A stretch of DNA of 64,000 nucleotides. It comes from Pseudomonadota bacterium (GTDB lineage Bacteria > Pseudomonadota > Gammaproteobacteria > Burkholderiales > Burkholderiaceae_C). The stretch's first letter is position 1, and each line of letters starts with the position of its first letter. Under the pieces are notes generated by a model. That model was given only the letters and a program-made list of their open reading frames with translations. It had not been told where the DNA came from and ran no database searches. The translations under genes and the position numbers were made by a program. Below are positions 1 through 64,000 of the stretch, one piece after another. The DNA lies in contig JAJZTW010000014.1 of NCBI GenBank assembly GCA_021847345.1, positions 1-64,000 of the forward strand, written 5' to 3'.

Positions 1-153
1 GACATTCGCTTCGGCGACAACCTGCCGAAGACGCGTTCGGGCAAGATCATGCGCCGGCTGCTGCGCACGCTGGCCAAGGGCGAGCAGATCACGCAGGACA
101 CGTCGACGCTGGAGAACCCGGCCATTCTCGAGCAGCTCGCGCGCAACCACTGA
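1..153 (+). CDS. acs: Acetyl-CoA synthetase, C-terminal fragment
   Basis: Only the last 50 residues lie in the window; the gene begins upstream. The fragment contains [15 protein letters not shown], the conserved C-terminal motif of AMP-forming acyl/acetyl-CoA synthetases. The lysine of SGK (residue 15 here) is the catalytic lysine that Pat-type acetyltransferases modify and sirtuins restore in Salmonella Acs. The tail [20 protein letters not shown] is typical of Acs rather than of medium-chain acyl-CoA ligases. Acs makes acetyl-CoA from acetate, ATP and CoA in the cytoplasm. It converges on the arn operon, with a shared hairpin between the two. Family assignment is secure; acetate as substrate is inferred from the tail sequence. 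Confidence 0.9.
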
Positions 154-220
154 AAGCGGGCATTGCCGGCGGGCCGGCGACGGCCCGCTGGAGTCGGGCG
201 CAGCCCGGCTGCGCTCGAGG

Positions 221-255
221 ACGACAAGCCGGCCCGCGGACCGGCTTGTCGTTTT
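221..255. terminator. Bidirectional rho-independent terminator between acs and arnD
   Basis: A perfect 12-bp stem (acgacaagccgg / ccggcttgtcgt, positions 221-232 and 241-252) encloses an 8-nt loop and is followed by a short T run on the plus strand. It lies between two convergent genes, acs ending at 153 and arnD ending at 255, so it can serve both. Confidence 0.8.
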
Positions 256-1154
256 CAGTCGGCGGCCAGCGCCACCGCCAGGCTGCCGCTGCGTCCGGGC
301 ACCGTTCCCATGCCGACGCGGCGCACCGGAAGGCTGCGCAGGTCCAGCGACGCCGCGTAGGCGCCCAGCGTGCCGAGGCGCATGCCGGCGTCCTGCCAGC
401 CTTGCAGCAACTGCTCGAACACCGGGGCCAGCTGCCCGCCCTCGAGTTCGGCGTGCAGCGTGAACACGTGGTCGCGCCCGTCGAGCGACAGGCGCAGCAG
501 GTGTTCGGCCACGTTGCCGGCGTGCAGCCCGTCGACCCCGATGAGCTCGTCGAGAGTGGGCAGCGTGGTCGGCAGTTGCGGCACGTCGAGCACGCGCTCG
601 CCCACGCGCGGCAGGAACGGTGCGTCACCGCGCCCGTCGGAGGCCAGGCTGAATCCCAGCTCCTGCTCGAGTTCGTAGGCGTGGTCGTTCATCTGCCAGC
701 CGGCGGCGCCGTGCACTTCGGGAGGACGGCCGAAGATGTCGCCGAAGCGCTGCACCGCGAGCTGCAGCTGGCGTCGCGTCCAGTCGCGGTCGCGGCGCGC
801 CACGTAGTCCTGCCACAGCACGTGGTCCCAGGTATGCACGCCCACTTCGTGGCCGGCGCGCCAGCTGGCGCGCATCGGCTCGGCCGCGCGGCGCCCGATG
901 TCGGGGCCGGGAAGCAGCGTGCCGTACAGCAGGGTCTTCAAGCCGTAGTTGCTGCCCACCGAGGTGCGCCGCACCTTGGCCAGGAAGCCGGGCCGGAAGA
1001 TGCGCTTGAGCGCGCGCCCGGTGTGATCCGGGCCGAGGCTGAACAGGAAGGTGGCGCGCAATTCGCGGCGCGCCAGCATGCGCAGCAGCGCCGGCACCCC
1101 TTCGAGGGTGCCGCGCAGCGTGTCGACGTCGACCTTGAGGGCGATGCGGGGCAT
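255..1154 (-). CDS. arnD: 4-deoxy-4-formamido-L-arabinose-phosphoundecaprenol deformylase ArnD
   Basis: 299-aa polysaccharide-deacetylase (NodB fold) protein. ArnD removes the formyl group from undecaprenyl-phosphate L-Ara4FN at the inner membrane before flipping. Visible motifs are the N-terminal KVDVDTLRG with the metal/catalytic Asp pair, HEVGVHTWDH with the metal-binding histidines, and EVHGAAGWQMND, all characteristic of ArnD rather than of chitin or peptidoglycan deacetylases. I chose the ATG at 1154 because MPRIALKVDVDT matches the normal family start, although the frame stays open far upstream. It is the last gene of the arn operon, 14 bp after the decarboxylase stop. Confidence 0.92.
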   Translation of the reverse strand: MPRIALKVDVDTLRGTLEGVPALLRMLARRELRATFLFSLGPDHTGRALKRIFRPGFLAKVRRTSVGSNYGLKTLLYGTLLPGPDIGRRAAEPMRASWRAGHEVGVHTWDHVLWQDYVARRDRDWTRRQLQLAVQRFGDIFGRPPEVHGAAGWQMNDHAYELEQELGFSLASDGRGDAPFLPRVGERVLDVPQLPTTLPTLDELIGVDGLHAGNVAEHLLRLSLDGRDHVFTLHAELEGGQLAPVFEQLLQGWQDAGMRLGTLGAYAASLDLRSLPVRRVGMGTVPGRSGSLAVALAAD

Positions 1155-1168
1155 GAACGGCGACGGCT

Positions 1169-2224
1169 TCAGTTCCCGGTTTCGTCCACCAGCGCGCGCG
1201 CCTGCGCGATCTGCCCGCGGTAAGCCTCGAAGATCTTGCGCAGCGCGGTATCCATGTCGGTGCGCGGGGCCCAGTCGAGGTCGCGCATGGTGTTGGTGAT
1301 CTTGGGCACGCGGTTGGGCACGTCCTGGTAGCCGGCGCCGTAGTAGGCGCCCGAGCTGGTCTCCACCAGTTGCACTTGGCGCGCGCTGTCGGCGTATTCG
1401 GGCAGTTCGGCGGCCAGGCGCAGCATGCGCTCGGCGAGGTCGCGCACCGAGTGGTTGTTGGCCGGGTTGCCGATGTTGTAGATCTGCCCGCTGGCTACTC
1501 CCGCGGGGTTCTCGATGATGCGCATCAGCGCGTCGATGCCGTCGTCGATGTCCGTGAAGGCGCGCTTTTGCATGCCTCCGTCGACCAGGCTGATGTTCTC
1601 GCCGCGCACGATGTGGCCCAGGAACTGGGTGACCACGCGCGAGCTGCCTTCCTTGGCCGAGAAAATCGTGTCCAGTCCGGCGCCGATCCAGTTGAAGGGC
1701 CGGAACAGCGTGTAGTCCAGTCCTTCCTGCTGGCCGTAGCCTGCGATCACGCGGTCCATGAGCTGCTTGGAGCAGGCGTAGATCCAGCGCGGCTTGTTGA
1801 TCGGCCCGTACACCAGCGGCGACGCCTCGGGGTCGAACTCGCCGTCCGGGCACATGCCGTAGACCTCGGAGGTCGACGGGAACACCAGGCGCTTGCGATG
1901 CTTGACCGCGGCGCGCACGATGGGCAGGTTGGCCTCGAAATCGAGTTCGAACACGCGCAGCGGCGCCTTCACGTAGGTGGCCGGCGTGGCGATCGCCACC
2001 AGCGGAAGGATCACGTCGCACTTGCGCACGTGATACTCGATCCACTCCCTGTTGATGGTGATGTCGCCTTCGAAGAAGTGAAAGCGCGGGTTGCCGAGCA
2101 GATCCTCGATGCGGTCCGTGTTCATGTCCATGCCGTACACCTGCCAGTCGGTGGTGCCGAGGATGCGCTTGGACAGGTGGTGGCCGATGAAGCCGTTGAC
2201 TCCGAGGATCAGGATTTTTTTCAT
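1169..2224 (-). CDS. arnA: UDP-glucuronate decarboxylase (ArnA C-terminal domain as a separate protein)
   Basis: 351-aa short-chain dehydrogenase/epimerase. It matches the C-terminal half of E. coli ArnA, which oxidatively decarboxylates UDP-glucuronate to UDP-4-keto-pentose with NAD+. The Rossmann glycine motif is GVNGFIGHH near residue 8. STSEVYG carries the family Ser-Glu pair, and IYACSKQLMDR carries the YxxxK catalytic dyad. E. coli ArnA is a 660-aa fusion with an N-terminal formyltransferase; here that activity is the upstream gene, overlapping by ATGA at 2221-2224. Length and start (MKKILILGVNG) fit a self-standing decarboxylase. Confidence 0.9.
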   Translation of the reverse strand: MKKILILGVNGFIGHHLSKRILGTTDWQVYGMDMNTDRIEDLLGNPRFHFFEGDITINREWIEYHVRKCDVILPLVAIATPATYVKAPLRVFELDFEANLPIVRAAVKHRKRLVFPSTSEVYGMCPDGEFDPEASPLVYGPINKPRWIYACSKQLMDRVIAGYGQQEGLDYTLFRPFNWIGAGLDTIFSAKEGSSRVVTQFLGHIVRGENISLVDGGMQKRAFTDIDDGIDALMRIIENPAGVASGQIYNIGNPANNHSVRDLAERMLRLAAELPEYADSARQVQLVETSSGAYYGAGYQDVPNRVPKITNTMRDLDWAPRTDMDTALRKIFEAYRGQIAQARALVDETGN

Positions 2225-3177
2225 GATGGGTTTGGCACGAGTTGTGCGATCCGTTGCAATTCAAGGGGCAGCCCGGGTTGCGCGCTGTCCCACACCTGCT
2301 GCAGGTGCAGCACGCCGCCGTCGCCGCAGCGCGCCAGCAGCGCACCGGAGCACAGGTGCGGACCCGGCGCGGCCAGCGGGTCGAGCGCGGCCGCCAGCGC
2401 GGGTGCGGCCGGGCGCGCGCGGGCCACGATGAGCCGGCGCCCGCCGGTTTCGAAAAAAGCTCCCGGATAGGGCGGGGCCACGGCCCGGATCAGGTTGTAC
2501 ACCCGGGATGCGGGCTGGTTCCAGTCGATGCGTCCGTCCTCGGGCTTGCGCCCGCCGAAATAGCTGCCTTGATCCAGCCGGTTGGGCAGCCTGGGAACGT
2601 CGCCGCGCAGCAGCCGCGGCAGCACCTGCCACAACGCGAGTTCCGCGGCCACGGTGACCTTGTCGAACACCTCGCGCGCGGTGTCGTCGGGCAGGATGGG
2701 CACGGCCTGCTGCGCGACGATGTCGCCGGCGTCGGGCTTGTCCACCATCAGGTGCAGGGTCGCGCCGGTCTCGCGCTCGCCGTGCAGCACGGCCCAGTTC
2801 ACCGGCACGCGCCCGCGGTAGCGCGGCAGCAGCGAGCCGTGCATGTTCAGCGCCGCCACGCGCGGCGCCTGCAGCACGGCAGACGGCAGCATGCGCCGGA
2901 AATAGAACGAGAACAGGTAGTCGGGCTGCAGCGCGCGTACCCGCGCGACCTGCTGCTCGTCCAGGCCCTGGTCGACCAGCATGACCGGGATGCCGTGCTC
3001 GGCGGCGACGTCGGCCACGCGCTCGAACCACAGGTTCTCCGACGGGTCATCGGGGTGCGTGACCACCAGCTCGACGCGCATGCCCTGCGCCAGCAGCACG
3101 CGCAGGCAGCGCGCGCCGACGTTGTGATAGGCGAACACCACGGCCCGCATGGCGGAAGTCGCGTGCGGGGTGCTCAT
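2221..3177 (-). CDS. UDP-L-Ara4N formyltransferase (ArnA N-terminal domain as a separate protein)
   Basis: 318-aa formyltransferase matching the N-terminal half of ArnA, which N-formylates UDP-L-Ara4N from 10-formyl-tetrahydrofolate. LNMHGSLLPRYRGRVPVNWA contains the catalytic Asn and His and the SLLPxYRG folate loop, and DAGDIV supplies the catalytic Asp. The C-terminal part from about residue 205 is the Formyl_trans_C-like region. The start at 3177 (MSTPHATSAM) overlaps the arnC stop by ATGA; an internal ATG at 3150 is the alternative. The split from the decarboxylase means the two active sites need not form the fused hexamer known from E. coli. Confidence 0.9.
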   Translation of the reverse strand: MSTPHATSAMRAVVFAYHNVGARCLRVLLAQGMRVELVVTHPDDPSENLWFERVADVAAEHGIPVMLVDQGLDEQQVARVRALQPDYLFSFYFRRMLPSAVLQAPRVAALNMHGSLLPRYRGRVPVNWAVLHGERETGATLHLMVDKPDAGDIVAQQAVPILPDDTAREVFDKVTVAAELALWQVLPRLLRGDVPRLPNRLDQGSYFGGRKPEDGRIDWNQPASRVYNLIRAVAPPYPGAFFETGGRRLIVARARPAAPALAAALDPLAAPGPHLCSGALLARCGDGGVLHLQQVWDSAQPGLPLELQRIAQLVPNPS

Positions 3178-4145
3178 GAGGCGCGGGCCGCGTCGGTGTC
3201 GTCGAGCAGCGCCTGCACCACGTAGCGCGGGCGCCCTCGCACCTGCTCGTAGATGCGCCCGACGTACTCGCCCAGCAGTCCCATGCTGAACAGCAGCACG
3301 CCGAGCAGGCAGAAGGTGATGGCGAACAGCGTGAACACCCCCTGCACCTGCGAGCCGAACAGCAGCCGGTCGATCATCAGCAGCACGAACAGCGCCCCCG
3401 ACGCCAGCGCCAGCGCGATGCCGAGGAAGGACATGAACTGCAGCGGGATCAGCGAAAAGCCGGTGACGAGGTCGAAGTTCAGGCGAACCAGCTTGAACAG
3501 CGAGTACTTGGACTCGCCGGCGGCGCGCTCCTCGTGCGCGACCTCGATCTCGGCCGGGTTCAGCGAGAACGTGTAGGCCAGCGCCGGCACGAAGGTGTTG
3601 ACCTCGTTGCAGCGATTGATGGTGTCGACCACGTGGCGCCCGTAGGCGCGCAGCATGCAGCCCTGGTCGGTCATCCGCACATGCGTGATGGTCTCGCGCA
3701 GCCGGTTCATCCAGCGGCTGGCGTGGCGCCGGAACCAGGTGTCCTGGCGCTGGCGCCGGATGCTGCCGACGTAATCGTGGCCTTCGCGCATCTTGGCCAC
3801 CAGGCGGGCGATTTCCTCGGGAGGATTCTGCAGGTCGGCGTCGAGCGTGACGGTGATCTCGCCGCGGCAATGCTCGAAGCCGGCGAGGATGGCCATGTGC
3901 TGGCCGTAGTTGCCGTTGAACAGGATCACCCGCGTCACGTCCGGGCGTGCGCGCTGCTGCTCGGCCAGCAGCGCCGCCGAGCGGTCGCGGCTGCCGTCGT
4001 TGATGAAAATGACCTCGTAGGTCTCGCCGAGGGCGTCGAGCGCCGGATACAGTCGCGCGAACAGCGCCGCCAGGCCGTCCTGCTCGTTGTACACGGGAAC
4101 GACCACCGACAGCGCGATCGAGGGGGATGGGAATGACGGATTCAT
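3174..4145 (-). CDS. arnC: Undecaprenyl-phosphate 4-deoxy-4-formamido-L-arabinose transferase ArnC
   Basis: 323-aa GT2 glycosyltransferase that moves L-Ara4FN from UDP to undecaprenyl phosphate on the cytoplasmic face. The N-terminal GT-A domain starts SVVVPVYNEQDGL, has the nucleotide-sugar motif FINDGSRDRS, and the metal-binding DADLQNPPEEI (DxD-like). Two C-terminal transmembrane helices follow (about residues 230-295: LIPLQFMSFLGIALAL and GVFTLFAITFCLLGVLLF), as in ArnC and DPM-type enzymes. Overlaps arnB by ATGA at 4142-4145 and the formyltransferase by ATGA at 3174-3177, so translation is probably coupled. Confidence 0.93.
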   Translation of the reverse strand: MNPSFPSPSIALSVVVPVYNEQDGLAALFARLYPALDALGETYEVIFINDGSRDRSAALLAEQQRARPDVTRVILFNGNYGQHMAILAGFEHCRGEITVTLDADLQNPPEEIARLVAKMREGHDYVGSIRRQRQDTWFRRHASRWMNRLRETITHVRMTDQGCMLRAYGRHVVDTINRCNEVNTFVPALAYTFSLNPAEIEVAHEERAAGESKYSLFKLVRLNFDLVTGFSLIPLQFMSFLGIALALASGALFVLLMIDRLLFGSQVQGVFTLFAITFCLLGVLLFSMGLLGEYVGRIYEQVRGRPRYVVQALLDDTDAARAS

Positions 4146-5302
4146 ACCCCGGATTCTCGCAGCACGGCCGACAGTGCCTGCGCGACCCGCGCGACATCGC
4201 CGTCGCGCATGCCCGGGAACAGCGGCAAGGTGAGAATGCCCGCGCCCACGCGCTCGGCGTGCGGGAAGTCACCGGGAGCGAAGCCCAGCTTGCGGTACAG
4301 GCTGAACAGGTGGATCGGCGGGTAGTGCACTCCGCTGCCGATTCCGCGCGACTTCAGCGCCTGCATGACCTCGGCACGCACCACCCCCCGTGGCAGCACG
4401 ACCTGGAACATGTGCCAGTTCGAGTGGTGTTCGTCGCGTACCGGCAGCTCCACGCCGCGTGCCGGCAGCTCGAGCGCGTCGAGCTGCGCGAAATAGGCGC
4501 GTGCCAATTCGCGCCGGCGCGCGTTGAATTCGTCGACGCGCTGCAGCTGGCCCCAGCCCACGCGGGCGGCCACGTCGGTGAGGTTGGCCTTGCCGCCGAC
4601 CAGGTCCACGTCCATGCCGTCGATGCCGAAGCGCCGCACGCCCTGCAGGCGGTAGCGCTCGGCCAGTCCGGGGTCGGCATCGGCCGGCAGCACGAGGCAG
4701 CCGCCTTCGATGCTGGTGGCGTTCTTGTTGGGATGGAAGCTGAACGATGCGTAGTCGCCGAAGCTGCCCACGCGTCGGCCGCGCCAGCTGCTGCCGATGG
4801 CTTGTGCCGCGTCCTCCAGCACGCGCAGTCCGCGCCGGGACGCGATGTCGTACAGCGCGTCGAGATCGCAGGGCAGGCCGGCCAGGTGCACCGGCAGCAG
4901 CACCCGCGTGCGTTCCCCCACGGCGGCCTTGACCTGCGCGGCGTCCAGGTTGCGCGTGACGGGGTCGATGTCGACGAACACCGGGCGCGCTCCCACCGCG
5001 AGCACCACGTTGGCGGTCGCCACCCACGACAGCGGCGTCGTGATGACCTCGTCACCGGGGCCCACGCCCATCATGCGCAACGCGATCTCCATGGTCACGG
5101 TGCCGGAGTTGAAGGCGCGCACGGTGCGCCCGCCGAAATACTCCGACAACGCCTGCTCGAAGCGCGTGTTCCACGGGCCGGTGGTGATCCAGCCCGAACG
5201 CAGCACCTCGACCACGCCGGCGATGGTCTCGTCGTCGATGGTCGGACGCGTGAAGGGAAGGAATTCGGCGCTCGCGTCGCCGGGCAGGGGGGAGGCGGAC
5301 AT
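4142..5302 (-). CDS. arnB: UDP-4-amino-4-deoxy-L-arabinose aminotransferase ArnB
   Basis: 386-aa PLP-dependent aminotransferase of the DegT/DnrJ/EryC1 family, converting UDP-4-keto-pentose plus glutamate to UDP-L-Ara4N. The PLP lysine is in SFHPNKNATSIEGG, and DAAQAIGS holds the cofactor-binding Asp. The substrate-entry motif SGWITTGPWNTRFEQ near the N terminus is typical of ArnB. Length fits the family. It sits between the small flippase gene (10-bp gap) and arnC (ATGA overlap). Confidence 0.93.
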   Translation of the reverse strand: MSASPLPGDASAEFLPFTRPTIDDETIAGVVEVLRSGWITTGPWNTRFEQALSEYFGGRTVRAFNSGTVTMEIALRMMGVGPGDEVITTPLSWVATANVVLAVGARPVFVDIDPVTRNLDAAQVKAAVGERTRVLLPVHLAGLPCDLDALYDIASRRGLRVLEDAAQAIGSSWRGRRVGSFGDYASFSFHPNKNATSIEGGCLVLPADADPGLAERYRLQGVRRFGIDGMDVDLVGGKANLTDVAARVGWGQLQRVDEFNARRRELARAYFAQLDALELPARGVELPVRDEHHSNWHMFQVVLPRGVVRAEVMQALKSRGIGSGVHYPPIHLFSLYRKLGFAPGDFPHAERVGAGILTLPLFPGMRDGDVARVAQALSAVLRESGV

Positions 5303-5312
5303 GGGAGGCAGC

Positions 5313-5684
5313 TCAGGAGCGCGCCAGCAGCACGACGCCGGCGATGATGATGGCGATGCCCAGCAACTTGTGCGGCGTGAGGGTCTCGCCGAACAGCCAC
5401 CAGGCGGCGAAGGCCGTGACCACGTAGCCCAGCGAGAGCATCGGGTAGGCGAGCGACACCTGCACGCGGGTCAGCGCCAGGATCCACACCACCACCGAGA
5501 TGGCATAGCAGGCCAGCCCCGCGAGGATCTGCCACTGCGTGGCGAAATGCAGGCCGGCGCGCAGGATGTGCCCGGCGGTGAACGAGAACTGCCCGGCGGT
5601 TTGCGCGCCGGCCTTGATCAGCAGCTGCGCGGTGGCGTTGAGCAGCACACCGGCGAGCACGAGCGCGAAGGCCACGGGGGTCAT
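5313..5684 (-). CDS. Small EamA/SMR-type membrane protein, probable L-Ara4N-phosphoundecaprenol flippase subunit (ArnE/ArnF-like)
   Basis: 123-aa protein with four predicted transmembrane helices and the small-multidrug-resistance layout. The first helix is VAFALVLAGVLLNATAQLLIKAG and the last LLGIAIIIAGVVLLARS; ALTRVQVSLAYPMLSLGYV is the conserved EamA/SMR stretch. In enterobacteria ArnE and ArnF form a heteromeric flippase for undecaprenyl-phosphate L-Ara4N; here only one such gene is present, so a homo-oligomer or a partner elsewhere is implied. The ATG at 5684 overlaps the arnT stop (ATGA). Operon position strongly supports the role; ArnE versus ArnF cannot be decided. Confidence 0.82.
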   Translation of the reverse strand: MTPVAFALVLAGVLLNATAQLLIKAGAQTAGQFSFTAGHILRAGLHFATQWQILAGLACYAISVVVWILALTRVQVSLAYPMLSLGYVVTAFAAWWLFGETLTPHKLLGIAIIIAGVVLLARS

Positions 5685-7618
5685 GGTTGTCTGTCCTGGT
5701 GGGAGGCGGCTCCGAGGCCCGGATTCCACGCCGCGGGGAGGTGCTCGCGGGCCTGGCTGGCGGCCGCGCCGTAGTCCTGGTCGGGGCGGGCCACGACCAC
5801 GTAGCGCGGCGTGCTGTCGACGACCAGCAGCGGCAGGTGCAGCGCACGCAGCGCTCCGAGCTCGCCTGCCGGCATGAAGGCCAGCGGCAGGCGGTCGGCG
5901 CGCCAGCGCGCGGCGAAGTCGTGCAGCGTGGGCACCCACAGCCCGGGTTGCTGGCGTATGCCGAAATCGAGTTCGCCGCGGTAGCCCACCACCGTGACCT
6001 TGCGCCGCAGGTAGAAGGGAAGCGTCTGGTCGTAGGTGCCGACCGTGTAGAAAGGCTGCCCGGCCCGCAGCCAGGGACGGATGGCGCGCACCACGTCGCG
6101 GGTCGACGCGGTGCGCCCGAGGATCTGGAAGGCCTGCGTGGCCACCGTCAGGCCCAGCACCATGCAGCCGGCCAGGCTCAGCACCGCCAGGCTGCGGCGC
6201 CCGCGGCGCTCGAAGCGCCACGCCGCCAGCGAGCCGAGCAGTCCCAGGGCCGCCGTGACCTCCAGCCACCAGCCGTAGCGCTGGTACAGCGCGCCCGGGG
6301 TCACGGAATTGCCGGCGCGCCACAGTTGCGTGAAGCCGAGGGCCGCGGCCACGCTCAGCAAAGCCCACAGCGCGAACTGCCAGCCCAGGGCGCGTCGGCG
6401 CGCATGGGCCAGGTACTCGCCCACCAGCAAGGCCAGCGCCGGGAACATGGGCAGCACGTACGACGGCAGCTTGGAGTGCGAGGCGCTGAAGAACACGAAG
6501 ATGAACACCGCCCACACCAGCAGCACGCGGCGCGTGCGCAGCGAGCCGGGGGTTTCGCGCTCCGGAGTCATCAGCGCCCGCCCGACGCTGCGCGCCAGCG
6601 CCGGGAACAGCGCGCCCAGCCACGGCATGATGCCCAGCAGCAGGATGGGGATGAAGTAGTACCAGGGGCCGGGGCGCGACAGGTCGGGCGTGGCGAAACG
6701 ATCGAACTGCTGGTAGATGAAGTAGAAATCGAAGAATTCGGGGTTGCGCTGCTGCACCAGTACATGCCAGGGCAGCGCGATGACCAGCAGCACCAGCAGG
6801 CCCGGCAGGATGTGCAGGCGTCGCCACAGCCCCCAGTCGCGGCTCCACAGGGTGTAGAGCACCAGGGTCATTCCCGGGAAGGCCAGCCCGATCAGGCCCT
6901 TGGACAGCAGCGACAGGCCCATGAAGCCCCAGCAGGCCAGCATCCATCCACGTTGCGCGCGCGCCGTGGCGCCGTCGCGCTGGGCCAGCAGGAAGCTCAG
7001 CAGGCTGCCGCCCAGGCAGGCCGACACGCCCATGTCGAGGGTGTTGATGTGGCCCATGGCCAGCCAGTACACGCAGCTGGCCAGCACCGCGCCTGCGTAC
7101 AGCCCGACGCGCCGCCCCCACAGCCGGCAGCCGGCGAAGGCGGTGAAGGCGATGCCGAACAGCCCGGTGAGTCCGGTCCACAGCCTGGCCTGCCACTGGC
7201 CGATGCCGAACACTTCGTAGCTGGCCGCGGTGGCCCAGTATTGGAGCGGAGGCTTCTCGAAGTACTTGAATCCGTCCAGGCGCGGCGTCACCCAGTCGCC
7301 GCTGGCCACCATCTCGCGCGGGATCTCGGCGTAGCGGCCTTCGTCGGTGGGCACGAGGTCGCGCAGGCCCAGCACGCCCAGCCACAGCACGGCGAGCAGG
7401 GCGCCCAGCAACAGCAGCGCGCGGCGCGACGGAAGCGGGTCGTGAAGCTCAGGCTGGGCAGAGGCCGATCCAGGGGGCGGCGGGAAGTCTTCGTCGGGAG
7501 TCGGGGTCACGGCAGGGGGCGCGGCTGAGGCTGGGCCGCAGCGCAAGGCTCGGGCAGGACTCGGCCGTGCAGCGCGTGCCTCGGCGCACACCTGCGGCCG
7601 GCACACGCCCGCGCCCAT
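5681..7618 (-). CDS. arnT: Undecaprenyl phosphate-alpha-L-Ara4N transferase ArnT
   Basis: 645-aa GT-C glycosyltransferase that transfers L-Ara4N to lipid A phosphates on the periplasmic face, giving polymyxin and cationic-peptide resistance. After a Pro-rich cytoplasmic leader the first helix is followed by LVPTDEGRYAEIPREMVASGDWVTPRLDG, the periplasmic catalytic loop of ArnT/PMT-type enzymes with the acidic pair DE. EKPPLQYW is a second family motif. About 12 hydrophobic segments follow, then a soluble C-terminal domain. The N terminus is uncertain: ATG 7618 gives a 70-residue leader, and a GTG at 7510 (VTPTPDED) is closer to usual length. Neither has a clear ribosome site. It is first in the operon. 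Confidence 0.92.
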   Translation of the reverse strand: MGAGVCRPQVCAEARAARPSPARALRCGPASAAPPAVTPTPDEDFPPPPGSASAQPELHDPLPSRRALLLLGALLAVLWLGVLGLRDLVPTDEGRYAEIPREMVASGDWVTPRLDGFKYFEKPPLQYWATAASYEVFGIGQWQARLWTGLTGLFGIAFTAFAGCRLWGRRVGLYAGAVLASCVYWLAMGHINTLDMGVSACLGGSLLSFLLAQRDGATARAQRGWMLACWGFMGLSLLSKGLIGLAFPGMTLVLYTLWSRDWGLWRRLHILPGLLVLLVIALPWHVLVQQRNPEFFDFYFIYQQFDRFATPDLSRPGPWYYFIPILLLGIMPWLGALFPALARSVGRALMTPERETPGSLRTRRVLLVWAVFIFVFFSASHSKLPSYVLPMFPALALLVGEYLAHARRRALGWQFALWALLSVAAALGFTQLWRAGNSVTPGALYQRYGWWLEVTAALGLLGSLAAWRFERRGRRSLAVLSLAGCMVLGLTVATQAFQILGRTASTRDVVRAIRPWLRAGQPFYTVGTYDQTLPFYLRRKVTVVGYRGELDFGIRQQPGLWVPTLHDFAARWRADRLPLAFMPAGELGALRALHLPLLVVDSTPRYVVVARPDQDYGAAASQAREHLPAAWNPGLGAASHQDRQP

Positions 7619-7659
7619 TGCCGCTGCGGCAATGGGCTGCGTGGCGATTCCCGCTCGAC

Positions 7660-7665
7660 ATTGTA
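7660..7665 (-). promoter_or_regulatory. Candidate -10 element of the arn operon
   Basis: On the minus strand the sequence reads GGCTACAATGTC, giving TACAAT about 42 bp upstream of the arnT ATG at 7618. No good -35 hexamer is visible at 17 bp, which would suit an activator-dependent promoter such as one controlled by a PmrA/PhoP-type regulator. No such operator was identified. Confidence 0.45.
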
Positions 7666-7738
7666 GCCGCGGGCCGCCGATCCTCAGGGCGCCGCCGCCA
7701 TGCCGCGCCTGGCGCAGCGGGCCCTGGCTCGCTCGTCC

Positions 7739-9052
7739 TCAGCGTCTGGGCTGCTCGCAGGCGAGTTGTCCGTCCATGTCCAGACGCAGCTGCGCCGAAG
7801 GGCATTGACCGAACCAGAACTTGCTGGTCAGCCACTCCTGCTTGCGCCGGGTGGCCGGGTTGAAGTGGCACTGCGCCTGCGCGGTCTTCCTGGCGAGGTC
7901 ATACGAATGCAGGCTGCAATACTGCAGGAACTGCCCGTAGGGGCGGCCGTCGCTCGGCGCCAGGTACTCGTTAAACTCCAGGAGCCCGTCGCGGTTGACG
8001 ATGTCGGAATCCGGGGCTCCCAGACTCAGGTCAAGCTCGGTAGGCAGCGTCGAGGCGCCGTTCGCCCTGCCGCATTCGGCGCTCAGGATATGTCTACCGG
8101 CCTTGTCCTGGGTCACGACCATGTTCGTGCAACTCCTTTGCGCGCTGTTGACGTTCTCGATGGTCAGCACCAGCAGCGCGTCCCGGGTGCCCGGCAGATT
8201 GGTGATGTGCGGGTCGCTGTTGGCGACCCGCACCAGCGAGTACTGGATTCCGTCCCGGATCACGCTATTCAACATATCGCTCTTGTACTCGTTGTCGGGG
8301 GCGTTCGCCTCGAGCGCTGCATAGGCATAGGTGCTGTTGAACAGCGGGAAATTGAGCCCGGACACGGAAAGAGCGTTGTCCGTGATCAGCGCCAGCGCAA
8401 CCCCGGCGATCGGTACCACGGCGAATGGCGGGGCCGCCGCCCCGGTCGCCGTTACGCCGAGCAACCCGACCCACCCTACCAACATGGATGAGATCAGGGG
8501 GAGTGCGATGAAGGACGATGCCCAGGAATCCGACCAGGTGGAGCCGTAATGCACCTTCAGTTCGATTGGCACATCCTGGCCCGCCCTGTTGCGGGCGATG
8601 ATCTTGTACCTTGCCCTGGCATGGTTGTCGACCCGGAACACTCCCCCCGACAGGGTGCGCCCGATCTGCCTGAGCCCGTATTCGAAATGGAAGGAATTTT
8701 CCTGCGGAAAATTCGCGAAGGCCATGCCGATCCCTGCAAGTTTGGGGTTGGAGTGCGCGTAGGCACTTCCCGGATCGGCTTGCACGGGCGCGTAACCCGC
8801 CGGGATCGTGCCCGGCACGATGGCCTTCCTGAATCCTTTCGCGTCGTATGGGTCCGTGAAATCGGGCTCGATGCGGATCGGGAAACGCGTCCGGTTGACG
8901 ATCGCGATGTACAGGTTGTCACCGCCCACCGCGTTGGTGTCGTTCATCAGCTTTCCGCCAATGACTCCGAAATACGAATCCTGCGCCCATGCAAGATGGG
9001 TGACGCAAGCCATGCACAGCAGGGCCAGGGTTTTTTTCAGAGGGGTTTTCAT
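7739..9052 (-). CDS. Secreted protein of unknown function, 437 aa
   Basis: Not recognised. The start at 9052 (MKTPLKKTLALL) is preceded by GGAGAG and opens a clear Sec signal peptide, with likely cleavage after LAWA before QDSYFG. The frame is open 19 codons further upstream but without a signal peptide at the N terminus. The mature part begins with a segment rich in aromatic and beta-prone residues (LYIAIVNRTRFPIRIEP, NSFHFEYGLRQIG). A hydrophobic Gly/Ala stretch follows near residues 175-220 (LVGWVGLLGVTATGAAAPP) and could be a membrane hairpin. Cysteines cluster in the last third (RSCTNMV, SAECGR, QYCSLHS, QAQCHF, GQCPS, LACEQ), suggesting disulfides. Neighbours on both sides are unrelated, so it is probably monocistronic. 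Confidence 0.75.
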   Translation of the reverse strand: MKTPLKKTLALLCMACVTHLAWAQDSYFGVIGGKLMNDTNAVGGDNLYIAIVNRTRFPIRIEPDFTDPYDAKGFRKAIVPGTIPAGYAPVQADPGSAYAHSNPKLAGIGMAFANFPQENSFHFEYGLRQIGRTLSGGVFRVDNHARARYKIIARNRAGQDVPIELKVHYGSTWSDSWASSFIALPLISSMLVGWVGLLGVTATGAAAPPFAVVPIAGVALALITDNALSVSGLNFPLFNSTYAYAALEANAPDNEYKSDMLNSVIRDGIQYSLVRVANSDPHITNLPGTRDALLVLTIENVNSAQRSCTNMVVTQDKAGRHILSAECGRANGASTLPTELDLSLGAPDSDIVNRDGLLEFNEYLAPSDGRPYGQFLQYCSLHSYDLARKTAQAQCHFNPATRRKQEWLTSKFWFGQCPSAQLRLDMDGQLACEQPRR

Positions 9053-9202
9053 GGGAGTCTCTCCAGCGTCACGGCCTACGACGGCCACGTCGTGGCCTGG
9101 CATTGGCACCGCTTGGATCCTGCTGGCGGTGTCTGGACTCCCTGAATGAAATCAATCGTATCGGCTGTGACGCGAAAAGAATCCCAATATCGAGTGAAGC
9201 CC

Positions 9203-9234
9203 GCGCCAGCCGTCTGTTAACAGGCGGCTGGCGC
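9203..9234 (-). terminator. Hairpin downstream of ald
   Basis: Perfect 10-bp inverted repeat gcgccagccg / cggctggcgc (9203-9212 and 9225-9234) with a 12-nt spacer containing gttaac. It begins 27 bp beyond the ald stop. There is no strong T run on either strand, so termination efficiency is uncertain. The rest of the 9053-9260 gap shows no gene. Confidence 0.5.
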
Positions 9235-9260
9235 GGGGCTGGTGGTCGCCAGCGCCGGAC

Positions 9261-10385
9261 TCACTGCGGCAGGCTCAGGGCCTGCGACGCCGTGATGTAG
9301 GGCAGCTCCAGCGCCTGGGCCACCGCGGCATAGGTGACCTGCCCCCGGTGCACGTTCAAGCCGGCCAGCAGGTGGGGGTCCTCGGCGCAGGCGCGGCGCC
9401 AGCCCTTGTCCGCCAGGGTCAGCACGAAGGGCAGCGTGGCGTTGTTGAGCGCGTAGGTCGACGAGCGGGCCACCGCCCCGGGCATGTTGGCCACGCAGTA
9501 ATGCACCACCCCGGATTCGATGTAGGTGGGCTCGTCGTGGGTCGTGGGGCGCGAGGTCTCGAAACACCCTCCCTGGTCGATGGCCACGTCGACCACCACC
9601 GCGCCGCCGCGCATGCGCGGCAGCATGTCGTGGTGGATCAGCTTCGGCGCGGCGGCTCCCGGCACCAGCACCGCGCCGATCACCAGATCCGCCTGCACCA
9701 CCGCCGTCTCCAGGCTGTGCAGCGTCGCGTACAGCGTGTTCACTCGCCCCTGGAACAATTCATCGAGTTCGCGAAGGCGCTGCAGCGATTTGTCCAGCAC
9801 GGTCACGCGCGCGCCCAGGCCCACGGCCATGCGCGCGGCGTGCATGCCCACGGTGCCGCCGCCGATGACCAGCACGTCGCCCGGCGCCACGCCGGGCACG
9901 CCGCCCAGCAGAACCCCGCGCCCGCCGCTGGCCTTTTGCAGCGCCACCGCGCCGACCTGGATGGCCATGCGCCCGGCCACCTCGCTCATCGGCGCCAGCA
10001 GCGGCAGATGCCCATGCGAGTCGGTGACCGTCTCGTAGGCGATCGCGGTGCAGCCGCTTTGCATCAGCAGTTCGGTCTGCCGGGGGTCGGGGGCCAGGTG
10101 CAGGTAGGTGAACAGCACCTGCCCGGGACGCAGCAGGCGGCATTCGCCGGGTTGCGGCTCCTTGACCTTGACCACCATGTCGGCCTGCGCGAACACCGTC
10201 TTCGCATCGGCGGCGATGCGCGCGCCGGCAGCCTCGTACGCGGCGTCGTCGGCGCCGATTCCGATTCCGGCCGAGCTTTGCACCAGGACCTCGTGGCCGT
10301 GGTGAACCAGCTCGCGCACGGCCTCGGGCGTGAGGCCCACGCGGTATTCGTGGACCTTGATCTCCTTGGGTACTCCTATCAGCAT
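9261..10385 (-). CDS. ald: Alanine dehydrogenase
   Basis: 374-aa NAD-dependent L-alanine dehydrogenase (L-alanine to pyruvate plus ammonia, reversible). [20 protein letters not shown] is the classical N terminus. VVKVKEPQP carries the substrate lysine and [10 protein letters not shown] the catalytic histidine. [17 protein letters not shown] is the Rossmann NAD site, and [20 protein letters not shown] is a family signature. Length matches the 370-375 aa family. It diverges from a Lrp/AsnC regulator 179 bp away, the arrangement seen for ald/AldR pairs, so alanine-responsive control by that gene is likely. Confidence 0.95.
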
Positions 10386-10564
10386 GATGCGTACTCCTTG
10401 GCAGCCTTGGGTGTCGGAACAAAATCATGTGACAGATTGTCAAGGCTTTGACGTCGCATGGGATTGCAAAATCACATTCAGGAACCGTCCGTTTGTGCAA
10501 TTGATCAACGTTTTGTTCCCTGAGTTCGGCGCAGAATTGTCGGCATGCGAACGGAGGCAATGGA
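10386..10564. promoter_or_regulatory. Divergent ald / Lrp-type regulator promoter region
   Basis: The 179-bp gap is clearly richer in A+T than its surroundings, especially 10465-10520. It includes the self-complementary ttgatcaa (10501-10508) flanked by TTGTGCAA and ACGTTTTGT. This is the kind of AT-rich, partly palindromic DNA bound by Lrp-family octamers. No exact operator can be defined by eye. The regulator has a good ribosome site, GGAGG at 10553-10557. Confidence 0.5.
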
Positions 10565-11026
10565 ATGAGCGAACTCGACCGTTTTGACCGCAGCATTCTG
10601 TCCCTGCTTCAGGGCAATGCGCGCATGGCCAACACCGAACTGGCCGAACGCGTGGGGCTTTCCCCGTCGGCATGCCTGCGCCGGGTGCAGCGCCTGGAGA
10701 AGGTGGGCATCATCGCCGGGTATGTGGCATTGCTCGATCCCCAGGCGGTAGGCCGCGCGAGCACGGTGTTCATCGAGGTCACGCTGCAGTCGCAGAGCGA
10801 GGAGGCGCTGGCGGCTTTCGAGCAGGCCGCCGCGGCCTGTCCCGACATCCTCGAATGCCAGCTCATGGCAGGGGATTTCGACTACCTGCTGCGCATCGCG
10901 GTACCCAGCCCGCAGGAGTATGAGCGCGTGCACAAGCGCGAGCTTTCGCGCCTGCCGCATGTGCTGCGGATCAAGAGCCTGTTCGCGTTGCGCACCGTGA
11001 TCAAGCGCACCGACTATCCGCTTTGA
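10565..11026 (+). CDS. Lrp/AsnC family transcriptional regulator
   Basis: 153-aa protein. The N-terminal winged HTH opens DRFDRSILSLLQGNARMANTELAERVGLSPSACLRRVQRLE, the canonical Lrp reader head with recognition helix around residues 33-48. A C-terminal RAM (ligand-binding) domain follows, with LMAGDFDYLLRIAVP containing the conserved GxxDY/F core. ATG 10565 has GGAGG 7 bp upstream. Divergence from alanine dehydrogenase suggests it is the alanine-sensing activator of ald (AldR or Lrp role). That function is inferred from context; the family is certain. Confidence 0.93.
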   Translation: MSELDRFDRSILSLLQGNARMANTELAERVGLSPSACLRRVQRLEKVGIIAGYVALLDPQAVGRASTVFIEVTLQSQSEEALAAFEQAAAACPDILECQLMAGDFDYLLRIAVPSPQEYERVHKRELSRLPHVLRIKSLFALRTVIKRTDYPL

Positions 11027-11030
11027 ACCT

Positions 11031-11711
11031 TCAGGCAGGGTCCGGCAGCGGCTGGACCAGTTGCGGCGAGTCGTTGCGCACCTGGCCCACGGCTCGCGTC
11101 ACCGGCCACGCGCGCAGCGTGCCGGCCGGGGGTGCTACGAACAGATCCGTCAGGCGTTGCCGCGGGGCGGCCTCGTCCAGCCACGTGGCCAGCGACGCCG
11201 GCCCGTCGAGCATCACCGGCATGCGCTCGTGCAGCGGTCGCATCCAGGCGCAGGCCTGCATGGTCAGGATGGTGAAACTGTCCAGGATTTCGCCGTCCGG
11301 GCTGCTCCAGTGCTCCCACAGCCCGGCCAGCGCCAGCAGGCCGGCGTCGGCGCGGCTGATGAACCAGGGCTGGCGCGTACCGTCGGGAAGCAGTTTCCAT
11401 TCATAGAACCCGTCGGCCGGGATCACGCAGCGTCGGTGGCGAAAAGCCGCGCGAAACGCCGGTTTGTCGGGCGCCGTCTCGCAGCGCGCGTTGAACAGGC
11501 GCGCTCCGATGTCGGGTCCGCTGGCCCACGAAGGCACCAGCCCCCAGTGCATGCGTTCCAGGCGCCGCCGCCCTCCGCCGACGCGCAGCACCGGCGCGAG
11601 TTGACGCGGGCCGAGGTTGTAGCGTGCCGGCCACGCAAGGTCTCCCGCATCGGCGCCGAAACTGGCGGCGATGCGCTCCGGCGTGCTGTAGAGGGCGAAG
11701 CGGCCACACAT
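11031..11711 (-). CDS. SOS response-associated peptidase (YedK/HMCES, SRAP family)
   Basis: 226-aa SRAP protein. It forms a thiazolidine DNA-protein cross-link with abasic sites in single-stranded DNA through Cys2, protecting forks. Key residues are visible: MCGRFALYS with Cys2, FNARCET (Asn), ADGFYEWK (Glu) and HERMPVML (His). It lies head to head with imuA around a LexA box centred about 107 bp upstream of its start, which fits SOS induction. The stop is only 5 bp from the stop of the convergent Lrp gene. Confidence 0.93.
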   Translation of the reverse strand: MCGRFALYSTPERIAASFGADAGDLAWPARYNLGPRQLAPVLRVGGGRRRLERMHWGLVPSWASGPDIGARLFNARCETAPDKPAFRAAFRHRRCVIPADGFYEWKLLPDGTRQPWFISRADAGLLALAGLWEHWSSPDGEILDSFTILTMQACAWMRPLHERMPVMLDGPASLATWLDEAAPRQRLTDLFVAPPAGTLRAWPVTRAVGQVRNDSPQLVQPLPDPA

Positions 11712-11812
11712 GGTGCGTCAAGCATAAGGGGCGCCGAGAAGGCGTGGGGCGCCAACAAGGCGCGCGACGTGCGCCGGACGGTCGGGCATGCGTGTCCGGT
11801 GCTCTCATGGTA

Positions 11813-11828
11813 CTGTATTTTCATACAG
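11813..11828. promoter_or_regulatory. LexA box (SOS operator)
   Basis: CTGTATTTTCATACAG is a complete CTGT-N8-ACAG site matching the E. coli/betaproteobacterial LexA consensus, with AT-rich interior. It is 50 bp upstream of the imuA ATG chosen here and about 100 bp upstream of the divergent SRAP gene, so it can repress one or both. Its presence also rules out the longer imuA frame beginning at 11788, because the operator would then be coding. Confidence 0.9.
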
Positions 11829-11877
11829 TTTTTGGGTAGGCTTCGCTTCCCACCCGATGCGAAGTCCGCCGATCGCC

Positions 11878-12627
11878 ATGTCCTCCACAACCGCTGCCCG
11901 TCTGCCCCTGCCCGAGCCGCTGGCCACCCGCGTGTGGCGCGGCAGCGACCTCGGCCATGTCGACGTCCCCGTGCAGCGCAGTGGCTGGGCGCAGCTCGAC
12001 GCCGAGCTGCCCGGCGGTGGCTGGCCTTGCGGCAGCCTGACCGAGATCCTGGTTCCCCGCATGCCGTTGCTGGAGTGGCGCCTGCTCGGGCCGGCGCTGG
12101 GGCAGGCCCTGCGCGGCGGCGCGTCGCTGGTGCTCGTGGGGCCGCCCGCCGTGCCGTACCTGCCCGGCTTGCAATGCCAGGGCATCGCGCCCGATCGGCT
12201 GGTGTGGGTGCGCAGCCGCGAGGTCACGCAAAGCCTGTGGTCCGCCGAGCAGGTGTTGCGCGCCGGCAGCGCGGCCGCGCTGCTGGTGTGGCTGCCCACG
12301 TGTCGCGCCGAGGCCCTGCGGCGACTGCATGCGCACGCGCAAGGCGGGCGCGGCCTGCTGTTCGCCGTGCGTCCCGAGCAGTCGCGCAGCGAGTCCTCGG
12401 CCGCTCCGCTGCGCGTGCACGCGCAGCCCGGCTCGCCGTGGGAATTGCGAGTGCGCCTGCTCAAGCGCCGCGGCCCGGCACATGAGGGCGAATTGCGCCT
12501 GGCGTCCATCCCGGGCGGATTGCAGGCGGCCCTTCCCGTCGCGCCCGCGCAGGGTGCTGTTGCGTTGCGTTCGCCAGGAGAGCCTCGGCATGCTGTGGGT
12601 CGCACTGCTCGGTTGCACGTGGCCTGA
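11878..12627 (+). CDS. imuA: Translesion synthesis accessory protein ImuA
   Basis: 249-aa RecA-like/SulA-like accessory protein of the damage-inducible mutagenesis cassette. DAELPGGGWPCGSLTEIL and EWRLLGPALGQALRGGASLVLVGPPAVPYLPGL are typical of proteobacterial ImuA, and the C-terminal part WELRVRLLKRRGPAHEGEL is also conserved. ImuA works with ImuB and DnaE2 at stalled forks. I place the start at ATG 11878 (MSSTTAARLPLPEPL), with ATG 11857 as the alternative; neither has a strong ribosome site. It overlaps imuB by 38 bp. Expression is expected to be LexA-controlled. Confidence 0.88.
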   Translation: MSSTTAARLPLPEPLATRVWRGSDLGHVDVPVQRSGWAQLDAELPGGGWPCGSLTEILVPRMPLLEWRLLGPALGQALRGGASLVLVGPPAVPYLPGLQCQGIAPDRLVWVRSREVTQSLWSAEQVLRAGSAAALLVWLPTCRAEALRRLHAHAQGGRGLLFAVRPEQSRSESSAAPLRVHAQPGSPWELRVRLLKRRGPAHEGELRLASIPGGLQAALPVAPAQGAVALRSPGEPRHAVGRTARLHVA

Positions 12628-13933
12628 GGCAGCTTCGCCCGACGAGGCGCGGGCAGCCGCGCAGGTGGCACGGGCGCTGGCCGTATGGGGCTTGCAGTTC
12701 ACGCCGCGCGTGGCGCTGCTGGAACGAGCGGTGCTGCTCGAGCTCGAACACAGCCTGCGCCTGTTCGGCGGGCTGGCCGCGCTGCGCCGGCGCGTGCGTG
12801 CGCAGGCGGCCGAGCTCGGTGCCCGCGCGCAGGCCTGGGCCGCCACCGGGCAGGGGGCGCTGGCTCTGGCGCGCGCCGGGCGCACTTCGGGGCCGCCGCG
12901 CGAACTGGCGAGCTCGCTCGACGCCCTTCCGCTGCAATGCCTGGACGCGGTGGCCGAGCACGCGCAACTGCTGCAGCGCCTGGGCTGCCGCAGCCTGGGC
13001 GACGTGCGACGCCTGCCGCGTGCCGGGCTGGCCGGGCGCTGCGGCGCGCGCCTGCTGCTGCAGCTCGACCAGGCCTATGGCGATGCCGTCGAGCACCCGG
13101 CCTGGTTCGCGCTCCCCGAGCGCTTCGTGGCACGCCTGGAACTGCCGGCACGCGTGGACGATGCCGCGGCGCTGTTGTTCGGAGCCCGGCGCCTGCTGCT
13201 GCAGCTCGAGGGCTGGCTCGGCGCGCGCCAGGCCGGAGCCACCGCCTTGTCGCTGCGCTGGCGCGGCGACAGCCCGGCGGCGCGCCCCGATGGCGGACAA
13301 CTCGAACTGCGCAGCGCGCTGCCGTTGCGCAGCGCCGAGCAGCTCGCGCGTCTGCTCGGCGAGCATCTCGCGCATGTGCGCCTGGTCGCGCCGGCGCTCG
13401 AGCTGGAGCTCGAATTGCTGCATATGCAGCAACTGGTGCCAGGCAGCGCCAGCCTGCTCGCCGGGGCCTTGCCGGCGCAAGCCGGGGATGACGCGCAGGC
13501 GCGGCGCGAATGGATGCTGGCGCTGCAGCGCGTGGCCGCCCGCCTGGGAGCGCAGCAGGTGCTGCAGGGCAGCGTGCTTGCCGAGCACCGGCCCGAAGGG
13601 GCGCAGGCCTGGCGAGCCTTCGGCGAGCCGGCGGCGGGCGGCGCGCCGGTGCCGCCGGGGGTCATGGGCGCACGTCCGGCCTTCCTGCTGGACCCGCCGC
13701 AGCCGCTGGCCTGCCGCGACGGGCGCCCGCTGTGGCATGGCGAGTTGCAACTCCTGCTGGGGCCGCAGCGCATCGAGGCGGGCTGGTGGCAGAGCGACGG
13801 TGCCGGCGGCACGCACCACGTGGCACGCGATTACTGGGTGGCCGCGCATGCGCACGGCGGCCTGCTGTGGGTATTTCGCAGCCGCGCCCGCGGGCAGCGT
13901 CCCGCGTGGTTCCTGCATGGCGTGTTCGCCTGA
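12590..13933 (+). CDS. imuB: Y-family polymerase-like protein ImuB
   Basis: 447-aa Y-family-like protein that recruits DnaE2 to the beta clamp. The start at ATG 12590 (MLWVALLGCTWPEA) has AGGAG at 12576-12580 and gives a normal ImuB N terminus; the frame open from 12329 overlaps most of imuA and is not used. Active-site acidic residues of true Y polymerases (the DMDAFFA motif) are missing at the N terminus, as known for ImuB, so it should be non-catalytic. Palm and helix-hairpin-helix regions (LQRLGCRSLGDVRRLPRAGL) are recognisable. ARDYWVAAHAHGGLLWVFR is the conserved C-terminal ImuB block. Confidence 0.92.
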   Translation: MLWVALLGCTWPEAASPDEARAAAQVARALAVWGLQFTPRVALLERAVLLELEHSLRLFGGLAALRRRVRAQAAELGARAQAWAATGQGALALARAGRTSGPPRELASSLDALPLQCLDAVAEHAQLLQRLGCRSLGDVRRLPRAGLAGRCGARLLLQLDQAYGDAVEHPAWFALPERFVARLELPARVDDAAALLFGARRLLLQLEGWLGARQAGATALSLRWRGDSPAARPDGGQLELRSALPLRSAEQLARLLGEHLAHVRLVAPALELELELLHMQQLVPGSASLLAGALPAQAGDDAQARREWMLALQRVAARLGAQQVLQGSVLAEHRPEGAQAWRAFGEPAAGGAPVPPGVMGARPAFLLDPPQPLACRDGRPLWHGELQLLLGPQRIEAGWWQSDGAGGTHHVARDYWVAAHAHGGLLWVFRSRARGQRPAWFLHGVFA

Positions 13934-13966
13934 CGGCGCCCGTCCTTTTCGTCCGGCCTCCACACG

Positions 13967-16900
13967 ATGCCCACGATGCCCGCTCCCGGACCCGGACCCG
14001 GTCTCGCCGACCCGAGCGCCGCGATCGCGCATGCGGCGTTGCGCTGCATGTCGAATTTCAGCTTTCTGCGCGGCGCCAGCCACCCGGAGGAACTGGTGCG
14101 GCGAGCCGGCGAGCTGGGCTACCAGGCGCTGGCTCTGTGCGACGAATGTTCGCTGGCCGGCGTGGTGCGAGCGCACGTCGCGGCAGGTGAAATCGGCCTG
14201 CACCTGGTGGTGGGAAGCCAGTTCCGTCTGCAGCTCGATGCCGCGCACGACGCGGTGCTGGTGCTGCTGGCACGGCACCGGGCCGACTACTCCGCGCTGT
14301 GCCGTTTCATCACCGCGCTGCGCCGCGCATCTCCCAAAGGCAGCTACCGGCTGGACCTGCAAGGCCTGCGGCTGCTCGACGACAGCGCCTGCCTGGGAGT
14401 GCTGTGCCTGCCGCGCCGGGCCGGCGACGAGCAGCTGCGGGCCTGGACCGACCTGCTGCGCAGGCACTTCGGCGACAGGCTCTGGCTGGGTGTGGAGCTG
14501 CATCGCGAGCTCGACGACGCGCGCTGGCTGCAGCGCCTGCGCGAGCTGTCGCGCGACGGCGGCGCAGGCCTGGTCGCCTGTCCCGACGTGCAGATGCACG
14601 TGGCTTCGCGCCAGCCGCTGCACGACACGCTGTGCGCGATTCGCCTGCGGCGCCCGCTGGCGCAATGCGGCCTGGAGTTGCAGTCCAATGCCGAGCGCTG
14701 CCTGCAGGACCTTCCACGGTTGCAGCGGCGCTACGAGCCCGAGCTGCTCGACGCGGCGGCGCGCCTGGCGCGCGAGTGCACGTTCTCGCTCGACGAACTG
14801 CGCTACAACTATCCGCGCGAGGTGGTACCGGCGGGCATGGATGCCGACGCCTACCTGCGCCGGCGGGTGTACGAGGGCGCGCAGCGGCGCTGGAGCGGCG
14901 GCGCCGACGCGGCGATGCGCCGGCTCATCGAGCATGAGCTGGCGCTGATCGCCGAGCTCGGCTATGCGCATTACTTCCTGACCGTCGACGACATCGTCGG
15001 CTTCGCCCGCTCGCGCGGCATCCTGTGCCAGGGGCGCGGCTCGGCGGCCAACAGCGTGGTGTGCTGGTGCCTGGGGGTGACCGAGGTCGACCCCGCGCGC
15101 ATGCAGGTGCTGTTCGAGCGTTTCATCAGCCGCGAGCGCAACGAGCCCCCGGACATCGACATCGACTTCGAGCACGAGCGCCGCGAGGAGGTGATCCAGT
15201 ACCTGTACGCCAAGTACGGACGCGAGCGCGCTGCGCTGACCGCCAGCGTGATCAGCTACCGCCCGCGCAGCGCCATCCGCGATGTCGGCAAGGCGCTGGG
15301 ACACGCTCCCGAAGGGGTCGAGCGCCTGGCGCGCAACGTGCATTGGTGGGACGGCCGCGGCATCGCCGCCGAGCGCCTGCGCGAAGCCGGCCTCGACCCG
15401 CAGGAGCTTTCGGTGCGCCAGTGGATGGCCCTGGTACGCCAGCTGCTGGGGTTCCCGCGCCACCTGTCGCAGCACACCGGCGGCTTCGTGCTCACCGGCG
15501 ACGCGCTGCACGACCTGGTGCCGATCGAGAACGCGGCGATGCCCGGACGCACCGTGATCGAATGGGACAAGGACGACCTCGACGCGATGGGCATGCTCAA
15601 GGTCGACGTGCTCGCGCTGGGCATGCTGACGGCGATCCGCAAGTCCCTGGAACTGATCGGGCACACGCGCAGCGAGCCGTTCGCGATGCAGGACATCCCG
15701 GCCGAGGACGCCCCCACCTACGACATGCTGTGCGCGGCCGATTCGGTCGGGGTGTTCCAGGTCGAGTCGCGCGCGCAGCAGAACATGCTGCCGCGCCTTC
15801 GCCCGCGCTGTTTCTACGACCTGGTGGTGGAGGTGGCCATCGTGCGCCCGGGGCCCATCCAGGGCGGCATGGTGCACCCCTACCTGCGCAGGCGCCAGGG
15901 CCTGGAGCCGGTGCACTATCCCGGCCCGGCGCTGCGCCAGGCGCTCGAGCGCACGCTGGGGGTTCCGGTGTTCCAGGAGCAGGTGATGCAGATCAGCATG
16001 CTGGCCGCCGGGTTCAGCCCCGGCCAGGCCGACGGCTTGCGGCGCGCGATGGCCGCGTGGCGCCGCAAGGGCTCGCTGCAGGTGTGGCGCGAGCGTCTGG
16101 TCGGCGGCATGGTCGAGCGCGGCTACGACCCTGCCTTCGCCGAACAGATCTTTTCCCAGGTGCAGGGCTTCTCCGAGTACGGTTTCCCGGAAAGCCATGC
16201 CGCGTCCTTCGCCCTGCTGGTCTATGCCAGCGCGTGGATCAAATGCCACCATCCGGCCGAGTTCCTGGCCGCCATGCTCAACAGCCAGCCGCTGGGTTTC
16301 TACACACCGTCGCAACTGGTGCAGGATGCGCGGCGCCACGGCGTACGCGTGCTGCCCGTCGACGTGCAATGCAGCGACTGGGATTGCACCTTGCAGGCGG
16401 GCGCGGTGCGCCTGGGGCTGCGACTGGTGCGCGGCCTGCGACGCGAGGCCGCGAAGCGCATCCAGCACGCGCGCGAGCAGGGTGCCTACGGCGATGTCGC
16501 CGACCTGGTGCGCCGCGCCGAGCTCGCCGGCTCCGACATGCGCCTGCTGGCCGGCGCCGATGCGCTGCGCACGCTGGCCGGGCACCGACGCCGGCAGGTC
16601 TGGCAGGCCGCCGCCGTGCATGCGCTGCCCCCGCTGTTGCGGCAGGCCGTGGCCAGCGAGCCGGAACTCGACCTGACTCCTCCGCCCGAAGGCGAGGACG
16701 TGGTGTTCGACCATGCCGCGATGGGCCTGAGCCTGCGCCGGCACCCGCTGGAGCTGCTGCGCCCGCGCCTGCATGCGCGCTGGCTTTCGGCCGCGCAACT
16801 GGGCGCCTTGCCCGACGGCGCGCGCGCCCGCGCCTGCGGCCTGGTCACGCTGCGCCAGCAGCCGGAAACGGCGCGCGGCACGACCTTCGTGTCCCTGGAG

Positions 16901-17101
16901 GACGAGACCGGGGTGGTGCAGGTGATCTGCTGGAAAAGCCTGCGCGAGCGCCAGCGCCAGGTGCTGGTGCACGCGCGCCTGCTGGCGGTGGCCGGGCGCT
17001 GGCAGAGCGACGGCCGCGTGGGCAGCCTGCTGGCCGAGCGGCTGTTCGACCTCACGCCGCTGCTCGGGCGCCTGCGCACCGAGGTGCGCAGTTTTCGTTG
17101 A
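13967..17101 (+). CDS. dnaE2: Error-prone DNA polymerase DnaE2 (ImuC)
   Basis: 1044-aa C-family polymerase, the catalytic subunit of the ImuA-ImuB-DnaE2 mutasome. The N-terminal PHP domain begins LRCMSNFSFLRGASHPEELV, typical of DnaE2. The palm includes GRGSAANSVVCWCLGVTEVD and PPDIDIDFEHERREEVIQYLY with the catalytic aspartates. ECRG-type clamp and tau-binding tails of DnaE1 are absent. A C-terminal OB fold (GLVTLRQQPETARGTTFVSLEDETG) ends the protein. ATG 13967 and ATG 13976 are both possible. It starts 33 bp after imuB on the same strand, so the three genes form one SOS transcript. Confidence 0.95.
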   Translation: MPTMPAPGPGPGLADPSAAIAHAALRCMSNFSFLRGASHPEELVRRAGELGYQALALCDECSLAGVVRAHVAAGEIGLHLVVGSQFRLQLDAAHDAVLVLLARHRADYSALCRFITALRRASPKGSYRLDLQGLRLLDDSACLGVLCLPRRAGDEQLRAWTDLLRRHFGDRLWLGVELHRELDDARWLQRLRELSRDGGAGLVACPDVQMHVASRQPLHDTLCAIRLRRPLAQCGLELQSNAERCLQDLPRLQRRYEPELLDAAARLARECTFSLDELRYNYPREVVPAGMDADAYLRRRVYEGAQRRWSGGADAAMRRLIEHELALIAELGYAHYFLTVDDIVGFARSRGILCQGRGSAANSVVCWCLGVTEVDPARMQVLFERFISRERNEPPDIDIDFEHERREEVIQYLYAKYGRERAALTASVISYRPRSAIRDVGKALGHAPEGVERLARNVHWWDGRGIAAERLREAGLDPQELSVRQWMALVRQLLGFPRHLSQHTGGFVLTGDALHDLVPIENAAMPGRTVIEWDKDDLDAMGMLKVDVLALGMLTAIRKSLELIGHTRSEPFAMQDIPAEDAPTYDMLCAADSVGVFQVESRAQQNMLPRLRPRCFYDLVVEVAIVRPGPIQGGMVHPYLRRRQGLEPVHYPGPALRQALERTLGVPVFQEQVMQISMLAAGFSPGQADGLRRAMAAWRRKGSLQVWRERLVGGMVERGYDPAFAEQIFSQVQGFSEYGFPESHAASFALLVYASAWIKCHHPAEFLAAMLNSQPLGFYTPSQLVQDARRHGVRVLPVDVQCSDWDCTLQAGAVRLGLRLVRGLRREAAKRIQHAREQGAYGDVADLVRRAELAGSDMRLLAGADALRTLAGHRRRQVWQAAAVHALPPLLRQAVASEPELDLTPPPEGEDVVFDHAAMGLSLRRHPLELLRPRLHARWLSAAQLGALPDGARARACGLVTLRQQPETARGTTFVSLEDETGVVQVICWKSLRERQRQVLVHARLLAVAGRWQSDGRVGSLLAERLFDLTPLLGRLRTEVRSFR

Positions 17102-17142
17102 ACGGGATAATGACCTTTTTCGCCCGCATGCCCCTTTCGCCG

Positions 17143-18204
<1,062 letters not shown>

Positions 18205-18274
18205 GCGCCGGGGGCCCGCACGGTCGGGGCGAGGCCGAGGCACAATAGGCCGTATCCCGTATGCGGCATCCGTC

Positions 18275-18901
18275 ATGAGTCCCGTCGTCTCCTCCCTGCT
18301 CGCGTTCGCCGCGGCAGCCCTGCTGCTGACCCTGACCCCGGGGGTGGATACGGCCTGGGTGTTGCGCAGCTGCGCATCGGGGCGGCGCCACGGCGCTGCC
18401 GCGGCGCTGGGCATCGCCATGGGCTGCCTGGCCTGGGGAGCGCTGGCCGCGGCCGGCCTGGGCGCGCTGCTGGCGGCTTCGGCAGCCGCCTACGACGCAT
18501 TGCGCTGGCTCGGCGCCGCCTACCTGGTGTGGCTGGGGCTGCGCCTGCTGCTGCGCCCCCGCCAGGCCTGGGAGCCGGCGCCCGACCCTCGTGGCCAGGG
18601 CCTGCGGGGCACCTGGTTGCGCGGGCTGCTGACCAACCTGCTCAACCCCAAGGTCGGGGTGTTCTACGTCAGTTTCCTGCCGCAGTTCGTGCCGCACGGG
18701 GTGTGGGTTCCCGGATTCCTGTTCCTGCTGGCCTGTGTGCACGTCGTGCTGTCGCTGGCCTGGTTCGCGGTGCTGGTGGCAGCCACCGCGTCGATCGGGC
18801 GCTGGCTGCGGCGCGGGCGCGTGATGCGCGCGCTGGACCGCGGCACCGGCCTGGTATTGCTCGGCTTCGGCGCGCGTCTGGCCTGGCAGCACCAGCCCTG
18901 A
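18275..18901 (+). CDS. LysE/RhtB family exporter
   Basis: 208-aa inner-membrane protein with about six hydrophobic segments. LLLTLTPGVDTAWVLRS is the LysE/RhtB N-terminal signature (the TPGPD-type motif, here TPGVD). GLLTNLLNPKVGVFYVSFLPQFV is the second conserved block with NPK. The family exports amino acids or derivatives such as lysine, homoserine and threonine; the substrate here is unknown. ATG 18275 follows the amidohydrolase by 70 bp. Confidence 0.9.
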   Translation: MSPVVSSLLAFAAAALLLTLTPGVDTAWVLRSCASGRRHGAAAALGIAMGCLAWGALAAAGLGALLAASAAAYDALRWLGAAYLVWLGLRLLLRPRQAWEPAPDPRGQGLRGTWLRGLLTNLLNPKVGVFYVSFLPQFVPHGVWVPGFLFLLACVHVVLSLAWFAVLVAATASIGRWLRRGRVMRALDRGTGLVLLGFGARLAWQHQP

Positions 18902-18936
18902 GCACACAGCCGATCCTTTCCATCGGAGATTCCCGC

Positions 18937-19785
18937 ATGAGCTTGCGTTTCGAGGGTAGCGACGCGTATGTCACCACGCCGGAGCTGCAAATCGCCGTCA
19001 ACGCCGCCATCACGCTGCAACGCCCGCTGCTGGTCAAGGGCGAGCCGGGAACCGGCAAGACCATGCTGGCCGAGGAGGTGGCGGCGGCACTCGACCTGCC
19101 GCTGCTGCAGTGGCATGTCAAGTCGACCACCAAGGCGCAGCAGGGGCTGTACGAGTACGACGCGGTGTCGCGCCTGCGTGACTCGCAGCTGGGCGATGCC
19201 AAGGTGCACGACATTCGCAACTACATCGTCAAGGGCGTGCTGTGGCAGGCCTTCGAAAGGGACACCCCGTGCGTGATCCTGATCGACGAGATCGACAAGG
19301 CCGACATCGAGTTTCCCAACGACCTGCTGCGCGAACTCGACCGCATGGAGTTCCATTGCTACGAGACCCGCGAGACGATTCGCGCGCGCCAACGTCCGCT
19401 GGTGTTCATCACCTCCAACAATGAAAAGGAATTGCCCGACGCGTTCCTGCGTCGCTGCTTTTTCCACTACATCCAGTTCCCCGATCGCGAAACCATGGCG
19501 CGCATCGTGGACGTGCATTTCCCGGGCCTGCGCAAGGAGTTGCTGAGCGAGGCGCTGGAGGTGTTCTTCGGGCTGCGCGACGTGCCCGGGCTGAAGAAAA
19601 AGCCGTCGACCTCGGAGCTGATCGACTGGCTCAAGCTGCTGGTGGCCGAGGACATCGGGCCCGACGCGCTGCGCAGCAGCGACCACAAGGTGGTGGTGCC
19701 GCCGCTGCACGGCGCGCTGCTCAAGAACGAGCAGGACGTGCACCTGTTCGAGCGCCTGGTGTTCATGGCGCGCCACAATCGCTGA
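18937..19785 (+). CDS. MoxR-family AAA+ ATPase
   Basis: 282-aa AAA+ ATPase of the MoxR group. Walker A is VKGEPGTGKTMLAEEVA (about residue 35), Walker B is CVILIDEIDKAD, sensor 1 is LVFITSNNEKELPDAFLRRC with the arginine finger region. MoxR ATPases act with VWA proteins as chaperones for metal-centre insertion or complex maturation. The very next gene encodes a VWA protein, so the pair forms a MoxR-CoxE-type unit. A GGAGA ribosome site lies ahead of ATG 18937. No CO dehydrogenase or other obvious client gene is adjacent. Confidence 0.92.
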   Translation: MSLRFEGSDAYVTTPELQIAVNAAITLQRPLLVKGEPGTGKTMLAEEVAAALDLPLLQWHVKSTTKAQQGLYEYDAVSRLRDSQLGDAKVHDIRNYIVKGVLWQAFERDTPCVILIDEIDKADIEFPNDLLRELDRMEFHCYETRETIRARQRPLVFITSNNEKELPDAFLRRCFFHYIQFPDRETMARIVDVHFPGLRKELLSEALEVFFGLRDVPGLKKKPSTSELIDWLKLLVAEDIGPDALRSSDHKVVVPPLHGALLKNEQDVHLFERLVFMARHNR

Positions 19786-19857
19786 GCCCATGCCGAGCCG
19801 CCCGCACGCACGGCGCATCGGCCTCCTGGTCGCCGCACGGGTCTGGAGGCAGGCACG

Positions 19858-21030
19858 ATGCTGATCGATTTCTTTCTGCACCTGCGCGACTGCGGGCTGC
19901 CGGTGTCGACCCGCGAGTACCTCGGTCTGCTGGAGGCGCTGCGCGCGAGGGTGATCGGGCATTCCATCGACGAATTCCACGCCTTGTCGCGGGCCGCGCT
20001 GGTCAAGGACGAGTCGCTGTACGACAAGTTCGACGTGGCCTTCGGCCAGTACTTTCGCGGCGTGCAGAACCTGCCGGGCCTGCAGCCCGAACTGCCCGAG
20101 GACTGGCTGCGCGCGTCCATGCGCAAGCACCTTTCCGCCGAGGACCGCGCCCGCCTGGAAAAGCTCGGCTGGGATCGCCTGATGGAGGAATTCCGCAAGC
20201 GCCTGGACGAGCAGAAGGGGCGTCATGCGGGAGGCAGCAAGTGGATCGGGACTGGCGGCAGCAGTCCGTTCGGGCATTCGGGCTACCACCCGGAAGGCAT
20301 TCGTGTCGGCGGGCCGTCGGCCGGCAATCGCAGCGCGGTCAAGGTGTGGGAGCAGCGCGAATACGCCAACCTGGACGACCAGGTCGAACTGGGCACCCGC
20401 AACATCAAGGTCGCGCTGCGTCGCCTGCGGCGCTTCGCGCGCGAGGGGGCGGCCGACGAACTCGACCTGGACGACACCATCGCCGGTACCGCGCGCAACG
20501 CCGGCTGGCTGGACCTGCGCATGCGCGCGCAGCGCCACAACCGGGTCAAGGTGCTGCTGTTCCTCGACGTCGGCGGATCGATGGACGATCACATCCGTGT
20601 GTGCGAGGAGTTGTTCTCGGCGGCGCGCAGCGAGTTCAAGCACCTGGAGTCGTTCTATTTCCACAACTGCCTGTACGACTTCGTGTGGCGCGACAATCGC
20701 CGGCGCCATGACCAGCGCGTGGCGATGAGCGACCTGATGCACAAGTACGGCGACGACTACAAGGTCGTCGTGGTGGGGGACGCGACGATGAGCCCCTACG
20801 AGATCCTGCAGCCCGGAGGCGCGCTGGAATTCATGAACGCCGAGCCCGGCGCGGCCTGGCTGCAGCGCCTGCTGCAGACCTGGCGCCATGCCGTGTGGCT
20901 CAACCCGACGCCGCCCAACCTGTGGCCCTATCACCACTCGATCCAGCTCATCCGCGACATCTTCGCGGAGCGCATGTACCCGATGACCCTCGACGGACTT
21001 TCCCGCGCGATGCGCCGGCTCAACCAATGA
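19858..21030 (+). CDS. VWA domain-containing CoxE-like protein
   Basis: 390-aa soluble protein. The N-terminal half (residues 1-225) is CoxE-like, opening MLIDFFLHLRDCGLPVSTREYLGLLEAL. A VWA domain follows (about 233-390). The MIDAS motif is LFLDVGGSMDDH, where the usual DxSxS first serine is replaced by glycine (DVGGS), which may weaken metal binding. It is partner to the upstream MoxR ATPase, 72 bp away. The client complex is not identifiable from neighbours. The stop overlaps the next gene's start by ATGA. Confidence 0.9.
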   Translation: MLIDFFLHLRDCGLPVSTREYLGLLEALRARVIGHSIDEFHALSRAALVKDESLYDKFDVAFGQYFRGVQNLPGLQPELPEDWLRASMRKHLSAEDRARLEKLGWDRLMEEFRKRLDEQKGRHAGGSKWIGTGGSSPFGHSGYHPEGIRVGGPSAGNRSAVKVWEQREYANLDDQVELGTRNIKVALRRLRRFAREGAADELDLDDTIAGTARNAGWLDLRMRAQRHNRVKVLLFLDVGGSMDDHIRVCEELFSAARSEFKHLESFYFHNCLYDFVWRDNRRRHDQRVAMSDLMHKYGDDYKVVVVGDATMSPYEILQPGGALEFMNAEPGAAWLQRLLQTWRHAVWLNPTPPNLWPYHHSIQLIRDIFAERMYPMTLDGLSRAMRRLNQ

Positions 21031-22040
21031 ACTCCGCCTCGAGCACCGCGCCGTCGCACCCGCGCCAGGCATTGTTCGGCGTGAGCGAGCCGACGCTGGC
21101 ACTGGCCGCCTGCGAGCATTACGCCGGCAGCCGGCGCCTGCTCGACAAGGCGCTGGCGCTGCAGCGCGACCTGGGCCCGGTGTTCGACATCACCGCCGAT
21201 TGCGAGGACGGCGCTGCGGCCGGGCAGGAGGCCGAGCAGGCGCGCATGGTGGCGCAGCTGCTGCAATCGCCGGACAACCGCTTCGACCGCCTGGGCGTGC
21301 GCATCCACGACCCGTCGCACCCGAGCTGGCGCGACGACGTGCGGCGCATCGTCGGCGAGGCCGCGCAGCGCCTGGCCTACGTGACCATCCCGAAGGCCCA
21401 CAGCGAGCACGAGGTGCGCGAGGTCGCCGAGACCGTGCAGGACGCGGCACGCGCGGCCGGCCGCGCGTCGCCGCTGCCGGTGCACGTGCTGATCGAGACC
21501 CACGGCGCGCTGCGGCGGGTGTGGGAGATCGCCGCGTTGCCCTACGTCGAGGTGCTGGATTTCGGTATCATGGACTGGGTCAGCGCGCATCGCGGCGCCA
21601 TCGGCGCGCAGGCCATGCACAGCCCGGGGCAGTTCGAGCATCACCTGGTGGTGCGCGCCAAGGCCGAATGCGTGGCCGCGGCCGTCGCGCACGGACGCAT
21701 GGCCGCGCACAACGTATGCACCGAACTGCGCGACCCCGAGGTCGTGCGCTCCGACGCCGTGCGCGCGCGGCGCGAGTTCGGCTTCCAGCGCATGTGGAGC
21801 ATCCACCCGATGCAGATCGCGCCGATCGTCGAGGCCATGCGCCCGGAATTCGACGAGGTCGAACTCGCGGCCGAGGTGCTGCTGGCCGCGCAGGCCGTGC
21901 AGTGGGGCCCGATCCAGCACGCGGGGCGCCTGCACGACAGGGCCTCCTACCGCTATTACTGGTCGCTGCTGGAGCGCGCGCGTGCCACCGGCCAGGCCAT
22001 TCCGCAGGCCGCGTTGCAGGCGTTTTTCCAGGCTTCCTGA
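21027..22040 (+). CDS. CitE-like HpcH/HpaI aldolase/CoA-ester lyase family protein
   Basis: 337-aa TIM-barrel lyase of the CitE/L-malyl-CoA lyase group. Visible motifs are FDITADCEDGAAAGQE (metal-binding acidic residues), VTIPKAHSEHEV, VHVLIETHGAL (substrate/metal Glu), LDFGIMDWVSAHRGAI and MWSIHPMQIAPI. These enzymes cleave or condense acyl-CoA esters such as malyl-CoA, methylmalyl-CoA or citryl-CoA; the substrate is not deducible. Its start overlaps the VWA gene stop (ATGA at 21027-21030), so it is translationally coupled to the MoxR/VWA pair. That coupling is unusual. Confidence 0.85.
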   Translation: MNSASSTAPSHPRQALFGVSEPTLALAACEHYAGSRRLLDKALALQRDLGPVFDITADCEDGAAAGQEAEQARMVAQLLQSPDNRFDRLGVRIHDPSHPSWRDDVRRIVGEAAQRLAYVTIPKAHSEHEVREVAETVQDAARAAGRASPLPVHVLIETHGALRRVWEIAALPYVEVLDFGIMDWVSAHRGAIGAQAMHSPGQFEHHLVVRAKAECVAAAVAHGRMAAHNVCTELRDPEVVRSDAVRARREFGFQRMWSIHPMQIAPIVEAMRPEFDEVELAAEVLLAAQAVQWGPIQHAGRLHDRASYRYYWSLLERARATGQAIPQAALQAFFQAS

Positions 22041-22077
22041 AAGCCTGGGCGCGCGCGCGAACCGGGGCGGGAGCGTT

Positions 22078-24165
22078 TCAGTCCCAGCGCGCCGCCACGC
22101 GGGAGGCCAGGTCGATGGCATCGCCCTCGGTGGGCGCATCGGCGGCGGGGGAGGGCGCCTCGGCCGCGGCCCCCGGCTGCACTTCCTGCATCAGCGCACG
22201 CAGCGCCGGTTCGAGAAAGCGACTGGGCAGCGCGTGCAGGTGCCGGGAGCCGTACGCGGCCTGTTGCGTGACATGAAAGCGCTGTGGCACGATCACTTGC
22301 AGGTGCTCGCGGGCGCGGGTCATCGCCACGTAGAGCAGGCGGCGCTCCTCGTCGAGCTGGCGGGCATCGTCGCAGGCCAGGTCCGAAGGGACGCAGCCGT
22401 CGACGGTGTTGAGCAGGTACACCGCCTTCCACTCCTGGCCCTTGGCCGAATGCATGGTGGACAGGATCAGGTAGTCGTCGTCACGCAGCGCCGGGCCCGC
22501 GAGATCGCTGCCGAGTTCGGGCGGCTCCAGGGTCAGCTCGGTGAGGAAGCGCTCGGCGCTGCCATAGGAGCGGGCGATATGCGCCAGCTGGCGCAGGTCG
22601 GCGGCGCGTGCCGCGGCGTCGTCGTGCAGGCGCGGCAGCTCGGCCTCGAGCCAGGCGCAGGCCAGGTCCATCGGCGCCGGCCATGCCGGCTGGGCATGCA
22701 GGCGCAGCCACAATTGCAGCAGCCGTTCCCAGTCGGCGCGGGATGCGGTCGGCGGCGTGAATTCGCGCAGTGCCTGCACCGGGTCGGCTGCCGTCTGCAG
22801 GGCCTGCTGCAGGCGCCGGGCATGGGCCGGCCCGACGCCGGCCACGAGCTGCGCCACGCGAAACGCCGCCAGGCGGTGCCGCGGGTTGGCCGCCCAGCGC
22901 AACAGGCTGAGCAGGTCTCGCACATGCGCGGTGTCCAGGAAGCGCAGGCCGCCGAACTTGACGAAGGGAATGTGCCGGCGCGTGAGCTCGAGTTCCAGCG
23001 GCGCGCTGTGCTGGGACGCCCGGAACAGCACGGCCTGGTGACGCAACGCCACGCCGCGCTCGCGGTGCTCGAGCACCTGGTCGGCCACCCATGTGGCCTG
23101 CGCCGCCTCGTCCGGCACGCTGACCAGCCACGGGCGCTCGCCGCCGCCGCGGGTCGTCCACAGGCGCTTGGCGTAGGACTCGGCGGCCTGCGCCATCAAC
23201 GTGTTGGCGGCGTCGAGGATCGGCTGGCTGCTGCGATAGTTGCGGGTCAGGCCGAGCACCCGTGCCGGCGGCGTGTACTGGGCCGGGAAGTCCAGGATGT
23301 TGCGCACGTCGGCGGCGCGAAAACCGTAGATGGCCTGGGCGTCGTCACCCACCGCGGTGACCCCGCTGCCGTGCGGACGCAGCGCGCGCACGATGCCGGC
23401 CTGCAGGCGATTGGTGTCCTGGTATTCGTCGACCAGCACGTGGTCGAAGCGGCTGCCCACGCGCGCGGCCATGACCGGTTCGGCCATGAGCTGGGACCAC
23501 CACAGCAGCAGGTCGTCGAAATCGAGCAGGTGCTGGCGCAGCTTTTCCGTGGTGTAGGACTGGAACAGCACACGCAGTTCGGCTTCGTGTACTTCGCACC
23601 ACGGGAACTGTGCGCGCAGCACGTCGCGCAACGCCTCGCCGCTGTTGACGCAGCGCGAGTGAATGGCCAGGCAGGTGGACTTGAGGGGAAAGCGCAGGCG
23701 CCGATCTCCCAGGCCCAGCGCCTGGCGCTGCAGGCCCATCAGGTCCTCGGCGTCGCCGCGGTCGAGCACGCTGAAATCGGCGGGCAGCCCGATGTGTCGC
23801 GCGTATTCGCGCAGCAGGCGCGCACCCACCGAATGGAAGGTCCCCGCCCACGGCAGCGCCGGGCCCGGCTGCGTCGCCGGCAGGCGCAGCGCCCGGTGCA
23901 GCGCGGCGGCGACGCGGCGCTGCAGTTCCTGTGCTGCACGACGCGAGAAGCTCAGCAGCATGATGCGCTGCGGGTCGGCACCGTCGAGCACCAGGCGAGC
24001 CACGCGCGCGGCCAGCGTGGTGGTCTTGCCCGAGCCGGCACCGGCGATGAGCAGCAGCGCCGGTGCATCCTGCCCGCCGGCACCGTGGGCCACCGCGGCG
24101 CGCTGTTCGGCGTCGAGCTGGAACAGCCGGGCGCAGCAATCCACGGAATCGATGGCGTCGGACAT
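22078..24165 (-). CDS. UvrD/Rep-family DNA helicase
   Basis: 695-aa superfamily 1A helicase. All core motifs can be read: LLIAGAGSGKTTTLAARVARL (I), AGTFHSVGARLL (Ib region), VLVDEYQDTNRLQ (II), AVGDDAQAIYGFRAAD (III), GLTRNYRSSQPIL (IV), ILSTMHSAKGQEWKAVYLL (V) and LYVAMTRAREHLQV (VI). It unwinds DNA 3' to 5' in repair or replication restart. Length and composition resemble the shorter Rep/UvrD-like paralogues rather than RecB. I use ATG 24165 (MSDAIDSVD); an ATG 33 bp upstream adds a Pro-rich leader. It is convergent with the CitE-like gene. Confidence 0.93.
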   Translation of the reverse strand: MSDAIDSVDCCARLFQLDAEQRAAVAHGAGGQDAPALLLIAGAGSGKTTTLAARVARLVLDGADPQRIMLLSFSRRAAQELQRRVAAALHRALRLPATQPGPALPWAGTFHSVGARLLREYARHIGLPADFSVLDRGDAEDLMGLQRQALGLGDRRLRFPLKSTCLAIHSRCVNSGEALRDVLRAQFPWCEVHEAELRVLFQSYTTEKLRQHLLDFDDLLLWWSQLMAEPVMAARVGSRFDHVLVDEYQDTNRLQAGIVRALRPHGSGVTAVGDDAQAIYGFRAADVRNILDFPAQYTPPARVLGLTRNYRSSQPILDAANTLMAQAAESYAKRLWTTRGGGERPWLVSVPDEAAQATWVADQVLEHRERGVALRHQAVLFRASQHSAPLELELTRRHIPFVKFGGLRFLDTAHVRDLLSLLRWAANPRHRLAAFRVAQLVAGVGPAHARRLQQALQTAADPVQALREFTPPTASRADWERLLQLWLRLHAQPAWPAPMDLACAWLEAELPRLHDDAAARAADLRQLAHIARSYGSAERFLTELTLEPPELGSDLAGPALRDDDYLILSTMHSAKGQEWKAVYLLNTVDGCVPSDLACDDARQLDEERRLLYVAMTRAREHLQVIVPQRFHVTQQAAYGSRHLHALPSRFLEPALRALMQEVQPGAAAEAPSPAADAPTEGDAIDLASRVAARWD

Positions 24166-24232
24166 GGGTGGGCGGGATGGGTGGGGCTGTTCAAGCATAC
24201 AGCATGCGTCGACGGCTCCGGTTCCGGATCAA

Positions 24233-24252
24233 AAGATGTATAAAAAAGTCTT
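24233..24252. promoter_or_regulatory. Candidate NsrR operator upstream of ric
   Basis: AAGATGTATAAAAAAGTCTT is an imperfect inverted repeat with AAGA/TCTT ends, and its left half agrees with the NsrR half-site AAGATGYWTTT. It lies 60 bp ahead of the ric start in an AT-rich island, and nsrR is the gene after ric. The spacing is 20 rather than the usual 23 bp, so the match is partial. Confidence 0.45.
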
Positions 24253-24311
24253 GTTATTCGCCGGAATGTGGTAGGCTGAATGCCACTTCAAGCCACGTTC
24301 GGGAGAAGCAC

Positions 24312-25019
24312 ATGGACCAAGTCGTCGATGCCGGGTTGTCCGCCGGCGTATGCGAGGCCGACCTCGCCGCGCTGCCGCTGGGAGAGCTGGCGCGCAGTTA
24401 CCCGCAGGCGCTGGGCCTGCTGCGCCGCCTGCGCCTGGACTACTGTTGTGGCGGGGCGCGCACGCTGCGCGAGGCCGCCGTCGAGCGCGGGCTGGACCCG
24501 CTCCAGGTGCGGCAGCAGATCGAAGACCTGCAGCCGCTGGCCAGCGACGCGCCGCAGCAGCCGGCGGAATTGTCCGACTACATCCGGCGGCGCTTCCACG
24601 ACACCCATCGCGCCGAACTGCCCGAACTGGCGCGCCTGGCGCACAAGGTCGAACGCGTGCACCGCGAGCACCCGCGAGTGCCGGCCGGCCTGGGCGATCT
24701 GCTCGAGCGCACGCTGGCCGAGTTGTCCGAGCACATGGACAAGGAGGAGAACATCCTGTTCCCGATGATGCAGCGCGTCGCGCCGGGCATGGGGCTGGAT
24801 GCGCCGATTGCACGCATGCGCGCCGAGCACGACGACCACGCGCAGTTGCTGGCCGCGCTGCGTCGGCTCACCGACGACGGGCAGGCCCCGGCGGATGCCT
24901 GCAACTCCTGGCGCGCTCTGGTGGCCGGCGTGAACAAGTTCGGCGAGGACCTGGTGCAGCACATCCACCTGGAGAACAACGTGCTGTTCCCGGCGTTCGA
25001 GGTGTCGCGACGCGGCTGA
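24312..25019 (+). CDS. ytfE: Iron-sulfur cluster repair di-iron protein (RIC/ScdA/YtfE)
   Basis: 235-aa protein that restores Fe-S clusters damaged by nitric oxide or peroxide. The N-terminal ScdA_N domain has RRLRLDYCCGGARTLREA with the CC pair. The C-terminal hemerythrin-like four-helix bundle has iron ligands in RRFHDTHRAEL, ELSEHMDKEENILFPMM, RAEHDDHAQLL and HIHLENNVLFPAFE. ATG 24312 has an excellent ribosome site, GGGAGAAG at 24301-24308; the frame open from 24063 is not the start. It is convergent with nsrR, two bases apart, and probably NsrR-repressed. Confidence 0.93.
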   Translation: MDQVVDAGLSAGVCEADLAALPLGELARSYPQALGLLRRLRLDYCCGGARTLREAAVERGLDPLQVRQQIEDLQPLASDAPQQPAELSDYIRRRFHDTHRAELPELARLAHKVERVHREHPRVPAGLGDLLERTLAELSEHMDKEENILFPMMQRVAPGMGLDAPIARMRAEHDDHAQLLAALRRLTDDGQAPADACNSWRALVAGVNKFGEDLVQHIHLENNVLFPAFEVSRRG

Positions 25020-25021
25020 GC

Positions 25022-25471
25022 TCAGCGCGCCGGTGCCTGGTCCCCGGCGTCGCGCGCGAAAGCGCGCAGGCCCGGGTCGAGGCAGTCGGCCAGGGTGTCG
25101 CGGTCGAGTTCGGCGTAGAAGGCGCGCTCGGCTCCGGCCAGGCGCCCGCGCAGCATGCATACCGGGTTGAGCCGGCACTGTCCGCCGTCGTCGCGAAAGC
25201 ATTCCACCAGGGCCTGCTCCTGCTCCATCCAGGCCAGCACCTGGCCCAGGCGTATCGCGCCGGCCTCGCGCGCCAGCGACACCCCGCCGCCGGCGCCGCG
25301 CGTGGTGTGCACGTAGCCGCCAGCGGCCAGGCGCTGGATCACCTTGATCAGGTGGTCACGCGAAACCTGCAACTGACTGGCCAGTTCGGCGCTCGACCAG
25401 CTCGGGCGCTCGCTGGCGGCCAGCACCAGCAGGGTGCGCAGTCCGAAATCGGCGAAGGCGGTGAGTTTCAT
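25022..25471 (-). CDS. nsrR: Nitric oxide-sensing Rrf2-family repressor NsrR
   Basis: 149-aa Rrf2 regulator. MKLTAFADFGLRTLLVLAA is the family opening, the winged HTH includes SAELASQLQVSRDHLIKVIQRL, and GAGGGVSLARE forms the wing. Three cysteines, C91, C99 and C105 (ECFRDDGGQCRLNPVCML), match the [Fe-S] ligands of NsrR better than those of IscR. NO attack on the cluster relieves repression. A TACAAT element at 25505-25510 (minus strand) is a possible -10. The neighbouring ric gene is a classical NsrR target. Confidence 0.9.
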   Translation of the reverse strand: MKLTAFADFGLRTLLVLAASERPSWSSAELASQLQVSRDHLIKVIQRLAAGGYVHTTRGAGGGVSLAREAGAIRLGQVLAWMEQEQALVECFRDDGGQCRLNPVCMLRGRLAGAERAFYAELDRDTLADCLDPGLRAFARDAGDQAPAR

Positions 25472-25615
25472 CGGCGCGGCGGAGTTTGGGGCGCAAGGGC
25501 TATCATTGTATTGGTATTTTCGGTGCCACTTCTTCGGGCTCGCCGATCCGCGTCGCTAGGCGCCGGATTCCGGCGAGGCCGCAGTGGTGCTTCCCAGCCG
25601 GAGACAGCCTTGCCC

Positions 25616-26236
25616 ATGTCATCGCCCCCATCCACGACGGCAACCGACGCCCAGGCGCTGCTGGCGCGAATGCGCCAGCGCACCCAGACCGCTCCGCGGC
25701 ACCTGGTCGAGCCTGGCCCCGATGCCGTGCAGCGCCGGCAACTGCTCGACGCCGCGGCGAGCGCCCCCGACCACGGGCGCATCCTGCCGTGGCGCCTGGT
25801 CCTCGTCGAGCGGCCGGCGCGCGCGCGCCTGGCCGAGGCCTTCGAGCAGGCCCTGCTGGAGCGCGTCGAGGCAGCTGAGGCGTCCGAGCGCGAACGCGCC
25901 CGGGAAAAGGCCTCGCATGGACCCTTCCTGGCGCTTGCCGTGGTGCGCGACGGCGGCGACGGCCACGAGCACATTCCCCACGCCGAGCGCCTGGTCAGTC
26001 TCGGCTGCGCGCTGCAGAACCTGTTGCTGATGGCTCATGCCCAGGGCTTTGGCGCCGGGCTGGTCAGCGGGCCGGCGATGCAAAGCCGTGCGCTGCGCGA
26101 TTGCTTCGGGCTTGACGCCCGTGAACACGCGGTGTGCTTCGTCGCGGTGGGCACGGTGGCGCGTCCGCGCGAGCCGCGCGAGCGCCCCGACCCGGCGCAC
26201 CTGATCACATTCCTCGATCCGTTGCCGGCCGGCTGA
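25616..26236 (+). CDS. Nitroreductase family protein (TM1586/YdjA-like)
   Basis: 206-aa FMN-dependent oxidoreductase. RRQLLDAAASAPDHGRILPWRLVLVE is the N-terminal FMN-binding region of the YdjA-type nitroreductases, and SLGCALQNLLLMAHAQGFGAGLVSG is the conserved dimer/FMN segment. The substrate is unknown. ATG 25616 has GGAGA at 25600-25604. It is divergent from nsrR with a 144-bp gap, so shared NO-related control is possible but not shown. Confidence 0.88.
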   Translation: MSSPPSTTATDAQALLARMRQRTQTAPRHLVEPGPDAVQRRQLLDAAASAPDHGRILPWRLVLVERPARARLAEAFEQALLERVEAAEASERERAREKASHGPFLALAVVRDGGDGHEHIPHAERLVSLGCALQNLLLMAHAQGFGAGLVSGPAMQSRALRDCFGLDAREHAVCFVAVGTVARPREPRERPDPAHLITFLDPLPAG

Positions 26237-26275
26237 GCCTCGACTCCAGCGCCGACAGCCGCAGGCGCCTGCCTT

Positions 26276-27829
26276 TCACGCCGCGGTCGGCGCGTGCAGC
26301 CCCTGCACGCGGTTGCGGCCCGCCTGCTTGGCCCGGTACATGGCCTGGTCGGCACGCGCCAGCACGGCGTCGATGTCGTCTCGCTCGTCGTCGAACATGG
26401 CCACGCCGATGCTCAGGCTCAAGTCCAGGCGCAGCCCCTGGCAGCGAACCGCGTGGTCGCAAACGGCTCGCCGCAGGCGCTCGGCCATGGCCAGCGCCTG
26501 CTGCGCATTCGTGGCAGGCAGCAAGGCGGCGAACTCCTCGCCGCCGATGCGCGCCAGCACATCGCTGTCGCGCAGGGTCGAAGCCATGCGCCCGGCGAGT
26601 TGCTGCAGCACGAGGTCGCCGGTGGCATGCCCGTGACTGTCGTTGATGCGCTTGAAATGGTCCACGTCCAGCACCAGCAAGGCCAGCGGAGCCTGATCGG
26701 GGCGTCGGCGCACGCGCTCGGCGCGCGCGAAGAAGCCCCGGCGGTTGTGCAGGGCGGTCAAGGGATCGGTGTGCGCCATGCGGCGCAGTTCGTGCTCCTG
26801 GCGCTTGCGATGGGTGATCTCCACCAGGCTCACGAGCACCGCCCGGCGCCCGTTGTAGCGCAGCTTGCGGGCCGACAGCATGACGTCGACCACGCGCTGC
26901 GACGTATCGCGCATGCGCAGGTCCACCGGGCCGAAGGCCTGGTGGTGCCCGAGCGCCTGGGCCAGCATGTCGCGGGTCTGCGCATCGGCGTAGAAGTCCC
27001 CCGCCATGGCCAGCGCCGGATCGGCCAGCATGCGCTGCGGATCGAGCAGGCCCAGCGCGGCCTGGTTCATGTGCAGGATCTGCCCGTGGGGTTGGCTGGC
27101 CAGCACCAGCGGCACCGGGCTGGCCTCGAACAGATGGCGCAGGTTCTGCTCGGCCGTGATGCGCTCGGCGATCTCCCAGTGCATGCGCCGCCGGTCCATC
27201 CAGGCGTTGCGTTGCGAGCGCGCGGCGTGCACGGCCAGGTTCCAGCCGATGACGTTGACAAAGCCCAGCAGGATGGCGAACAGCGCGATCTGGCTGATCG
27301 GCGCATCGAGCGCGAAGCGCATCTGCAGCAGCGACAGCACCAGCCACGCCGGCAGCATCCACAACTGCATCGGCCGCAGCACCGGCGCGTATCCGTACAG
27401 CACCATGCAGCTGAACACCGCGGCGATGACCTGGTAGGGCGAGACATGCCCGTGCAACTGCACGACCAGGCGCAGCCCGAGCAGGGTCACGAACTGGAAC
27501 ACGAGCAGCCACAGGCGCAGCCTGCGGGCGTCCGGCGCGGCGCCCGATCGGGTGATCCACGCCAGGCGCAGGCCTACGCCCAGCACCAGCAGGCGCGTCA
27601 GCAGCAGCGCCGGCCAGGGAGCCGCCGCGCCCAGCGTGACGTAATCGGCGGCAAACCCGGCGCTGAAGCACAGTCCTCCCCACAGCCCGATGGTGTGGGC
27701 GCGCGGCGCCAGTTCGGCCCACTGCGCGCCGACGAAAGCGTCCTCCTGTTCGGCGGACTGGAACAGGCCGTGGCGGTCAATGCGATGGGCCGCGGTGTCG
27801 GCGGCGTCGGCTGAGGGCAGGGCGACCAT
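26276..27829 (-). CDS. Membrane-bound diguanylate cyclase with PAS and GGDEF domains
   Basis: 517-aa protein. Five to six hydrophobic segments span residues 45-205, a PAS-like region lies at about 220-345 (LFEASPVPLVLASQPHGQILHMNQAALGLL), and a C-terminal GGDEF domain follows. The active site is GGEEF at residues 429-433. The RxxD inhibitory site (RDSD) sits five residues upstream, so an active, product-inhibited cyclic-di-GMP synthase is predicted. DPLTALHNRRGFF and DVDHFKRINDSHGH are canonical. It starts 10 bp downstream of the thioesterase gene stop and is probably co-transcribed with it. Confidence 0.94.
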   Translation of the reverse strand: MVALPSADAADTAAHRIDRHGLFQSAEQEDAFVGAQWAELAPRAHTIGLWGGLCFSAGFAADYVTLGAAAPWPALLLTRLLVLGVGLRLAWITRSGAAPDARRLRLWLLVFQFVTLLGLRLVVQLHGHVSPYQVIAAVFSCMVLYGYAPVLRPMQLWMLPAWLVLSLLQMRFALDAPISQIALFAILLGFVNVIGWNLAVHAARSQRNAWMDRRRMHWEIAERITAEQNLRHLFEASPVPLVLASQPHGQILHMNQAALGLLDPQRMLADPALAMAGDFYADAQTRDMLAQALGHHQAFGPVDLRMRDTSQRVVDVMLSARKLRYNGRRAVLVSLVEITHRKRQEHELRRMAHTDPLTALHNRRGFFARAERVRRRPDQAPLALLVLDVDHFKRINDSHGHATGDLVLQQLAGRMASTLRDSDVLARIGGEEFAALLPATNAQQALAMAERLRRAVCDHAVRCQGLRLDLSLSIGVAMFDDERDDIDAVLARADQAMYRAKQAGRNRVQGLHAPTAA

Positions 27830-27839
27830 GGATGGCCGT

Positions 27840-28325
27840 TCAGCCCTGGCCGAAGTTGTCCGGCATCAGCACGGCCACCACTTCCCCGCGCGCGGTGGCC
27901 ACGCCGCCGGCGTACACGGTCGATTCGACGACCACCTTGCGCCCCTTGATCTCACGCGCCTGGCCTCGAACCACGAGTGGCTCGCCGAGCGGGGTCGGGC
28001 GCAGGTAGTCGACGTGCAGCGAGCCGGTCACGAAGCGCGGCGGCGGCTTGGCCGAGCCGTGTGCGGCTTCGTCGCCGCTCGCCGCCGCCATCGCGGCGGC
28101 GGCGGTCGCCGTCGAATGACAGTCGATCAACGAGGCGATCACGCCGCCATACACGAAACCGGGCACGGCGATGTGGCTGGGCAGCGGCGTGAACTCCGAC
28201 ACCGTCTGCTCGCCGACCTGGAAGGTCCGGATGTGATGCCCGTGCTCGTTCAGGCGCCCGCAGCCATAGCAGTGGGCCAGGTGCTCGGGGTAGAGATCCT
28301 GGATCGCGGGTGGTTCCTGAGGCAT
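27840..28325 (-). CDS. PaaI-family hotdog-fold thioesterase
   Basis: 161-aa hotdog-fold protein. GFVYGGVIASLIDCHSTATAAAAM holds the catalytic acidic residue region of the PaaI/4HBT family, and FVTGSLHVDYLRPTPLGEPLVVRG is the second conserved strand-helix block. The N-terminal HCYGCGRLNEHGHHI has a CxxC-His cluster that could bind metal and is common in this subgroup. It hydrolyses an acyl-CoA of unknown identity. ATG 28325 is preferred over GTG 28355. The diguanylate cyclase follows after 10 bp. Confidence 0.88.
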   Translation of the reverse strand: MPQEPPAIQDLYPEHLAHCYGCGRLNEHGHHIRTFQVGEQTVSEFTPLPSHIAVPGFVYGGVIASLIDCHSTATAAAAMAAASGDEAAHGSAKPPPRFVTGSLHVDYLRPTPLGEPLVVRGQAREIKGRKVVVESTVYAGGVATARGEVVAVLMPDNFGQG

Positions 28326-28428
28326 GGCGCGTGGCGAAGTCGGGTGGGGCTGCACACACGCAAGTGTATGCAGGTGCCGCCCGGGACGGCAATCGCGTGG
28401 CCCAGGCTCCCGGACTCCTGGGCGCCGC

Positions 28429-29580
28429 TCAGCCGCGGGGCTCGATGAGCACGCCGCGGTCGATGCGTGCCACGTCGTCCAGGCCGCAGAAGGCCATGGT
28501 CAGGTCGAGTTCGTTGCGGATCAGCTCCAGGCAGCGCGTCACCCCGGCCTCGCCCATGGCGCCCAGGCCGTACAGGAAGGCACGCCCGATCAGGGTGCCC
28601 CGGGCGCCCAGCGCGAGCGCCTTGAGCACGTCCTGCCCGCTGCGGATGCCCCCGTCCATCCAGACCTCCATGCGCGAGCCCACGGCGTCGACGATGCCCG
28701 GCAGCGCGGCGATCGAGCTGGGCGCGCCGTCGAGCTGGCGCCCGCCGTGGTTGGACACTACCAGGGCGTCGGCACCGGCATCGGCGGCCAGGCGCGCGTC
28801 CTCGGCGTCCATGACGCCCTTGACGATGAGCTTGCCGCCCCACTTGCGCTTGATCCACTCCACGTCGTCCCAGTTCAGGCGCGGGTCGAACTGCTGCGCC
28901 GTCCACGACGACAGCGAGCTCAGGTCGTCGACCCCGCTGGCGTGGCCGACGATGTTGCCGAAGGTGCGGCGCCGCGTGCCCGCCATGCCCATGACCCAGC
29001 GCGGCTTGGTCGCCAGGTTCAGCAGGTTGCGCAGCGTCGGCTTGGGCGGCGCGGACAGCCCGTTGCGCAGGTCCTTGTGGCGCTGCCCGAGGATCTGCAG
29101 GTCGAGCGTGAGCATCAGCGCCGAGCAGCGCGCGGCGCGCGCGCGCTCGATCAGGCGCTCGATGAAGTCACGGTCGCGCATCACGTAGAGCTGGAACCAG
29201 AACGGTGCGCGGGTGTTCGCGGCGATGTCCTCGATGGAGCAGATGCTCATGGTCGACAGCGTGAAAGGCACGCCGAAAGCCTCGGCCGCGCGCGCCGCCA
29301 GGATCTCGCCGTCTGCGTGCTGCATGCCGGTCAGGCCGGTCGGCGCCAGCGCCACCGGCATCGCCACCTCCTGGCCCAGCATGCGCGTGCGCACGCTGCG
29401 CTTTTCCACGTTCACCGCGACGCGCTGGCGCAGCAGCATGCGCTGGAAGTCGCTCTCGTTGGCCCGATAGGTCGACTCGGTCCAGGAACCCGAGTCGGCA
29501 TAGTCGTAGAACATGCGCGGAACGCGCTTGCGCGCCAGCAGGCGCAGGTCCTCGACACAGGTGATCACGCTCATCGACAC
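28429..29580 (-). CDS. lldD: FMN-dependent alpha-hydroxy-acid dehydrogenase (LldD-like)
   Basis: 383-aa flavoprotein of the L-lactate dehydrogenase/glycolate oxidase family. VSNHGGRQLDGAPSS contains the active-site His and Arg, WFQLYVMRDRDF the FMN site, and KLIVKGVMDAEDARLA the flavin lysine. The N terminus MSVITCVEDLRLLARKRVPRMFYDYADSGSWTE is that of the beta-proteobacterial LldD-like group. L-lactate is the most likely substrate, since the divergent gene encodes an LldR/FadR-type regulator with a matching operator; other 2-hydroxy acids are possible. Starts 29580 or 29574 are equivalent in quality. Confidence 0.9.
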   Translation of the reverse strand: MSMSVITCVEDLRLLARKRVPRMFYDYADSGSWTESTYRANESDFQRMLLRQRVAVNVEKRSVRTRMLGQEVAMPVALAPTGLTGMQHADGEILAARAAEAFGVPFTLSTMSICSIEDIAANTRAPFWFQLYVMRDRDFIERLIERARAARCSALMLTLDLQILGQRHKDLRNGLSAPPKPTLRNLLNLATKPRWVMGMAGTRRRTFGNIVGHASGVDDLSSLSSWTAQQFDPRLNWDDVEWIKRKWGGKLIVKGVMDAEDARLAADAGADALVVSNHGGRQLDGAPSSIAALPGIVDAVGSRMEVWMDGGIRSGQDVLKALALGARGTLIGRAFLYGLGAMGEAGVTRCLELIRNELDLTMAFCGLDDVARIDRGVLIEPRG

Positions 29581-29675
29581 ACTCCGGCCGGCAGGAAGCG
29601 ACCCGCCGCGAAACTGGACAAGGAACGAGGGGATGTCACCCGCTCGACCGTACTGACGTGAATGTATCAGAGGTT

Positions 29676-29693
29676 AAATGGTCTGACCAATTT
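29676..29693. promoter_or_regulatory. LldR/PdhR-type operator between lldD and its regulator
   Basis: AAATGGTCTGACCAATTT contains the perfect palindrome TGGTC-T-GACCA with AT-rich arms, the hallmark of FadR-subfamily regulators LldR and PdhR. It lies 96 bp upstream of the lldD start and 88 bp upstream of the regulator start. A TATACT hexamer at 29696-29701 directly beside it could be the regulator's -10 box, giving autorepression. The remainder of the 29581-29780 gap shows no gene. Confidence 0.8.
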
Positions 29694-29780
29694 GCTATAC
29701 TTCCGGAAGCTTCCCCGGCGCAGCGCGCTGCGCGGCCCGGCCCTGACCCGGGACCCTGCGCACCCGCGCGCGCCCCTGCC

Positions 29781-30524
29781 ATGCAAATCCAGCGCCTGTC
29801 GGATTCCGTCGCCATCGAGCTCGAGCGCCGCATGCTCGAGGGCTCGCTGCGCCCGGGCCAGCGCCTGCCGCCGGAGCGCGAGCTGGCGGCCCAGCTCGGT
29901 GTCTCGCGCCCCTCGTTGCGCGAAGGCCTGCGCAAGCTCGCCTCGAAAGGACTGGTGCACAGCCGCCAGGGCGGCGGAACCTTCATGACCGATCGCCTGC
30001 AGGCGGCCTTCGTCGACCCCTGGAAGGACCTGCTCGACCAGCACCCCGACCTGCAGCCCGATCTGCTGGAGCTGCGCCACATGCTCGAGGGCCAGGCCGC
30101 CGAGCTGGCCGCGCAGCGTGCCAACGAGCTGGACCTGCAACGCATGGGGCGCGCCTACGAGCAGCTGCGCGAGGCCTTCGAGGGCGACGACCTCGACGCC
30201 TGCACCCAGGCCGACGTGCAATTCCACCAGGCCATCGTCGATGCCTCTCACAACCTGTTGCTGGCGCATCTGAGCGCCAGCCTGCATCGGCTGGTGCACG
30301 ACGCCGTGCATGGCAACCTGGTCTTCCTGCAGTCGCGTCCTCGCCAGTGGGAGCAGCTGCGTCGGCACCACCGGGAGATCTGGTCGCACGTACAGGCGCG
30401 CCGCGCCGCTGCCGCCGGGAGGGCGGCCAGGCGGCATATCGGCTTCGTGCACGACAGCATGCTCGAGCGCGAACGCGAGCACACGCGCCTGGAACGCGCG
30501 CGCCGACTCGACGCCGCCGTCTGA
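29781..30524 (+). CDS. lldR: FadR-subfamily GntR transcriptional regulator (LldR-like)
   Basis: 247-aa regulator. The N-terminal GntR winged HTH reads ELERRMLEGSLRPGQRLPPERELAAQLGVSRPSLREGLRKL. The C-terminal all-helical FCD ligand domain has LLELRHMLEGQAAELAA, DVQFHQAIVDASHN and HREIWSHVQARRA with the metal-binding Asp/His residues. ATG 29781 (MQIQRLSDSV) is chosen; the longer frame from 29658 would encode the operator. Divergence from lldD and the TGGTCTGACCA site support control of that gene, with lactate as likely effector. Confidence 0.9.
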   Translation: MQIQRLSDSVAIELERRMLEGSLRPGQRLPPERELAAQLGVSRPSLREGLRKLASKGLVHSRQGGGTFMTDRLQAAFVDPWKDLLDQHPDLQPDLLELRHMLEGQAAELAAQRANELDLQRMGRAYEQLREAFEGDDLDACTQADVQFHQAIVDASHNLLLAHLSASLHRLVHDAVHGNLVFLQSRPRQWEQLRRHHREIWSHVQARRAAAAGRAARRHIGFVHDSMLEREREHTRLERARRLDAAV

Positions 30525-30576
30525 TTCCGGCTTGCGCGCGCATTTGCACGCGCCGATTTCCATGAATACCAAGGAT

Positions 30577-30597
30577 GCATCGCGATGCGAACGCATC
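30577..30597. repeat. Interlocking short palindromes upstream of flp
   Basis: Two overlapping inverted repeats share an arm: GCATCGCGATGC (30577-30588) and GATGCGAACGCATC (30584-30597). They lie in the 159-bp gap between the regulator stop and the first Tad gene and could be a hairpin or an operator for the Tad operon. A TTTACA further on (30623-30628) is a possible -35. No convincing -10 was found. Confidence 0.35.
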
Positions 30598-30683
30598 GCT
30601 GACAAAATATTCCCATCCCTCCGTTTACATTGCCGTCCTAGCAGGGAGTACTACTTCGGGGCCTGTTCCCGGTGGAGATGGAC

Positions 30684-30968
30684 ATGCAAATCGTAAATGG
30701 GAAATCCCGGCAATTCGGCCAGGGAATGACGGAATACATCATCATCGTCGCCGTCGTCGCGATCGCCGCAATTGCGGTTTTCGAATTCTTCGGACAATCC
30801 ATCCGGAACCAGGCGGCCGGTATTGTCACGGAAATTTCCGGACAATCCGCCAGCAAGCAGATCCAGGGCGCGCAAGCGGACGCCCAGGGCGCTTCCCAGG
30901 ACGCGGCCAAGAGCAAGGGCCTGGCCTCTTACGGCAATGGCGCGGGCGCTCAGAATTCGGGCAATTGA
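30684..30968 (+). CDS. Flp/TadE-class pilin-like protein
   Basis: 94-aa type IVb prepilin-like protein. A short basic leader ends in FG, followed by QGMTEYIIIVAVVAIAAIAV. With cleavage after that glycine, Glu and Tyr fall at mature positions 5 and 6, the Flp signature. The remaining about 60 residues are rich in Ala, Gln, Ser and Gly. ATG 30684 is chosen because GGAG at 30674-30677 gives normal spacing; GTG 30672 and ATG 30678 are alternatives. It is the first gene of the Tad cluster and the probable major subunit. It is longer than typical Flp (50-70 aa). Confidence 0.8.
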   Translation: MQIVNGKSRQFGQGMTEYIIIVAVVAIAAIAVFEFFGQSIRNQAAGIVTEISGQSASKQIQGAQADAQGASQDAAKSKGLASYGNGAGAQNSGN

Positions 30969-32390
30969 GTGAACCCGACGCCGGTCAGCGCGAGTGCCGT
31001 GTCGGCCTCTTCGCGCCGGGCGCCGCCGACCGCATGCGGCCGGCGGCGCCTCCAGCGCGGCCAGGTGCTGATCTACGGCATTGCCATTCTCGCGCTGGGC
31101 CTCGGTGTCCTCTATTTTGTCTATCGCGCCGGAGCCCTCATCGAGGAAAAAATCCGACTGGTCGACGCGTCGGACGCCGCTGCATACACGGCAGCGGCGA
31201 TGGATGCGCGGCTGCTGAATTTTTATTCGTATACCAATCGCGCAATGTTTGCCGATTCCGTGAGCATTGCGCAACTGGTCAGCCTTTCGTCCTGGCTTGC
31301 CTATGCCTCGCGTCTGAACGACGTCCAGAGCAAGGTTTTTGCCGAGACCGGGAATACATTGAAATTCCCCTGGTTCGAGCCGTCGCTGGCCGCCGCAGCC
31401 CTCGCGCAAAGGGCATCGAAGCGGGTGGCCCCGTTGTTGAATCAACTGGGCAAGGGTCTCGATCGGGAGATTCATTGGGAGTTGATGAACTCCCAAAAGG
31501 AAGCGCACTATGCGCTGTCGCTATCGCGCAAGCTGGCCATGGATCATGTCGTGGCCGCCGCGCTGGGCACGCGCAGCGGCTTCCACGTGACCATTCTGTC
31601 CAGTTCGAATCGTCCGGACGTCGGCAAGTTCACGCACAGCTACAGCAGGTTCCTGCGTTGGCGCTTCGGCAGTCTCGTGCGCGCGGCGGTGGATTCCGAA
31701 AGCTTCAATACCCGCCGTTCATGGTTCATGTGGGGTGACTACGCCGACTGCCCGACGGCCGACACGGCGGGCCGGCACGATTTCCTGATTCGCCTCGGGG
31801 GCACCCAGATGTTGGGCCTCAACGAGTGGAGGGCCGTGGACACGCTGTCCGAGCACATCTGGATCCCGGCAGACCCGGAGGATGCCGAATGCCAGCTACC
31901 GTTCGAGATCCCGGCAGCCTTCGGCATGACCGACGTGGCTTCCAGCCCGACGAAGGTCGACTCGGACCCGCTGCATTACGACGCCACTCTGCTCGTCAAC
32001 CCCCTGGCGACCCTGCAGACCGAGCTGGTGGGCCCGAGCAAGAACGAGACCTACAAGTACAAGGGTATTCCAAGCGTCTACGGGCTCAGTCCGCTGCAAC
32101 TCCTGCGCTCCAACCCGCACCTGCGCGTGGCCGTGCTGGTCAGTGCGACACCGGGATCGGCGCCGCAGGGAACCTTGCCCGAGCCATGGGCGAGCCTGTT
32201 CTCGCCTGACGCAGCGAACGGCAGGATGTCGGCGGTATCCGCCGCGCAGGTGTACTACTCGGCGCCGAAGCACAGCCTGGTGAGGATGGAGGCGCCCAGC
32301 CTGTATCAGCCATACTGGACGGCTCGCCTGGTGGCGTCGCCGAATGCGGTCCACCAGGCCCAGGCGCAGCAGGGGGCGTACCTGCCATGA
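30969..32390 (+). CDS. TadG-like secreted/pseudopilin protein
   Basis: 473-aa protein translated from a GTG placed immediately after the flp stop (TGAGTG). After a basic leader, RGQVLIYGIAILALGLGVLYFVYRAGALIEEKIRLVDASDAAAYTAA is the TadG-type single N-terminal membrane helix followed by the conserved ADAAAYAAA-like segment. The remaining about 400 residues form a large exported domain without recognised motifs and with only two cysteines. TadG-like proteins are minor pilus or envelope-anchoring components of Tad machines. Role here is by family and location. Confidence 0.75.
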   Translation: MNPTPVSASAVSASSRRAPPTACGRRRLQRGQVLIYGIAILALGLGVLYFVYRAGALIEEKIRLVDASDAAAYTAAAMDARLLNFYSYTNRAMFADSVSIAQLVSLSSWLAYASRLNDVQSKVFAETGNTLKFPWFEPSLAAAALAQRASKRVAPLLNQLGKGLDREIHWELMNSQKEAHYALSLSRKLAMDHVVAAALGTRSGFHVTILSSSNRPDVGKFTHSYSRFLRWRFGSLVRAAVDSESFNTRRSWFMWGDYADCPTADTAGRHDFLIRLGGTQMLGLNEWRAVDTLSEHIWIPADPEDAECQLPFEIPAAFGMTDVASSPTKVDSDPLHYDATLLVNPLATLQTELVGPSKNETYKYKGIPSVYGLSPLQLLRSNPHLRVAVLVSATPGSAPQGTLPEPWASLFSPDAANGRMSAVSAAQVYYSAPKHSLVRMEAPSLYQPYWTARLVASPNAVHQAQAQQGAYLP

Positions 32391-33187
32391 TCCGTGCACC
32401 CGCGATGGGCGCGTGTCGTCAGCGCGGACAGGCGCTGACGGAAATGCTCGTGCTGTGCCTGGCGCTGCTGCCGCTGATGAGCGCCATCGTGGTCGTCGGG
32501 CGATTCCAGTCGCTTGCGCGCGCGACCGACATGGCGAGCAGTTTCGCCGCCTTCGACGCCACGCGGCAAGCATCGTTGCCGGACCTGCGCAGGACGTCGG
32601 ACGAGGTGCGAGCGTTGTTCTACGCACTGCCATCGACTCCTCTGGACAACGCGACCATGAGCCAGCAGTCGCTCCCGACACCTCCCTTCTGGGTGGATCG
32701 GGCGGATCGGCCGCTGTTTCGAAACAACCGGCGGGACGTGCAGGTGTTGCCCGGAGCCGCCGGCTCGGTGTCGCGCTCGGCACTCGATGAATCCGTGGGC
32801 CGCGATGCCTTCTTTCCCGTGGCTTCGCTGATGACCCTGCCCGAAGGGGGCCTGTATCGCGTGCATGTGCGCGTGGCGTTGGCTCCTGCCTGGGCCACGC
32901 CGGGATCGGCGCATGCCGACATGATCCCGGCGCTGACCATGCAACGCTCCGCCGGGGTGCTGATCCAGACCTGGCGGGCTTCCGGGCCGAGCGAGGTGGC
33001 CGAGCGTGTCGAAGCCGATCCCCTGGTCTTCCCGGGCCCTGAGCTGCAGGCGTTGTCGCTGCTGTTCTACCCCTTGGTTCTCGACGTGGATCGTTTCGGC
33101 TTCGTGACGGGGCCCGCGCTGGGCGCGCTGCATCTGTGGATGGACATGGTGCCTCCCGATCGTCTGATCTCCGGAGGAGGGTCGTGA
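32387..33187 (+). CDS. TadE/TadF-like pseudopilin
   Basis: 266-aa protein with N-terminal RQRGQALTEMLVLCLALLPLMSAIVVVGRFQSL, a TadE-type class III leader and helix with Glu in the expected place (QALTE). The following exported region has no recognised domain. It overlaps the TadG-like gene by ATGA at 32387-32390, so the two are translationally coupled and probably act as minor pseudopilins of the same machine. It is larger than the typical 150-200 aa TadE/TadF. Confidence 0.75.
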   Translation: MIRAPAMGACRQRGQALTEMLVLCLALLPLMSAIVVVGRFQSLARATDMASSFAAFDATRQASLPDLRRTSDEVRALFYALPSTPLDNATMSQQSLPTPPFWVDRADRPLFRNNRRDVQVLPGAAGSVSRSALDESVGRDAFFPVASLMTLPEGGLYRVHVRVALAPAWATPGSAHADMIPALTMQRSAGVLIQTWRASGPSEVAERVEADPLVFPGPELQALSLLFYPLVLDVDRFGFVTGPALGALHLWMDMVPPDRLISGGGS

Positions 33188-33930
33188 AGCCGTCGATGTC
33201 GTGGCGATGGCCGCTTACGGCGGCCCTGGGCGCCTGCCTGTGGGCCTGCTGCGCGATGCCGTCCCTGGCGCACGCCGGGCAGGCGTGGCCGCGCATCGCG
33301 TTGCCTGCCGCGGCGCTGGCGCAGGGGGGCTACTCGGGCTTCATGATCGATGGGCGACCGACGCACATCCAGTCCTTCTCGGTGGCCCGCCCGCTCGATT
33401 CCTCGGTGGCATGGTTTCGCTCACGCATGTGCAGCGACAGCGTGGTCGACCGGCTGCGCACGGGCGGCTGGGTGGTGGGCTGCATGCAGGGCGCCTACTA
33501 CCTCAGCGTCGAGCTCTCGCGCGGACCGCGCGACACGACCTCGGGAGTCGCCGTCGTCACGTTGTTTCACGATGCGGTGCAAAGGCGGCGCAGCGCCGCC
33601 GGGCGTGCCCTGAGCGAGTTGCCCGACCTGCCCGCCGACGCCCGCGTGCTGCGCGACGTCGAGTCGAGCGATGGCGGGCGCCGCAACCAGGAACTCGTCA
33701 TCGATGACGCGGACAGCATGGCGTGGAATGCCGCCTGCCTGGCGCAAAGCCTTCGTGCCCGCGGCATGCGCGACGTCACGCCGCCGATGCCCGCGGGTGC
33801 GGGCGCAAGCGGCTCACGGCTTCTGGAGTTCCGCTCTGCGCGGGCTTCCGTGGTGGCTGTGCTTCACCAGCGGCAGGGACCCGGCACGGTCATCGTCGTG
33901 CAGTGGGTGCGCCAGGCAGACGCGCGATGA
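33184..33930 (+). CDS. Exported protein of unknown function in the Tad cluster
   Basis: Not recognised. 248 aa from a GTG at 33184 that overlaps the previous stop, with GGAGGAGG at 33173-33180; ATG 33196 is an alternative. The Sec signal peptide is WRWPLTAALGACLWACCAMPSLAHA followed by GQAWPR. The mature part has two cysteines (RMCSDSV, VGCMQGA) that could pair and a basic middle region (QRRRSAAGR). No lipobox or membrane helix is visible after the leader. Its position between pseudopilins and CpaB suggests a periplasmic or outer-membrane accessory of the secretion machine, possibly the RcpB/TadD-like role that is otherwise missing. That is inference. Confidence 0.7.
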   Translation: MKPSMSWRWPLTAALGACLWACCAMPSLAHAGQAWPRIALPAAALAQGGYSGFMIDGRPTHIQSFSVARPLDSSVAWFRSRMCSDSVVDRLRTGGWVVGCMQGAYYLSVELSRGPRDTTSGVAVVTLFHDAVQRRRSAAGRALSELPDLPADARVLRDVESSDGGRRNQELVIDDADSMAWNAACLAQSLRARGMRDVTPPMPAGAGASGSRLLEFRSARASVVAVLHQRQGPGTVIVVQWVRQADAR

Positions 33931-34115
33931 GCCAGTGCGCCAATCCATGCCGGGGCCAGGCCATGGTCGAGTACCTGGTGCTTTGCGCGGTGGTTGCCGC
34001 GGTGTTCGGTCTGGGCCTGGGGTTTGGCTCGCACAACAGCATGGTCGGCATGTGGATGCATGCGTTGAGCGCCTTTTTCCTCAGGTTCAGTTTTGCCCTT
34101 TCACTTCCCACCTGA
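33927..34115 (+). CDS. Second small Flp-type pilin-like protein
   Basis: 62-aa protein. CRGQAMVEYLVLCAVVAAVFGLGLGFG places Glu and Tyr at positions 5 and 6 after a glycine cleavage site (G/QAMVEY), as in Flp pilins. The short tail ends FFLRFSFALSLPT. ATG 33927 overlaps the preceding stop (ATGA). Size is that of classical Flp, in contrast to the 94-aa first gene of the cluster, so which one is the major pilin is open. Confidence 0.75.
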   Translation: MSQCANPCRGQAMVEYLVLCAVVAAVFGLGLGFGSHNSMVGMWMHALSAFFLRFSFALSLPT

Positions 34116-34119
34116 GCCC

Positions 34120-35082
34120 ATGGCCACTCGATCTGCTTTCCAGTTGTTGGCAACAAGCCGGCGTACGCTGGCCATCCTGGCCTCCCTGGTGTGTGCTGTG
34201 CTTGCGGCATGGCTGGCCCACCGCCAGTTCAATCGGGAGCAGCAGCAGGCGACCACCGCGTTCGAGCGCAGCAGCGTCGATCTCCTGGTGGCCAGTCATG
34301 ACCTGCGCGCCGGCGAGCGCATCAGCGTGCGCAACGTCGCGGTGCGGCCCTTTCCCGCGGCGTTCGTCCCCGCCGAGGCACTGCGACCCCAGCAGTTCGG
34401 GGTGGTCGCGGGACAGACGCTGGCCTACCCGCTGCGCAGCGGCCAGCCGCTGGCCGCCGACATGTTGCGGCGGCGGCGCAGGGCGGTGGGTGGCATCTCG
34501 GAGATGCTGCAGCCCGGGCAGGTGGCGATGAGTTTCGCGGTCAACGAGGTCGAGGGACTCTCCGGCCTGCTGCGTCCCGGTGACCGTGTCGACCTGCTGC
34601 TGACCCTGCAGCAGGCCACGGGATCCCATACCTATGCGCTGCTGCGCGATGCCGAGGTGCTGGCCGTGGGGTCGCGCACCTCCGTGCCGGGCAGCGAATC
34701 GGATTTCGCCTACGGGGCCATCACGCTGGCCGTGCCGGGCTCGCAGGAACAGTTGCTCACGCTTGCTCGAAGCCATGGCGGCATTTCCGTCATTCTGCGC
34801 AGTGCTTCCGCCCCGCAGGAGCCGGACCAGACGCCGCTCAATGCGCAGTGGCTGCTGCAACAGCTCAGCGGCCAGTCCACGCCGGTGGTGTCGCCGACCC
34901 CACCGACCGTGCACACGATCCCCATTCTGTATGGCGGCAGCGTGGCGAGTTCGTCGCCGACGCCAGGCACGACTTCGAGCCTGAACCTGCCGCAGAGACT
35001 GATCGCGCAGGCGCAGGTGGAGCGCAAGGCATTCGGGCTGCCCGCCGTCGTGCAACAAAACCAAGCTGGGAGAACCCAATGA
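34120..35082 (+). CDS. cpaB: Flp pilus assembly protein CpaB/RcpC
   Basis: 320-aa protein with an N-terminal membrane anchor (RTLAILASLVCAVLAAWLAHRQF), then a SAF domain (about residues 50-115: VDLLVASHDLRAGERISVRNVAVRPFPAAFVP) and the RcpC/CpaB C-terminal region (VNEVEGLSGLLRPGDRVDLLLT). CpaB is periplasmic and works with the secretin. ATG 34120 is 4 bp after the small pilin stop. Its stop overlaps the secretin start (ATGA at 35079-35082). Confidence 0.9.
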   Translation: MATRSAFQLLATSRRTLAILASLVCAVLAAWLAHRQFNREQQQATTAFERSSVDLLVASHDLRAGERISVRNVAVRPFPAAFVPAEALRPQQFGVVAGQTLAYPLRSGQPLAADMLRRRRRAVGGISEMLQPGQVAMSFAVNEVEGLSGLLRPGDRVDLLLTLQQATGSHTYALLRDAEVLAVGSRTSVPGSESDFAYGAITLAVPGSQEQLLTLARSHGGISVILRSASAPQEPDQTPLNAQWLLQQLSGQSTPVVSPTPPTVHTIPILYGGSVASSSPTPGTTSSLNLPQRLIAQAQVERKAFGLPAVVQQNQAGRTQ

Positions 35083-36596
35083 GCCGTGGCCCAATCCCGT
35101 ATGGCCGTGTTGCGGCGTTGCGCCGTGCCCATCACCTGGCGGTGGTCGTCGCGTTCGCCGTCGGTACATGTTGTGTCCCGGCCACGGCGGCCTCGCGCCC
35201 GGCGGCCTCCGCTGCGGCATCGCTGGCCAGGCCCGCGTCGTCGCCTCCCGCGGCGGCCGTCCCCAGTATGTCGGCGGCGCAGGCCTCCGCGGGTTCTCCG
35301 GTGCCGCCCTTCGCCACCGGCATGCGGCCCCTGCAGATGTTCGTCGGCCAGTCGAAGGTGCTGACCACGCCCGATGTGGCGCGGGTCGCGGTGGGCAACG
35401 GACAGGTTCTCAAGGCGGTGGCCCTGGACGGTCACTCGGTGCTGCTGTTCGCCGACGCAGCCGGGAACTCTTCGCTGCTGATCTGGACCGCGCGCGGTCA
35501 GCTCGAGAGCGTCGACGTGGTGGTGCATGCGCACGACATCGATCGCCTGGCGCACCAGATCTCCGAGTTCGTCGGCCATATCCCGGGCGTGAAGACCTCG
35601 ATCATCGGCGGCCAGGTCGTGATCCAGGGCAGCAGGCTGTCGAATCGCGACCTGCAGAAGATCTCCATCATCGCCAAGCGCTATCCCAAGGAGGTGATCA
35701 ATTTCACCGATCCCATGTCTTGGGAAAAGATGGTGCTGATCCATGTGACGATGGTCGAGATCCCGCGCACCGTCGTGCGCAACCTCGGCATCCAGTGGAA
35801 CACGTTGGGCGGAGGAGTGATCGCCGGCCTGTGGGCACCGATGCAGCGCATCACCCAGGCGGGCAACCAGGTATCCATTCCGGTGACCAGCGGAACCTCG
35901 CTGCCGATCGTCGGCGCCGGAGGGGGAGCCGCGTCGATGCCCGGGGCACTCAACGTCATGTCGCTGTTCAACCTCGGTCTCGGCGCGCAGCTCAACGCGC
36001 TGGAGCAAAAGGGTGAAGCGACCATCCTGGCCCAGCCGGAACTGTCGACCCGCAACGGTGCCAAGGCGTCGTTCTTCGCCGGCGGCAAGATTCCCTACAC
36101 GGTCTCGGCGCTGTCGGGCTCGACGACCCAGTTCGAGAACTACGGCATCAAGCTGACCGTGCTGCCGGTGGTCGATCCCGAGAACGACATCGACGCCAAG
36201 ATCGAGGTCGACGACAGCTCGATCGACACCTCGGCCAGCTACGCCGCGGGCCCTGCGCTGCTCGACCGCACGATGAACACCGAGTTCAACGTGCACAGCG
36301 GCCAGACCATCGTGCTGTCCGGCCTGATGCAGCGATCGCTGTCGCGCACCACGCAGAAGGTACCGGGCCTGGGCGACCTGCCCCTGGTGGGCGCGCTGTT
36401 CCGCTCGCACTCGCTGCAGGACCAGCGCAACGAGATGGTCGTGTTCGTCACTCCAGTCGTCGTCTCGGCTGGGAGCCCGCGCGAGAAGGCGCTGCTCGGA
36501 CAGGCGCGTTCGACGATCCAGCACGGCTTGCGACACCACGCGGATCCACTGATGCCCGGGCCGATCCTGCCTGCGCTGGACCTGGCCGGATCCTGA
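35079..36596 (+). CDS. rcpA: Tad-type outer-membrane secretin RcpA/CpaC
   Basis: 505-aa secretin of the Tad/type II secretin group, forming the outer-membrane pore. The signal peptide is AHHLAVVVAFAVGTCCVPATAA. The N-terminal pilus-formation domain includes MRPLQMFVGQSKVLTTPDVARVAVGNGQV, and a BON-like segment follows (GGQVVIQGSRLSNRDLQKI). The C-terminal secretin core has GEATILAQPELSTRNGAKASFFAGGKIPY and VPGLGDLPLVGALFRSHS, the latter being the highly conserved secretin signature. A GGGAGA ribosome site precedes ATG 35079. Confidence 0.93.
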   Translation: MSRGPIPYGRVAALRRAHHLAVVVAFAVGTCCVPATAASRPAASAAASLARPASSPPAAAVPSMSAAQASAGSPVPPFATGMRPLQMFVGQSKVLTTPDVARVAVGNGQVLKAVALDGHSVLLFADAAGNSSLLIWTARGQLESVDVVVHAHDIDRLAHQISEFVGHIPGVKTSIIGGQVVIQGSRLSNRDLQKISIIAKRYPKEVINFTDPMSWEKMVLIHVTMVEIPRTVVRNLGIQWNTLGGGVIAGLWAPMQRITQAGNQVSIPVTSGTSLPIVGAGGGAASMPGALNVMSLFNLGLGAQLNALEQKGEATILAQPELSTRNGAKASFFAGGKIPYTVSALSGSTTQFENYGIKLTVLPVVDPENDIDAKIEVDDSSIDTSASYAAGPALLDRTMNTEFNVHSGQTIVLSGLMQRSLSRTTQKVPGLGDLPLVGALFRSHSLQDQRNEMVVFVTPVVVSAGSPREKALLGQARSTIQHGLRHHADPLMPGPILPALDLAGS

Positions 36597-36615
36597 ACCT
36601 TCGCCGGAACATCCC

Positions 36616-38241
36616 ATGCTCGAGGTCACCATCGTTTCCCGCAACGGGCGCACAAGCGTCAGGCGGGTCCCGCTGCGCAGCGTTGTCGGGCGGGACCTGT
36701 CCTGCGAGGTCTGCCTGGATCACTGGCGCATCGCAAGCTCGCACCTGCTGCTGGAGTACCGCGGAGCCGGCATCATGGTCGAACAGCTCGCCGCGTTCGG
36801 AGCCGCGCGCATCAACGGCCAGCGAATTCGCAAGAGCTACGGCCCGCTGGCCGAGGGCGATCGAATCGAGCTGGGTCCGTACCGGCTTTCGGTGAAGGCG
36901 CTGGACCTGCCGGACCAGGTCTCGGGAGCCGACCAGGCGCCCGACCTGCGCGCGCTGGAATTCAGCTGGCGCACGCGCCTGCACGCCGAGTTGCTGGAGG
37001 CGCTGGACCTGCGGCGCCTGAGCCTCGACGATCTCACCGATTCCGACCTGCGGGGCCAGAGCGAGGCCTTGCTGCACGAGATCGTCGATCGCCTGCGCGA
37101 GCGCATTCCGCGGGAGCTCGACGGCGATGCCCTGTGCCGGGTCGTGCTCGACGAGGCCTTCGGCCTGGGGCCGCTGGAAGGCCTGCTCGCCGACGCGACC
37201 GTGACCGAGATCATGATCAATCGCCACGACGAAATCTACGTCGAGCGTTCAGGCAGGCTGCAGCGCAATCCCCTGAGTTTCACCAATGACCAGGCAGTGA
37301 TGGGCGTGATCGAGCGCATCGTGGTTCCGCTCGGCCGCCACATCGACGAGGCGTCCCCGATGGTCGACGCGCGACTCAAGGACGGGTCGCGCGTGAATGC
37401 GGTGATCCCGCCGCTTTCCCTGCGCGGGCCTTGCCTGACCATTCGCAAGTTCTCGGGCTCCATGCTGGACGCCAACGGCCTGCTCGCCTGCGGAGCTATC
37501 AGCCCGGCGATGATCGAGTTCCTTCGCGTGTGCGTGGAGTCGCGCAAGAACGTGGTGATTTCCGGAGGCACCGGCTCGGGCAAGACCACCTTGCTCAATG
37601 TGCTGTCGAACTTCATCCCGAGCGGCGAGCGCGTGGTGACCATCGAGGATGCGGCCGAGCTGCGTCTGCGCCATGAGCACCTGATCAGCCTGGAGGCGCG
37701 CCCGGCGAACGCCGAGGGTCGTGGCGAGATCAGTATCCGCAGCCTGCTCCGCAACACGCTGCGCATGCGTCCCGACCGCATCGTCATCGGCGAATGTCGT
37801 GGTGGCGAGGCCATCGACATGCTGCAGGCCATGAATACCGGGCACGACGGATCCCTGACCACGCTGCACGCCAACTCGGCGCGCGATGCGCTGTCGAGAC
37901 TGGAGACCATGGTCCTGCTCGGGGGCGTGGAGCTGCCGCTGCGGGCCATTCGCGAACAGGTGGTCAGCGCGGTCGACGTCATCGTGCAGCAGGCACGCCT
38001 GCCCAGCGGAGAGCGCAAGGTGACCAGCATCGTCGAGGTCCGCGGGCTGGACGATGACGTGGTGCAGGTGCAGGAACTGTTCGCTTACCGATTCGCGGCC
38101 GCGGGTGAGCGCGCAGGCGGCGGCTACTTCACCGGCTGCGGGGTCCTGCCCAGCTTCGCCGACGATCTGCGCCAGCGTGGCGCAGCGCTCGACCCCGGCT
38201 GGTTCGAACTCGCCGGCGCGGCACGGGAGACGGTGCGATGA
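36616..38241 (+). CDS. tadA: TadA/CpaF secretion ATPase with N-terminal FHA domain
   Basis: 541-aa hexameric secretion ATPase of the CpaF group with an extra N-terminal FHA domain. In the FHA part (about 1-95) the phosphothreonine-binding residues are present: G25-R26, S42 and H43 (RIASSHLLLE), and N67-G68. The ATPase part has Walker A GGTGSGKTT at residues 317-325, Asp box region TIEDAAELRL, Walker B RPDRIVIGECRGGEA and the His box GHDGSLTTLHANS. FHA suggests regulation by threonine phosphorylation or docking to a phosphoprotein; a kinase is not encoded nearby. It starts 19 bp after the secretin and overlaps tadB (ATGA). Confidence 0.93.
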   Translation: MLEVTIVSRNGRTSVRRVPLRSVVGRDLSCEVCLDHWRIASSHLLLEYRGAGIMVEQLAAFGAARINGQRIRKSYGPLAEGDRIELGPYRLSVKALDLPDQVSGADQAPDLRALEFSWRTRLHAELLEALDLRRLSLDDLTDSDLRGQSEALLHEIVDRLRERIPRELDGDALCRVVLDEAFGLGPLEGLLADATVTEIMINRHDEIYVERSGRLQRNPLSFTNDQAVMGVIERIVVPLGRHIDEASPMVDARLKDGSRVNAVIPPLSLRGPCLTIRKFSGSMLDANGLLACGAISPAMIEFLRVCVESRKNVVISGGTGSGKTTLLNVLSNFIPSGERVVTIEDAAELRLRHEHLISLEARPANAEGRGEISIRSLLRNTLRMRPDRIVIGECRGGEAIDMLQAMNTGHDGSLTTLHANSARDALSRLETMVLLGGVELPLRAIREQVVSAVDVIVQQARLPSGERKVTSIVEVRGLDDDVVQVQELFAYRFAAAGERAGGGYFTGCGVLPSFADDLRQRGAALDPGWFELAGAARETVR

Positions 38242-39101
38242 GCATGGGCACCGTGCAACAGTGGCAGGTCGTCGGGCTCAGCGCGCTGGCCGCCGGCTTC
38301 ACGCTGTGGAGCCTGTGGCAGACGGTTCCCCAGGTGTTCGCCAGGCTGCGCAGCTTCCTGACCACCCAGGCGCAGCGCGAATCGGCCGAGCTGTTCTGGT
38401 TTTTCGACATCGAACGCATGTTCCGGGCCTATGTGGCCCTCATGGTGATCGCCGGCGGCATCATGTGGCTGCTCACCGGCGTGGCGCTGGCGGGCCTGGC
38501 GTTCCTCCTGCTGGCTGTGGTGGCTCCGCGCATGGCCTGGAAGGCCATGCGCCGGCGGCGCCAGCGCCGCTTCGACGAGCAGCTTCCGGATGCGCTGCTG
38601 ATCGTCGCAGGCGCATTGCGTGTCGGGCTCGGGCTGCCGGCCGCGCTGCAGCAGATGGTGCAGGAGGCCAGCGAGCCCCTGTCGCAGGAGTTCGGCCTGC
38701 TGCTGCGCGAGCACCGCCTCGGCGTTGCCTTCGACCAATGCCTGCTCGGACTGAATCGGCGCATGCCCACGCAGTCGACCATTCTGATGGTCTCGGCGAT
38801 GCGCGTTTCCATCCAGAGCGGCGGCACCCTGGCCGAGACCCTGGAGACGGCCGCGCATACCCTGCGCCAGCGCCTGCAGATGGACGGCAAGGTACGCGCG
38901 CTGACTTCGCAGGGGCGCATGCAGGCCTGGGTCGTCGGCGGGCTGCCGATGTTGCTGCTGCTGATCATGGCTCGTCTGGAGCCATCGACGGTCGCGGTGT
39001 TCTGGAGCGGTCCGCTGGGGTGGGCCGCACTGACCCTGATCGGCTTTCTGGAACTCATGGGTGCGCTGGTGATCCGGCGCATCGTGAGCATCGATGTATG
39101 A
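38238..39101 (+). CDS. tadB: Tad inner-membrane platform protein TadB
   Basis: 287-aa T2SF-domain membrane protein. Two helices near the N terminus (residues 10-28 and 65-95) precede the cytoplasmic T2SF domain (RRFDEQLPDALLIVAGALRVGLGLPAALQQM, then SIQSGGTLAETLETAAHTLRQR), and two helices close the protein. With TadC it forms the inner-membrane platform for pilin assembly. ATGA overlaps join it to tadA upstream and tadC downstream. Confidence 0.92.
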   Translation: MSMGTVQQWQVVGLSALAAGFTLWSLWQTVPQVFARLRSFLTTQAQRESAELFWFFDIERMFRAYVALMVIAGGIMWLLTGVALAGLAFLLLAVVAPRMAWKAMRRRRQRRFDEQLPDALLIVAGALRVGLGLPAALQQMVQEASEPLSQEFGLLLREHRLGVAFDQCLLGLNRRMPTQSTILMVSAMRVSIQSGGTLAETLETAAHTLRQRLQMDGKVRALTSQGRMQAWVVGGLPMLLLLIMARLEPSTVAVFWSGPLGWAALTLIGFLELMGALVIRRIVSIDV

Positions 39102-40012
39102 ACATGACGGCGATCGAAGGGTGGCTCATCGACCTGCTGGTCGGCATTTCCGCCGGGCTGCTGGCATGGGTGGCGGTGTCATTCATCCGCCGGCAACCGG
39201 GCAGGGTGCGCGATGCCGAGCATGTGCCGGCGATCCTGCGATGGCTGGGCGGGCCGGTGAACGAGGCGCTGCCGCTGGCGCGGACCCTGCTGACGCCGCA
39301 GCGTCGAGCGGTGCTCGCCAGGCGGGTTCGCCACGCCGGGCTGCAGTACGGGATGGAGCCGGAGACCTTCGAGGCGCTGCGCATCGTGAGCACATGCGGG
39401 CTCGCGGTGGTGGGCATGATCGTCGGTGTCATGCTGCGTCTGCGCAGCGAGCCGGCGGGCGCGGGCTTGCTGGCGGAGGTCTCGCGCGGCGCCGTGCTGG
39501 GAGGCTTGCTCGGGTGGGTCTATCCATCGCTGTGGCTGCGCCAGCGGGTGGCGACCCGCAACACCCAGATCCGCCGGGTGCTGCCGTTCTACCTGGACCT
39601 GATGACTCTTTGCGTCGAGGCCGGACTGGGCATGCGCATGGCGCTGGAGCGCGCCGTGAGCAAGGGGCCTCCGGGGCTGTTCCAGGAGGAACTGCAGAGG
39701 GTGCTGCGGGACATGCGTGCCGGGCGCGGCCTGGCAGCCAGTTTTCACGACCTGGGCGAGCGGGTCGATGTCCCGGGGGTTTCCCACTTCGCCATGGCCG
39801 TGGTGCGCGCCGAGCGCATGGGCCTGAGCCTGGGGCCGGTGCTGCGAATGCAGTCGGAGCAGCAGCGCGCCGAACGCTTCCTGCGCGCCGAGCGTCTTGC
39901 GCTGGAAGCCCCGGTGAAGATGTTGTTTCCCCTGATCGTGTTCGTCTTCCCCTGCACCTTCATCGTGATCTTTTTTCCGTTGATCATGCATTTCCTCGGG
40001 GCCCCGGCCTAG
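39098..40012 (+). CDS. tadC: Tad inner-membrane platform protein TadC
   Basis: 304-aa T2SF protein, paralogous to TadB. IRRVLPFYLDLMTLCVEAGLGMRMALERA and GVSHFAMAVVRAERMGLSLGPVLRMQSEQQRAER are the conserved T2SF blocks. Helices lie at about 8-28, 98-118, 130-145 and 270-300. The protein ends with PLIVFVFPCTFIVIFFPLIMHFLG, typical for TadC. ATG 39098 overlaps the tadB stop. Confidence 0.92.
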   Translation: MNMTAIEGWLIDLLVGISAGLLAWVAVSFIRRQPGRVRDAEHVPAILRWLGGPVNEALPLARTLLTPQRRAVLARRVRHAGLQYGMEPETFEALRIVSTCGLAVVGMIVGVMLRLRSEPAGAGLLAEVSRGAVLGGLLGWVYPSLWLRQRVATRNTQIRRVLPFYLDLMTLCVEAGLGMRMALERAVSKGPPGLFQEELQRVLRDMRAGRGLAASFHDLGERVDVPGVSHFAMAVVRAERMGLSLGPVLRMQSEQQRAERFLRAERLALEAPVKMLFPLIVFVFPCTFIVIFFPLIMHFLGAPA

Positions 40013-40022
40013 GGTCAGCCTC

Positions 40023-40481
40023 GTGTCTCGTCCCGACGCCATGCAGCCATCCGCGCTGCCGCATGCAAGCCCGTTGCAAACGCCGTTGCTGCCGCCACGC
40101 CCGCGCGCGATCGGTGGGGTGCGGCGGCTCTGCCTGCGCCGCGACGATGGGTCGACGCAGGATTTGCGCGTGCGTGTCGCCGACGGCTTTCGCTCCCGCC
40201 TGTTCGGACTCATGCTGCAGCGGCGCTGGCCGGCCGATTGCGACGCATTGCTGCTGACCGAATGCCGCGCCGTGCACATGGCCTTCATGCGCCTGGAGCT
40301 CGACGTGGTGTATCTCGACGCGCTGGGCAGCGTGGTTGGCGTGGTCGAGACACTGCGGCCATGGCGCGCCAGCGTCGCCACCGCGCGCGGAGCGCGCCAC
40401 GCCCTCGAACTGGCGGCCGGGTCCGTGCAGGCGTGGCGCCTGCATGCCGGTGACCGGCTGCTGCCCGCGCGCCCCTGGTGA
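40023..40481 (+). CDS. DUF192 family protein in the Tad cluster
   Basis: 152-aa DUF192 protein. RVRVADGFRSRLFGLMLQRRW is the family entry (usually xxRxxGLMxRxxL), and DALLLTECRAVHMAFMRLELDVVYLDALGSVVGVVETLRPWR holds the HMxFMRxxLDVxFLD core. DUF192 is a small beta-barrel of unsettled function; most members are exported, but no signal peptide is visible here. The start is GTG 40023 or ATG 40041. It lies 10 bp after tadC and overlaps the next pseudopilin gene, so it belongs to the same transcript. Confidence 0.85.
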   Translation: MSRPDAMQPSALPHASPLQTPLLPPRPRAIGGVRRLCLRRDDGSTQDLRVRVADGFRSRLFGLMLQRRWPADCDALLLTECRAVHMAFMRLELDVVYLDALGSVVGVVETLRPWRASVATARGARHALELAAGSVQAWRLHAGDRLLPARPW

Positions 40482-41176
40482 TGAAGCGCCACCCCAACGC
40501 ACGGGTGCGTCGCCGGTCGCGTGGCGCCGCGATGGTCGAATTCATCATCGTCGCGCCGTTGCTCGGCCTGTTCCTGGTGACCCTCGTCCAGTACGGGATG
40601 ATGCTCGTCGCGCAGGCCGACATGAGCTACGCGACCCTGATGGCGGCGCGTGCCGGCAGCACCGGGAACGTCGATCCGATGCTGATGCGCGAGGCCTACC
40701 TGCGGGCCATGGTTCCGTGGTACGGCGGCGGCGTGGATACCGCGTCGCTTGCGCAGTCCCTTGCCCGGGCACAGGGCGATGCCGCGGGGCACCTGCTGAT
40801 CCAGGTCATCAGCCCGACGGCGCAGGCCTACCGGCACTGGAATGACCCGACGCTGCAGCGCCGGGAAGGTCATGGACGGCGCGTCATCGCCTGGACAGGC
40901 ACGCCGCCCGCAGGCTCGGCCGCCCCGTCGCCCGACGAACAGAGCCTGGCGCAAGCACGCGTGCTCAAGCTGCGCATCGCGCAGAGCTTCGTGCCGCTGG
41001 ATCCGATGTTCACGCAGGCGTATCTCGCGCTGCTGAGATTTGCCGACCCGCATGTCGACACCCGCGCCGGGCGCTTCTACACCGCGCAGATCGACCAGGA
41101 CAGGCTGGTGCTGGTCAGCACGGCCGCGGTGCATCTGCAGTCGGACGCCATCGAGTCGAGCTCCACGCAGCCCTGA
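40481..41176 (+). CDS. tadE: TadE-like pseudopilin
   Basis: 231-aa protein. RRRSRGAAMVEFIIVAPLLGLFLVTLVQYGMMLVAQADMSYATLMAARAGS is the TadE signature: basic leader, G/AAMVEF with Glu at position 5, hydrophobic helix and the A-rich segment with the conserved AARAG. The remainder is an exported domain of unknown fold. ATG 40481 is used; GTG 40478 immediately before it is also possible, and both overlap the DUF192 stop. It is the last gene of the Tad cluster. A 158-bp gap follows. Confidence 0.85.
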   Translation: MKRHPNARVRRRSRGAAMVEFIIVAPLLGLFLVTLVQYGMMLVAQADMSYATLMAARAGSTGNVDPMLMREAYLRAMVPWYGGGVDTASLAQSLARAQGDAAGHLLIQVISPTAQAYRHWNDPTLQRREGHGRRVIAWTGTPPAGSAAPSPDEQSLAQARVLKLRIAQSFVPLDPMFTQAYLALLRFADPHVDTRAGRFYTAQIDQDRLVLVSTAAVHLQSDAIESSSTQP

Positions 41177-41334
41177 ACGCCGCTGCGGTGGCAGCGCGAC
41201 CCCGCTTCGAGGAGTCCTTGAGAGAAATAAGGTTACAACGCTTGCGGCGGCATGCTCCTACAGTGCCGGGAGGAACACCGCGTCCGGCCTGATCCCGGCG
41301 CGGAGCATTCGATCATTCGAGGAGGGATCCCGTC

Positions 41335-41922
41335 ATGACGTCGTATCGAACCTTGCGCCTCCACACCCTGCCTGCGCACGCCCGCGTGGACGAGCCGGAC
41401 AGCCAGCACGCGCAGCGCCTGGCCATGGACCAGCCAGCACGACTGGCCATGACCGACCTGCGGCGCGTCGCCGCCGTGGCGATCCACCCGGATGCCACGC
41501 TCGAGGCCGCGCAGCAGCGCATGGTGCATGCGCGGGTTCGCATGCTGCTGGTCACCGACGCCGCCGGGGAACTGCTCGGCCTGGTCACCGCGCGCGACCT
41601 GCTGGGCGAAGCCCCGATCCGCGCCGCGGTCGACGACGGCGTGGCACGCGACCAGCTCGCGGTGCAGCGCGTCATGGTGCCGAGCCAGCGAATCCAGGTG
41701 CTCGACTGGAGCGACGTCGAGCACGCCAGCATCGGCGACGTGGTGCAGACCCTGCGCGACAGCGGTCGCCAGCATGCGCTGGTGGTGCAGCAGGGGCGCC
41801 CGCCGCAGGTCTGCGGAATCTTTTCGGCCACGCACATCGGGCGCCTGCTGGGCGTGCCCATCGAGGCGAGCGACAAGCCGCAAAGCTTCGCCGAGGTCGA
41901 GCACCTGCTGGCTGCGACCTGA
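41335..41922 (+). CDS. CBS-domain protein
   Basis: 195-aa soluble protein with a tandem CBS pair: MTDLRRVAAVAIHPDATLEAAQQRMVHARVRMLLVTDAAGELLGLVTARDLLGE (about 38-92) and VQRVMVPSQRIQVLDWSDVEHASIGDVVQTLRDSGRQHALVV (about 108-165). CBS pairs bind adenosyl nucleotides and regulate partner proteins; the partner is unknown. A very strong ribosome site (AGGAGGG, 41320-41326) suggests high expression. The 158-bp gap before it (41177-41334) shows no gene. No partner enzyme is adjacent. Confidence 0.88.
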   Translation: MTSYRTLRLHTLPAHARVDEPDSQHAQRLAMDQPARLAMTDLRRVAAVAIHPDATLEAAQQRMVHARVRMLLVTDAAGELLGLVTARDLLGEAPIRAAVDDGVARDQLAVQRVMVPSQRIQVLDWSDVEHASIGDVVQTLRDSGRQHALVVQQGRPPQVCGIFSATHIGRLLGVPIEASDKPQSFAEVEHLLAAT

Positions 41923-41974
41923 CAGGCGAAAGGCGAAAGGCGCGCGCAAGCGCCAAAGCGCGAAAGCGATCCCC

Positions 41975-42982
41975 TCAGGCGCCAGCCTCGGGGTTCGCGG
42001 CAGCCCACGGGTACAGGCCGCGTACTCGTGCCATCAGGCGGGTCAGCCCGAACAGGGCATCGATGCAGGGCGTGGGAACCGCCATGCGCAGCCCCAGTTC
42101 GTGCACCGCGCCGACGATGGCATCGAGCTCCAGCGGGCGCGACGCGAGCGCGTCCTGCAGCATCGAGGTCCTGAAGGCTCCCAGGCTGGCCGTGATGCGA
42201 TGCCTCTGCTCTGGGGTCTGCTCGATCGGGCAGCCCAGGCGTTCGCCCAGGGTTCGCGCCTCGTGCATCGCGTCGGTGCACAGCTTGCGCACCAGCGGAT
42301 CGGCCAGGATCTGGTCGATCGTCGCACCGGTCAGCGCGGAAACCGGATTGGTCGTCAGATTGCCCCACAGCTTGTACCAGACGTCACTGCGCACGTTCCC
42401 CGAGTGGGTGACGTCGAAGCCGGCTTGCCGCAGCACGTCGCACACCTGTTCGGCTCGCTCGCTCGTGCCGCCCGCGGGCTCGCCGAGGATCAGTTTCGCC
42501 GGACCGCGGTGCAGCGCCATGCCGGGTTCGGGGCGCGAGGCCGTCACGTGCACCACACAGCCGAGCACATGGCGCAGCGGGATGGACGTGGCGATGTCGC
42601 CGTCGGGGTCGACGCTGCGCAGCGGGGCCGGATCGAGCTGCGGCCCCGCGGCACAGAACCACCACGGCACGCCGTTCATCGCCGGCAACACCACGGTGTG
42701 CGGTTCGAGAAGGGGGGCGATTTCGCGTGCGGCTGCGCGCAGCGCCGGCCCCTTGACCGCCAGGATCACCAGGTCCTGCGGCCCGAGCTGCGATGCCCGT
42801 TCCACGACGCGCGCCGGTGCCTGCAACAGACCCTGCGCGGTGTCGGCGCGCCAGCCGTGGCGGAGCAGCGCCTGCAGCGTGTCGCCGCGAGCCACGACGC
42901 CCGGCGCATGCTGCGTGCAGGCCGCCAGCCGCGCGCCGATCAGGCAGCCGATGGAGCCGGCGCCGACGATGCAGATGTTCAT
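41975..42982 (-). CDS. 2-dehydropantoate 2-reductase family protein (first copy)
   Basis: 335-aa PanE/ApbA-type dehydrogenase. MNICIVGAGSIGCLIGARLAA is the NADP Rossmann motif, DLVILAVKGPALRAAAREIAPLL and VWYKLWGNLTTNPVSALTGAT hold the catalytic Lys/Asn region (KLWGNLTTNP). The start at 42982 has GGAGAA upstream. Family members reduce ketopantoate in pantothenate synthesis or other 2-keto acids. A second, distinct copy lies 1 kb away, so at least one is likely not the biosynthetic PanE. Confidence 0.87.
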   Translation of the reverse strand: MNICIVGAGSIGCLIGARLAACTQHAPGVVARGDTLQALLRHGWRADTAQGLLQAPARVVERASQLGPQDLVILAVKGPALRAAAREIAPLLEPHTVVLPAMNGVPWWFCAAGPQLDPAPLRSVDPDGDIATSIPLRHVLGCVVHVTASRPEPGMALHRGPAKLILGEPAGGTSERAEQVCDVLRQAGFDVTHSGNVRSDVWYKLWGNLTTNPVSALTGATIDQILADPLVRKLCTDAMHEARTLGERLGCPIEQTPEQRHRITASLGAFRTSMLQDALASRPLELDAIVGAVHELGLRMAVPTPCIDALFGLTRLMARVRGLYPWAAANPEAGA

Positions 42983-43140
42983 CCGTTGTTCTCCGGTTCG
43001 TGGGCATGCGGCCGCAGCGCTCGCATGCACCGGGGGATCCTAGTCCGACAGGAGTCCACTGCGTCATGGCAAGGATCGACCCCCTTCGCCGGGACAGCAC
43101 ACTAGACTGAAACGTTTCCGCCCTCGACGCGCCGCTCGCG

Positions 43141-44037
43141 ATGCTGCACAACGCCTTGCTCCTGTTCCCGGATTTCGCGCTGATCGCGCTGGGATACGCC
43201 TTGATGCACCTGACGCCGCTGCAACGCGACGTATGGAGCGGTGTCGAGCGCCTGGTCTACCACGTGCTGTTTCCGGCGCTGCTGTTCTCGACCAGCGTGC
43301 GCGCCACCTACACGCTGGCGTCGGCATCGGCGCTGGTGCTGGCCGGCGTGGGCGCGCTGGCCGCGGGAATGACGCTGGCCTGGGCATCGCGCTGGTTGCG
43401 TGCCGATGCGCGGCGTACCGCCAGCGGCATGCAGTGCGCGTTTCGCTTCAACTCCTACATCATCCTTGCCGTGGCCGCCAGCGTCGGCGGCACCCAGGTC
43501 GTGTCGCTGGTGGGCGTGCTCATCGCCTTCGGCGTGCCGTTGAGCAACGCCGGCGCGGTGTGGGCGCTGGCGCGGCAGGGCGGCCAGGGGCTGTGGCGCG
43601 AGCTCATGCGCAACCCGCTGCTGGTGGCCACCGCGGCCGGGCTCGCGGTGCACGCGCTGGGCTGGCAACTGCCGCAGATCACGCTGCCGATTTTCGACCG
43701 CCTGGGCGGCGCGTCGATCGCGCTCGGACTGATGACGGTCGGCGCCGGGCTGCGCCTGCAGGGCTTGCACGAGGACTGGGCCTTGTCGGCCTGGCTGCTG
43801 GCCATACGCCACGCGCTGTTGCCGCTGACGGCTTGGGCGCTCGCGTCGGCCCTGCACCTGGACCGCACCCACCTGCTGGCCTTGCTCGTGTTCACCGCGG
43901 TGCCGACGGCATCGAGTGCCTACGTGCTGGCCATGCGCATGGGCGGCGACGGGGCCTACGTGGCCAGCCTGGTGTCGTTGTCGACCCTGCTCGGCGCCGT
44001 CTCGCTTCCGGCCTTCATCGCACTGGCGGGGCGCTGA
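43141..44037 (+). CDS. AEC-family membrane transporter
   Basis: 298-aa permease of the auxin efflux carrier family (PF03547 type) with about ten hydrophobic segments. FPDFALIALGYALMHL opens the protein; FRFNSYIILAVAASVGG, VGVLIAFGVPLSNAGAVWAL and VFTAVPTASSAYVLAMRMGGDGAYVASLVSLSTLLG are conserved AEC blocks. Bacterial members carry malonate, malate or other organic acids; the substrate is unknown. GAAACGTTTC (43109-43118) just upstream is a small palindrome. It is flanked by two PanE-like genes on the other strand and overlaps the second by 23 bp at the 3' end. Confidence 0.88.
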   Translation: MLHNALLLFPDFALIALGYALMHLTPLQRDVWSGVERLVYHVLFPALLFSTSVRATYTLASASALVLAGVGALAAGMTLAWASRWLRADARRTASGMQCAFRFNSYIILAVAASVGGTQVVSLVGVLIAFGVPLSNAGAVWALARQGGQGLWRELMRNPLLVATAAGLAVHALGWQLPQITLPIFDRLGGASIALGLMTVGAGLRLQGLHEDWALSAWLLAIRHALLPLTAWALASALHLDRTHLLALLVFTAVPTASSAYVLAMRMGGDGAYVASLVSLSTLLGAVSLPAFIALAGR

Positions 44038-44992
44038 TTCCGTCGGCGCCGTCCTGCTCGCCCTGCGCGAGCCTGACCAGCGCGTACAGCGCCTGGTTGG
44101 CCGGAGTGGCGATACCCAGTTCGGCGCCCCGACGCACGATCAGGCCGTTGAGGTCGTCGATTTCCGTGGGCTTGCCGGCAGCCAGGTCCTGCGCCGTCGA
44201 CGACAACTGTCCGGGCATGCTGCGCCCGATCTGCTCCACCGACGCGCGCGCCCGGGTCTCGTCGAGGGGGTGCCCGCAGGCATGCGCGACCTCCAGCACC
44301 TCGCGCACCACGGCGTCCTGCAACGCGCGGATCGACGCAAGCCCCACCATGCGGCCGTAGGGCTGCCGGGTGAGGGCGGAAATGGCGTTGTAGGCGCAGT
44401 TGACCAGCAGCTTGCCCCACAGTTCGTCCAGCACGCGATCGGACACGGTCACCGGCACCTGCGCGCTGGCGAATCGGTCCACCAGTTCCTGCAGGCGTTG
44501 CGCCAGCCCGGGTGCGCGCGCCGCGGCGGCGTCGGCCGGGCCGATGACCAGTTCGCCGCGCCCGAAATGCCGCACCGCGCCGGGCTCGGGCAGCGCAGTG
44601 GCCACGTACACCGCCGCCGCGATCACCGGCTGGCGCAGGTGGCGAGCGAGCACCGCCGGGTTCTCGACTCCGTTCTGCAGGCTCAGCACCAGCGCGTCGG
44701 GTGCCAGCAGTGGCGCCATGCGACGGGCCAGCTCCTGCGTGTCGCGCGACTTGACGCAAAACAGCACCCACTCGGCGTCGCGCACGGCTTCGAGCTCGGT
44801 GGTCGCGGCGATCGCGACCCTGTGCAGCTCGCCGCCCATGTGCAGCTTCAAGCCGTCGCGCCGGATGGCCTCGACGTGCGCGGGGCGTCCCACCAGCACG
44901 ACGGGATGCCCGGCGCGCGCCAGCATGGCGCCGAAAAAACTGCCGACCGAGCCTGCGCCGACGACGACAACGGGACGTGTGGAAGCATTCAT
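44015..44992 (-). CDS. 2-dehydropantoate 2-reductase family protein (second copy)
   Basis: 325-aa PanE/ApbA dehydrogenase. RPVVVVGAGSVGSFFGAMLARAGHPVVLVGR is the NADP site, AEWVLFCVKSRDTQELARRM the second strand, and LDELWGKLLVNCAYNAISALTRQPYGRM carries the catalytic Lys and Asn (WGKLLVNCAYN). This copy is closer to classical PanE than the first. The start at 44992 (MNASTRP) is preferred over 45019. The 3' end overlaps the convergent AEC gene by 23 bp. Confidence 0.88.
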   Translation of the reverse strand: MNASTRPVVVVGAGSVGSFFGAMLARAGHPVVLVGRPAHVEAIRRDGLKLHMGGELHRVAIAATTELEAVRDAEWVLFCVKSRDTQELARRMAPLLAPDALVLSLQNGVENPAVLARHLRQPVIAAAVYVATALPEPGAVRHFGRGELVIGPADAAAARAPGLAQRLQELVDRFASAQVPVTVSDRVLDELWGKLLVNCAYNAISALTRQPYGRMVGLASIRALQDAVVREVLEVAHACGHPLDETRARASVEQIGRSMPGQLSSTAQDLAAGKPTEIDDLNGLIVRRGAELGIATPANQALYALVRLAQGEQDGADGISAPPVR

Positions 44993-45212
44993 GGATCTCG
45001 AAACGCCAAGTCTGGACATGAATTGGACAATCTAGCGCAATCCCGGCGCGACGGTCGGGCGCGGCGGGGTGCGGGAATTGGTAACCATCCGCAACTTGTC
45101 ACATGGATTGCATGGCGCCTTCGAAGAATCGGCGGTGCCCGGATTCGGCAGGCAGGCATGGCAACCTCCGCCGGACGGCATTCGACAAATTCCGTACAAG
45201 GGAGTCCCAACC

Positions 45213-46958
45213 ATGTTGCGCAAGACCTTGCTCGCCAGTTCCGTGCTCGCCGCGGCCGTCGCCATCGGCGCCTGCGCGGCGACCGCGTCGCCATTCACGG
45301 CCCAGGACCACGGTGACCGCGCCGCCGCGCGCGAGCTGCAGACCGCCACGCCGATCAAGCACGTGGTCGTGCTGTTCGACGAGAACGTGTCCTTCGACCA
45401 CTACTTCGCCACCTACCCGCACGCCGCCAACCCGCAGGGCGAGCCGGCCTTCCATGCCGCGCCGGGCACGCCGCGGGTCAACGGCCTGAGCGGCGAGCTG
45501 CTCACCGACAACCCCAACTGGACCAATCCGGTCAACGGCAACGGTCGCGCCAACCCCTTCCGCCTCGACCGCAGCCAGGCGGCGACGGCCGATCAGAACC
45601 ACGCCTACACGCCCGAGCAGCAGGCCTATGACGGCGGCAAGGCCGATGCCTTCCCGGCCTTCACGGGGCACGGCACGTCGGGTGCGGTCGGCGCCTTCGG
45701 CACCACCGGCCAGGTGATGGGCTACTACGACGGCAACACGGTGACGGCGATGTGGAACTACGCCCAGCATTTCGCGATGAGCGATGCCGCCTACACCGAC
45801 ACCTACGGCCCGTCGACCCCCGGCGCGCTCGAGGTGGTGTCGGGCCAGACCGACGGCGTGCAGCTGGTGCACACCACCAAGCAGCCCTTCACGATGAGCG
45901 CGGGCTCCTACTACATCCGCGACGGCGCCGGCGGCTACGCGCTGATCAGCGACGTCGACCCGGCCTACGACGTGTGCTCCAACCCGAACGACCAGATCAT
46001 GATGCTCGGGCGCAACATCGGCGATCTGCTCGATGCGCACCATGTGTCGTGGGGCGGCTTCATGGGCGGCTTCAACCTGCTGACCACCAACGCCAACGGC
46101 ACCACCGGCTGCAAGCGCAGCACGGTGTCGAGCGTGACCGGCAACATGGTCGACTACATCCCGCACCACAACTGGTTCCAGTACTACGCGTCGACCGCCA
46201 ACCCGACGCACGCGCGGCCGTCGTCGGTGCAGGCCATCGGCCACAGCTTCGAGCCGGGCACCGACCAGCGTGATCCGGCGAACCACGAGTACGGGCTCAA
46301 CGACTTCTTCGCCGCGGTGAAGGCGGGGAATTTCCCGGCGGTCAGCTTCCTCAAGGCGCCTGCCTACCAGGACGGCCACGCCGGCTACTCCGATCCGCTG
46401 GACGAGCAGGCCTTCATCACCAAGGTGGTCAACTTCCTCGAGCAGCAGCCGCAGTGGAAGGACACGGCGGTCATCGTCACCTTCGACGACTCCGACGGCT
46501 GGTACGACCACGCCTTCGCTACGCCGACCAACCCGTCGTTCGATGCGCAGGCCGACCAGCTCGACGGCCACGGGGTCTGCGGAAGCGGCACGCCGATGCC
46601 GGGCCTGAACGGACAACCGGTCAACGGACGCTGCGGCCCCGGCACGCGCATTCCGTTCATGGTGATCTCGCCCTGGGCCAAGGCCGACTACGTCAGCCAC
46701 CAGCGAATCTCGCTGGCCTCGGTGGCCCGCTTCATCGAGGACAACTGGCTGCACGGCGAGCGCCTGGGCGGCGGCTCCTTCGACGCCACCACCGGCAGCA
46801 TCATGGACATGTTCCGCTTCGGTGGCCATGAGCGTGGCGACGACGGGCGCGACTCCGCGCGCCGCGCCCGCCTGAACCCGCGCCTGTTCCTCGACCCGAG
46901 CACCGGCACCGTGCTGCGCCACGCGCCCGCGGGCAGCGCCTCGCCGATGTCGAGCTGA
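45213..46958 (+). CDS. Phosphoesterase family (phospholipase C/acid phosphatase-like) exported protein
   Basis: 581-aa exported PF04185-type enzyme. The signal peptide is MLRKTLLASSVLAAAVAIGACAAT; IGAC could be a lipobox giving an outer-membrane lipoprotein. The metal/nucleophile region is KHVVVLFDENVSFDHYFATYP, close to the ENRSFDHYFG of phospholipases C with Arg replaced by Val. Later metal sites are VIVTFDDSDGWYDH and GPGTRIPFMVISPWAK. The group includes AcpA-type acid phosphatases and phospholipases C; substrate is undetermined. ATG 45213 has AGGGAG upstream. It overlaps the following peroxidase by TGATG. Confidence 0.88.
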   Translation: MLRKTLLASSVLAAAVAIGACAATASPFTAQDHGDRAAARELQTATPIKHVVVLFDENVSFDHYFATYPHAANPQGEPAFHAAPGTPRVNGLSGELLTDNPNWTNPVNGNGRANPFRLDRSQAATADQNHAYTPEQQAYDGGKADAFPAFTGHGTSGAVGAFGTTGQVMGYYDGNTVTAMWNYAQHFAMSDAAYTDTYGPSTPGALEVVSGQTDGVQLVHTTKQPFTMSAGSYYIRDGAGGYALISDVDPAYDVCSNPNDQIMMLGRNIGDLLDAHHVSWGGFMGGFNLLTTNANGTTGCKRSTVSSVTGNMVDYIPHHNWFQYYASTANPTHARPSSVQAIGHSFEPGTDQRDPANHEYGLNDFFAAVKAGNFPAVSFLKAPAYQDGHAGYSDPLDEQAFITKVVNFLEQQPQWKDTAVIVTFDDSDGWYDHAFATPTNPSFDAQADQLDGHGVCGSGTPMPGLNGQPVNGRCGPGTRIPFMVISPWAKADYVSHQRISLASVARFIEDNWLHGERLGGGSFDATTGSIMDMFRFGGHERGDDGRDSARRARLNPRLFLDPSTGTVLRHAPAGSASPMSS

Positions 46959-48343
46959 TGCAGCGTCGCACCTTCGCCATCGCCGCGTTGCTGGCGATGG
47001 CGGTGGGCGCCGGGTGGGCCGCAGGCCGCCCGGCGCCCGCCTCCGCCGCGCAACACCCGCGCGGCGTCGGCACGCTGGTGCTGCCCGACGGCGCCAACCC
47101 GCACCCGGTGCGCCTGGTGCTGCCGCCTCGCAAGCCGCTGAGCGCGGTGGCGCGCTTGGGCCGAGAGCTGTTCTTCGACACCAGCCTGTCGGGCTCGGGG
47201 CGAATGTCCTGCGCCTCCTGCCACGACCCGGGCCACGCCTACGCTCCGGGCAATGCACGCTCGGTGCAGCTTGGCGGGGCTCGTCTGGACCTGCCCGGGG
47301 CAAGGGCCGTTCCGTCGCTGGAGTACCTGTATCGCCAGCCCAATTTCAGCATCGGGCCCGACAACGAGGAAAACGAGACCGTCACGCTGCGCCAGCTGAT
47401 CGCGCGCAGCCGCGGCGCCCACCGCGTGCGCAAGACCGCGCAGGACACCCAGGCCAGCGCGGCCAACCTGGTGCCGCAGGGCGGCCTGTTCTGGGACGGG
47501 CGCGCCAACACCCTGCAGCAGCAGGCCGACGGGCCGTTGTTCAATCCCCTCGAGATGGACGGGGGAAGCCCGCGCGAGGTGGCGCGCAAGCTGCGGCACG
47601 CTGCCTATTCGTCGCAGTTCGTCTCGCTGTTCGGGCCCAGCGTGCTGCAGGACCCGCAGCTGCTGGTCGGCGAAGCCCTGTTCGCGCTGGCGCGCTTCCA
47701 GATCGAGGACCCGAGCTTCCACCCCTTCACCAGCAAGTTCGACGCCTGGCTGCAGGGCAGGGCGCGCTTCACGCCCGCGCAGATGCGCGGCTACATCGCG
47801 TTCAACGACCCGCGCAAGGGCAACTGCGCGGCCTGCCATGTCGACCGCCCGACCCCGGACGGGCTGCCGCCGCTGTTCAGCGACACCCAGTACGAGGCGC
47901 TCGGGGTGCCGCGCAACCGGGCGATCCCGGCGAACCGCGATCCGGCGTATTTCGACCTCGGGCTGTGCGGGCCGTTCCGCAAGGACCTCGCCACGCAGTC
48001 GCGCTACTGCGGCATGTTCCTGACCCCCACGCTGCGCAACGTCGCCACCCGGCACGCTTTTTTCCACAACGGGGTCTACCACTCGCTCGCGCGGGTCCTG
48101 GACTTCTACGATTTCCGCGACACGCGACCGCAGAAGGTCTACCCGACGGTCGACGGCCATGTCGAGATCTTCGACGACCTGCCGCCCCGCTACCGGGGCA
48201 ACGTCGACCATGTCGACGCCCCGCTGAACCGCCGCCCTGGCCAGGCACCGGCCATGAGCCGGCAGGACATGCGCGACATCATCGCCTTCCTGCGCACCCT
48301 GGACGACGGCTGGCGGCCCGGGCGGGCCCCCGGCGAGCGGTAA
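46958..48343 (+). CDS. Di-haem cytochrome c peroxidase/MauG family protein
   Basis: 461-aa periplasmic c-type di-haem protein. The signal peptide is FAIAALLAMAVGAGWAAG. The two haem sites are CASCH (residues 85-89) and CAACH (290-294). LGRELFFDTSLSGSGRMSCASCHDP and FLTPTLRNVATRHAFFHNGVY are CcpA/MauG signatures, the latter with the distal-haem Met absent as in several MauG-like members. It reduces peroxide or oxidises a protein substrate. The start overlaps the phosphoesterase stop (TGATG at 46956-46960), implying coupled synthesis of two periplasmic proteins. A rho-independent terminator follows. Confidence 0.9.
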   Translation: MQRRTFAIAALLAMAVGAGWAAGRPAPASAAQHPRGVGTLVLPDGANPHPVRLVLPPRKPLSAVARLGRELFFDTSLSGSGRMSCASCHDPGHAYAPGNARSVQLGGARLDLPGARAVPSLEYLYRQPNFSIGPDNEENETVTLRQLIARSRGAHRVRKTAQDTQASAANLVPQGGLFWDGRANTLQQQADGPLFNPLEMDGGSPREVARKLRHAAYSSQFVSLFGPSVLQDPQLLVGEALFALARFQIEDPSFHPFTSKFDAWLQGRARFTPAQMRGYIAFNDPRKGNCAACHVDRPTPDGLPPLFSDTQYEALGVPRNRAIPANRDPAYFDLGLCGPFRKDLATQSRYCGMFLTPTLRNVATRHAFFHNGVYHSLARVLDFYDFRDTRPQKVYPTVDGHVEIFDDLPPRYRGNVDHVDAPLNRRPGQAPAMSRQDMRDIIAFLRTLDDGWRPGRAPGER

Positions 48344-48432
48344 CGCACCGTTGACCCTGGAAACGTTGCGGCAACGTGCCAGCAACATGGGCCGCCTAGA
48401 TTGGTGTCCTGCATGACTCCCCGCTGTTTGTT

Positions 48433-48459
48433 CCCGGCCTGAGCGCCGGGTCTTTTTTT
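48433..48459 (+). terminator. Rho-independent terminator after the peroxidase
   Basis: Stem cccggc / gccggg (48433-48438 and 48445-48450) with a 6-nt loop is followed by TCTTTTTTT. It lies about 90 bp after the peroxidase stop on the plus strand. Confidence 0.85.
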
Positions 48460-48482
48460 GGGCATGGGCGAGGCCCGGCACG

Positions 48483-48512
48483 GCCTGCCGCGCCCGGCCG
48501 GGCGCGGCAGGC
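48483..48512 (-). terminator. Perfect 15-bp inverted repeat after the monooxygenase gene
   Basis: Positions 48483-48497 and 48498-48512 are exact reverse complements with no loop (arm starts gcctgccgcgcccgg). It begins 6 bp beyond the stop of the minus-strand monooxygenase gene and is extremely G+C rich. It probably forms its 3' hairpin; a T run is lacking in the immediate minus-strand downstream sequence. Confidence 0.6.
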
Positions 48513-48518
48513 GCGGCA

Positions 48519-50306
48519 TCAGCTCAGGTGGTGCACCGGTGCCAGTCCGTAGACGGGCGTGGCCAGGCCCTCGTAGCGCGCCTTGAGTTGCAGGCCCAGG
48601 TACTGCGAGTAGTGGCGGTTCTGGTGCAGGTTGCCCCCCTGCACCCACAGGTGCGGCACCTGGGTCGGTTTCCACATGTTGCGCAGTTCACCCTCCCAGG
48701 GGCCGGGGTCCTTCGGAGTGTTCGAGCCCAGGCCCCAGACCTTGCCCAGGCGGTTGGCGACGTCCGGCGAGATCAGGTCGGACAGCCAGCGGTTCATCGA
48801 GCCGTAGCCCGTGGCGTACACGATGACATCGGCGTCGAGTTCGCTGCCATCGCTGAGCACCACCGAGCGCGGCTTGATGCGCTCGATGTGCACCCCGCTG
48901 CGCAGGTGCACGCTGCCGTTGGCCACCAGCTCCGACGCCCCGACGTCGATGTAGTAGCCCGAGCCGCGGCGCAGGTACTTCATGAACAACCCCGACCCGT
49001 CGGCGCCGAAGTCGAGCAGGAAGCCGGCTTTTTCCAGGCGCGCGTAGAAATCGGCGTTGCGCTTTTTCATCTCCTCGTAGACCGGGATGTGGAAGCTGTG
49101 CATGATCCTGTAGGGCACGCTGCCGAAAATCAGGTCGGCCTTGTGGCAGTCGATTCCCTGTGCCACCGCCTGCTCGGAATACAGCCCGCCGAGCGCCAGC
49201 TCCATCAATGAGTCAGAGGGCGCGATGTGGGTCGACGAGCGCTGGATCATGGTCACGTCCACCTCTTCCTCCCACAGCGCCGCGCAGATGTCGTGCGCGG
49301 AATTGTTGGAACCCAGCACCACCGCCTTCTTGCCGCGGTAGGCTTCGGCGCCGGGGAAGCGGCTCGAGTGGAACTGGTCGCCGACAAAGCTGTCCGCACC
49401 GTCGATCTCGGGCACGTTGGCATAGCCCGAGACCCCCAGCGCGATCACCAGTTCCCTCGGCCGCAGGGTCAGCTCGCGTCCGTCGCGCTCGACGATCACC
49501 TCCCACTCCTGGCGCGCCTCGTTGAAATGCGCCTTCTTGCAGCGCGTGGAACTCCAGTAGTTGAGCTCCATGACCTTGGTGTACATCTCCAGCCAGTCGC
49601 CCACCTTGTCCTTCGGCGCGAACACCGGCCAGTCCTGCGGGAACGGAAGGTACGGGAGATGGTCGTACCAGACGGGGTCGTGCAGGCACAGGCTCTTGTA
49701 GCGATTGCGCCAGGAGTCTCCGGGGCTCTTGTTCTTCTCCAGGATGATGGTCGGCACGCCGAGCTTGCGAAGCCTGGCGCCGAGGATGATGCCGGCCTGG
49801 CCTCCGCCGATGATCACCACGTGCGGCTGCTCGGTGTAGCCCAGGGTGCGCTGCTCCTGCTCGCGCAGTTCCTTCCAGGTCTTGCGTCCGCGGTAGGCGC
49901 CGTGCTCCACGCCGCGCGGGCGCGTCGGCCCCTGGGCCTCCTCGAATCCCTTGAGCTCGACCATGCTCGTCAGCAGGGTCCAGGCCTTGCCGTCGCGCAG
50001 GCGCAGCAGCCCCTTGCCGCGCGCAGCCGCCGTCTCGAAGGTGAACCAGGCCTCGGTGACACCGGCATTCTCGGTCGGGCTGCCGTCGACGGCCCAGCCC
50101 GAAGGCTGCGTGTGCCCCAGGGTGTTTTCCAGCATGTCGCGTATGCGTGGCGCCCCCTCGGCGGTGGTGATGTTCCAGGTGAACGCCAGCAGGTCGCGCC
50201 AGTAGCAGTCGGTGTCGAACATCGCGACCGCGGTATCGATGTCCCGGTTCCGCAGCGCCGCATCGAAATCCGCCAGCCAGGCGCTGGCGCTGTCTTGTGC
50301 ATTCAT
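48519..50306 (-). CDS. Flavin-containing monooxygenase with N-terminal NTF2-like region
   Basis: 595-aa flavoprotein. Residues 1-130 look like an NTF2/SnoaL-type cone (ADFDAALRNRDIDTAVAMFDTDCYWRDLLAFTWNI). HVVIIGGGQAGIILGARL with GGGQAG at 167-172 is the FAD Rossmann site, and a second GxGxxx-type NADPH site is AVVLGSNNSAHDICAAL. FVGDQFHSSRF resembles the FxGxxxHxxx(W/F) fingerprint of Baeyer-Villiger/N-oxidising monooxygenases. DADVIVYATGYGSMNRW is the ATG motif near the C terminus. ATG 50306 has GGAGA upstream. It is preceded by a sigma-54 promoter and an activator gene; substrate is unknown. Confidence 0.9.
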   Translation of the reverse strand: MNAQDSASAWLADFDAALRNRDIDTAVAMFDTDCYWRDLLAFTWNITTAEGAPRIRDMLENTLGHTQPSGWAVDGSPTENAGVTEAWFTFETAAARGKGLLRLRDGKAWTLLTSMVELKGFEEAQGPTRPRGVEHGAYRGRKTWKELREQEQRTLGYTEQPHVVIIGGGQAGIILGARLRKLGVPTIILEKNKSPGDSWRNRYKSLCLHDPVWYDHLPYLPFPQDWPVFAPKDKVGDWLEMYTKVMELNYWSSTRCKKAHFNEARQEWEVIVERDGRELTLRPRELVIALGVSGYANVPEIDGADSFVGDQFHSSRFPGAEAYRGKKAVVLGSNNSAHDICAALWEEEVDVTMIQRSSTHIAPSDSLMELALGGLYSEQAVAQGIDCHKADLIFGSVPYRIMHSFHIPVYEEMKKRNADFYARLEKAGFLLDFGADGSGLFMKYLRRGSGYYIDVGASELVANGSVHLRSGVHIERIKPRSVVLSDGSELDADVIVYATGYGSMNRWLSDLISPDVANRLGKVWGLGSNTPKDPGPWEGELRNMWKPTQVPHLWVQGGNLHQNRHYSQYLGLQLKARYEGLATPVYGLAPVHHLS

Positions 50307-50387
50307 GTGCAGGGTCTCCATGGTGTCGTTGGATGCGCCGCCTCGAGCGGGCCGCGCAGCCCGCATGAGCAGCGGGCCCTGCCTCGA

Positions 50388-50403
50388 TGCAAGCGCCATG
50401 CCA
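50388..50403 (-). promoter_or_regulatory. Sigma-54 (-24/-12) promoter of the monooxygenase
   Basis: The minus strand reads TGGCATG-GCGC-TTGCA, which differs from the consensus TGGCACG-N4-TTGCW at one position and keeps the invariant GG and GC with correct spacing. It lies 82 bp upstream of the monooxygenase ATG at 50306 and downstream of the sigma-54 activator gene and its repeat array, the classical arrangement of enhancer-dependent promoters. Confidence 0.85.
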
Positions 50404-50478
50404 GAGCCGTGTCCGCGCGCGCCCCCGCGTGGCCGGCGGGGCGCCGGCCCTGTGCTCCTGTCCCATGCGTCACCGTTG

Positions 50479-50576
50479 CGATGTGACAGCTGTCACATCG
50501 CAGCTGTCACATCGATTGCGTCACATCGATTGCGTCACATCGATTGCGTCACATCGATTGCGTCACATCGATTGCG
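50479..50576. repeat. 14-bp direct-repeat array with adjoining palindrome, probable upstream activating sequence
   Basis: The core TCACATCG occurs six times at 50493, 50507, 50521, 50535, 50549 and 50563, exactly 14 bp apart. The linker is CAGCTG before the first two cores and ATTGCG before the others, so four identical units lie in a row, and a trailing ATTGCG closes the array. An inverted copy, CGATGTGA at 50479-50486, forms a perfect 22-bp palindrome with the first core (50479-50500). The array lies 76-173 bp upstream of the sigma-54 -24 element, where an activator would bind. The stop of the activator gene (50563-50565) is inside the sixth core. Confidence 0.85.
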
Positions 50577-52602
50577 CGGCATCCGTGCCGTCGCGCGCGT
50601 CGGCTTGCACCGGCAGCGCCATGCCCCGGGCCCGCGCGGCGTCGCTGCGGTTGGGGCTTCGGATTCCGTGCCGGTGCATCCAGCGATACAGGGTCATTCG
50701 CGCCACGCCGAGCCTTCGCGCGGCCTCGCTGACGTTCCAGTCCTGCTGCCGCAGCAGCTCCAGCAGGCTGGCGTGGTCCGGTGCCACCGGGGCCGGGCGC
50801 GTTGCCGGCACGCGGGCTGCCGGCAACGGCTTGTCGGCCCGCGCGCCGGGCGCGCTTGCGCAGCCCAGGCACTCCGGAAGGTCCTCGACCATGACCACGC
50901 CGTGCGCGCACAGCGAGCGCGCGTACTCCAGCACGTTGCACAGCTCGCGCACGTTGCCCGGCCAGTCGTGTGCCAGCAGCTGCTCGCGCGCCGGTGCGCT
51001 CAGGCGCACCGGGCGTGGGCCGGCGCAGCACAGGCGCTCGACCAGCAGCTCCAGGTCGCGGCGCTCGCGCAGCGGCGGCAGGTGGAAATGCGCGCCGTTG
51101 AGGCGGTAGTACAAATCGTCGCGGAAGTCCCCGCGCCGCACCGCGGCCACGAGGTCGCAATGCGTGGCGGCCATCACGCGCAGGTTCACCGCGACCGGGC
51201 GGGTGGCGCCGACCGGCAGCACCTCGCGTTCGGCCAGCACCCGCAGCAGCCTGCCTTGCAGGGCCAGCGGCATGTCACCGATCTCGTCCAGGAACAGCGT
51301 GCCCCCGTCAGCCTCCTGGATCAGGCCGCGCTTGCCCTTCGACGAGGCGCCGGAGAAGCTGCCGGGAAGGTGCCCGAACAGTTCGCTTTCGATCAGGGCT
51401 TCCGGAATCGCCGCGCAGTTCACCGCGACGAAGGGGCGGCGCCTGCGCTCGCTGCTGTCGTGCAGCGCGCGCGCCAGGCGCTCCTTGCCGCTTCCGGTCT
51501 CTCCGGTCAGCAGGATGCTCACCGGAGAGTTCACCAGCCGGGCAGCGCGCTCGATCAGGCGGTCGAGAGCCGGATCGCCGGCCGACAGTTCGGCCAGTGC
51601 CGCGGGCAGTGCGCGGGCCGTGCCCGGCTCGGCCGAGGGGCCGCTGGCGCTGCGCACCGGCGGCGGCGACGCCAGCATGAACAGCATGTCGCGCGTGCCG
51701 GGCAGGGCGACGGCGCGGCGGTCCACCGGATGGCGGGCAACGAAGCGTTCGAGCTCGTGCAGCGGCAGCTCGAGGACCTCGGCCAGCGCGCGTCCGAGCA
51801 CGCAGCCGCCCTGCGCGCGCTCGAGCAGCAGCTGCGCCTGGCGGTTGTGCCCGGCGATGCGACCGTCGTCGTCGAGCGCCAGCAGGTATTCGGGACTGAC
51901 GTCCAGGAACTGGGGCGCGCTGCTCAGGCGCAGGACCCAATGGGTACGGAAGCGGTGCAGGAAGTTGGCGTTCTCGACATGCGCCGCGTACATCTTGACC
52001 AGCTGCAGCGCCAGGTGCTGGCTGTCCTTGCTGCTCGGCGACTTCAGCGCCGAGATATCGAGCACGGCCAGCAGGCGTCCCTGGTCGTCGTGCACCGGGG
52101 CGGTGGTGCAGGTCAGCGGGATGTGGGTGGCGTCGAAGTGGTCGTCCAGGTGCACGGTCAGCGCCTGCCCGGTGGCGATGCAGGTGCCCACGCCGCAGGT
52201 GCCGGCCAGCGGCTCGCTCCAGTCGGCGCCGAGATACAGCCCGGCCTTGCGCAGGCTGGGCTCGAACACCAGGTCGCCCAGGAAATCGACCGTCACGCCG
52301 CGTGCGTCGGTCAGCAGCACGCAATAGCCCAGGCCCGCCACCTGACGGTACAGGGTCTCCAGGCCGTGGCGCGCGATGTGCAGGAAGGCCTCGAGCCGGT
52401 CCTGGTGCTCTCGCAGCTGCGCGCCGGGCAGGATGATCGCCTCCTGCATGCGAGCCGGATCGAGCCGGTGCTCGTTGACGCAACGCGCCCAGGACGCGCG
52501 GATCAGCTCGTCCTTGCCGGGCCCCGCCGCATGGCTCGGCGCGCCGTCGAGGCCGACAGCCTGCAGGACCTGCTCGATGTGGGAACGTTGGGTCGTATGC
52601 AT
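50563..52602 (-). CDS. Sigma-54-dependent Fis-family activator, AcoR-like
   Basis: 679-aa enhancer-binding protein. The N-terminal GAF-type sensor region (about 60-215) has EPLAGTCGVGTCIATGQALTVHLDDHF, typical of AcoR/MimR-like regulators, and a PAS-like segment follows. The AAA+ domain has Walker A GETGSGKE at 367-374 and LFLDEIGDMPLALQGRLLRVL. The sigma-54 contact loop is GSFSGA (414-419) instead of GAFTGA. The C-terminal Fis HTH is DWNVSEAARRLGVARMTLYRWMHRHGI. ATG 52602 has GGAG at good spacing; ATG 52632 is weaker. It presumably activates the downstream monooxygenase through the adjacent repeat array. Confidence 0.92.
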   Translation of the reverse strand: MHTTQRSHIEQVLQAVGLDGAPSHAAGPGKDELIRASWARCVNEHRLDPARMQEAIILPGAQLREHQDRLEAFLHIARHGLETLYRQVAGLGYCVLLTDARGVTVDFLGDLVFEPSLRKAGLYLGADWSEPLAGTCGVGTCIATGQALTVHLDDHFDATHIPLTCTTAPVHDDQGRLLAVLDISALKSPSSKDSQHLALQLVKMYAAHVENANFLHRFRTHWVLRLSSAPQFLDVSPEYLLALDDDGRIAGHNRQAQLLLERAQGGCVLGRALAEVLELPLHELERFVARHPVDRRAVALPGTRDMLFMLASPPPVRSASGPSAEPGTARALPAALAELSAGDPALDRLIERAARLVNSPVSILLTGETGSGKERLARALHDSSERRRRPFVAVNCAAIPEALIESELFGHLPGSFSGASSKGKRGLIQEADGGTLFLDEIGDMPLALQGRLLRVLAEREVLPVGATRPVAVNLRVMAATHCDLVAAVRRGDFRDDLYYRLNGAHFHLPPLRERRDLELLVERLCCAGPRPVRLSAPAREQLLAHDWPGNVRELCNVLEYARSLCAHGVVMVEDLPECLGCASAPGARADKPLPAARVPATRPAPVAPDHASLLELLRQQDWNVSEAARRLGVARMTLYRWMHRHGIRSPNRSDAARARGMALPVQADARDGTDAAQSM

Positions 52603-53029
52603 CGAAGCTCCGGGCTCGAACATTGGCGCCATCCCGCACCATAGACAAGGTGCATGGCCGCCGAATACCCGGACGTACCCGAATCCGGGCAGCCCGCGAC
52701 TGGCGAGCTGGGCCGGGCCGGGCGGGGCCCAGCCCTGCAGCCGATCTGGCTGCGCGTGCTTGCTGTCGTCCGTCGCGGGACCCGCGTTCGGGGCGGCCGG
52801 TCGTGGCCGACTGACTCTGCGCGTGAGTGGTCATGGTGGGCAACGAGCCACACGCCCGCGGCCATGAACGGCATCGGCCAGATGCTCACTCCGCGAAGAC
52901 GTGAGTACGGGCAGGGTGCGCCTTCGACGCTCGGCAACGATACGACATGTAAAAAACGTGTCTGCGGCATACAAAAGACATCGCGGCGAGCCGAAAAAAT
53001 CAGGCTAAACCCTGAACTTTTCATCCGAA

Positions 53030-53043
53030 TGCAATCGATTGCA
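53030..53043. promoter_or_regulatory. LacI-type operator, first copy
   Basis: TGCAATCGATTGCA is a perfect 14-bp palindrome with a central CG, the form expected for LacI-family operators. An identical copy lies 36 bp downstream. A LacI-family regulator gene ends the locus. Confidence 0.8.
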
Positions 53044-53065
53044 ATAGCTCATAGCTTTAATGAAT

Positions 53066-53079
53066 TGCAATCGATTGCA
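53066..53079. promoter_or_regulatory. LacI-type operator, second copy
   Basis: Identical TGCAATCGATTGCA palindrome, centre-to-centre 36 bp from the first, 120 bp upstream of the receptor start. The spacing (about 3.4 helical turns) puts the two sites on nearly opposite-to-oblique faces, so promoter occlusion is more likely than simple side-by-side cooperativity. Confidence 0.8.
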
Positions 53080-53199
53080 CAGCCGCGTCTACTCGCTCCC
53101 CAGAACGGCCGCAGAGCCCTACGCACACGGTCGTTCAATTCACCACGCTTGCTCAAGCGTCGTGTCTCGGGGACCACAGCACCAATTTTTGGGGACAAC

Positions 53200-55515
53200 A
53201 TGAACAAGACAACGATCGCGATTGCCGTTCTCACCCTCTTTGCAGGTGGGGGCGGCTTGGCCACCGCATCCGCGCAGACCGCATCGTCGAGCACGGCAGC
53301 CTCGGCAGGAAGCTCCGCCGCTGCGGCTCCCGCTGCGAAGCAAGGCGCTGCGCAGCAGCCGGTGGTGAACCTGAACGCGATTCTGGTCACAGGCACCACG
53401 CAGAAGAAGACGGTGATGCAGCAAAGCCTCTCCGTCACCACGCTCAATTCCACGCAGATCCAGCAGAGCGGGGCCACCAACACGGCGGCGATCCTGGGCT
53501 CCGTGCCCGGCGTGCATGCCGAGTCCTCGGGGGGCGAAGGCAATGCCAACCTGACCGTGCGCGGTCTGCCCATCTCGGCCGGCGGCAGTCGCTATGTGCA
53601 GTACCAGGAAAACGGCTTGCCCGTGCTGCTGTTCGGCGACCTGGACTTCGCCACGCCTGACGAGTTCATGCGCTCGGACTTCAACACTTCGCAGTTGCAG
53701 GTGGTGCGCGGCGGCGCGGCCTCCACGCTCGCCAGCAACGCGCCCGGCGGCATCGTCAACTTCATCGACAAGACGGGGCGCGAGAGTGGTGGGGACATCG
53801 GCTTCACCGAGGGCCTGAACTACCGCCTCAACCGACTGGACTTCGACTACGGTGGGCACATCAACAGCGACACGCGCTACCACTTCGGCGGCTTCTTCCG
53901 CGAGGGCAACAGTTCCAAGGGCACCAACTTCACCTCGGAGAACGGCGGCCAGTTCAAGTTCAACCTCACCAAGGACATCCAGAACGGCTCGCTGAGTCTG
54001 TACTTCAAGCATCTCGACGACAAGACGCCGACGTACCTCGACGTCCCGGTGCAGGTGGTGAACGGCCAGATCGTTCCTCTGCCGGGAGTGGATCCTCGCA
54101 ACTACTACCCGCTCAACGGCACGAACATCGTCAGCGACTCGTATGTCGGCCCGGGCGGCGGCACCGTCACCAACAGCACGCGCGACGGGCTGGCCGTGAA
54201 GTCGGATGCCATCGGTTTCCACTTGGCGCTCTCGCTCGGCGACGACTGGGGCCTGGACGACAAGCTCAGCACCGCCCACAACTCCGGCAACTTCCTCGGG
54301 CTCGATGCCTCGCAAGGTGGCCAGACGGCGACGACCTATCAGGGCGAGATGTTCGACGTCGGGCTGAACAACCTGAACAACACGTTCAACAACCTGCAGC
54401 TCTCGAAGGACTTCCATACGGCCGGTGCCAAGGTCCACGTTGCGGGTGGCCTGTTCACCGCGATCCAGAACGTGGCCGAAACCTGGAACTGGAACGTCTA
54501 CACCATGAACATCGCCACCGGTGGCGCGACGTTGCTGGGAACCGGGACCACGCCAGGAATCGGCTTCGGCTGCGGCGCAGCGTGCGTGCGCGACTTCAAC
54601 GTGCAGTACACCGAGAACTCGCCCTTTGCCGATGTGGCGGTGACGTCCGGCAAGCTCACCGTCGACGCCAGCGTGCGCCACGACTCCATGCGGGCCAACG
54701 GCTGGCAGGACCAGGGCGTGCCGAGCTCCAACCCGACGCAGTTCACGCCGTACACGGTCAACGGCGTCAATCTGTCGGCTGTCAACTACAGCGTCTCCCA
54801 CACCTCCTACTCGCTTGGCGCGAACTACCTGCTCACGCCTGATCTGGCCTATTTCGTGCGCTACAGCGACGGCGTGTCGATGAACGGCGACCGCATCCTT
54901 TACGGCAACCCGCTCAACGGCAGCACGCCGATTCCGCTCAACGAGGTCAAGCAGCAGGAAGCGGGGGTCAAGTGGAAGCGCGGCGGCTTCAGCATGTTCA
55001 GCACGCTCTTTGCCGCGCAGACCCAGGAGAGCAACTACGACCTCACGCAGAACACTTTCAGCGACAACACCTACCACGCCTATGGCCTGGAGATGGAGGC
55101 GGGGTATCTGCACGATGCCTTCGGTGTGCATGCCGGAGTGACGTACACCCACTCGCGCATCGTGGCCGCCCCGGGGCAAGCGAGCTGGTTGAACAAGGTG
55201 CCGCAGCGTCTGCCGGACCTGATGTACCAGATCACCCCGACCTACAGCTACGGCGACTACCTGTTCGGCACCAGCATCATCGGGCAGTCCTCGTCCTATG
55301 CGGACAACGGGAACACCTTGTCGATGCCGGGGTACACCTACGTCAATGCGTTCGTCAATTACAACGTTTCGGACAACATGACGATCTCGCTGGCGGCGAA
55401 CAACCTGTTCAACAAGCTGGCCTACACCGAGGTCAATGTCCCGAGCAACGGTCTGTCGGTGGCTCGCGCCATCATGGGTCGCACGGTGACCGCCTCCCTG
55501 CGCTATTCGTTCTGA
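53200..55515 (+). CDS. TonB-dependent outer-membrane receptor, probable sucrose transporter
   Basis: 771-aa receptor. The signal peptide is MNKTTIAIAVLTLFAGGGGLATASAQT. A TonB-box-like segment (LNAILVTGTTQKK) precedes the plug domain (about 75-215: SVTTLNSTQIQQSGATNTAAILGSVPGV, NLTVRGLPI, LQVVRGGAASTLASNAPGGIVNFI). The beta barrel ends ASLRYSF with a terminal Phe. ATG 53200 has GGGGA upstream. Its place before an amylosucrase and a sugar transporter suggests high-affinity sucrose uptake, the role of SuxA in Xanthomonas. The substrate is inferred from context. Confidence 0.9.
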   Translation: MNKTTIAIAVLTLFAGGGGLATASAQTASSSTAASAGSSAAAAPAAKQGAAQQPVVNLNAILVTGTTQKKTVMQQSLSVTTLNSTQIQQSGATNTAAILGSVPGVHAESSGGEGNANLTVRGLPISAGGSRYVQYQENGLPVLLFGDLDFATPDEFMRSDFNTSQLQVVRGGAASTLASNAPGGIVNFIDKTGRESGGDIGFTEGLNYRLNRLDFDYGGHINSDTRYHFGGFFREGNSSKGTNFTSENGGQFKFNLTKDIQNGSLSLYFKHLDDKTPTYLDVPVQVVNGQIVPLPGVDPRNYYPLNGTNIVSDSYVGPGGGTVTNSTRDGLAVKSDAIGFHLALSLGDDWGLDDKLSTAHNSGNFLGLDASQGGQTATTYQGEMFDVGLNNLNNTFNNLQLSKDFHTAGAKVHVAGGLFTAIQNVAETWNWNVYTMNIATGGATLLGTGTTPGIGFGCGAACVRDFNVQYTENSPFADVAVTSGKLTVDASVRHDSMRANGWQDQGVPSSNPTQFTPYTVNGVNLSAVNYSVSHTSYSLGANYLLTPDLAYFVRYSDGVSMNGDRILYGNPLNGSTPIPLNEVKQQEAGVKWKRGGFSMFSTLFAAQTQESNYDLTQNTFSDNTYHAYGLEMEAGYLHDAFGVHAGVTYTHSRIVAAPGQASWLNKVPQRLPDLMYQITPTYSYGDYLFGTSIIGQSSSYADNGNTLSMPGYTYVNAFVNYNVSDNMTISLAANNLFNKLAYTEVNVPSNGLSVARAIMGRTVTASLRYSF

Positions 55516-55524
55516 GTAGTGTGA

Positions 55525-55543
55525 GCGCCCCCTCGCGGGGCGC
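55525..55543 (+). terminator. Hairpin between receptor and amylosucrase genes
   Basis: Seven-bp stem gcgcccc / ggggcgc (55525-55531 and 55537-55543) with a 5-nt loop, followed by the weak run CCCCTTTCCCC. It begins 10 bp after the receptor stop and lies 25 bp before the amylosucrase start. This suggests partial termination or an mRNA-stabilising end that gives more receptor than enzyme transcript. Confidence 0.5.
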
Positions 55544-55567
55544 CCCTTTCCCCACACGATTCGATTC

Positions 55568-57430
55568 ATGAGCACAGCTCAAGGGCTACCCGCGCCCGTC
55601 CTGGACGCATCGGCGGCGCAACCCTCCTTCAGTGCGCAGGCGCAGGCGCGGTTTGCGCGACACGGCGCACGCTTGTCGCAGCTGCTGGCCGTCCTGTATG
55701 GCCAGCGCGACGATTTTCAGCCGTGGTTGTCAGGCTTCCTCGCCCAGCTTGCGGACATCGAGCGCGCACGCAGCGGGGATCTGCGCGAACTCGATGAGCG
55801 CCGCATGGGGGCGCCCGACTGGCTGGCGCGCGGCTCGGGCGTGGCCTATTCCTGCTACGTCGATCGCTTCGCCGGCACGCTGCCGGCCATCCGTGAGCGC
55901 CTGGGCCACTTGCGGGAACTCGGCGTTCAGTTGCTGCACCTGCTGCCATTCCTGAAGATGCGCGAGGGCGCCAATGATGGCGGGTTCGCCGTCAGTGACT
56001 TCGCCGAGGTGCAGGACGGCCTGGGCTCGATCAGCGACCTCGCCGAACTCGGCGCGGCATTGCGAGGCCACGGCATCAGCCTGATGGCAGACGTCGTGCT
56101 CAACCACGTTGCCGACGACCATCCCTGGGCCAAGGCCGCCATGCTTGGCGACGAGGCGCGGCAGGGGTATTTCCTGACCTTCGGGGACAGGTCCGAGGTG
56201 GAAGCCATCGAGGCGCATCTCGACCAGGTCTTCCCGGATCAGGCGCCAGGCAACTTCACCTGGAATCCGGCTCTCAAGCGCTGGGTGTGGACGACCTTCT
56301 TCGAGTACCAGTGGGATCTGAATTATCAGAACCCCGAGGTCTTCGCCGAAATGGCCCTGGCCATGGTTCGCCTCGCCAACCTCGGCGTCGAGGTGCTGCG
56401 TGTCGACTCCGCGCCGTATATCTGGAAACGCATCGGGACCGACTGCAAGAACCAGCCCGAAGTCCATGTCATTCTGAAGGCGCTGCGAGTCATTCTGGAC
56501 ATCGTGGCTCCGGCCACGCGCATGAATGCCGAGGCCATCGTCGAGCGCGAGGAGATCCTTCGCTACTTCGGTGACGGTCTGCCCGAGTGCAGCCTGGCGT
56601 ACAACGCAGCGCTGATGGCTGCGACCTGGGCCTCGCTGGCTCGTGCAAGCGCCTCGATGGTCCGACAGACCGCGCTGGCCACCCCGCAGCTACCGGCGGG
56701 CTGTGCCTGGGTGAACTACGTGCGCTGTCACGACGACATCATCTGGAACGTTCTGCGCCGAGACATCGAGACGCGCGGTCAAGACTATGTCCAGTTGATC
56801 GGTGCCGTCACGGATGTGCTTCATGGAAGCGCAGCGGCGACCCAGTCCCGGGGCGTACCCAGCCAGCGCCACGATCCGCTTCACGGTACGAGCGGCATGA
56901 CCGCCGAGCTCGTCGGACTTCGCGCAGGTGACGAGGCGTCGCTGCGGCGTTACGCGCTCGTGTACGGCGTGGCGTTCGCCATGCCGGGAATTCCGCTCAT
57001 CTACATGGGCGATGAATTCGGGCAGGGCAATGCCGCGGTAACGCCAGGGCAAGAGGCGGACGACACGCGCTGGCTGCATCGCCCGGAGTTTGACCAGGCG
57101 GCCATGGCGCAGCGCCATGTCCCTGGAAGCACGCCGCAGCGTGTGTTTTCCCTGATGCAGTGGTTCCGGCAGATGCGCCAGCGTCTGCGCGACAACGATT
57201 CGGGGCAGGGCGCGGAGGTCATCGCCGGCCTGTCCGATGCCCTCTTCGGCCTGCGTCGAGGGCCGTGCCGGGTTTTGTTCAATTTCTCCGAGTCCGAGCA
57301 GTCGGTCGAACTGCCAGCCGGACGGTGGAAGCTGTACGCACCTTGGCAGAGTCAGCCTCGGATCGTCAGCGATGGCCTGCGCCTGCCTGAGCATGGTCAG
57401 GCGTGGCTTTTGCCCGAGCCTGCCCTTTGA
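55568..57430 (+). CDS. Amylosucrase/sucrose hydrolase, GH13
   Basis: 620-aa GH13 enzyme of the amylosucrase group. Catalytic residues align with Neisseria polysaccharea amylosucrase: Asp280 (LRVDSAPYIWKRIGTDC, its Asp286), Glu322 (MNAEAIVEREE, its Glu328) and Asp389 (VNYVRCHDDIIW, its Asp393). MADVVLNHVADDHPW is the GH13 region I. It lacks a signal peptide, so it is cytoplasmic. Such enzymes cleave sucrose to fructose plus either glucose (hydrolase, as in Xanthomonas SUH) or alpha-1,4-glucan; the two activities cannot be separated by eye. It follows the receptor gene by 52 bp and fits the sux model. Confidence 0.92.
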   Translation: MSTAQGLPAPVLDASAAQPSFSAQAQARFARHGARLSQLLAVLYGQRDDFQPWLSGFLAQLADIERARSGDLRELDERRMGAPDWLARGSGVAYSCYVDRFAGTLPAIRERLGHLRELGVQLLHLLPFLKMREGANDGGFAVSDFAEVQDGLGSISDLAELGAALRGHGISLMADVVLNHVADDHPWAKAAMLGDEARQGYFLTFGDRSEVEAIEAHLDQVFPDQAPGNFTWNPALKRWVWTTFFEYQWDLNYQNPEVFAEMALAMVRLANLGVEVLRVDSAPYIWKRIGTDCKNQPEVHVILKALRVILDIVAPATRMNAEAIVEREEILRYFGDGLPECSLAYNAALMAATWASLARASASMVRQTALATPQLPAGCAWVNYVRCHDDIIWNVLRRDIETRGQDYVQLIGAVTDVLHGSAAATQSRGVPSQRHDPLHGTSGMTAELVGLRAGDEASLRRYALVYGVAFAMPGIPLIYMGDEFGQGNAAVTPGQEADDTRWLHRPEFDQAAMAQRHVPGSTPQRVFSLMQWFRQMRQRLRDNDSGQGAEVIAGLSDALFGLRRGPCRVLFNFSESEQSVELPAGRWKLYAPWQSQPRIVSDGLRLPEHGQAWLLPEPAL

Positions 57431-57461
57431 GGGCAGGCGCCAGGCCATGAATGGAGTCGAC

Positions 57462-58124
57462 ATGATTTACGGACAAAAGAAACGAGACCCGGTGCGCTAT
57501 TTCGGGGGCATGGCTCTCGTGGTCGCGCTGCACATAGTGCTGATTTACGCGCTGATCAACGGCTTGGCTGCGAAAGTGGTCAAGGCGGTGGCGCGCCCCA
57601 TGCAGACCCAGATCATCCATGAGGTCGCACCCCCGCCGCCGCCTCCGCCGAAGCTGCCGCCACCCCCGCCGCCGCGCGTGGCCGTGCCGCCGCCCCCCTT
57701 CGTTCCGATTCCGGTCGTGGCTCCGCCGCCCACGCCAGCGCCCGCGATCACTGCGGTGCAAACTGCCAAGCCTGTGCGCTCCGCGCCCGTGGCCGCGCCT
57801 GCCAGGCCCGCGTCCAAGCCCGCGCCAGCACCCAAGCCCAAGCCGGTCAATCACAACGTGGCGGCCGTGTGCCCGAACGTCATGACCTTGGCACGCAGCA
57901 TCGTGTATCCGCGCCTTGCGATGCGCCACGGCATCTATTCCGGCAACGTCGTCGTGGAATTCACCATCGATCCGACCGGTCATCCGAAGGACTTCGTCAT
58001 CCGCAGTTCGAGCAACCATGTCTTCAACGAGGCCGCAATCAATGTTGCGCGCCAACTGCAATGCGCGGGCCAGGGAGTGGATGTCCGCGTGCTGCTGCCC
58101 ATCGGCTTCCAAGCCAATAACTGA
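57462..58124 (+). CDS. tonB: TonB protein dedicated to the sugar locus
   Basis: 220-aa TonB-type energy transducer. An N-terminal anchor (YFGGMALVVALHIVLIYALI) contains the Ser/His-type TonB helix with His, followed by a Pro-rich periplasmic linker (PPPPPPPKLPPPPPPRVAVPPPP, later KPAPAPKPKP). The C-terminal TonB domain is YPRLAMRHGIYSGNVVVEFTIDPTGHPKDF. ATG 57462 has GGAG at 57453-57456; ATG 57447 is a weaker option. It is encoded with its own ExbB and two ExbD genes, so it can energise the receptor upstream without the housekeeping system. Confidence 0.93.
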   Translation: MIYGQKKRDPVRYFGGMALVVALHIVLIYALINGLAAKVVKAVARPMQTQIIHEVAPPPPPPPKLPPPPPPRVAVPPPPFVPIPVVAPPPTPAPAITAVQTAKPVRSAPVAAPARPASKPAPAPKPKPVNHNVAAVCPNVMTLARSIVYPRLAMRHGIYSGNVVVEFTIDPTGHPKDFVIRSSSNHVFNEAAINVARQLQCAGQGVDVRVLLPIGFQANN

Positions 58125-58153
58125 ATCGATACGTCTGCATCCAGGAGACCACC

Positions 58154-59035
58154 ATGCCTTGTGTTTCACGTGCCCGCCAAGCCGCCATCGCCGCCGCGCT
58201 GATGAGCGCCCTTTCCGCAGCGCCAGTCCTGGCTGCGGCCGCCCCGGCCAGCGCGCCGGCTGCCACGAGCAGCCCGTCGGGCGCCGTAACCGCGGCACCC
58301 ATGTCCTCGGCGGCTTCGGCCGCCGACTCGGTGCCCCTGGCCGCCGCCGCGGCCGATGCGTCGCCGGCGTCGGCGGGAAATCCCTATGGACTGGACGCCT
58401 TGTGGCACCACGGGGATATCGTTGCGCGTTCCACCTTGCTGATCCTGGTGGTCATGTCCATGGGCAGCTGGTTCATCATGATCGTCAAGTTCTTCGAACA
58501 GTCGAAGATCTACCGCCAGGCCAACCGCGCCAACAAGACCTTCTGGTCGGCCGGCAGCGTGGAGCAGGGTGCCCAGACCCTGGCGGAAAACAGCCCCTTC
58601 CGCTTTCTTGCCGGCAGCGGCCTGGACGCGACGAAGAAGCATGACGGTCTGATGAAGAATGTGGACTTCCACACCTGGCTGTCGATGTCCATTCAACGTG
58701 CGCAAGAAGGTATTCAGAACCGCCTGCAGGACGGCCTGGCGTTCCTGGCCACGGTGGGTTCGACAGCTCCCTTCGTGGGTCTGTTCGGGACCGTCTGGGG
58801 CATCTACCACGCTCTGACCGCCATCGGCATCGCCGGGCAGGCTTCCATCGGCAAGGTGGCCGGCCCCGTCGGTGAAGCGCTCATCATGACCGCGATCGGC
58901 CTCGCCACGGCCGTTCCGGCCGTGCTTGGCTACAACCTGCTGGTGCGTCGAAACAAGCGGGCCATGGAACACGTGCGCGCCTTTTCTTCCGACTTGCACT
59001 CCGTCCTGATGGGTGCGCAAAGCACCCAGGCCTGA
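58154..59035 (+). CDS. exbB: ExbB/TolQ-type proton channel protein
   Basis: 293-aa MotA/TolQ/ExbB protein. A signal-like leader and an Ala-rich periplasmic segment (about residues 1-90) precede the first membrane helix RSTLLILVVMSMGSWFIMIV, as in the larger ExbB of Xanthomonas-type systems. Helices two and three are GLAFLATVGSTAPFVGLFGTVWGIYHAL and GEALIMTAIGLATAVPAVLGYNLLV, with the conserved proton-channel Thr and Pro residues. It works with TonB and ExbD in the inner membrane. A GGAGACC ribosome site precedes ATG 58154. Confidence 0.93.
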   Translation: MPCVSRARQAAIAAALMSALSAAPVLAAAAPASAPAATSSPSGAVTAAPMSSAASAADSVPLAAAAADASPASAGNPYGLDALWHHGDIVARSTLLILVVMSMGSWFIMIVKFFEQSKIYRQANRANKTFWSAGSVEQGAQTLAENSPFRFLAGSGLDATKKHDGLMKNVDFHTWLSMSIQRAQEGIQNRLQDGLAFLATVGSTAPFVGLFGTVWGIYHALTAIGIAGQASIGKVAGPVGEALIMTAIGLATAVPAVLGYNLLVRRNKRAMEHVRAFSSDLHSVLMGAQSTQA

Positions 59036-59045
59036 GGAGCCGGCG

Positions 59046-59471
59046 ATGGCCATGCAGCTTGATACATCCGGCGGTGACGACGACGAGCTCAACGCGACCA
59101 TCAACACGACGCCGTTGGTGGACGTCATGCTGGTGCTGTTGATCATCTTCCTGATCACCATCCCGGTCGTCACGCACACGGTTCCCCTGAAGCTGCCGCG
59201 AGCGGTGGACAAGCCGCGCGTGACCAAGCCGGAGAATGTGACGATTTCGGTCACGCGCAATGGCGACATCTACTGGGGTGAGCGCAAGATCGACAGCAGC
59301 GCGCAACTGCTTCCCATGCTCGTGGCCAAGGCGCGCTTGAACCCGCAGCCGAAGGTCGAAATCCGGGGCGACCAGAGCGCGCGCTACGAGTTCGTCGGAA
59401 AGATCGTCTTCCTGTGCGAGAAGGCAGGTCTGACGAGCGTGAATTTCATCATCCAGCCACCGTCTCGTTGA
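59046..59471 (+). CDS. exbD: ExbD, first copy
   Basis: 141-aa ExbD/TolR protein. ELNATINTTPLVDVMLVLLIIFLITIPVV contains the channel Asp (PLVDVMLVLLI) that carries protons. The periplasmic domain follows from about residue 45 to VNFIIQPPSR. ATG 59046 has AGGAG at 59036-59040. Two consecutive exbD genes follow exbB, an arrangement known from Xanthomonas. Confidence 0.93.
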   Translation: MAMQLDTSGGDDDELNATINTTPLVDVMLVLLIIFLITIPVVTHTVPLKLPRAVDKPRVTKPENVTISVTRNGDIYWGERKIDSSAQLLPMLVAKARLNPQPKVEIRGDQSARYEFVGKIVFLCEKAGLTSVNFIIQPPSR

Positions 59472-59492
59472 GTTGGATACGGAGAAGCCGAA

Positions 59493-59924
59493 ATGGGAAT
59501 GAACGTAGGTGGTGGAGGAGCCAGCGGCGAGCCGGATGTGCTGGTGGAGATGAACACGACGCCGTTGATCGACGTGATGCTGGTGCTGCTGATCATGTTG
59601 ATCCTCACCATTCCGATCCAGATGCACGCAGTGGCCTTGAACCTTCCCAATGGCAAGCCGCCTGTGACCAATGTTCCGCCGAAAGTCGTCCAGATCGATA
59701 TCGACTTCGACGGAACGATCTCGTGGAACGGAACGGAAGTCGACGGCCAGGCCCGGCTTTCACAGCTCCTGACCCAGGCGGCGCGCACATCGCCCCAGCC
59801 GGAAATCCACATTCGTCCCAACAAGCTCGCGCCGTACCGCGACGTGGCCCAGCTGATGGCGCTGGCGCAGCGCGACGGCGTCACCAAACTGGGCCTGGTC
59901 GGCAACGATCAGTTCGCCCCCTGA
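59493..59924 (+). CDS. exbD2: ExbD, second copy
   Basis: 143-aa ExbD/TolR protein, a divergent paralogue of the preceding gene. A Gly-rich N terminus (MNVGGGGASGEPD) precedes EMNTTPLIDVMLVLLIMLILTIPIQM with the same essential Asp. The periplasmic part differs from copy one (VVQIDIDFDGTISWNGTEV). In Xanthomonas campestris a second ExbD is not needed for iron uptake but has separate roles, so functional divergence is plausible. It starts 21 bp after copy one. Confidence 0.92.
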   Translation: MGMNVGGGGASGEPDVLVEMNTTPLIDVMLVLLIMLILTIPIQMHAVALNLPNGKPPVTNVPPKVVQIDIDFDGTISWNGTEVDGQARLSQLLTQAARTSPQPEIHIRPNKLAPYRDVAQLMALAQRDGVTKLGLVGNDQFAP

Positions 59925-59946
59925 GGCAGCGTGCAAGGAGATCGCG

Positions 59947-61131
59947 ATGACCTTCCTTCGTATTCGTAGCGGCCTGGCGCTCATGGCCTTTTGCGTTGCC
60001 GCGGCCGCAGGGGCCGAGCCGGCCGTGCAGCGTTCCGTGGCGCTGGCACTCAACCAGGCGCAGGCCGCCTACAGCGCGCATCACTATCGTGTGGCCCTGC
60101 AGGAGTTGCAAGCCATCGAACGCAAGCCGAGGCTCACCGATTATGAGGCTTACCTCGTCCAGCGCAGCCTGGGAACGGTGGCTGCCGCGGCGGGCGAATA
60201 CTCCGTATCTGCAGATGCGCTGCGCAAGGCCTTGGGCAGCAAGGCCGGTGACTCCGCGGTGGCCGGGGCTCTGGCACAGACCCTGATCTATGCCGACTAC
60301 CAGCAGCACGATTACCACGCCGTCATCAATGATTCGCAGCAATGGCACGCAGCGCTGCAGGGCAATGGGCAGGTGCGTGCCATGCTGCAGCAGGCCTATG
60401 GCGCCACGCATCAATGCGCCGGGCTTGCTGGATTGATGGGGCGCGATGCGCGTGATGCTGGTGCTCTGGCAAGCCTGGTGGCGTGCTATCAGGCCAGCGG
60501 CGACACGCAAGGCGAGCGTGTCGCCCTGCTCGAGTTGCTGCAGGTGCAGCAAACGCCAGCGTACTGGCAGGCCGCGCTTGGCCTGGTCGCCGACGAGCCG
60601 GGAGTCGGGAGTCGCTACGCACTCGACATGCTGCGTCTGCGTCGCCGGGTCGGGCTTCTCGACAGCGCATCGCAGTACATGGAACTCGCGATGCTGGAAC
60701 TCGAGGCGCAGGATGCCTCGGGCGCCAAGCGGGCCATTGCAGCGGGGTACCGCGCGGGTGCGTTGGGTCAGGGAGCCGGCGCGCCTCGACAGGCGCGCCT
60801 GGCCAAGCTGGTGGATCAGCGGCTGGCGGCGCAACCGCGGAGCTGGCTCACGATCGACCATGCCCCGGATTCGACCCAACTTGCGGCGGGGCTCGCGATG
60901 GTTGATGCGGGGCGAATCCCGCAAGGCCTCGCGTTGCTCAAGAAGGCCGAGACAGGTGTCGCGTTGGCTGACGCCCAACTGCAGAATCTTCGCCTGGCGG
61001 AAGTGCTGGGCAACGTCGGCCACACACGCCAGGCGCACGCGATTGCACATAGCGTGGCGCTGCATACGACGGGGGCGCTGCGTGACCTGGCGCGCTTGTG
61101 GGAGGTCGCGTTGCTGACTTCGCACGGCTGA
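59947..61131 (+). CDS. Exported TPR-repeat-like protein in the sugar operon
   Basis: 394-aa protein with a signal peptide (FLRIRSGLALMAFCVAAAAGAEP, cleavage likely after AGA). The mature part is alpha-helical with TPR-like units, for example ALALNQAQAAYSAHHYRVALQELQAIERKPRL, SLGTVAAAAGEYSVSADALRKALGSKAGDSAVAGALAQTL and GLAMVDAGRIPQGLALLKKAETGVALADAQLQNLRLAEVLGNVGHTRQA. No enzymatic motif is present. It is co-linear with tonB-exbB-exbD-exbD and starts 22 bp after them. It may act as a periplasmic scaffold for the TonB complex or receptor; a TonB-linked TPR protein is known in some bacteria. The role is inferred. Confidence 0.78.
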   Translation: MTFLRIRSGLALMAFCVAAAAGAEPAVQRSVALALNQAQAAYSAHHYRVALQELQAIERKPRLTDYEAYLVQRSLGTVAAAAGEYSVSADALRKALGSKAGDSAVAGALAQTLIYADYQQHDYHAVINDSQQWHAALQGNGQVRAMLQQAYGATHQCAGLAGLMGRDARDAGALASLVACYQASGDTQGERVALLELLQVQQTPAYWQAALGLVADEPGVGSRYALDMLRLRRRVGLLDSASQYMELAMLELEAQDASGAKRAIAAGYRAGALGQGAGAPRQARLAKLVDQRLAAQPRSWLTIDHAPDSTQLAAGLAMVDAGRIPQGLALLKKAETGVALADAQLQNLRLAEVLGNVGHTRQAHAIAHSVALHTTGALRDLARLWEVALLTSHG

Positions 61132-61142
61132 GCTTTCGCACA

Positions 61143-62099
61143 ATGGACCCGAGCATGGCCCTACCCATTGTCGTTTTCGGCGAGACCCTCGTCGACGTCA
61201 TCGGAACGCAGGAGATCCTGGGCGGCGCGCCATTCAATGTTGCACGCCATCTCGCAGGACTGGGGGAGGCTCCGCTGCTGGTGTCCCGGGTCGGCACCGA
61301 TCGCCGCGGCGACGCGGTGCTTGCCGCCTGCCACGAGTTCGGACTGCGCTGCGACGGACTGCAGCGAGACACCGTGCACGCCACCGGCATCGCCCAGGTA
61401 AGCATGGAGCCGGACGGTCCCCATTTCGACATTCCGGACAACGTCGCGTTCGACCACATCGAGGCTGGAGCGGCGGTACGCAGCCTGGAAAAGATTCAGG
61501 GCGAGGCGCTGCTTTATTTCGGCACGCTTGCGCAGCGCGCGCCCGCCTCGCGTGGGGCCTTGCAGGCCCTGCGGGAGCTTCGGCCCCTGCAAGCCTGTGT
61601 CGACCCCAACTTGCGCACCATCCCGAGGGATCGCGCCGAGATGGCTGCGTTGTTGCAGGGCGCCGTGGACCTCAAGCTCAGCGAGGAGGAGTTGCGGCTG
61701 TTGCTGGCGCTGGCCGACGAGCCGCCTGACATGGAGGCCCAGGCGGCCATGCTCGATGCACTGGCGCGCGCCTTCGATTTGCCGCAGTTGCAGCGCATCC
61801 ATTGGACCTGCGGCGCGCGAGGAAGTCGCTGCCTTTGTCGCGGCGCACAGACCGCGTTGCACGTGGATGCGCATGCCCAGTCCGAGGTCATCGACACGGT
61901 GGGCGCCGGCGACGCCTATTTCGCCGTCATGCTGCTGGGACGTGCGCGTGGCTGGCCGCTGCAGGCAACGATGCGCCGGGCCGGTCGTTTCGCATCGGCC
62001 ATCTGCGGCATTCGTGGTGCCGTGCCGCAAGCGCCGGAGTTCTACGACGCCTGGCGCGAGGCTTTCGCGCAACCCCCCGAGGCCGAGAGCCGGTCATGA
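61143..62099 (+). CDS. PfkB-family fructokinase
   Basis: 318-aa PfkB sugar kinase. VVFGETLVDVI and LGGAPFNVARHLAGLGEAPLLVSRVGTDRRGD are the N-terminal PfkB signature with substrate-binding Asp. DTVGAGDAYFAVMLLG is the catalytic anion-hole motif with the base Asp. Fructose from sucrose cleavage would be phosphorylated to fructose 6-phosphate. ATG 61143 (MDPSMALPIV) is used; ATG 61155 would remove four residues. It overlaps the transporter gene by ATGA at 62096-62099. Confidence 0.9.
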   Translation: MDPSMALPIVVFGETLVDVIGTQEILGGAPFNVARHLAGLGEAPLLVSRVGTDRRGDAVLAACHEFGLRCDGLQRDTVHATGIAQVSMEPDGPHFDIPDNVAFDHIEAGAAVRSLEKIQGEALLYFGTLAQRAPASRGALQALRELRPLQACVDPNLRTIPRDRAEMAALLQGAVDLKLSEEELRLLLALADEPPDMEAQAAMLDALARAFDLPQLQRIHWTCGARGSRCLCRGAQTALHVDAHAQSEVIDTVGAGDAYFAVMLLGRARGWPLQATMRRAGRFASAICGIRGAVPQAPEFYDAWREAFAQPPEAESRS

Positions 62100-63412
62100 A
62101 GCGACGTTTGACTCTTTGGCAGATCATCAACATGAATGTCGGCTTTTTCGGCATTCAGTTCAGCTTCGGGCTGCAGCAAAGCAATATGAGCCCGATCTAC
62201 AAATACCTCGGAGCGCACGCAGCGACACTGCCGCTTCTCTGGCTGGCCGGCCCGGTAACGGGCCTTGTGCTCCAGCCGATCATCGGAAGCATCAGCGATC
62301 GCACTTCGTCCAGGCTCGGGCGGCGCACACCCTTCTTCCTCGCCGGCGCCCTGGTTTGCAGCGTCAGCCTGCTCGCCATGCCGATGAGCGCGACGCTGTG
62401 GATGGCCGCCGGCCTGCTCTGGATCCTGGATGCGGCCAATAACGTGACCATGGAGCCCTACCGTGCCTTTGTCGGCGACTTGATGCAAGAGAATCAGTAT
62501 GCCACGGGCTTTCTCGTGCAGAGCGCCTTCACGGGCCTGGGCCAGACCCTTGCCTACCTCACTCCCTCGTTGCTCGTCTGGCTGGGAATGAGGGGCGATG
62601 CGATTGGCGGCAATCATGTGCCGGAGATCACGCAGGCGGCGTTTTTCATCGGCGCGGGGTTCTCCTTGGTTTCGATCCTCTGGACCGTGCTGACCACGCG
62701 CGAGCAACCGTCGTTTGCGCCCGCGCATGTGGCGCCAGGATGGCGCACAGTGCTGCGCGAGGTGGTCGATGCTGTGCGCGAAATGCCCCGGCCGATGCGT
62801 CAGATGGCGCTCATGAGCCTGTTCCAGTGGTACGCGATGTTTTGCTACTGGCAATACATCGTGCTGTGCCTTTCGCAATCGTTGTATGGCACCACGGCCC
62901 AGGGAACCGAAGCCTTTCGCAACGCCGTGCTGCTCAATGGACAGATCGGAGGCTTCTACAACGCGGTGGCCTTCGCCGCGGCGTTTCTCACCATTCCTCT
63001 GACGCGCCGCTTCGGCGCACGCACCATGCATGCGATCGCGCTGGCCTGCGGCGGTCTGGGCATGCTGGCGATCCCGCATCTCAAGAGCGAGTGGCTGCTG
63101 CTGCTTCCCATGATTGGTGTGGGCATGACCTGGGCAAGCATGATGGGCAATCCCTATGTGATCCTGGCACGCGCGGTGCCCGCTGATCGGGTCGGCGTAT
63201 ACATGGGAATCTTCAACACGTTCATCGTCATTCCGATGATCATCGAGATCCTGACCATGCCGCTGCTGTATGGCAGTCTGCTGAGAGGGAACTCGGAGAA
63301 CGCGATCCTCTTTGCCGGTATGCTTTTGCTCTGTGCGTCCCTATCCATGCGTCTGGTTTCCGAGCCACATCGCGAGCGATTCGTACCTGTCGTCAGCTCC
63401 AGCGTGAAATGA
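62096..63412 (+). CDS. Inner-membrane sugar:proton symporter (sucrose transporter type, GPH/MFS)
   Basis: 438-aa major-facilitator-type permease with about 12 hydrophobic segments. NVGFFGIQFSFGLQQSNMSPIYKYLGA and GPVTGLVLQPIIGSISDRTSSRLGRRTPFFLAGAL match the sucrose/GPH group, which contains plant SUT-type transporters and bacterial SuxC. NNVTMEPYRAFVGDLM is also conserved in SUT proteins. It likely moves sucrose from periplasm to cytoplasm, where the amylosucrase acts. ATG 62096 overlaps the fructokinase stop. Confidence 0.9.
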   Translation: MKRRLTLWQIINMNVGFFGIQFSFGLQQSNMSPIYKYLGAHAATLPLLWLAGPVTGLVLQPIIGSISDRTSSRLGRRTPFFLAGALVCSVSLLAMPMSATLWMAAGLLWILDAANNVTMEPYRAFVGDLMQENQYATGFLVQSAFTGLGQTLAYLTPSLLVWLGMRGDAIGGNHVPEITQAAFFIGAGFSLVSILWTVLTTREQPSFAPAHVAPGWRTVLREVVDAVREMPRPMRQMALMSLFQWYAMFCYWQYIVLCLSQSLYGTTAQGTEAFRNAVLLNGQIGGFYNAVAFAAAFLTIPLTRRFGARTMHAIALACGGLGMLAIPHLKSEWLLLLPMIGVGMTWASMMGNPYVILARAVPADRVGVYMGIFNTFIVIPMIIEILTMPLLYGSLLRGNSENAILFAGMLLLCASLSMRLVSEPHRERFVPVVSSSVK

Positions 63413-63488
63413 CACCCGCCTGCAAGTGCTCCGACTTTTGGCATCGATCGGCAGTCGAGGCAGGCGCCTGGACGCTTCGGAGGTTGCG

Positions 63489-64000
63489 TTGAGCCTGGAC
63501 ACCGATGGAACCTCGCGGACCCGTCGACCGCAAATGGAAGACGTGGCGCGCATGGCTGGCGTGTCTCGCGCAACCGTATCCCGTGCTCTCAGCGGGCACC
63601 CGGCCATCAATGAAGACACGCGCCAACGCATTCGCGAAATCGCACGCAGGCTCAACTACACGGTCAACGTAGGGGCCAAGAACCTTCGGCAGGGCACAAA
63701 CCAGACCATCGGGTTCGTCATTCCCTATGAGTCCACGGTACGCCAAGCCGTCTCCGATCCATTTTTTCTCAGCATGCTCGGGAGCGTGGCCGACGCGCTC
63801 ACGGACCGTGGGTTCGAGATGCTGGTGTCGCGCGTGGATGCCTCGGAGATCGACCAGGTGGCCTCGGCCGTGGAATCAGGGCGCGCAAGCGGAGTGATCC
63901 TGGTCGGGCAATGGCATCAACACGCGCAACTGAACCATCTGGCCAAGCGCGGGGTGCCACTGGTCGTCTGGGGTGGTCAATTGCGCAAGCAGGCTTACGC
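63489..64000 (+). CDS. LacI-family transcriptional regulator, N-terminal part
   Basis: Incomplete at the window end (about 170 residues present). The HTH is QMEDVARMAGVSRATVSRALSGHPAINEDTRQRIREIARRLNYTVN, with hinge-helix region and the start of the periplasmic-binding-like domain (TIGFVIPYESTVRQAVSDPFFLSMLGSVADAL). The start is probably TTG 63489 with GGAGG at 63479-63483; ATG 63534 just before the HTH is the alternative. It is the likely repressor acting at the two TGCAATCGATTGCA operators, with a sugar or sugar phosphate as inducer. Confidence 0.9.
   Translation, partial: MSLDTDGTSRTRRPQMEDVARMAGVSRATVSRALSGHPAINEDTRQRIREIARRLNYTVNVGAKNLRQGTNQTIGFVIPYESTVRQAVSDPFFLSMLGSVADALTDRGFEMLVSRVDASEIDQVASAVESGRASGVILVGQWHQHAQLNHLAKRGVPLVVWGGQLRKQAY

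Follow-up and report, generated by a model that had tools for sequence, protein, structure and literature searches.

For Nla28, a sigma-54 activator of Myxococcus xanthus, a published study proposes binding to half-sites arranged as direct repeats, which it also mutated; they are 8 bp long and number at least two, often three to five, per promoter fragment (PMC9765219). In Pseudomonas putida, CbrB is reported to activate a sigma-54 promoter from three non-palindromic subsites (PMC6296734). For NorR of Escherichia coli, which senses through a GAF domain, the scaffold of a higher-order oligomer is reported to consist of three enhancer sites (PMC2941729). A survey of the Clostridiales reports that multiple sites per target are usual (32 of 39 groups; PMC6615313). 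AcoR of Cupriavidus necator is described as acetoin-responsive (PMC7057948).

The locus analysed here lies in a window, by which we mean the whole 64-kb stretch of DNA under study, and shares features with these systems. As proposed for Nla28, direct-repeat half-sites would serve a sigma-54 activator, but the spacers of Nla28 are variable and its half-site is different, whereas in the window the half-sites keep a constant step of 14 bp and stand next to a perfect dyad. The sites of CbrB are likewise non-palindromic and placed at a sigma-54 promoter, yet in mixed orientation, with variable spacing and without a dyad. NorR resembles the activator of the window in its GAF sensor, and three spaced sites also recur among the enhancers examined here, whereas NorR needs three separate sites and the window has one dyad with a series of half-sites. 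The original prediction had held six direct half-sites in fixed phase to be unusual for sigma-54 enhancers; direct-repeat or non-palindromic sites as such have precedents in the work on Nla28 and CbrB (PMC9765219; PMC6296734).

Further close counterparts are the AcoR-type activators and aco enhancers, with the same domain order, with relatedness to the activator of the window, and with TGTGACA-SS-TGTCACA-like dyads ahead of sigma-54-like promoters of acoX-like genes. Unlike those, the window has a flavin monooxygenase as neighbour gene, and a 14-bp direct series replaces the three-site layout -24/0/+17. Titles and abstract openings, mostly of non-subscription literature, brought up no AcoR-type activator with an array of half-sites at fixed pitch, and no description of the TGTGACA-SS-TGTCACA site. 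We read the array as one lineage's variant of an enhancer type that is already known.

The array, its candidate promoter and the adjoining genes

On the minus strand, the order of elements is activator, array, dyad, sigma-54 promoter match and flavin monooxygenase. The AcoR-like sigma-54 activator (50563..52632, minus strand) carries GAF, PAS, AAA+ and Fis-type HTH domains; the Pfam models GAF, Sigma54_activat and HTH_8 all scored above cut-off, which is the domain set of the AcoR type, and none of the 25 NCBIfam equivalog models listed was at its cut-off. The presumed target (48519..50306, minus strand) is a flavin-dependent monooxygenase matching PDB entry 8acs, an FAD-dependent oxidoreductase, over residues 9-595. 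Between the two lies a candidate -24/-12 promoter, TGGCATGGCGCTTGCA (50388..50403, minus strand), situated 94 bp from the dyad. It fits 11 of 12 consensus positions, in agreement with the near-consensus sigma-54 promoter that had been predicted, and is identical in both sister species (G012 and G015). An equally high score is reached at one other place when both strands of the window are scanned, and the genome itself possesses a sigma-54 factor gene. The distance of 94 bp is usual for an enhancer and its promoter; across 29 enhancers of the family the best promoter match (9-12/12) lies 73-178 bp away.

The repeated core, TCACATCG, starts at 50493, 50507, 50521, 50535, 50549 and 50563, so that the array runs in exact 14-bp steps from 50493 to 50570. 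A single inverted copy, CGATGTGA, at 50479 forms with the first core a 22-bp palindrome (50479-50500). The six cores, their pitch, the inverted copy and the palindrome were thus all found as had been claimed. No further copy of TCACATCG or of its inverse occurs elsewhere in the 64 kb. Tandem Repeats Finder returned a period of 14 bp at 50506-50576 with 5.1 copies and 100% matches, and a second period of 42 bp at 50492-50576. Three units amount to 42 bp, or four turns at 10.5 bp per turn, which upholds the helical arithmetic of the original prediction. Throughout the 3.66-Mb draft genome, core pairs spaced by 14 bp with zero mismatches are confined to the array (five overlapping pairs), and pairs with two or three mismatches occur at eight other places vs three for the reversed control pattern.

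Half-site positions are counted here from the dyad. The anchor dyad, TGTGACAGCTGTCACA, occupies 50482..50497, inside the palindrome, and is preceded on the minus strand, at -14, by a consensus direct half-site, TGTGACAG (50504..50511). TGTGAC at -14 is also present in G012, in G015, in Castellaniella defragrans and in the aco enhancers of G011 and G024. Further out stand identical copies of a unit in which TGTGAC is followed by G, at -28 (50520..50525), -42 (50534..50539) and -56 (50548..50553), the position at -28 being common to G012 and G015. The distal half-site, again TGTGAC followed by G, lies at -70 (50562..50567, minus strand) and holds the TGA stop codon of the activator (minus strand, 50563-50565), so that the array does end inside the activator's own stop codon as predicted. 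On the promoter side, a weak half-site, TGGGAC, is found at +32 (50460..50465, minus strand), where G012 and G015 have TGTGAC. Directly before the array, the C-terminal tail of the activator (50566-50646, minus strand) is about 17 residues longer than that of G015.

No second dyad with fewer than three mismatches was detected in the same genome. A regulon of many targets was considered and rejected, as dyads with up to three mismatches are fewer (23 hits per strand) than those of the reversed control (33).

The site in orthologs of the activator

The comparison covered 30 activators, the window included, with 55-98% identity and downstream DNA at hand; six loci at 50-51% identity (L076-L081), for which a script detected no GAFTGA-type motif in an open frame, were left out. 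By tblastn, the next gene downstream is a monooxygenase in 15 of the 30 (window included) and acoX-like in seven, so that orthologs do adjoin acetoin catabolism genes, as is expected of the AcoR type. In three named plasmid relatives, the acoX-like gene lies downstream of the activator, is annotated as an NAD(+)/NADH kinase and is followed by genes for a dehydrogenase E1 alpha and then a beta subunit.

A TGTGACANNTGTCACA-like site with up to three mismatches lies between activator and target in all 22 orthologs in which the two are adjacent. In the same stretch of the remaining eight, no such site was found even at four mismatches. These eight genomes were searched whole at up to two mismatches, and 12 loci were inspected among the places found. 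In seven of the genomes, a sigma-54-like promoter (9-11/12) is preceded, at a distance of 83-138 bp, by a dyad with one or two mismatches; the gene behind the promoter is acoX-like in G548, G678, G590, G468 and G011 and the monooxygenase in G436 and G480. In the eighth, G024, a site with three mismatches stands 96 bp upstream of an 11/12 promoter match before a divergent acoX-like gene recognised by eye; a relative of the monooxygenase was not detected in this genome at E 1e-60. Since the search of the eight genomes gave 32 dyad-like places (up to two mismatches) vs 19 for the reversed control, many are chance matches, and it is the location of the best sites, not the number of places, that carries the argument. 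Exact half-sites average 2.8 and 2.0 per 220 bp in the two target-adjacent groups; the average of the third group is 0, and shuffling gives about 0.07. As the site is found at the target wherever the target sits, it follows the target of the activator, as is expected of an enhancer. The proposal that the array is the enhancer of the AcoR-like activator at a sigma-54 promoter is therefore supported by comparison of sequences, in 22 of 22 adjacent pairs and in eight of eight genomes with the target elsewhere.

Coding end and regulatory site meet in a number of orthologs. Indeed, the TGA stop of the activator falls within a half-site (up to one mismatch to TGTGAC) in eight of the 22 adjacent cases (L009, L010, L048, L049, L060, L062, L067 and L073). 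In G024, a genome of the same genus, the activator and the acoX-like gene are divergent and have one site cluster in common (L014, 1253-1380), in which TGTGAC precedes the dyad by one 14-bp step, as seen by eye.

Unequal cores, layout and copy number

The half-site conserved by the orthologs is TGTGACA(G/C) rather than TCACATCG, and the flanking ATCG is not retained in the sister species G012. Among 26 dyads from outside the clade of the window, G012 and G015, all 52 halves carry C at position 6 and A at position 7. The count is biased, since these dyads were chosen for similarity to a pattern bearing that A; other positions of the pattern nevertheless vary, T being found in 32 of the halves at the first base and in 42 at the third. 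With 14.8 bits, the dyad and the -14 unit agree with the consensus half-site, whereas the four distal copies, which read TGTGACGC, reach 5.7 bits and lack the A constant in the ortholog dyads. The six half-sites had been taken as equivalent; this is not supported as it was put, four of the six copies being without that base. TGTGACG nonetheless serves as the +17 site in three orthologs (L054, L055 and L056), and such a site need not be dead. Judged from their letters, the six cores are unequal, and the well-supported part is one perfect dyad with one consensus half-site 14 bp off; the majority of the additional copies seem to be weak or surplus binding sites that a recent duplication produced.

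The layout of sites was surveyed in 29 enhancers, G024 being left out. The commonest arrangement, -24/0/+17, has steps of 23-25 and 16-18 bp and is present in 15 of the 29. Its first and third sites lie 40-42 bp apart, and 300 shuffles did not produce it once. This three-site layout is absent from the window, G012 and G015. A 14-bp step occurs in seven of the 29 (shuffled mean 0.07, maximum 1 in 300 shuffles), namely the window, G012, G015, Castellaniella defragrans, the aco enhancer of G011, L067 and a doubtful case, L054. The window holds eight half-sites, the next highest of the 29 enhancers five.

Scanning the genome_contigs collection (84,980 species, possibly without the genome of the window) returned five loci with an exact half-site 14 bp from a dyad: the two sister species, Castellaniella defragrans and two contigs of one Kordiimonadales genome. 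In the latter (MAG S139_36; L045 and L046), both contigs carry nearly the same half-site cluster with a perfect dyad, possibly a repeated element, and no activator gene was recognised beside these clusters. Triples of TGTGAC at 14 bp (up to one mismatch) were found in seven further genomes of a 399-genome family sample that excludes G012 and G015, vs two for the reversed control. They were rejected as similar enhancers, as these loci (L120-L126, one per genome) have neither a dyad within two mismatches nor a sigma-54 match of at least 11.

The activators of the sister species share 87% (G012) and 98% (G015, over residues 74-597) identity with that of the window, and both species keep the dyad, the promoter and half-sites at -28, -14 and +32. 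Core number had been proposed as a point of comparison among relatives, and it does differ: five upstream direct units in the window, four of them identical, vs two in G012 and two in G015. The difference in length is exactly 42 bp, or three units. Four identical units in the window and only two units in each sister species suggest, on the letters, that the extra units come from a recent tandem duplication. In the two half-sites common to the window and G012, their positions being those of the window, 12 of 12 bases match, vs 7 of 16 in linkers, a test on few bases (one-sided Fisher p 0.0017); with the stop codon removed, half-sites still match at 9 of 9 (p 0.0056). Between G012 and G015, the match is 30 of 30 in half-sites and 18 of 39 in linkers, a partly circular comparison because half-sites were defined by their presence in both. 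These close relatives provide natural enhancers with two vs five direct units, combined with one promoter sequence and with activators that resemble each other. With such a natural series one could ask about the number and phase of half-sites required by an AcoR-type activator, and about whether repeat number tunes bacterial enhancers.

In G015 (L048, contig C183, about 1446-1800), the match to the activator is interrupted by what seems to be a direct repeat, its copies separated by about 227 bp, that changes the reading frame. It may be a broken gene or a contig misassembly, and the species may be under less than full selection.

Readings of the array and more distant sites

The reading we prefer, with belief and doubt about evenly balanced, is an enhancer of the adjoining AcoR-type activator that drives the flavin monooxygenase, with the extra, duplicated units most likely weak accessory sites. 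The comparison of sequences shows the family of sites, its tie to activator and target, the promoter match and the difference in copy number. An HTH dimer would bind the consensus 16-bp dyad, the anchor, which lies some 94 bp ahead of the -24 box, and the consensus half-site one 14-bp step upstream of it would add another subunit. The outermost 14-bp unit, together with the stop codon of the activator, would recently have been duplicated in tandem, from two units to five, giving extra units in the right orientation and pitch but without one strongly conserved base. At most, these weak copies would raise the local concentration of activator and help assemble a hexamer, a role likened to that reported for the three enhancer sites of NorR (PMC2941729). 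The hexamer would then contact sigma-54 RNA polymerase via DNA looping.

A tentative but serious alternative keeps the same enhancer and regards the extra distal copies as neutral products of tandem duplication, a small minisatellite, with the dyad and near half-sites working alone. Neutral slippage would give distal units identical to each other, as they are, and the base changed in them is one that is constant in ortholog dyads; the two direct units of the sister species and the other, three-site layout of 15 of 29 ortholog enhancers point the same way. This reading accounts less well for the orientation and pitch kept by every copy, and for TGTGAC at -14 and -28, which G012 retains though the linkers have changed. 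Considerably less probable is the model of the original prediction, in which the activator fills every one of the six direct cores at a constant 120-degree phase and is thereby arranged into an ordered oligomer. The nearest support for such phasing would be indirect: the 40-42 bp span of the three-site layout in 15 of 29 enhancers, where the internal spacing is different. The exact pitch, with 42 bp equal to four turns, the eight half-sites vs at most five in other enhancers, and two HTH-end residues that differ in the clade alone are in its favour; yet four copies are weak, sister species have two direct units only, and -24/0/+17 is the layout of 15 of the 29 enhancers.

The remaining explanations concern the palindrome and the copy number, and both are very improbable. 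The consensus of CRP is ATGTGA-N6-TCACAT, and the dyad contains this, so that the palindrome could belong to a CRP-like global regulator (TGTGA-N6-TCACA) instead of the activator; one other exact TGTGA-N6-TCACA exists in the genome. Against this, the central ACA-SS-TGT is conserved, so that the spacer is not free, and it survives in two alphaproteobacterial relatives where TGTGA reads TGCAA. Moreover, the dyad accompanies the targets of the activator across genomes, and matches to TGTGA-N6-TCACA within one mismatch number 11 vs 9 for the reversed control per strand. A CRP-type site was rejected on the conserved centre and on this association with the targets. Equally remote is that the copy number is an error of a draft assembly, here one of 117 contigs and 93% completeness, or that the palindrome is an RNA terminator of the activator transcript. 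Array and palindrome together span 92 bp, and a typical short read is longer than that; the palindrome has no loop and no run of T after it, on which grounds the terminator was discarded, and dyads of this kind are also found at targets distant from the activator.

A further question is whether the protein changed with its site. Of the 45 residues around the HTH, four set apart the three species with the 14-bp series, and two of these four stand at the end of the motif. At one, the clade has Trp, against Arg in 23 and His in three of 26 other orthologs, L069 being unmatched by the pattern used; at the other, the clade has His and the others Trp, Phe, Leu, Ala or Tyr. A half-site at -14 is present without the clade residues in Castellaniella (L049), G011 (L015) and G024 (L014). 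With these exceptions, and with three species of one clade counting as one event, the residues are taken as a lead only. That the DNA-binding domain and the enhancer of the clade changed together, from three spaced sites to the 14-bp series, with the series bound by single HTH arms of successive subunits and its length, altered by duplication of units, setting the activation threshold as in a tunable sigma-54 enhancer, is unlikely in our estimation.

Among weaker relatives at 36-46% identity (L016-L038, n=23), a dyad-like site within three mismatches was found over the whole locus in two. Of 160 records of plasmid relatives, eight were examined: the TGTGAC-type dyad (up to three mismatches) occurs in three, a TGCAACA form was seen by eye in two, and neither form is clear in three. 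The TGCAACA form stands as TGCAACA-SS-TGTTGCA beside the activator on plasmids of Azospirillum and Bradyrhizobium (L101 and L102, by eye). The centre is unchanged in these alphaproteobacterial sites, which suggests a shifted outer specificity around a conserved centre.
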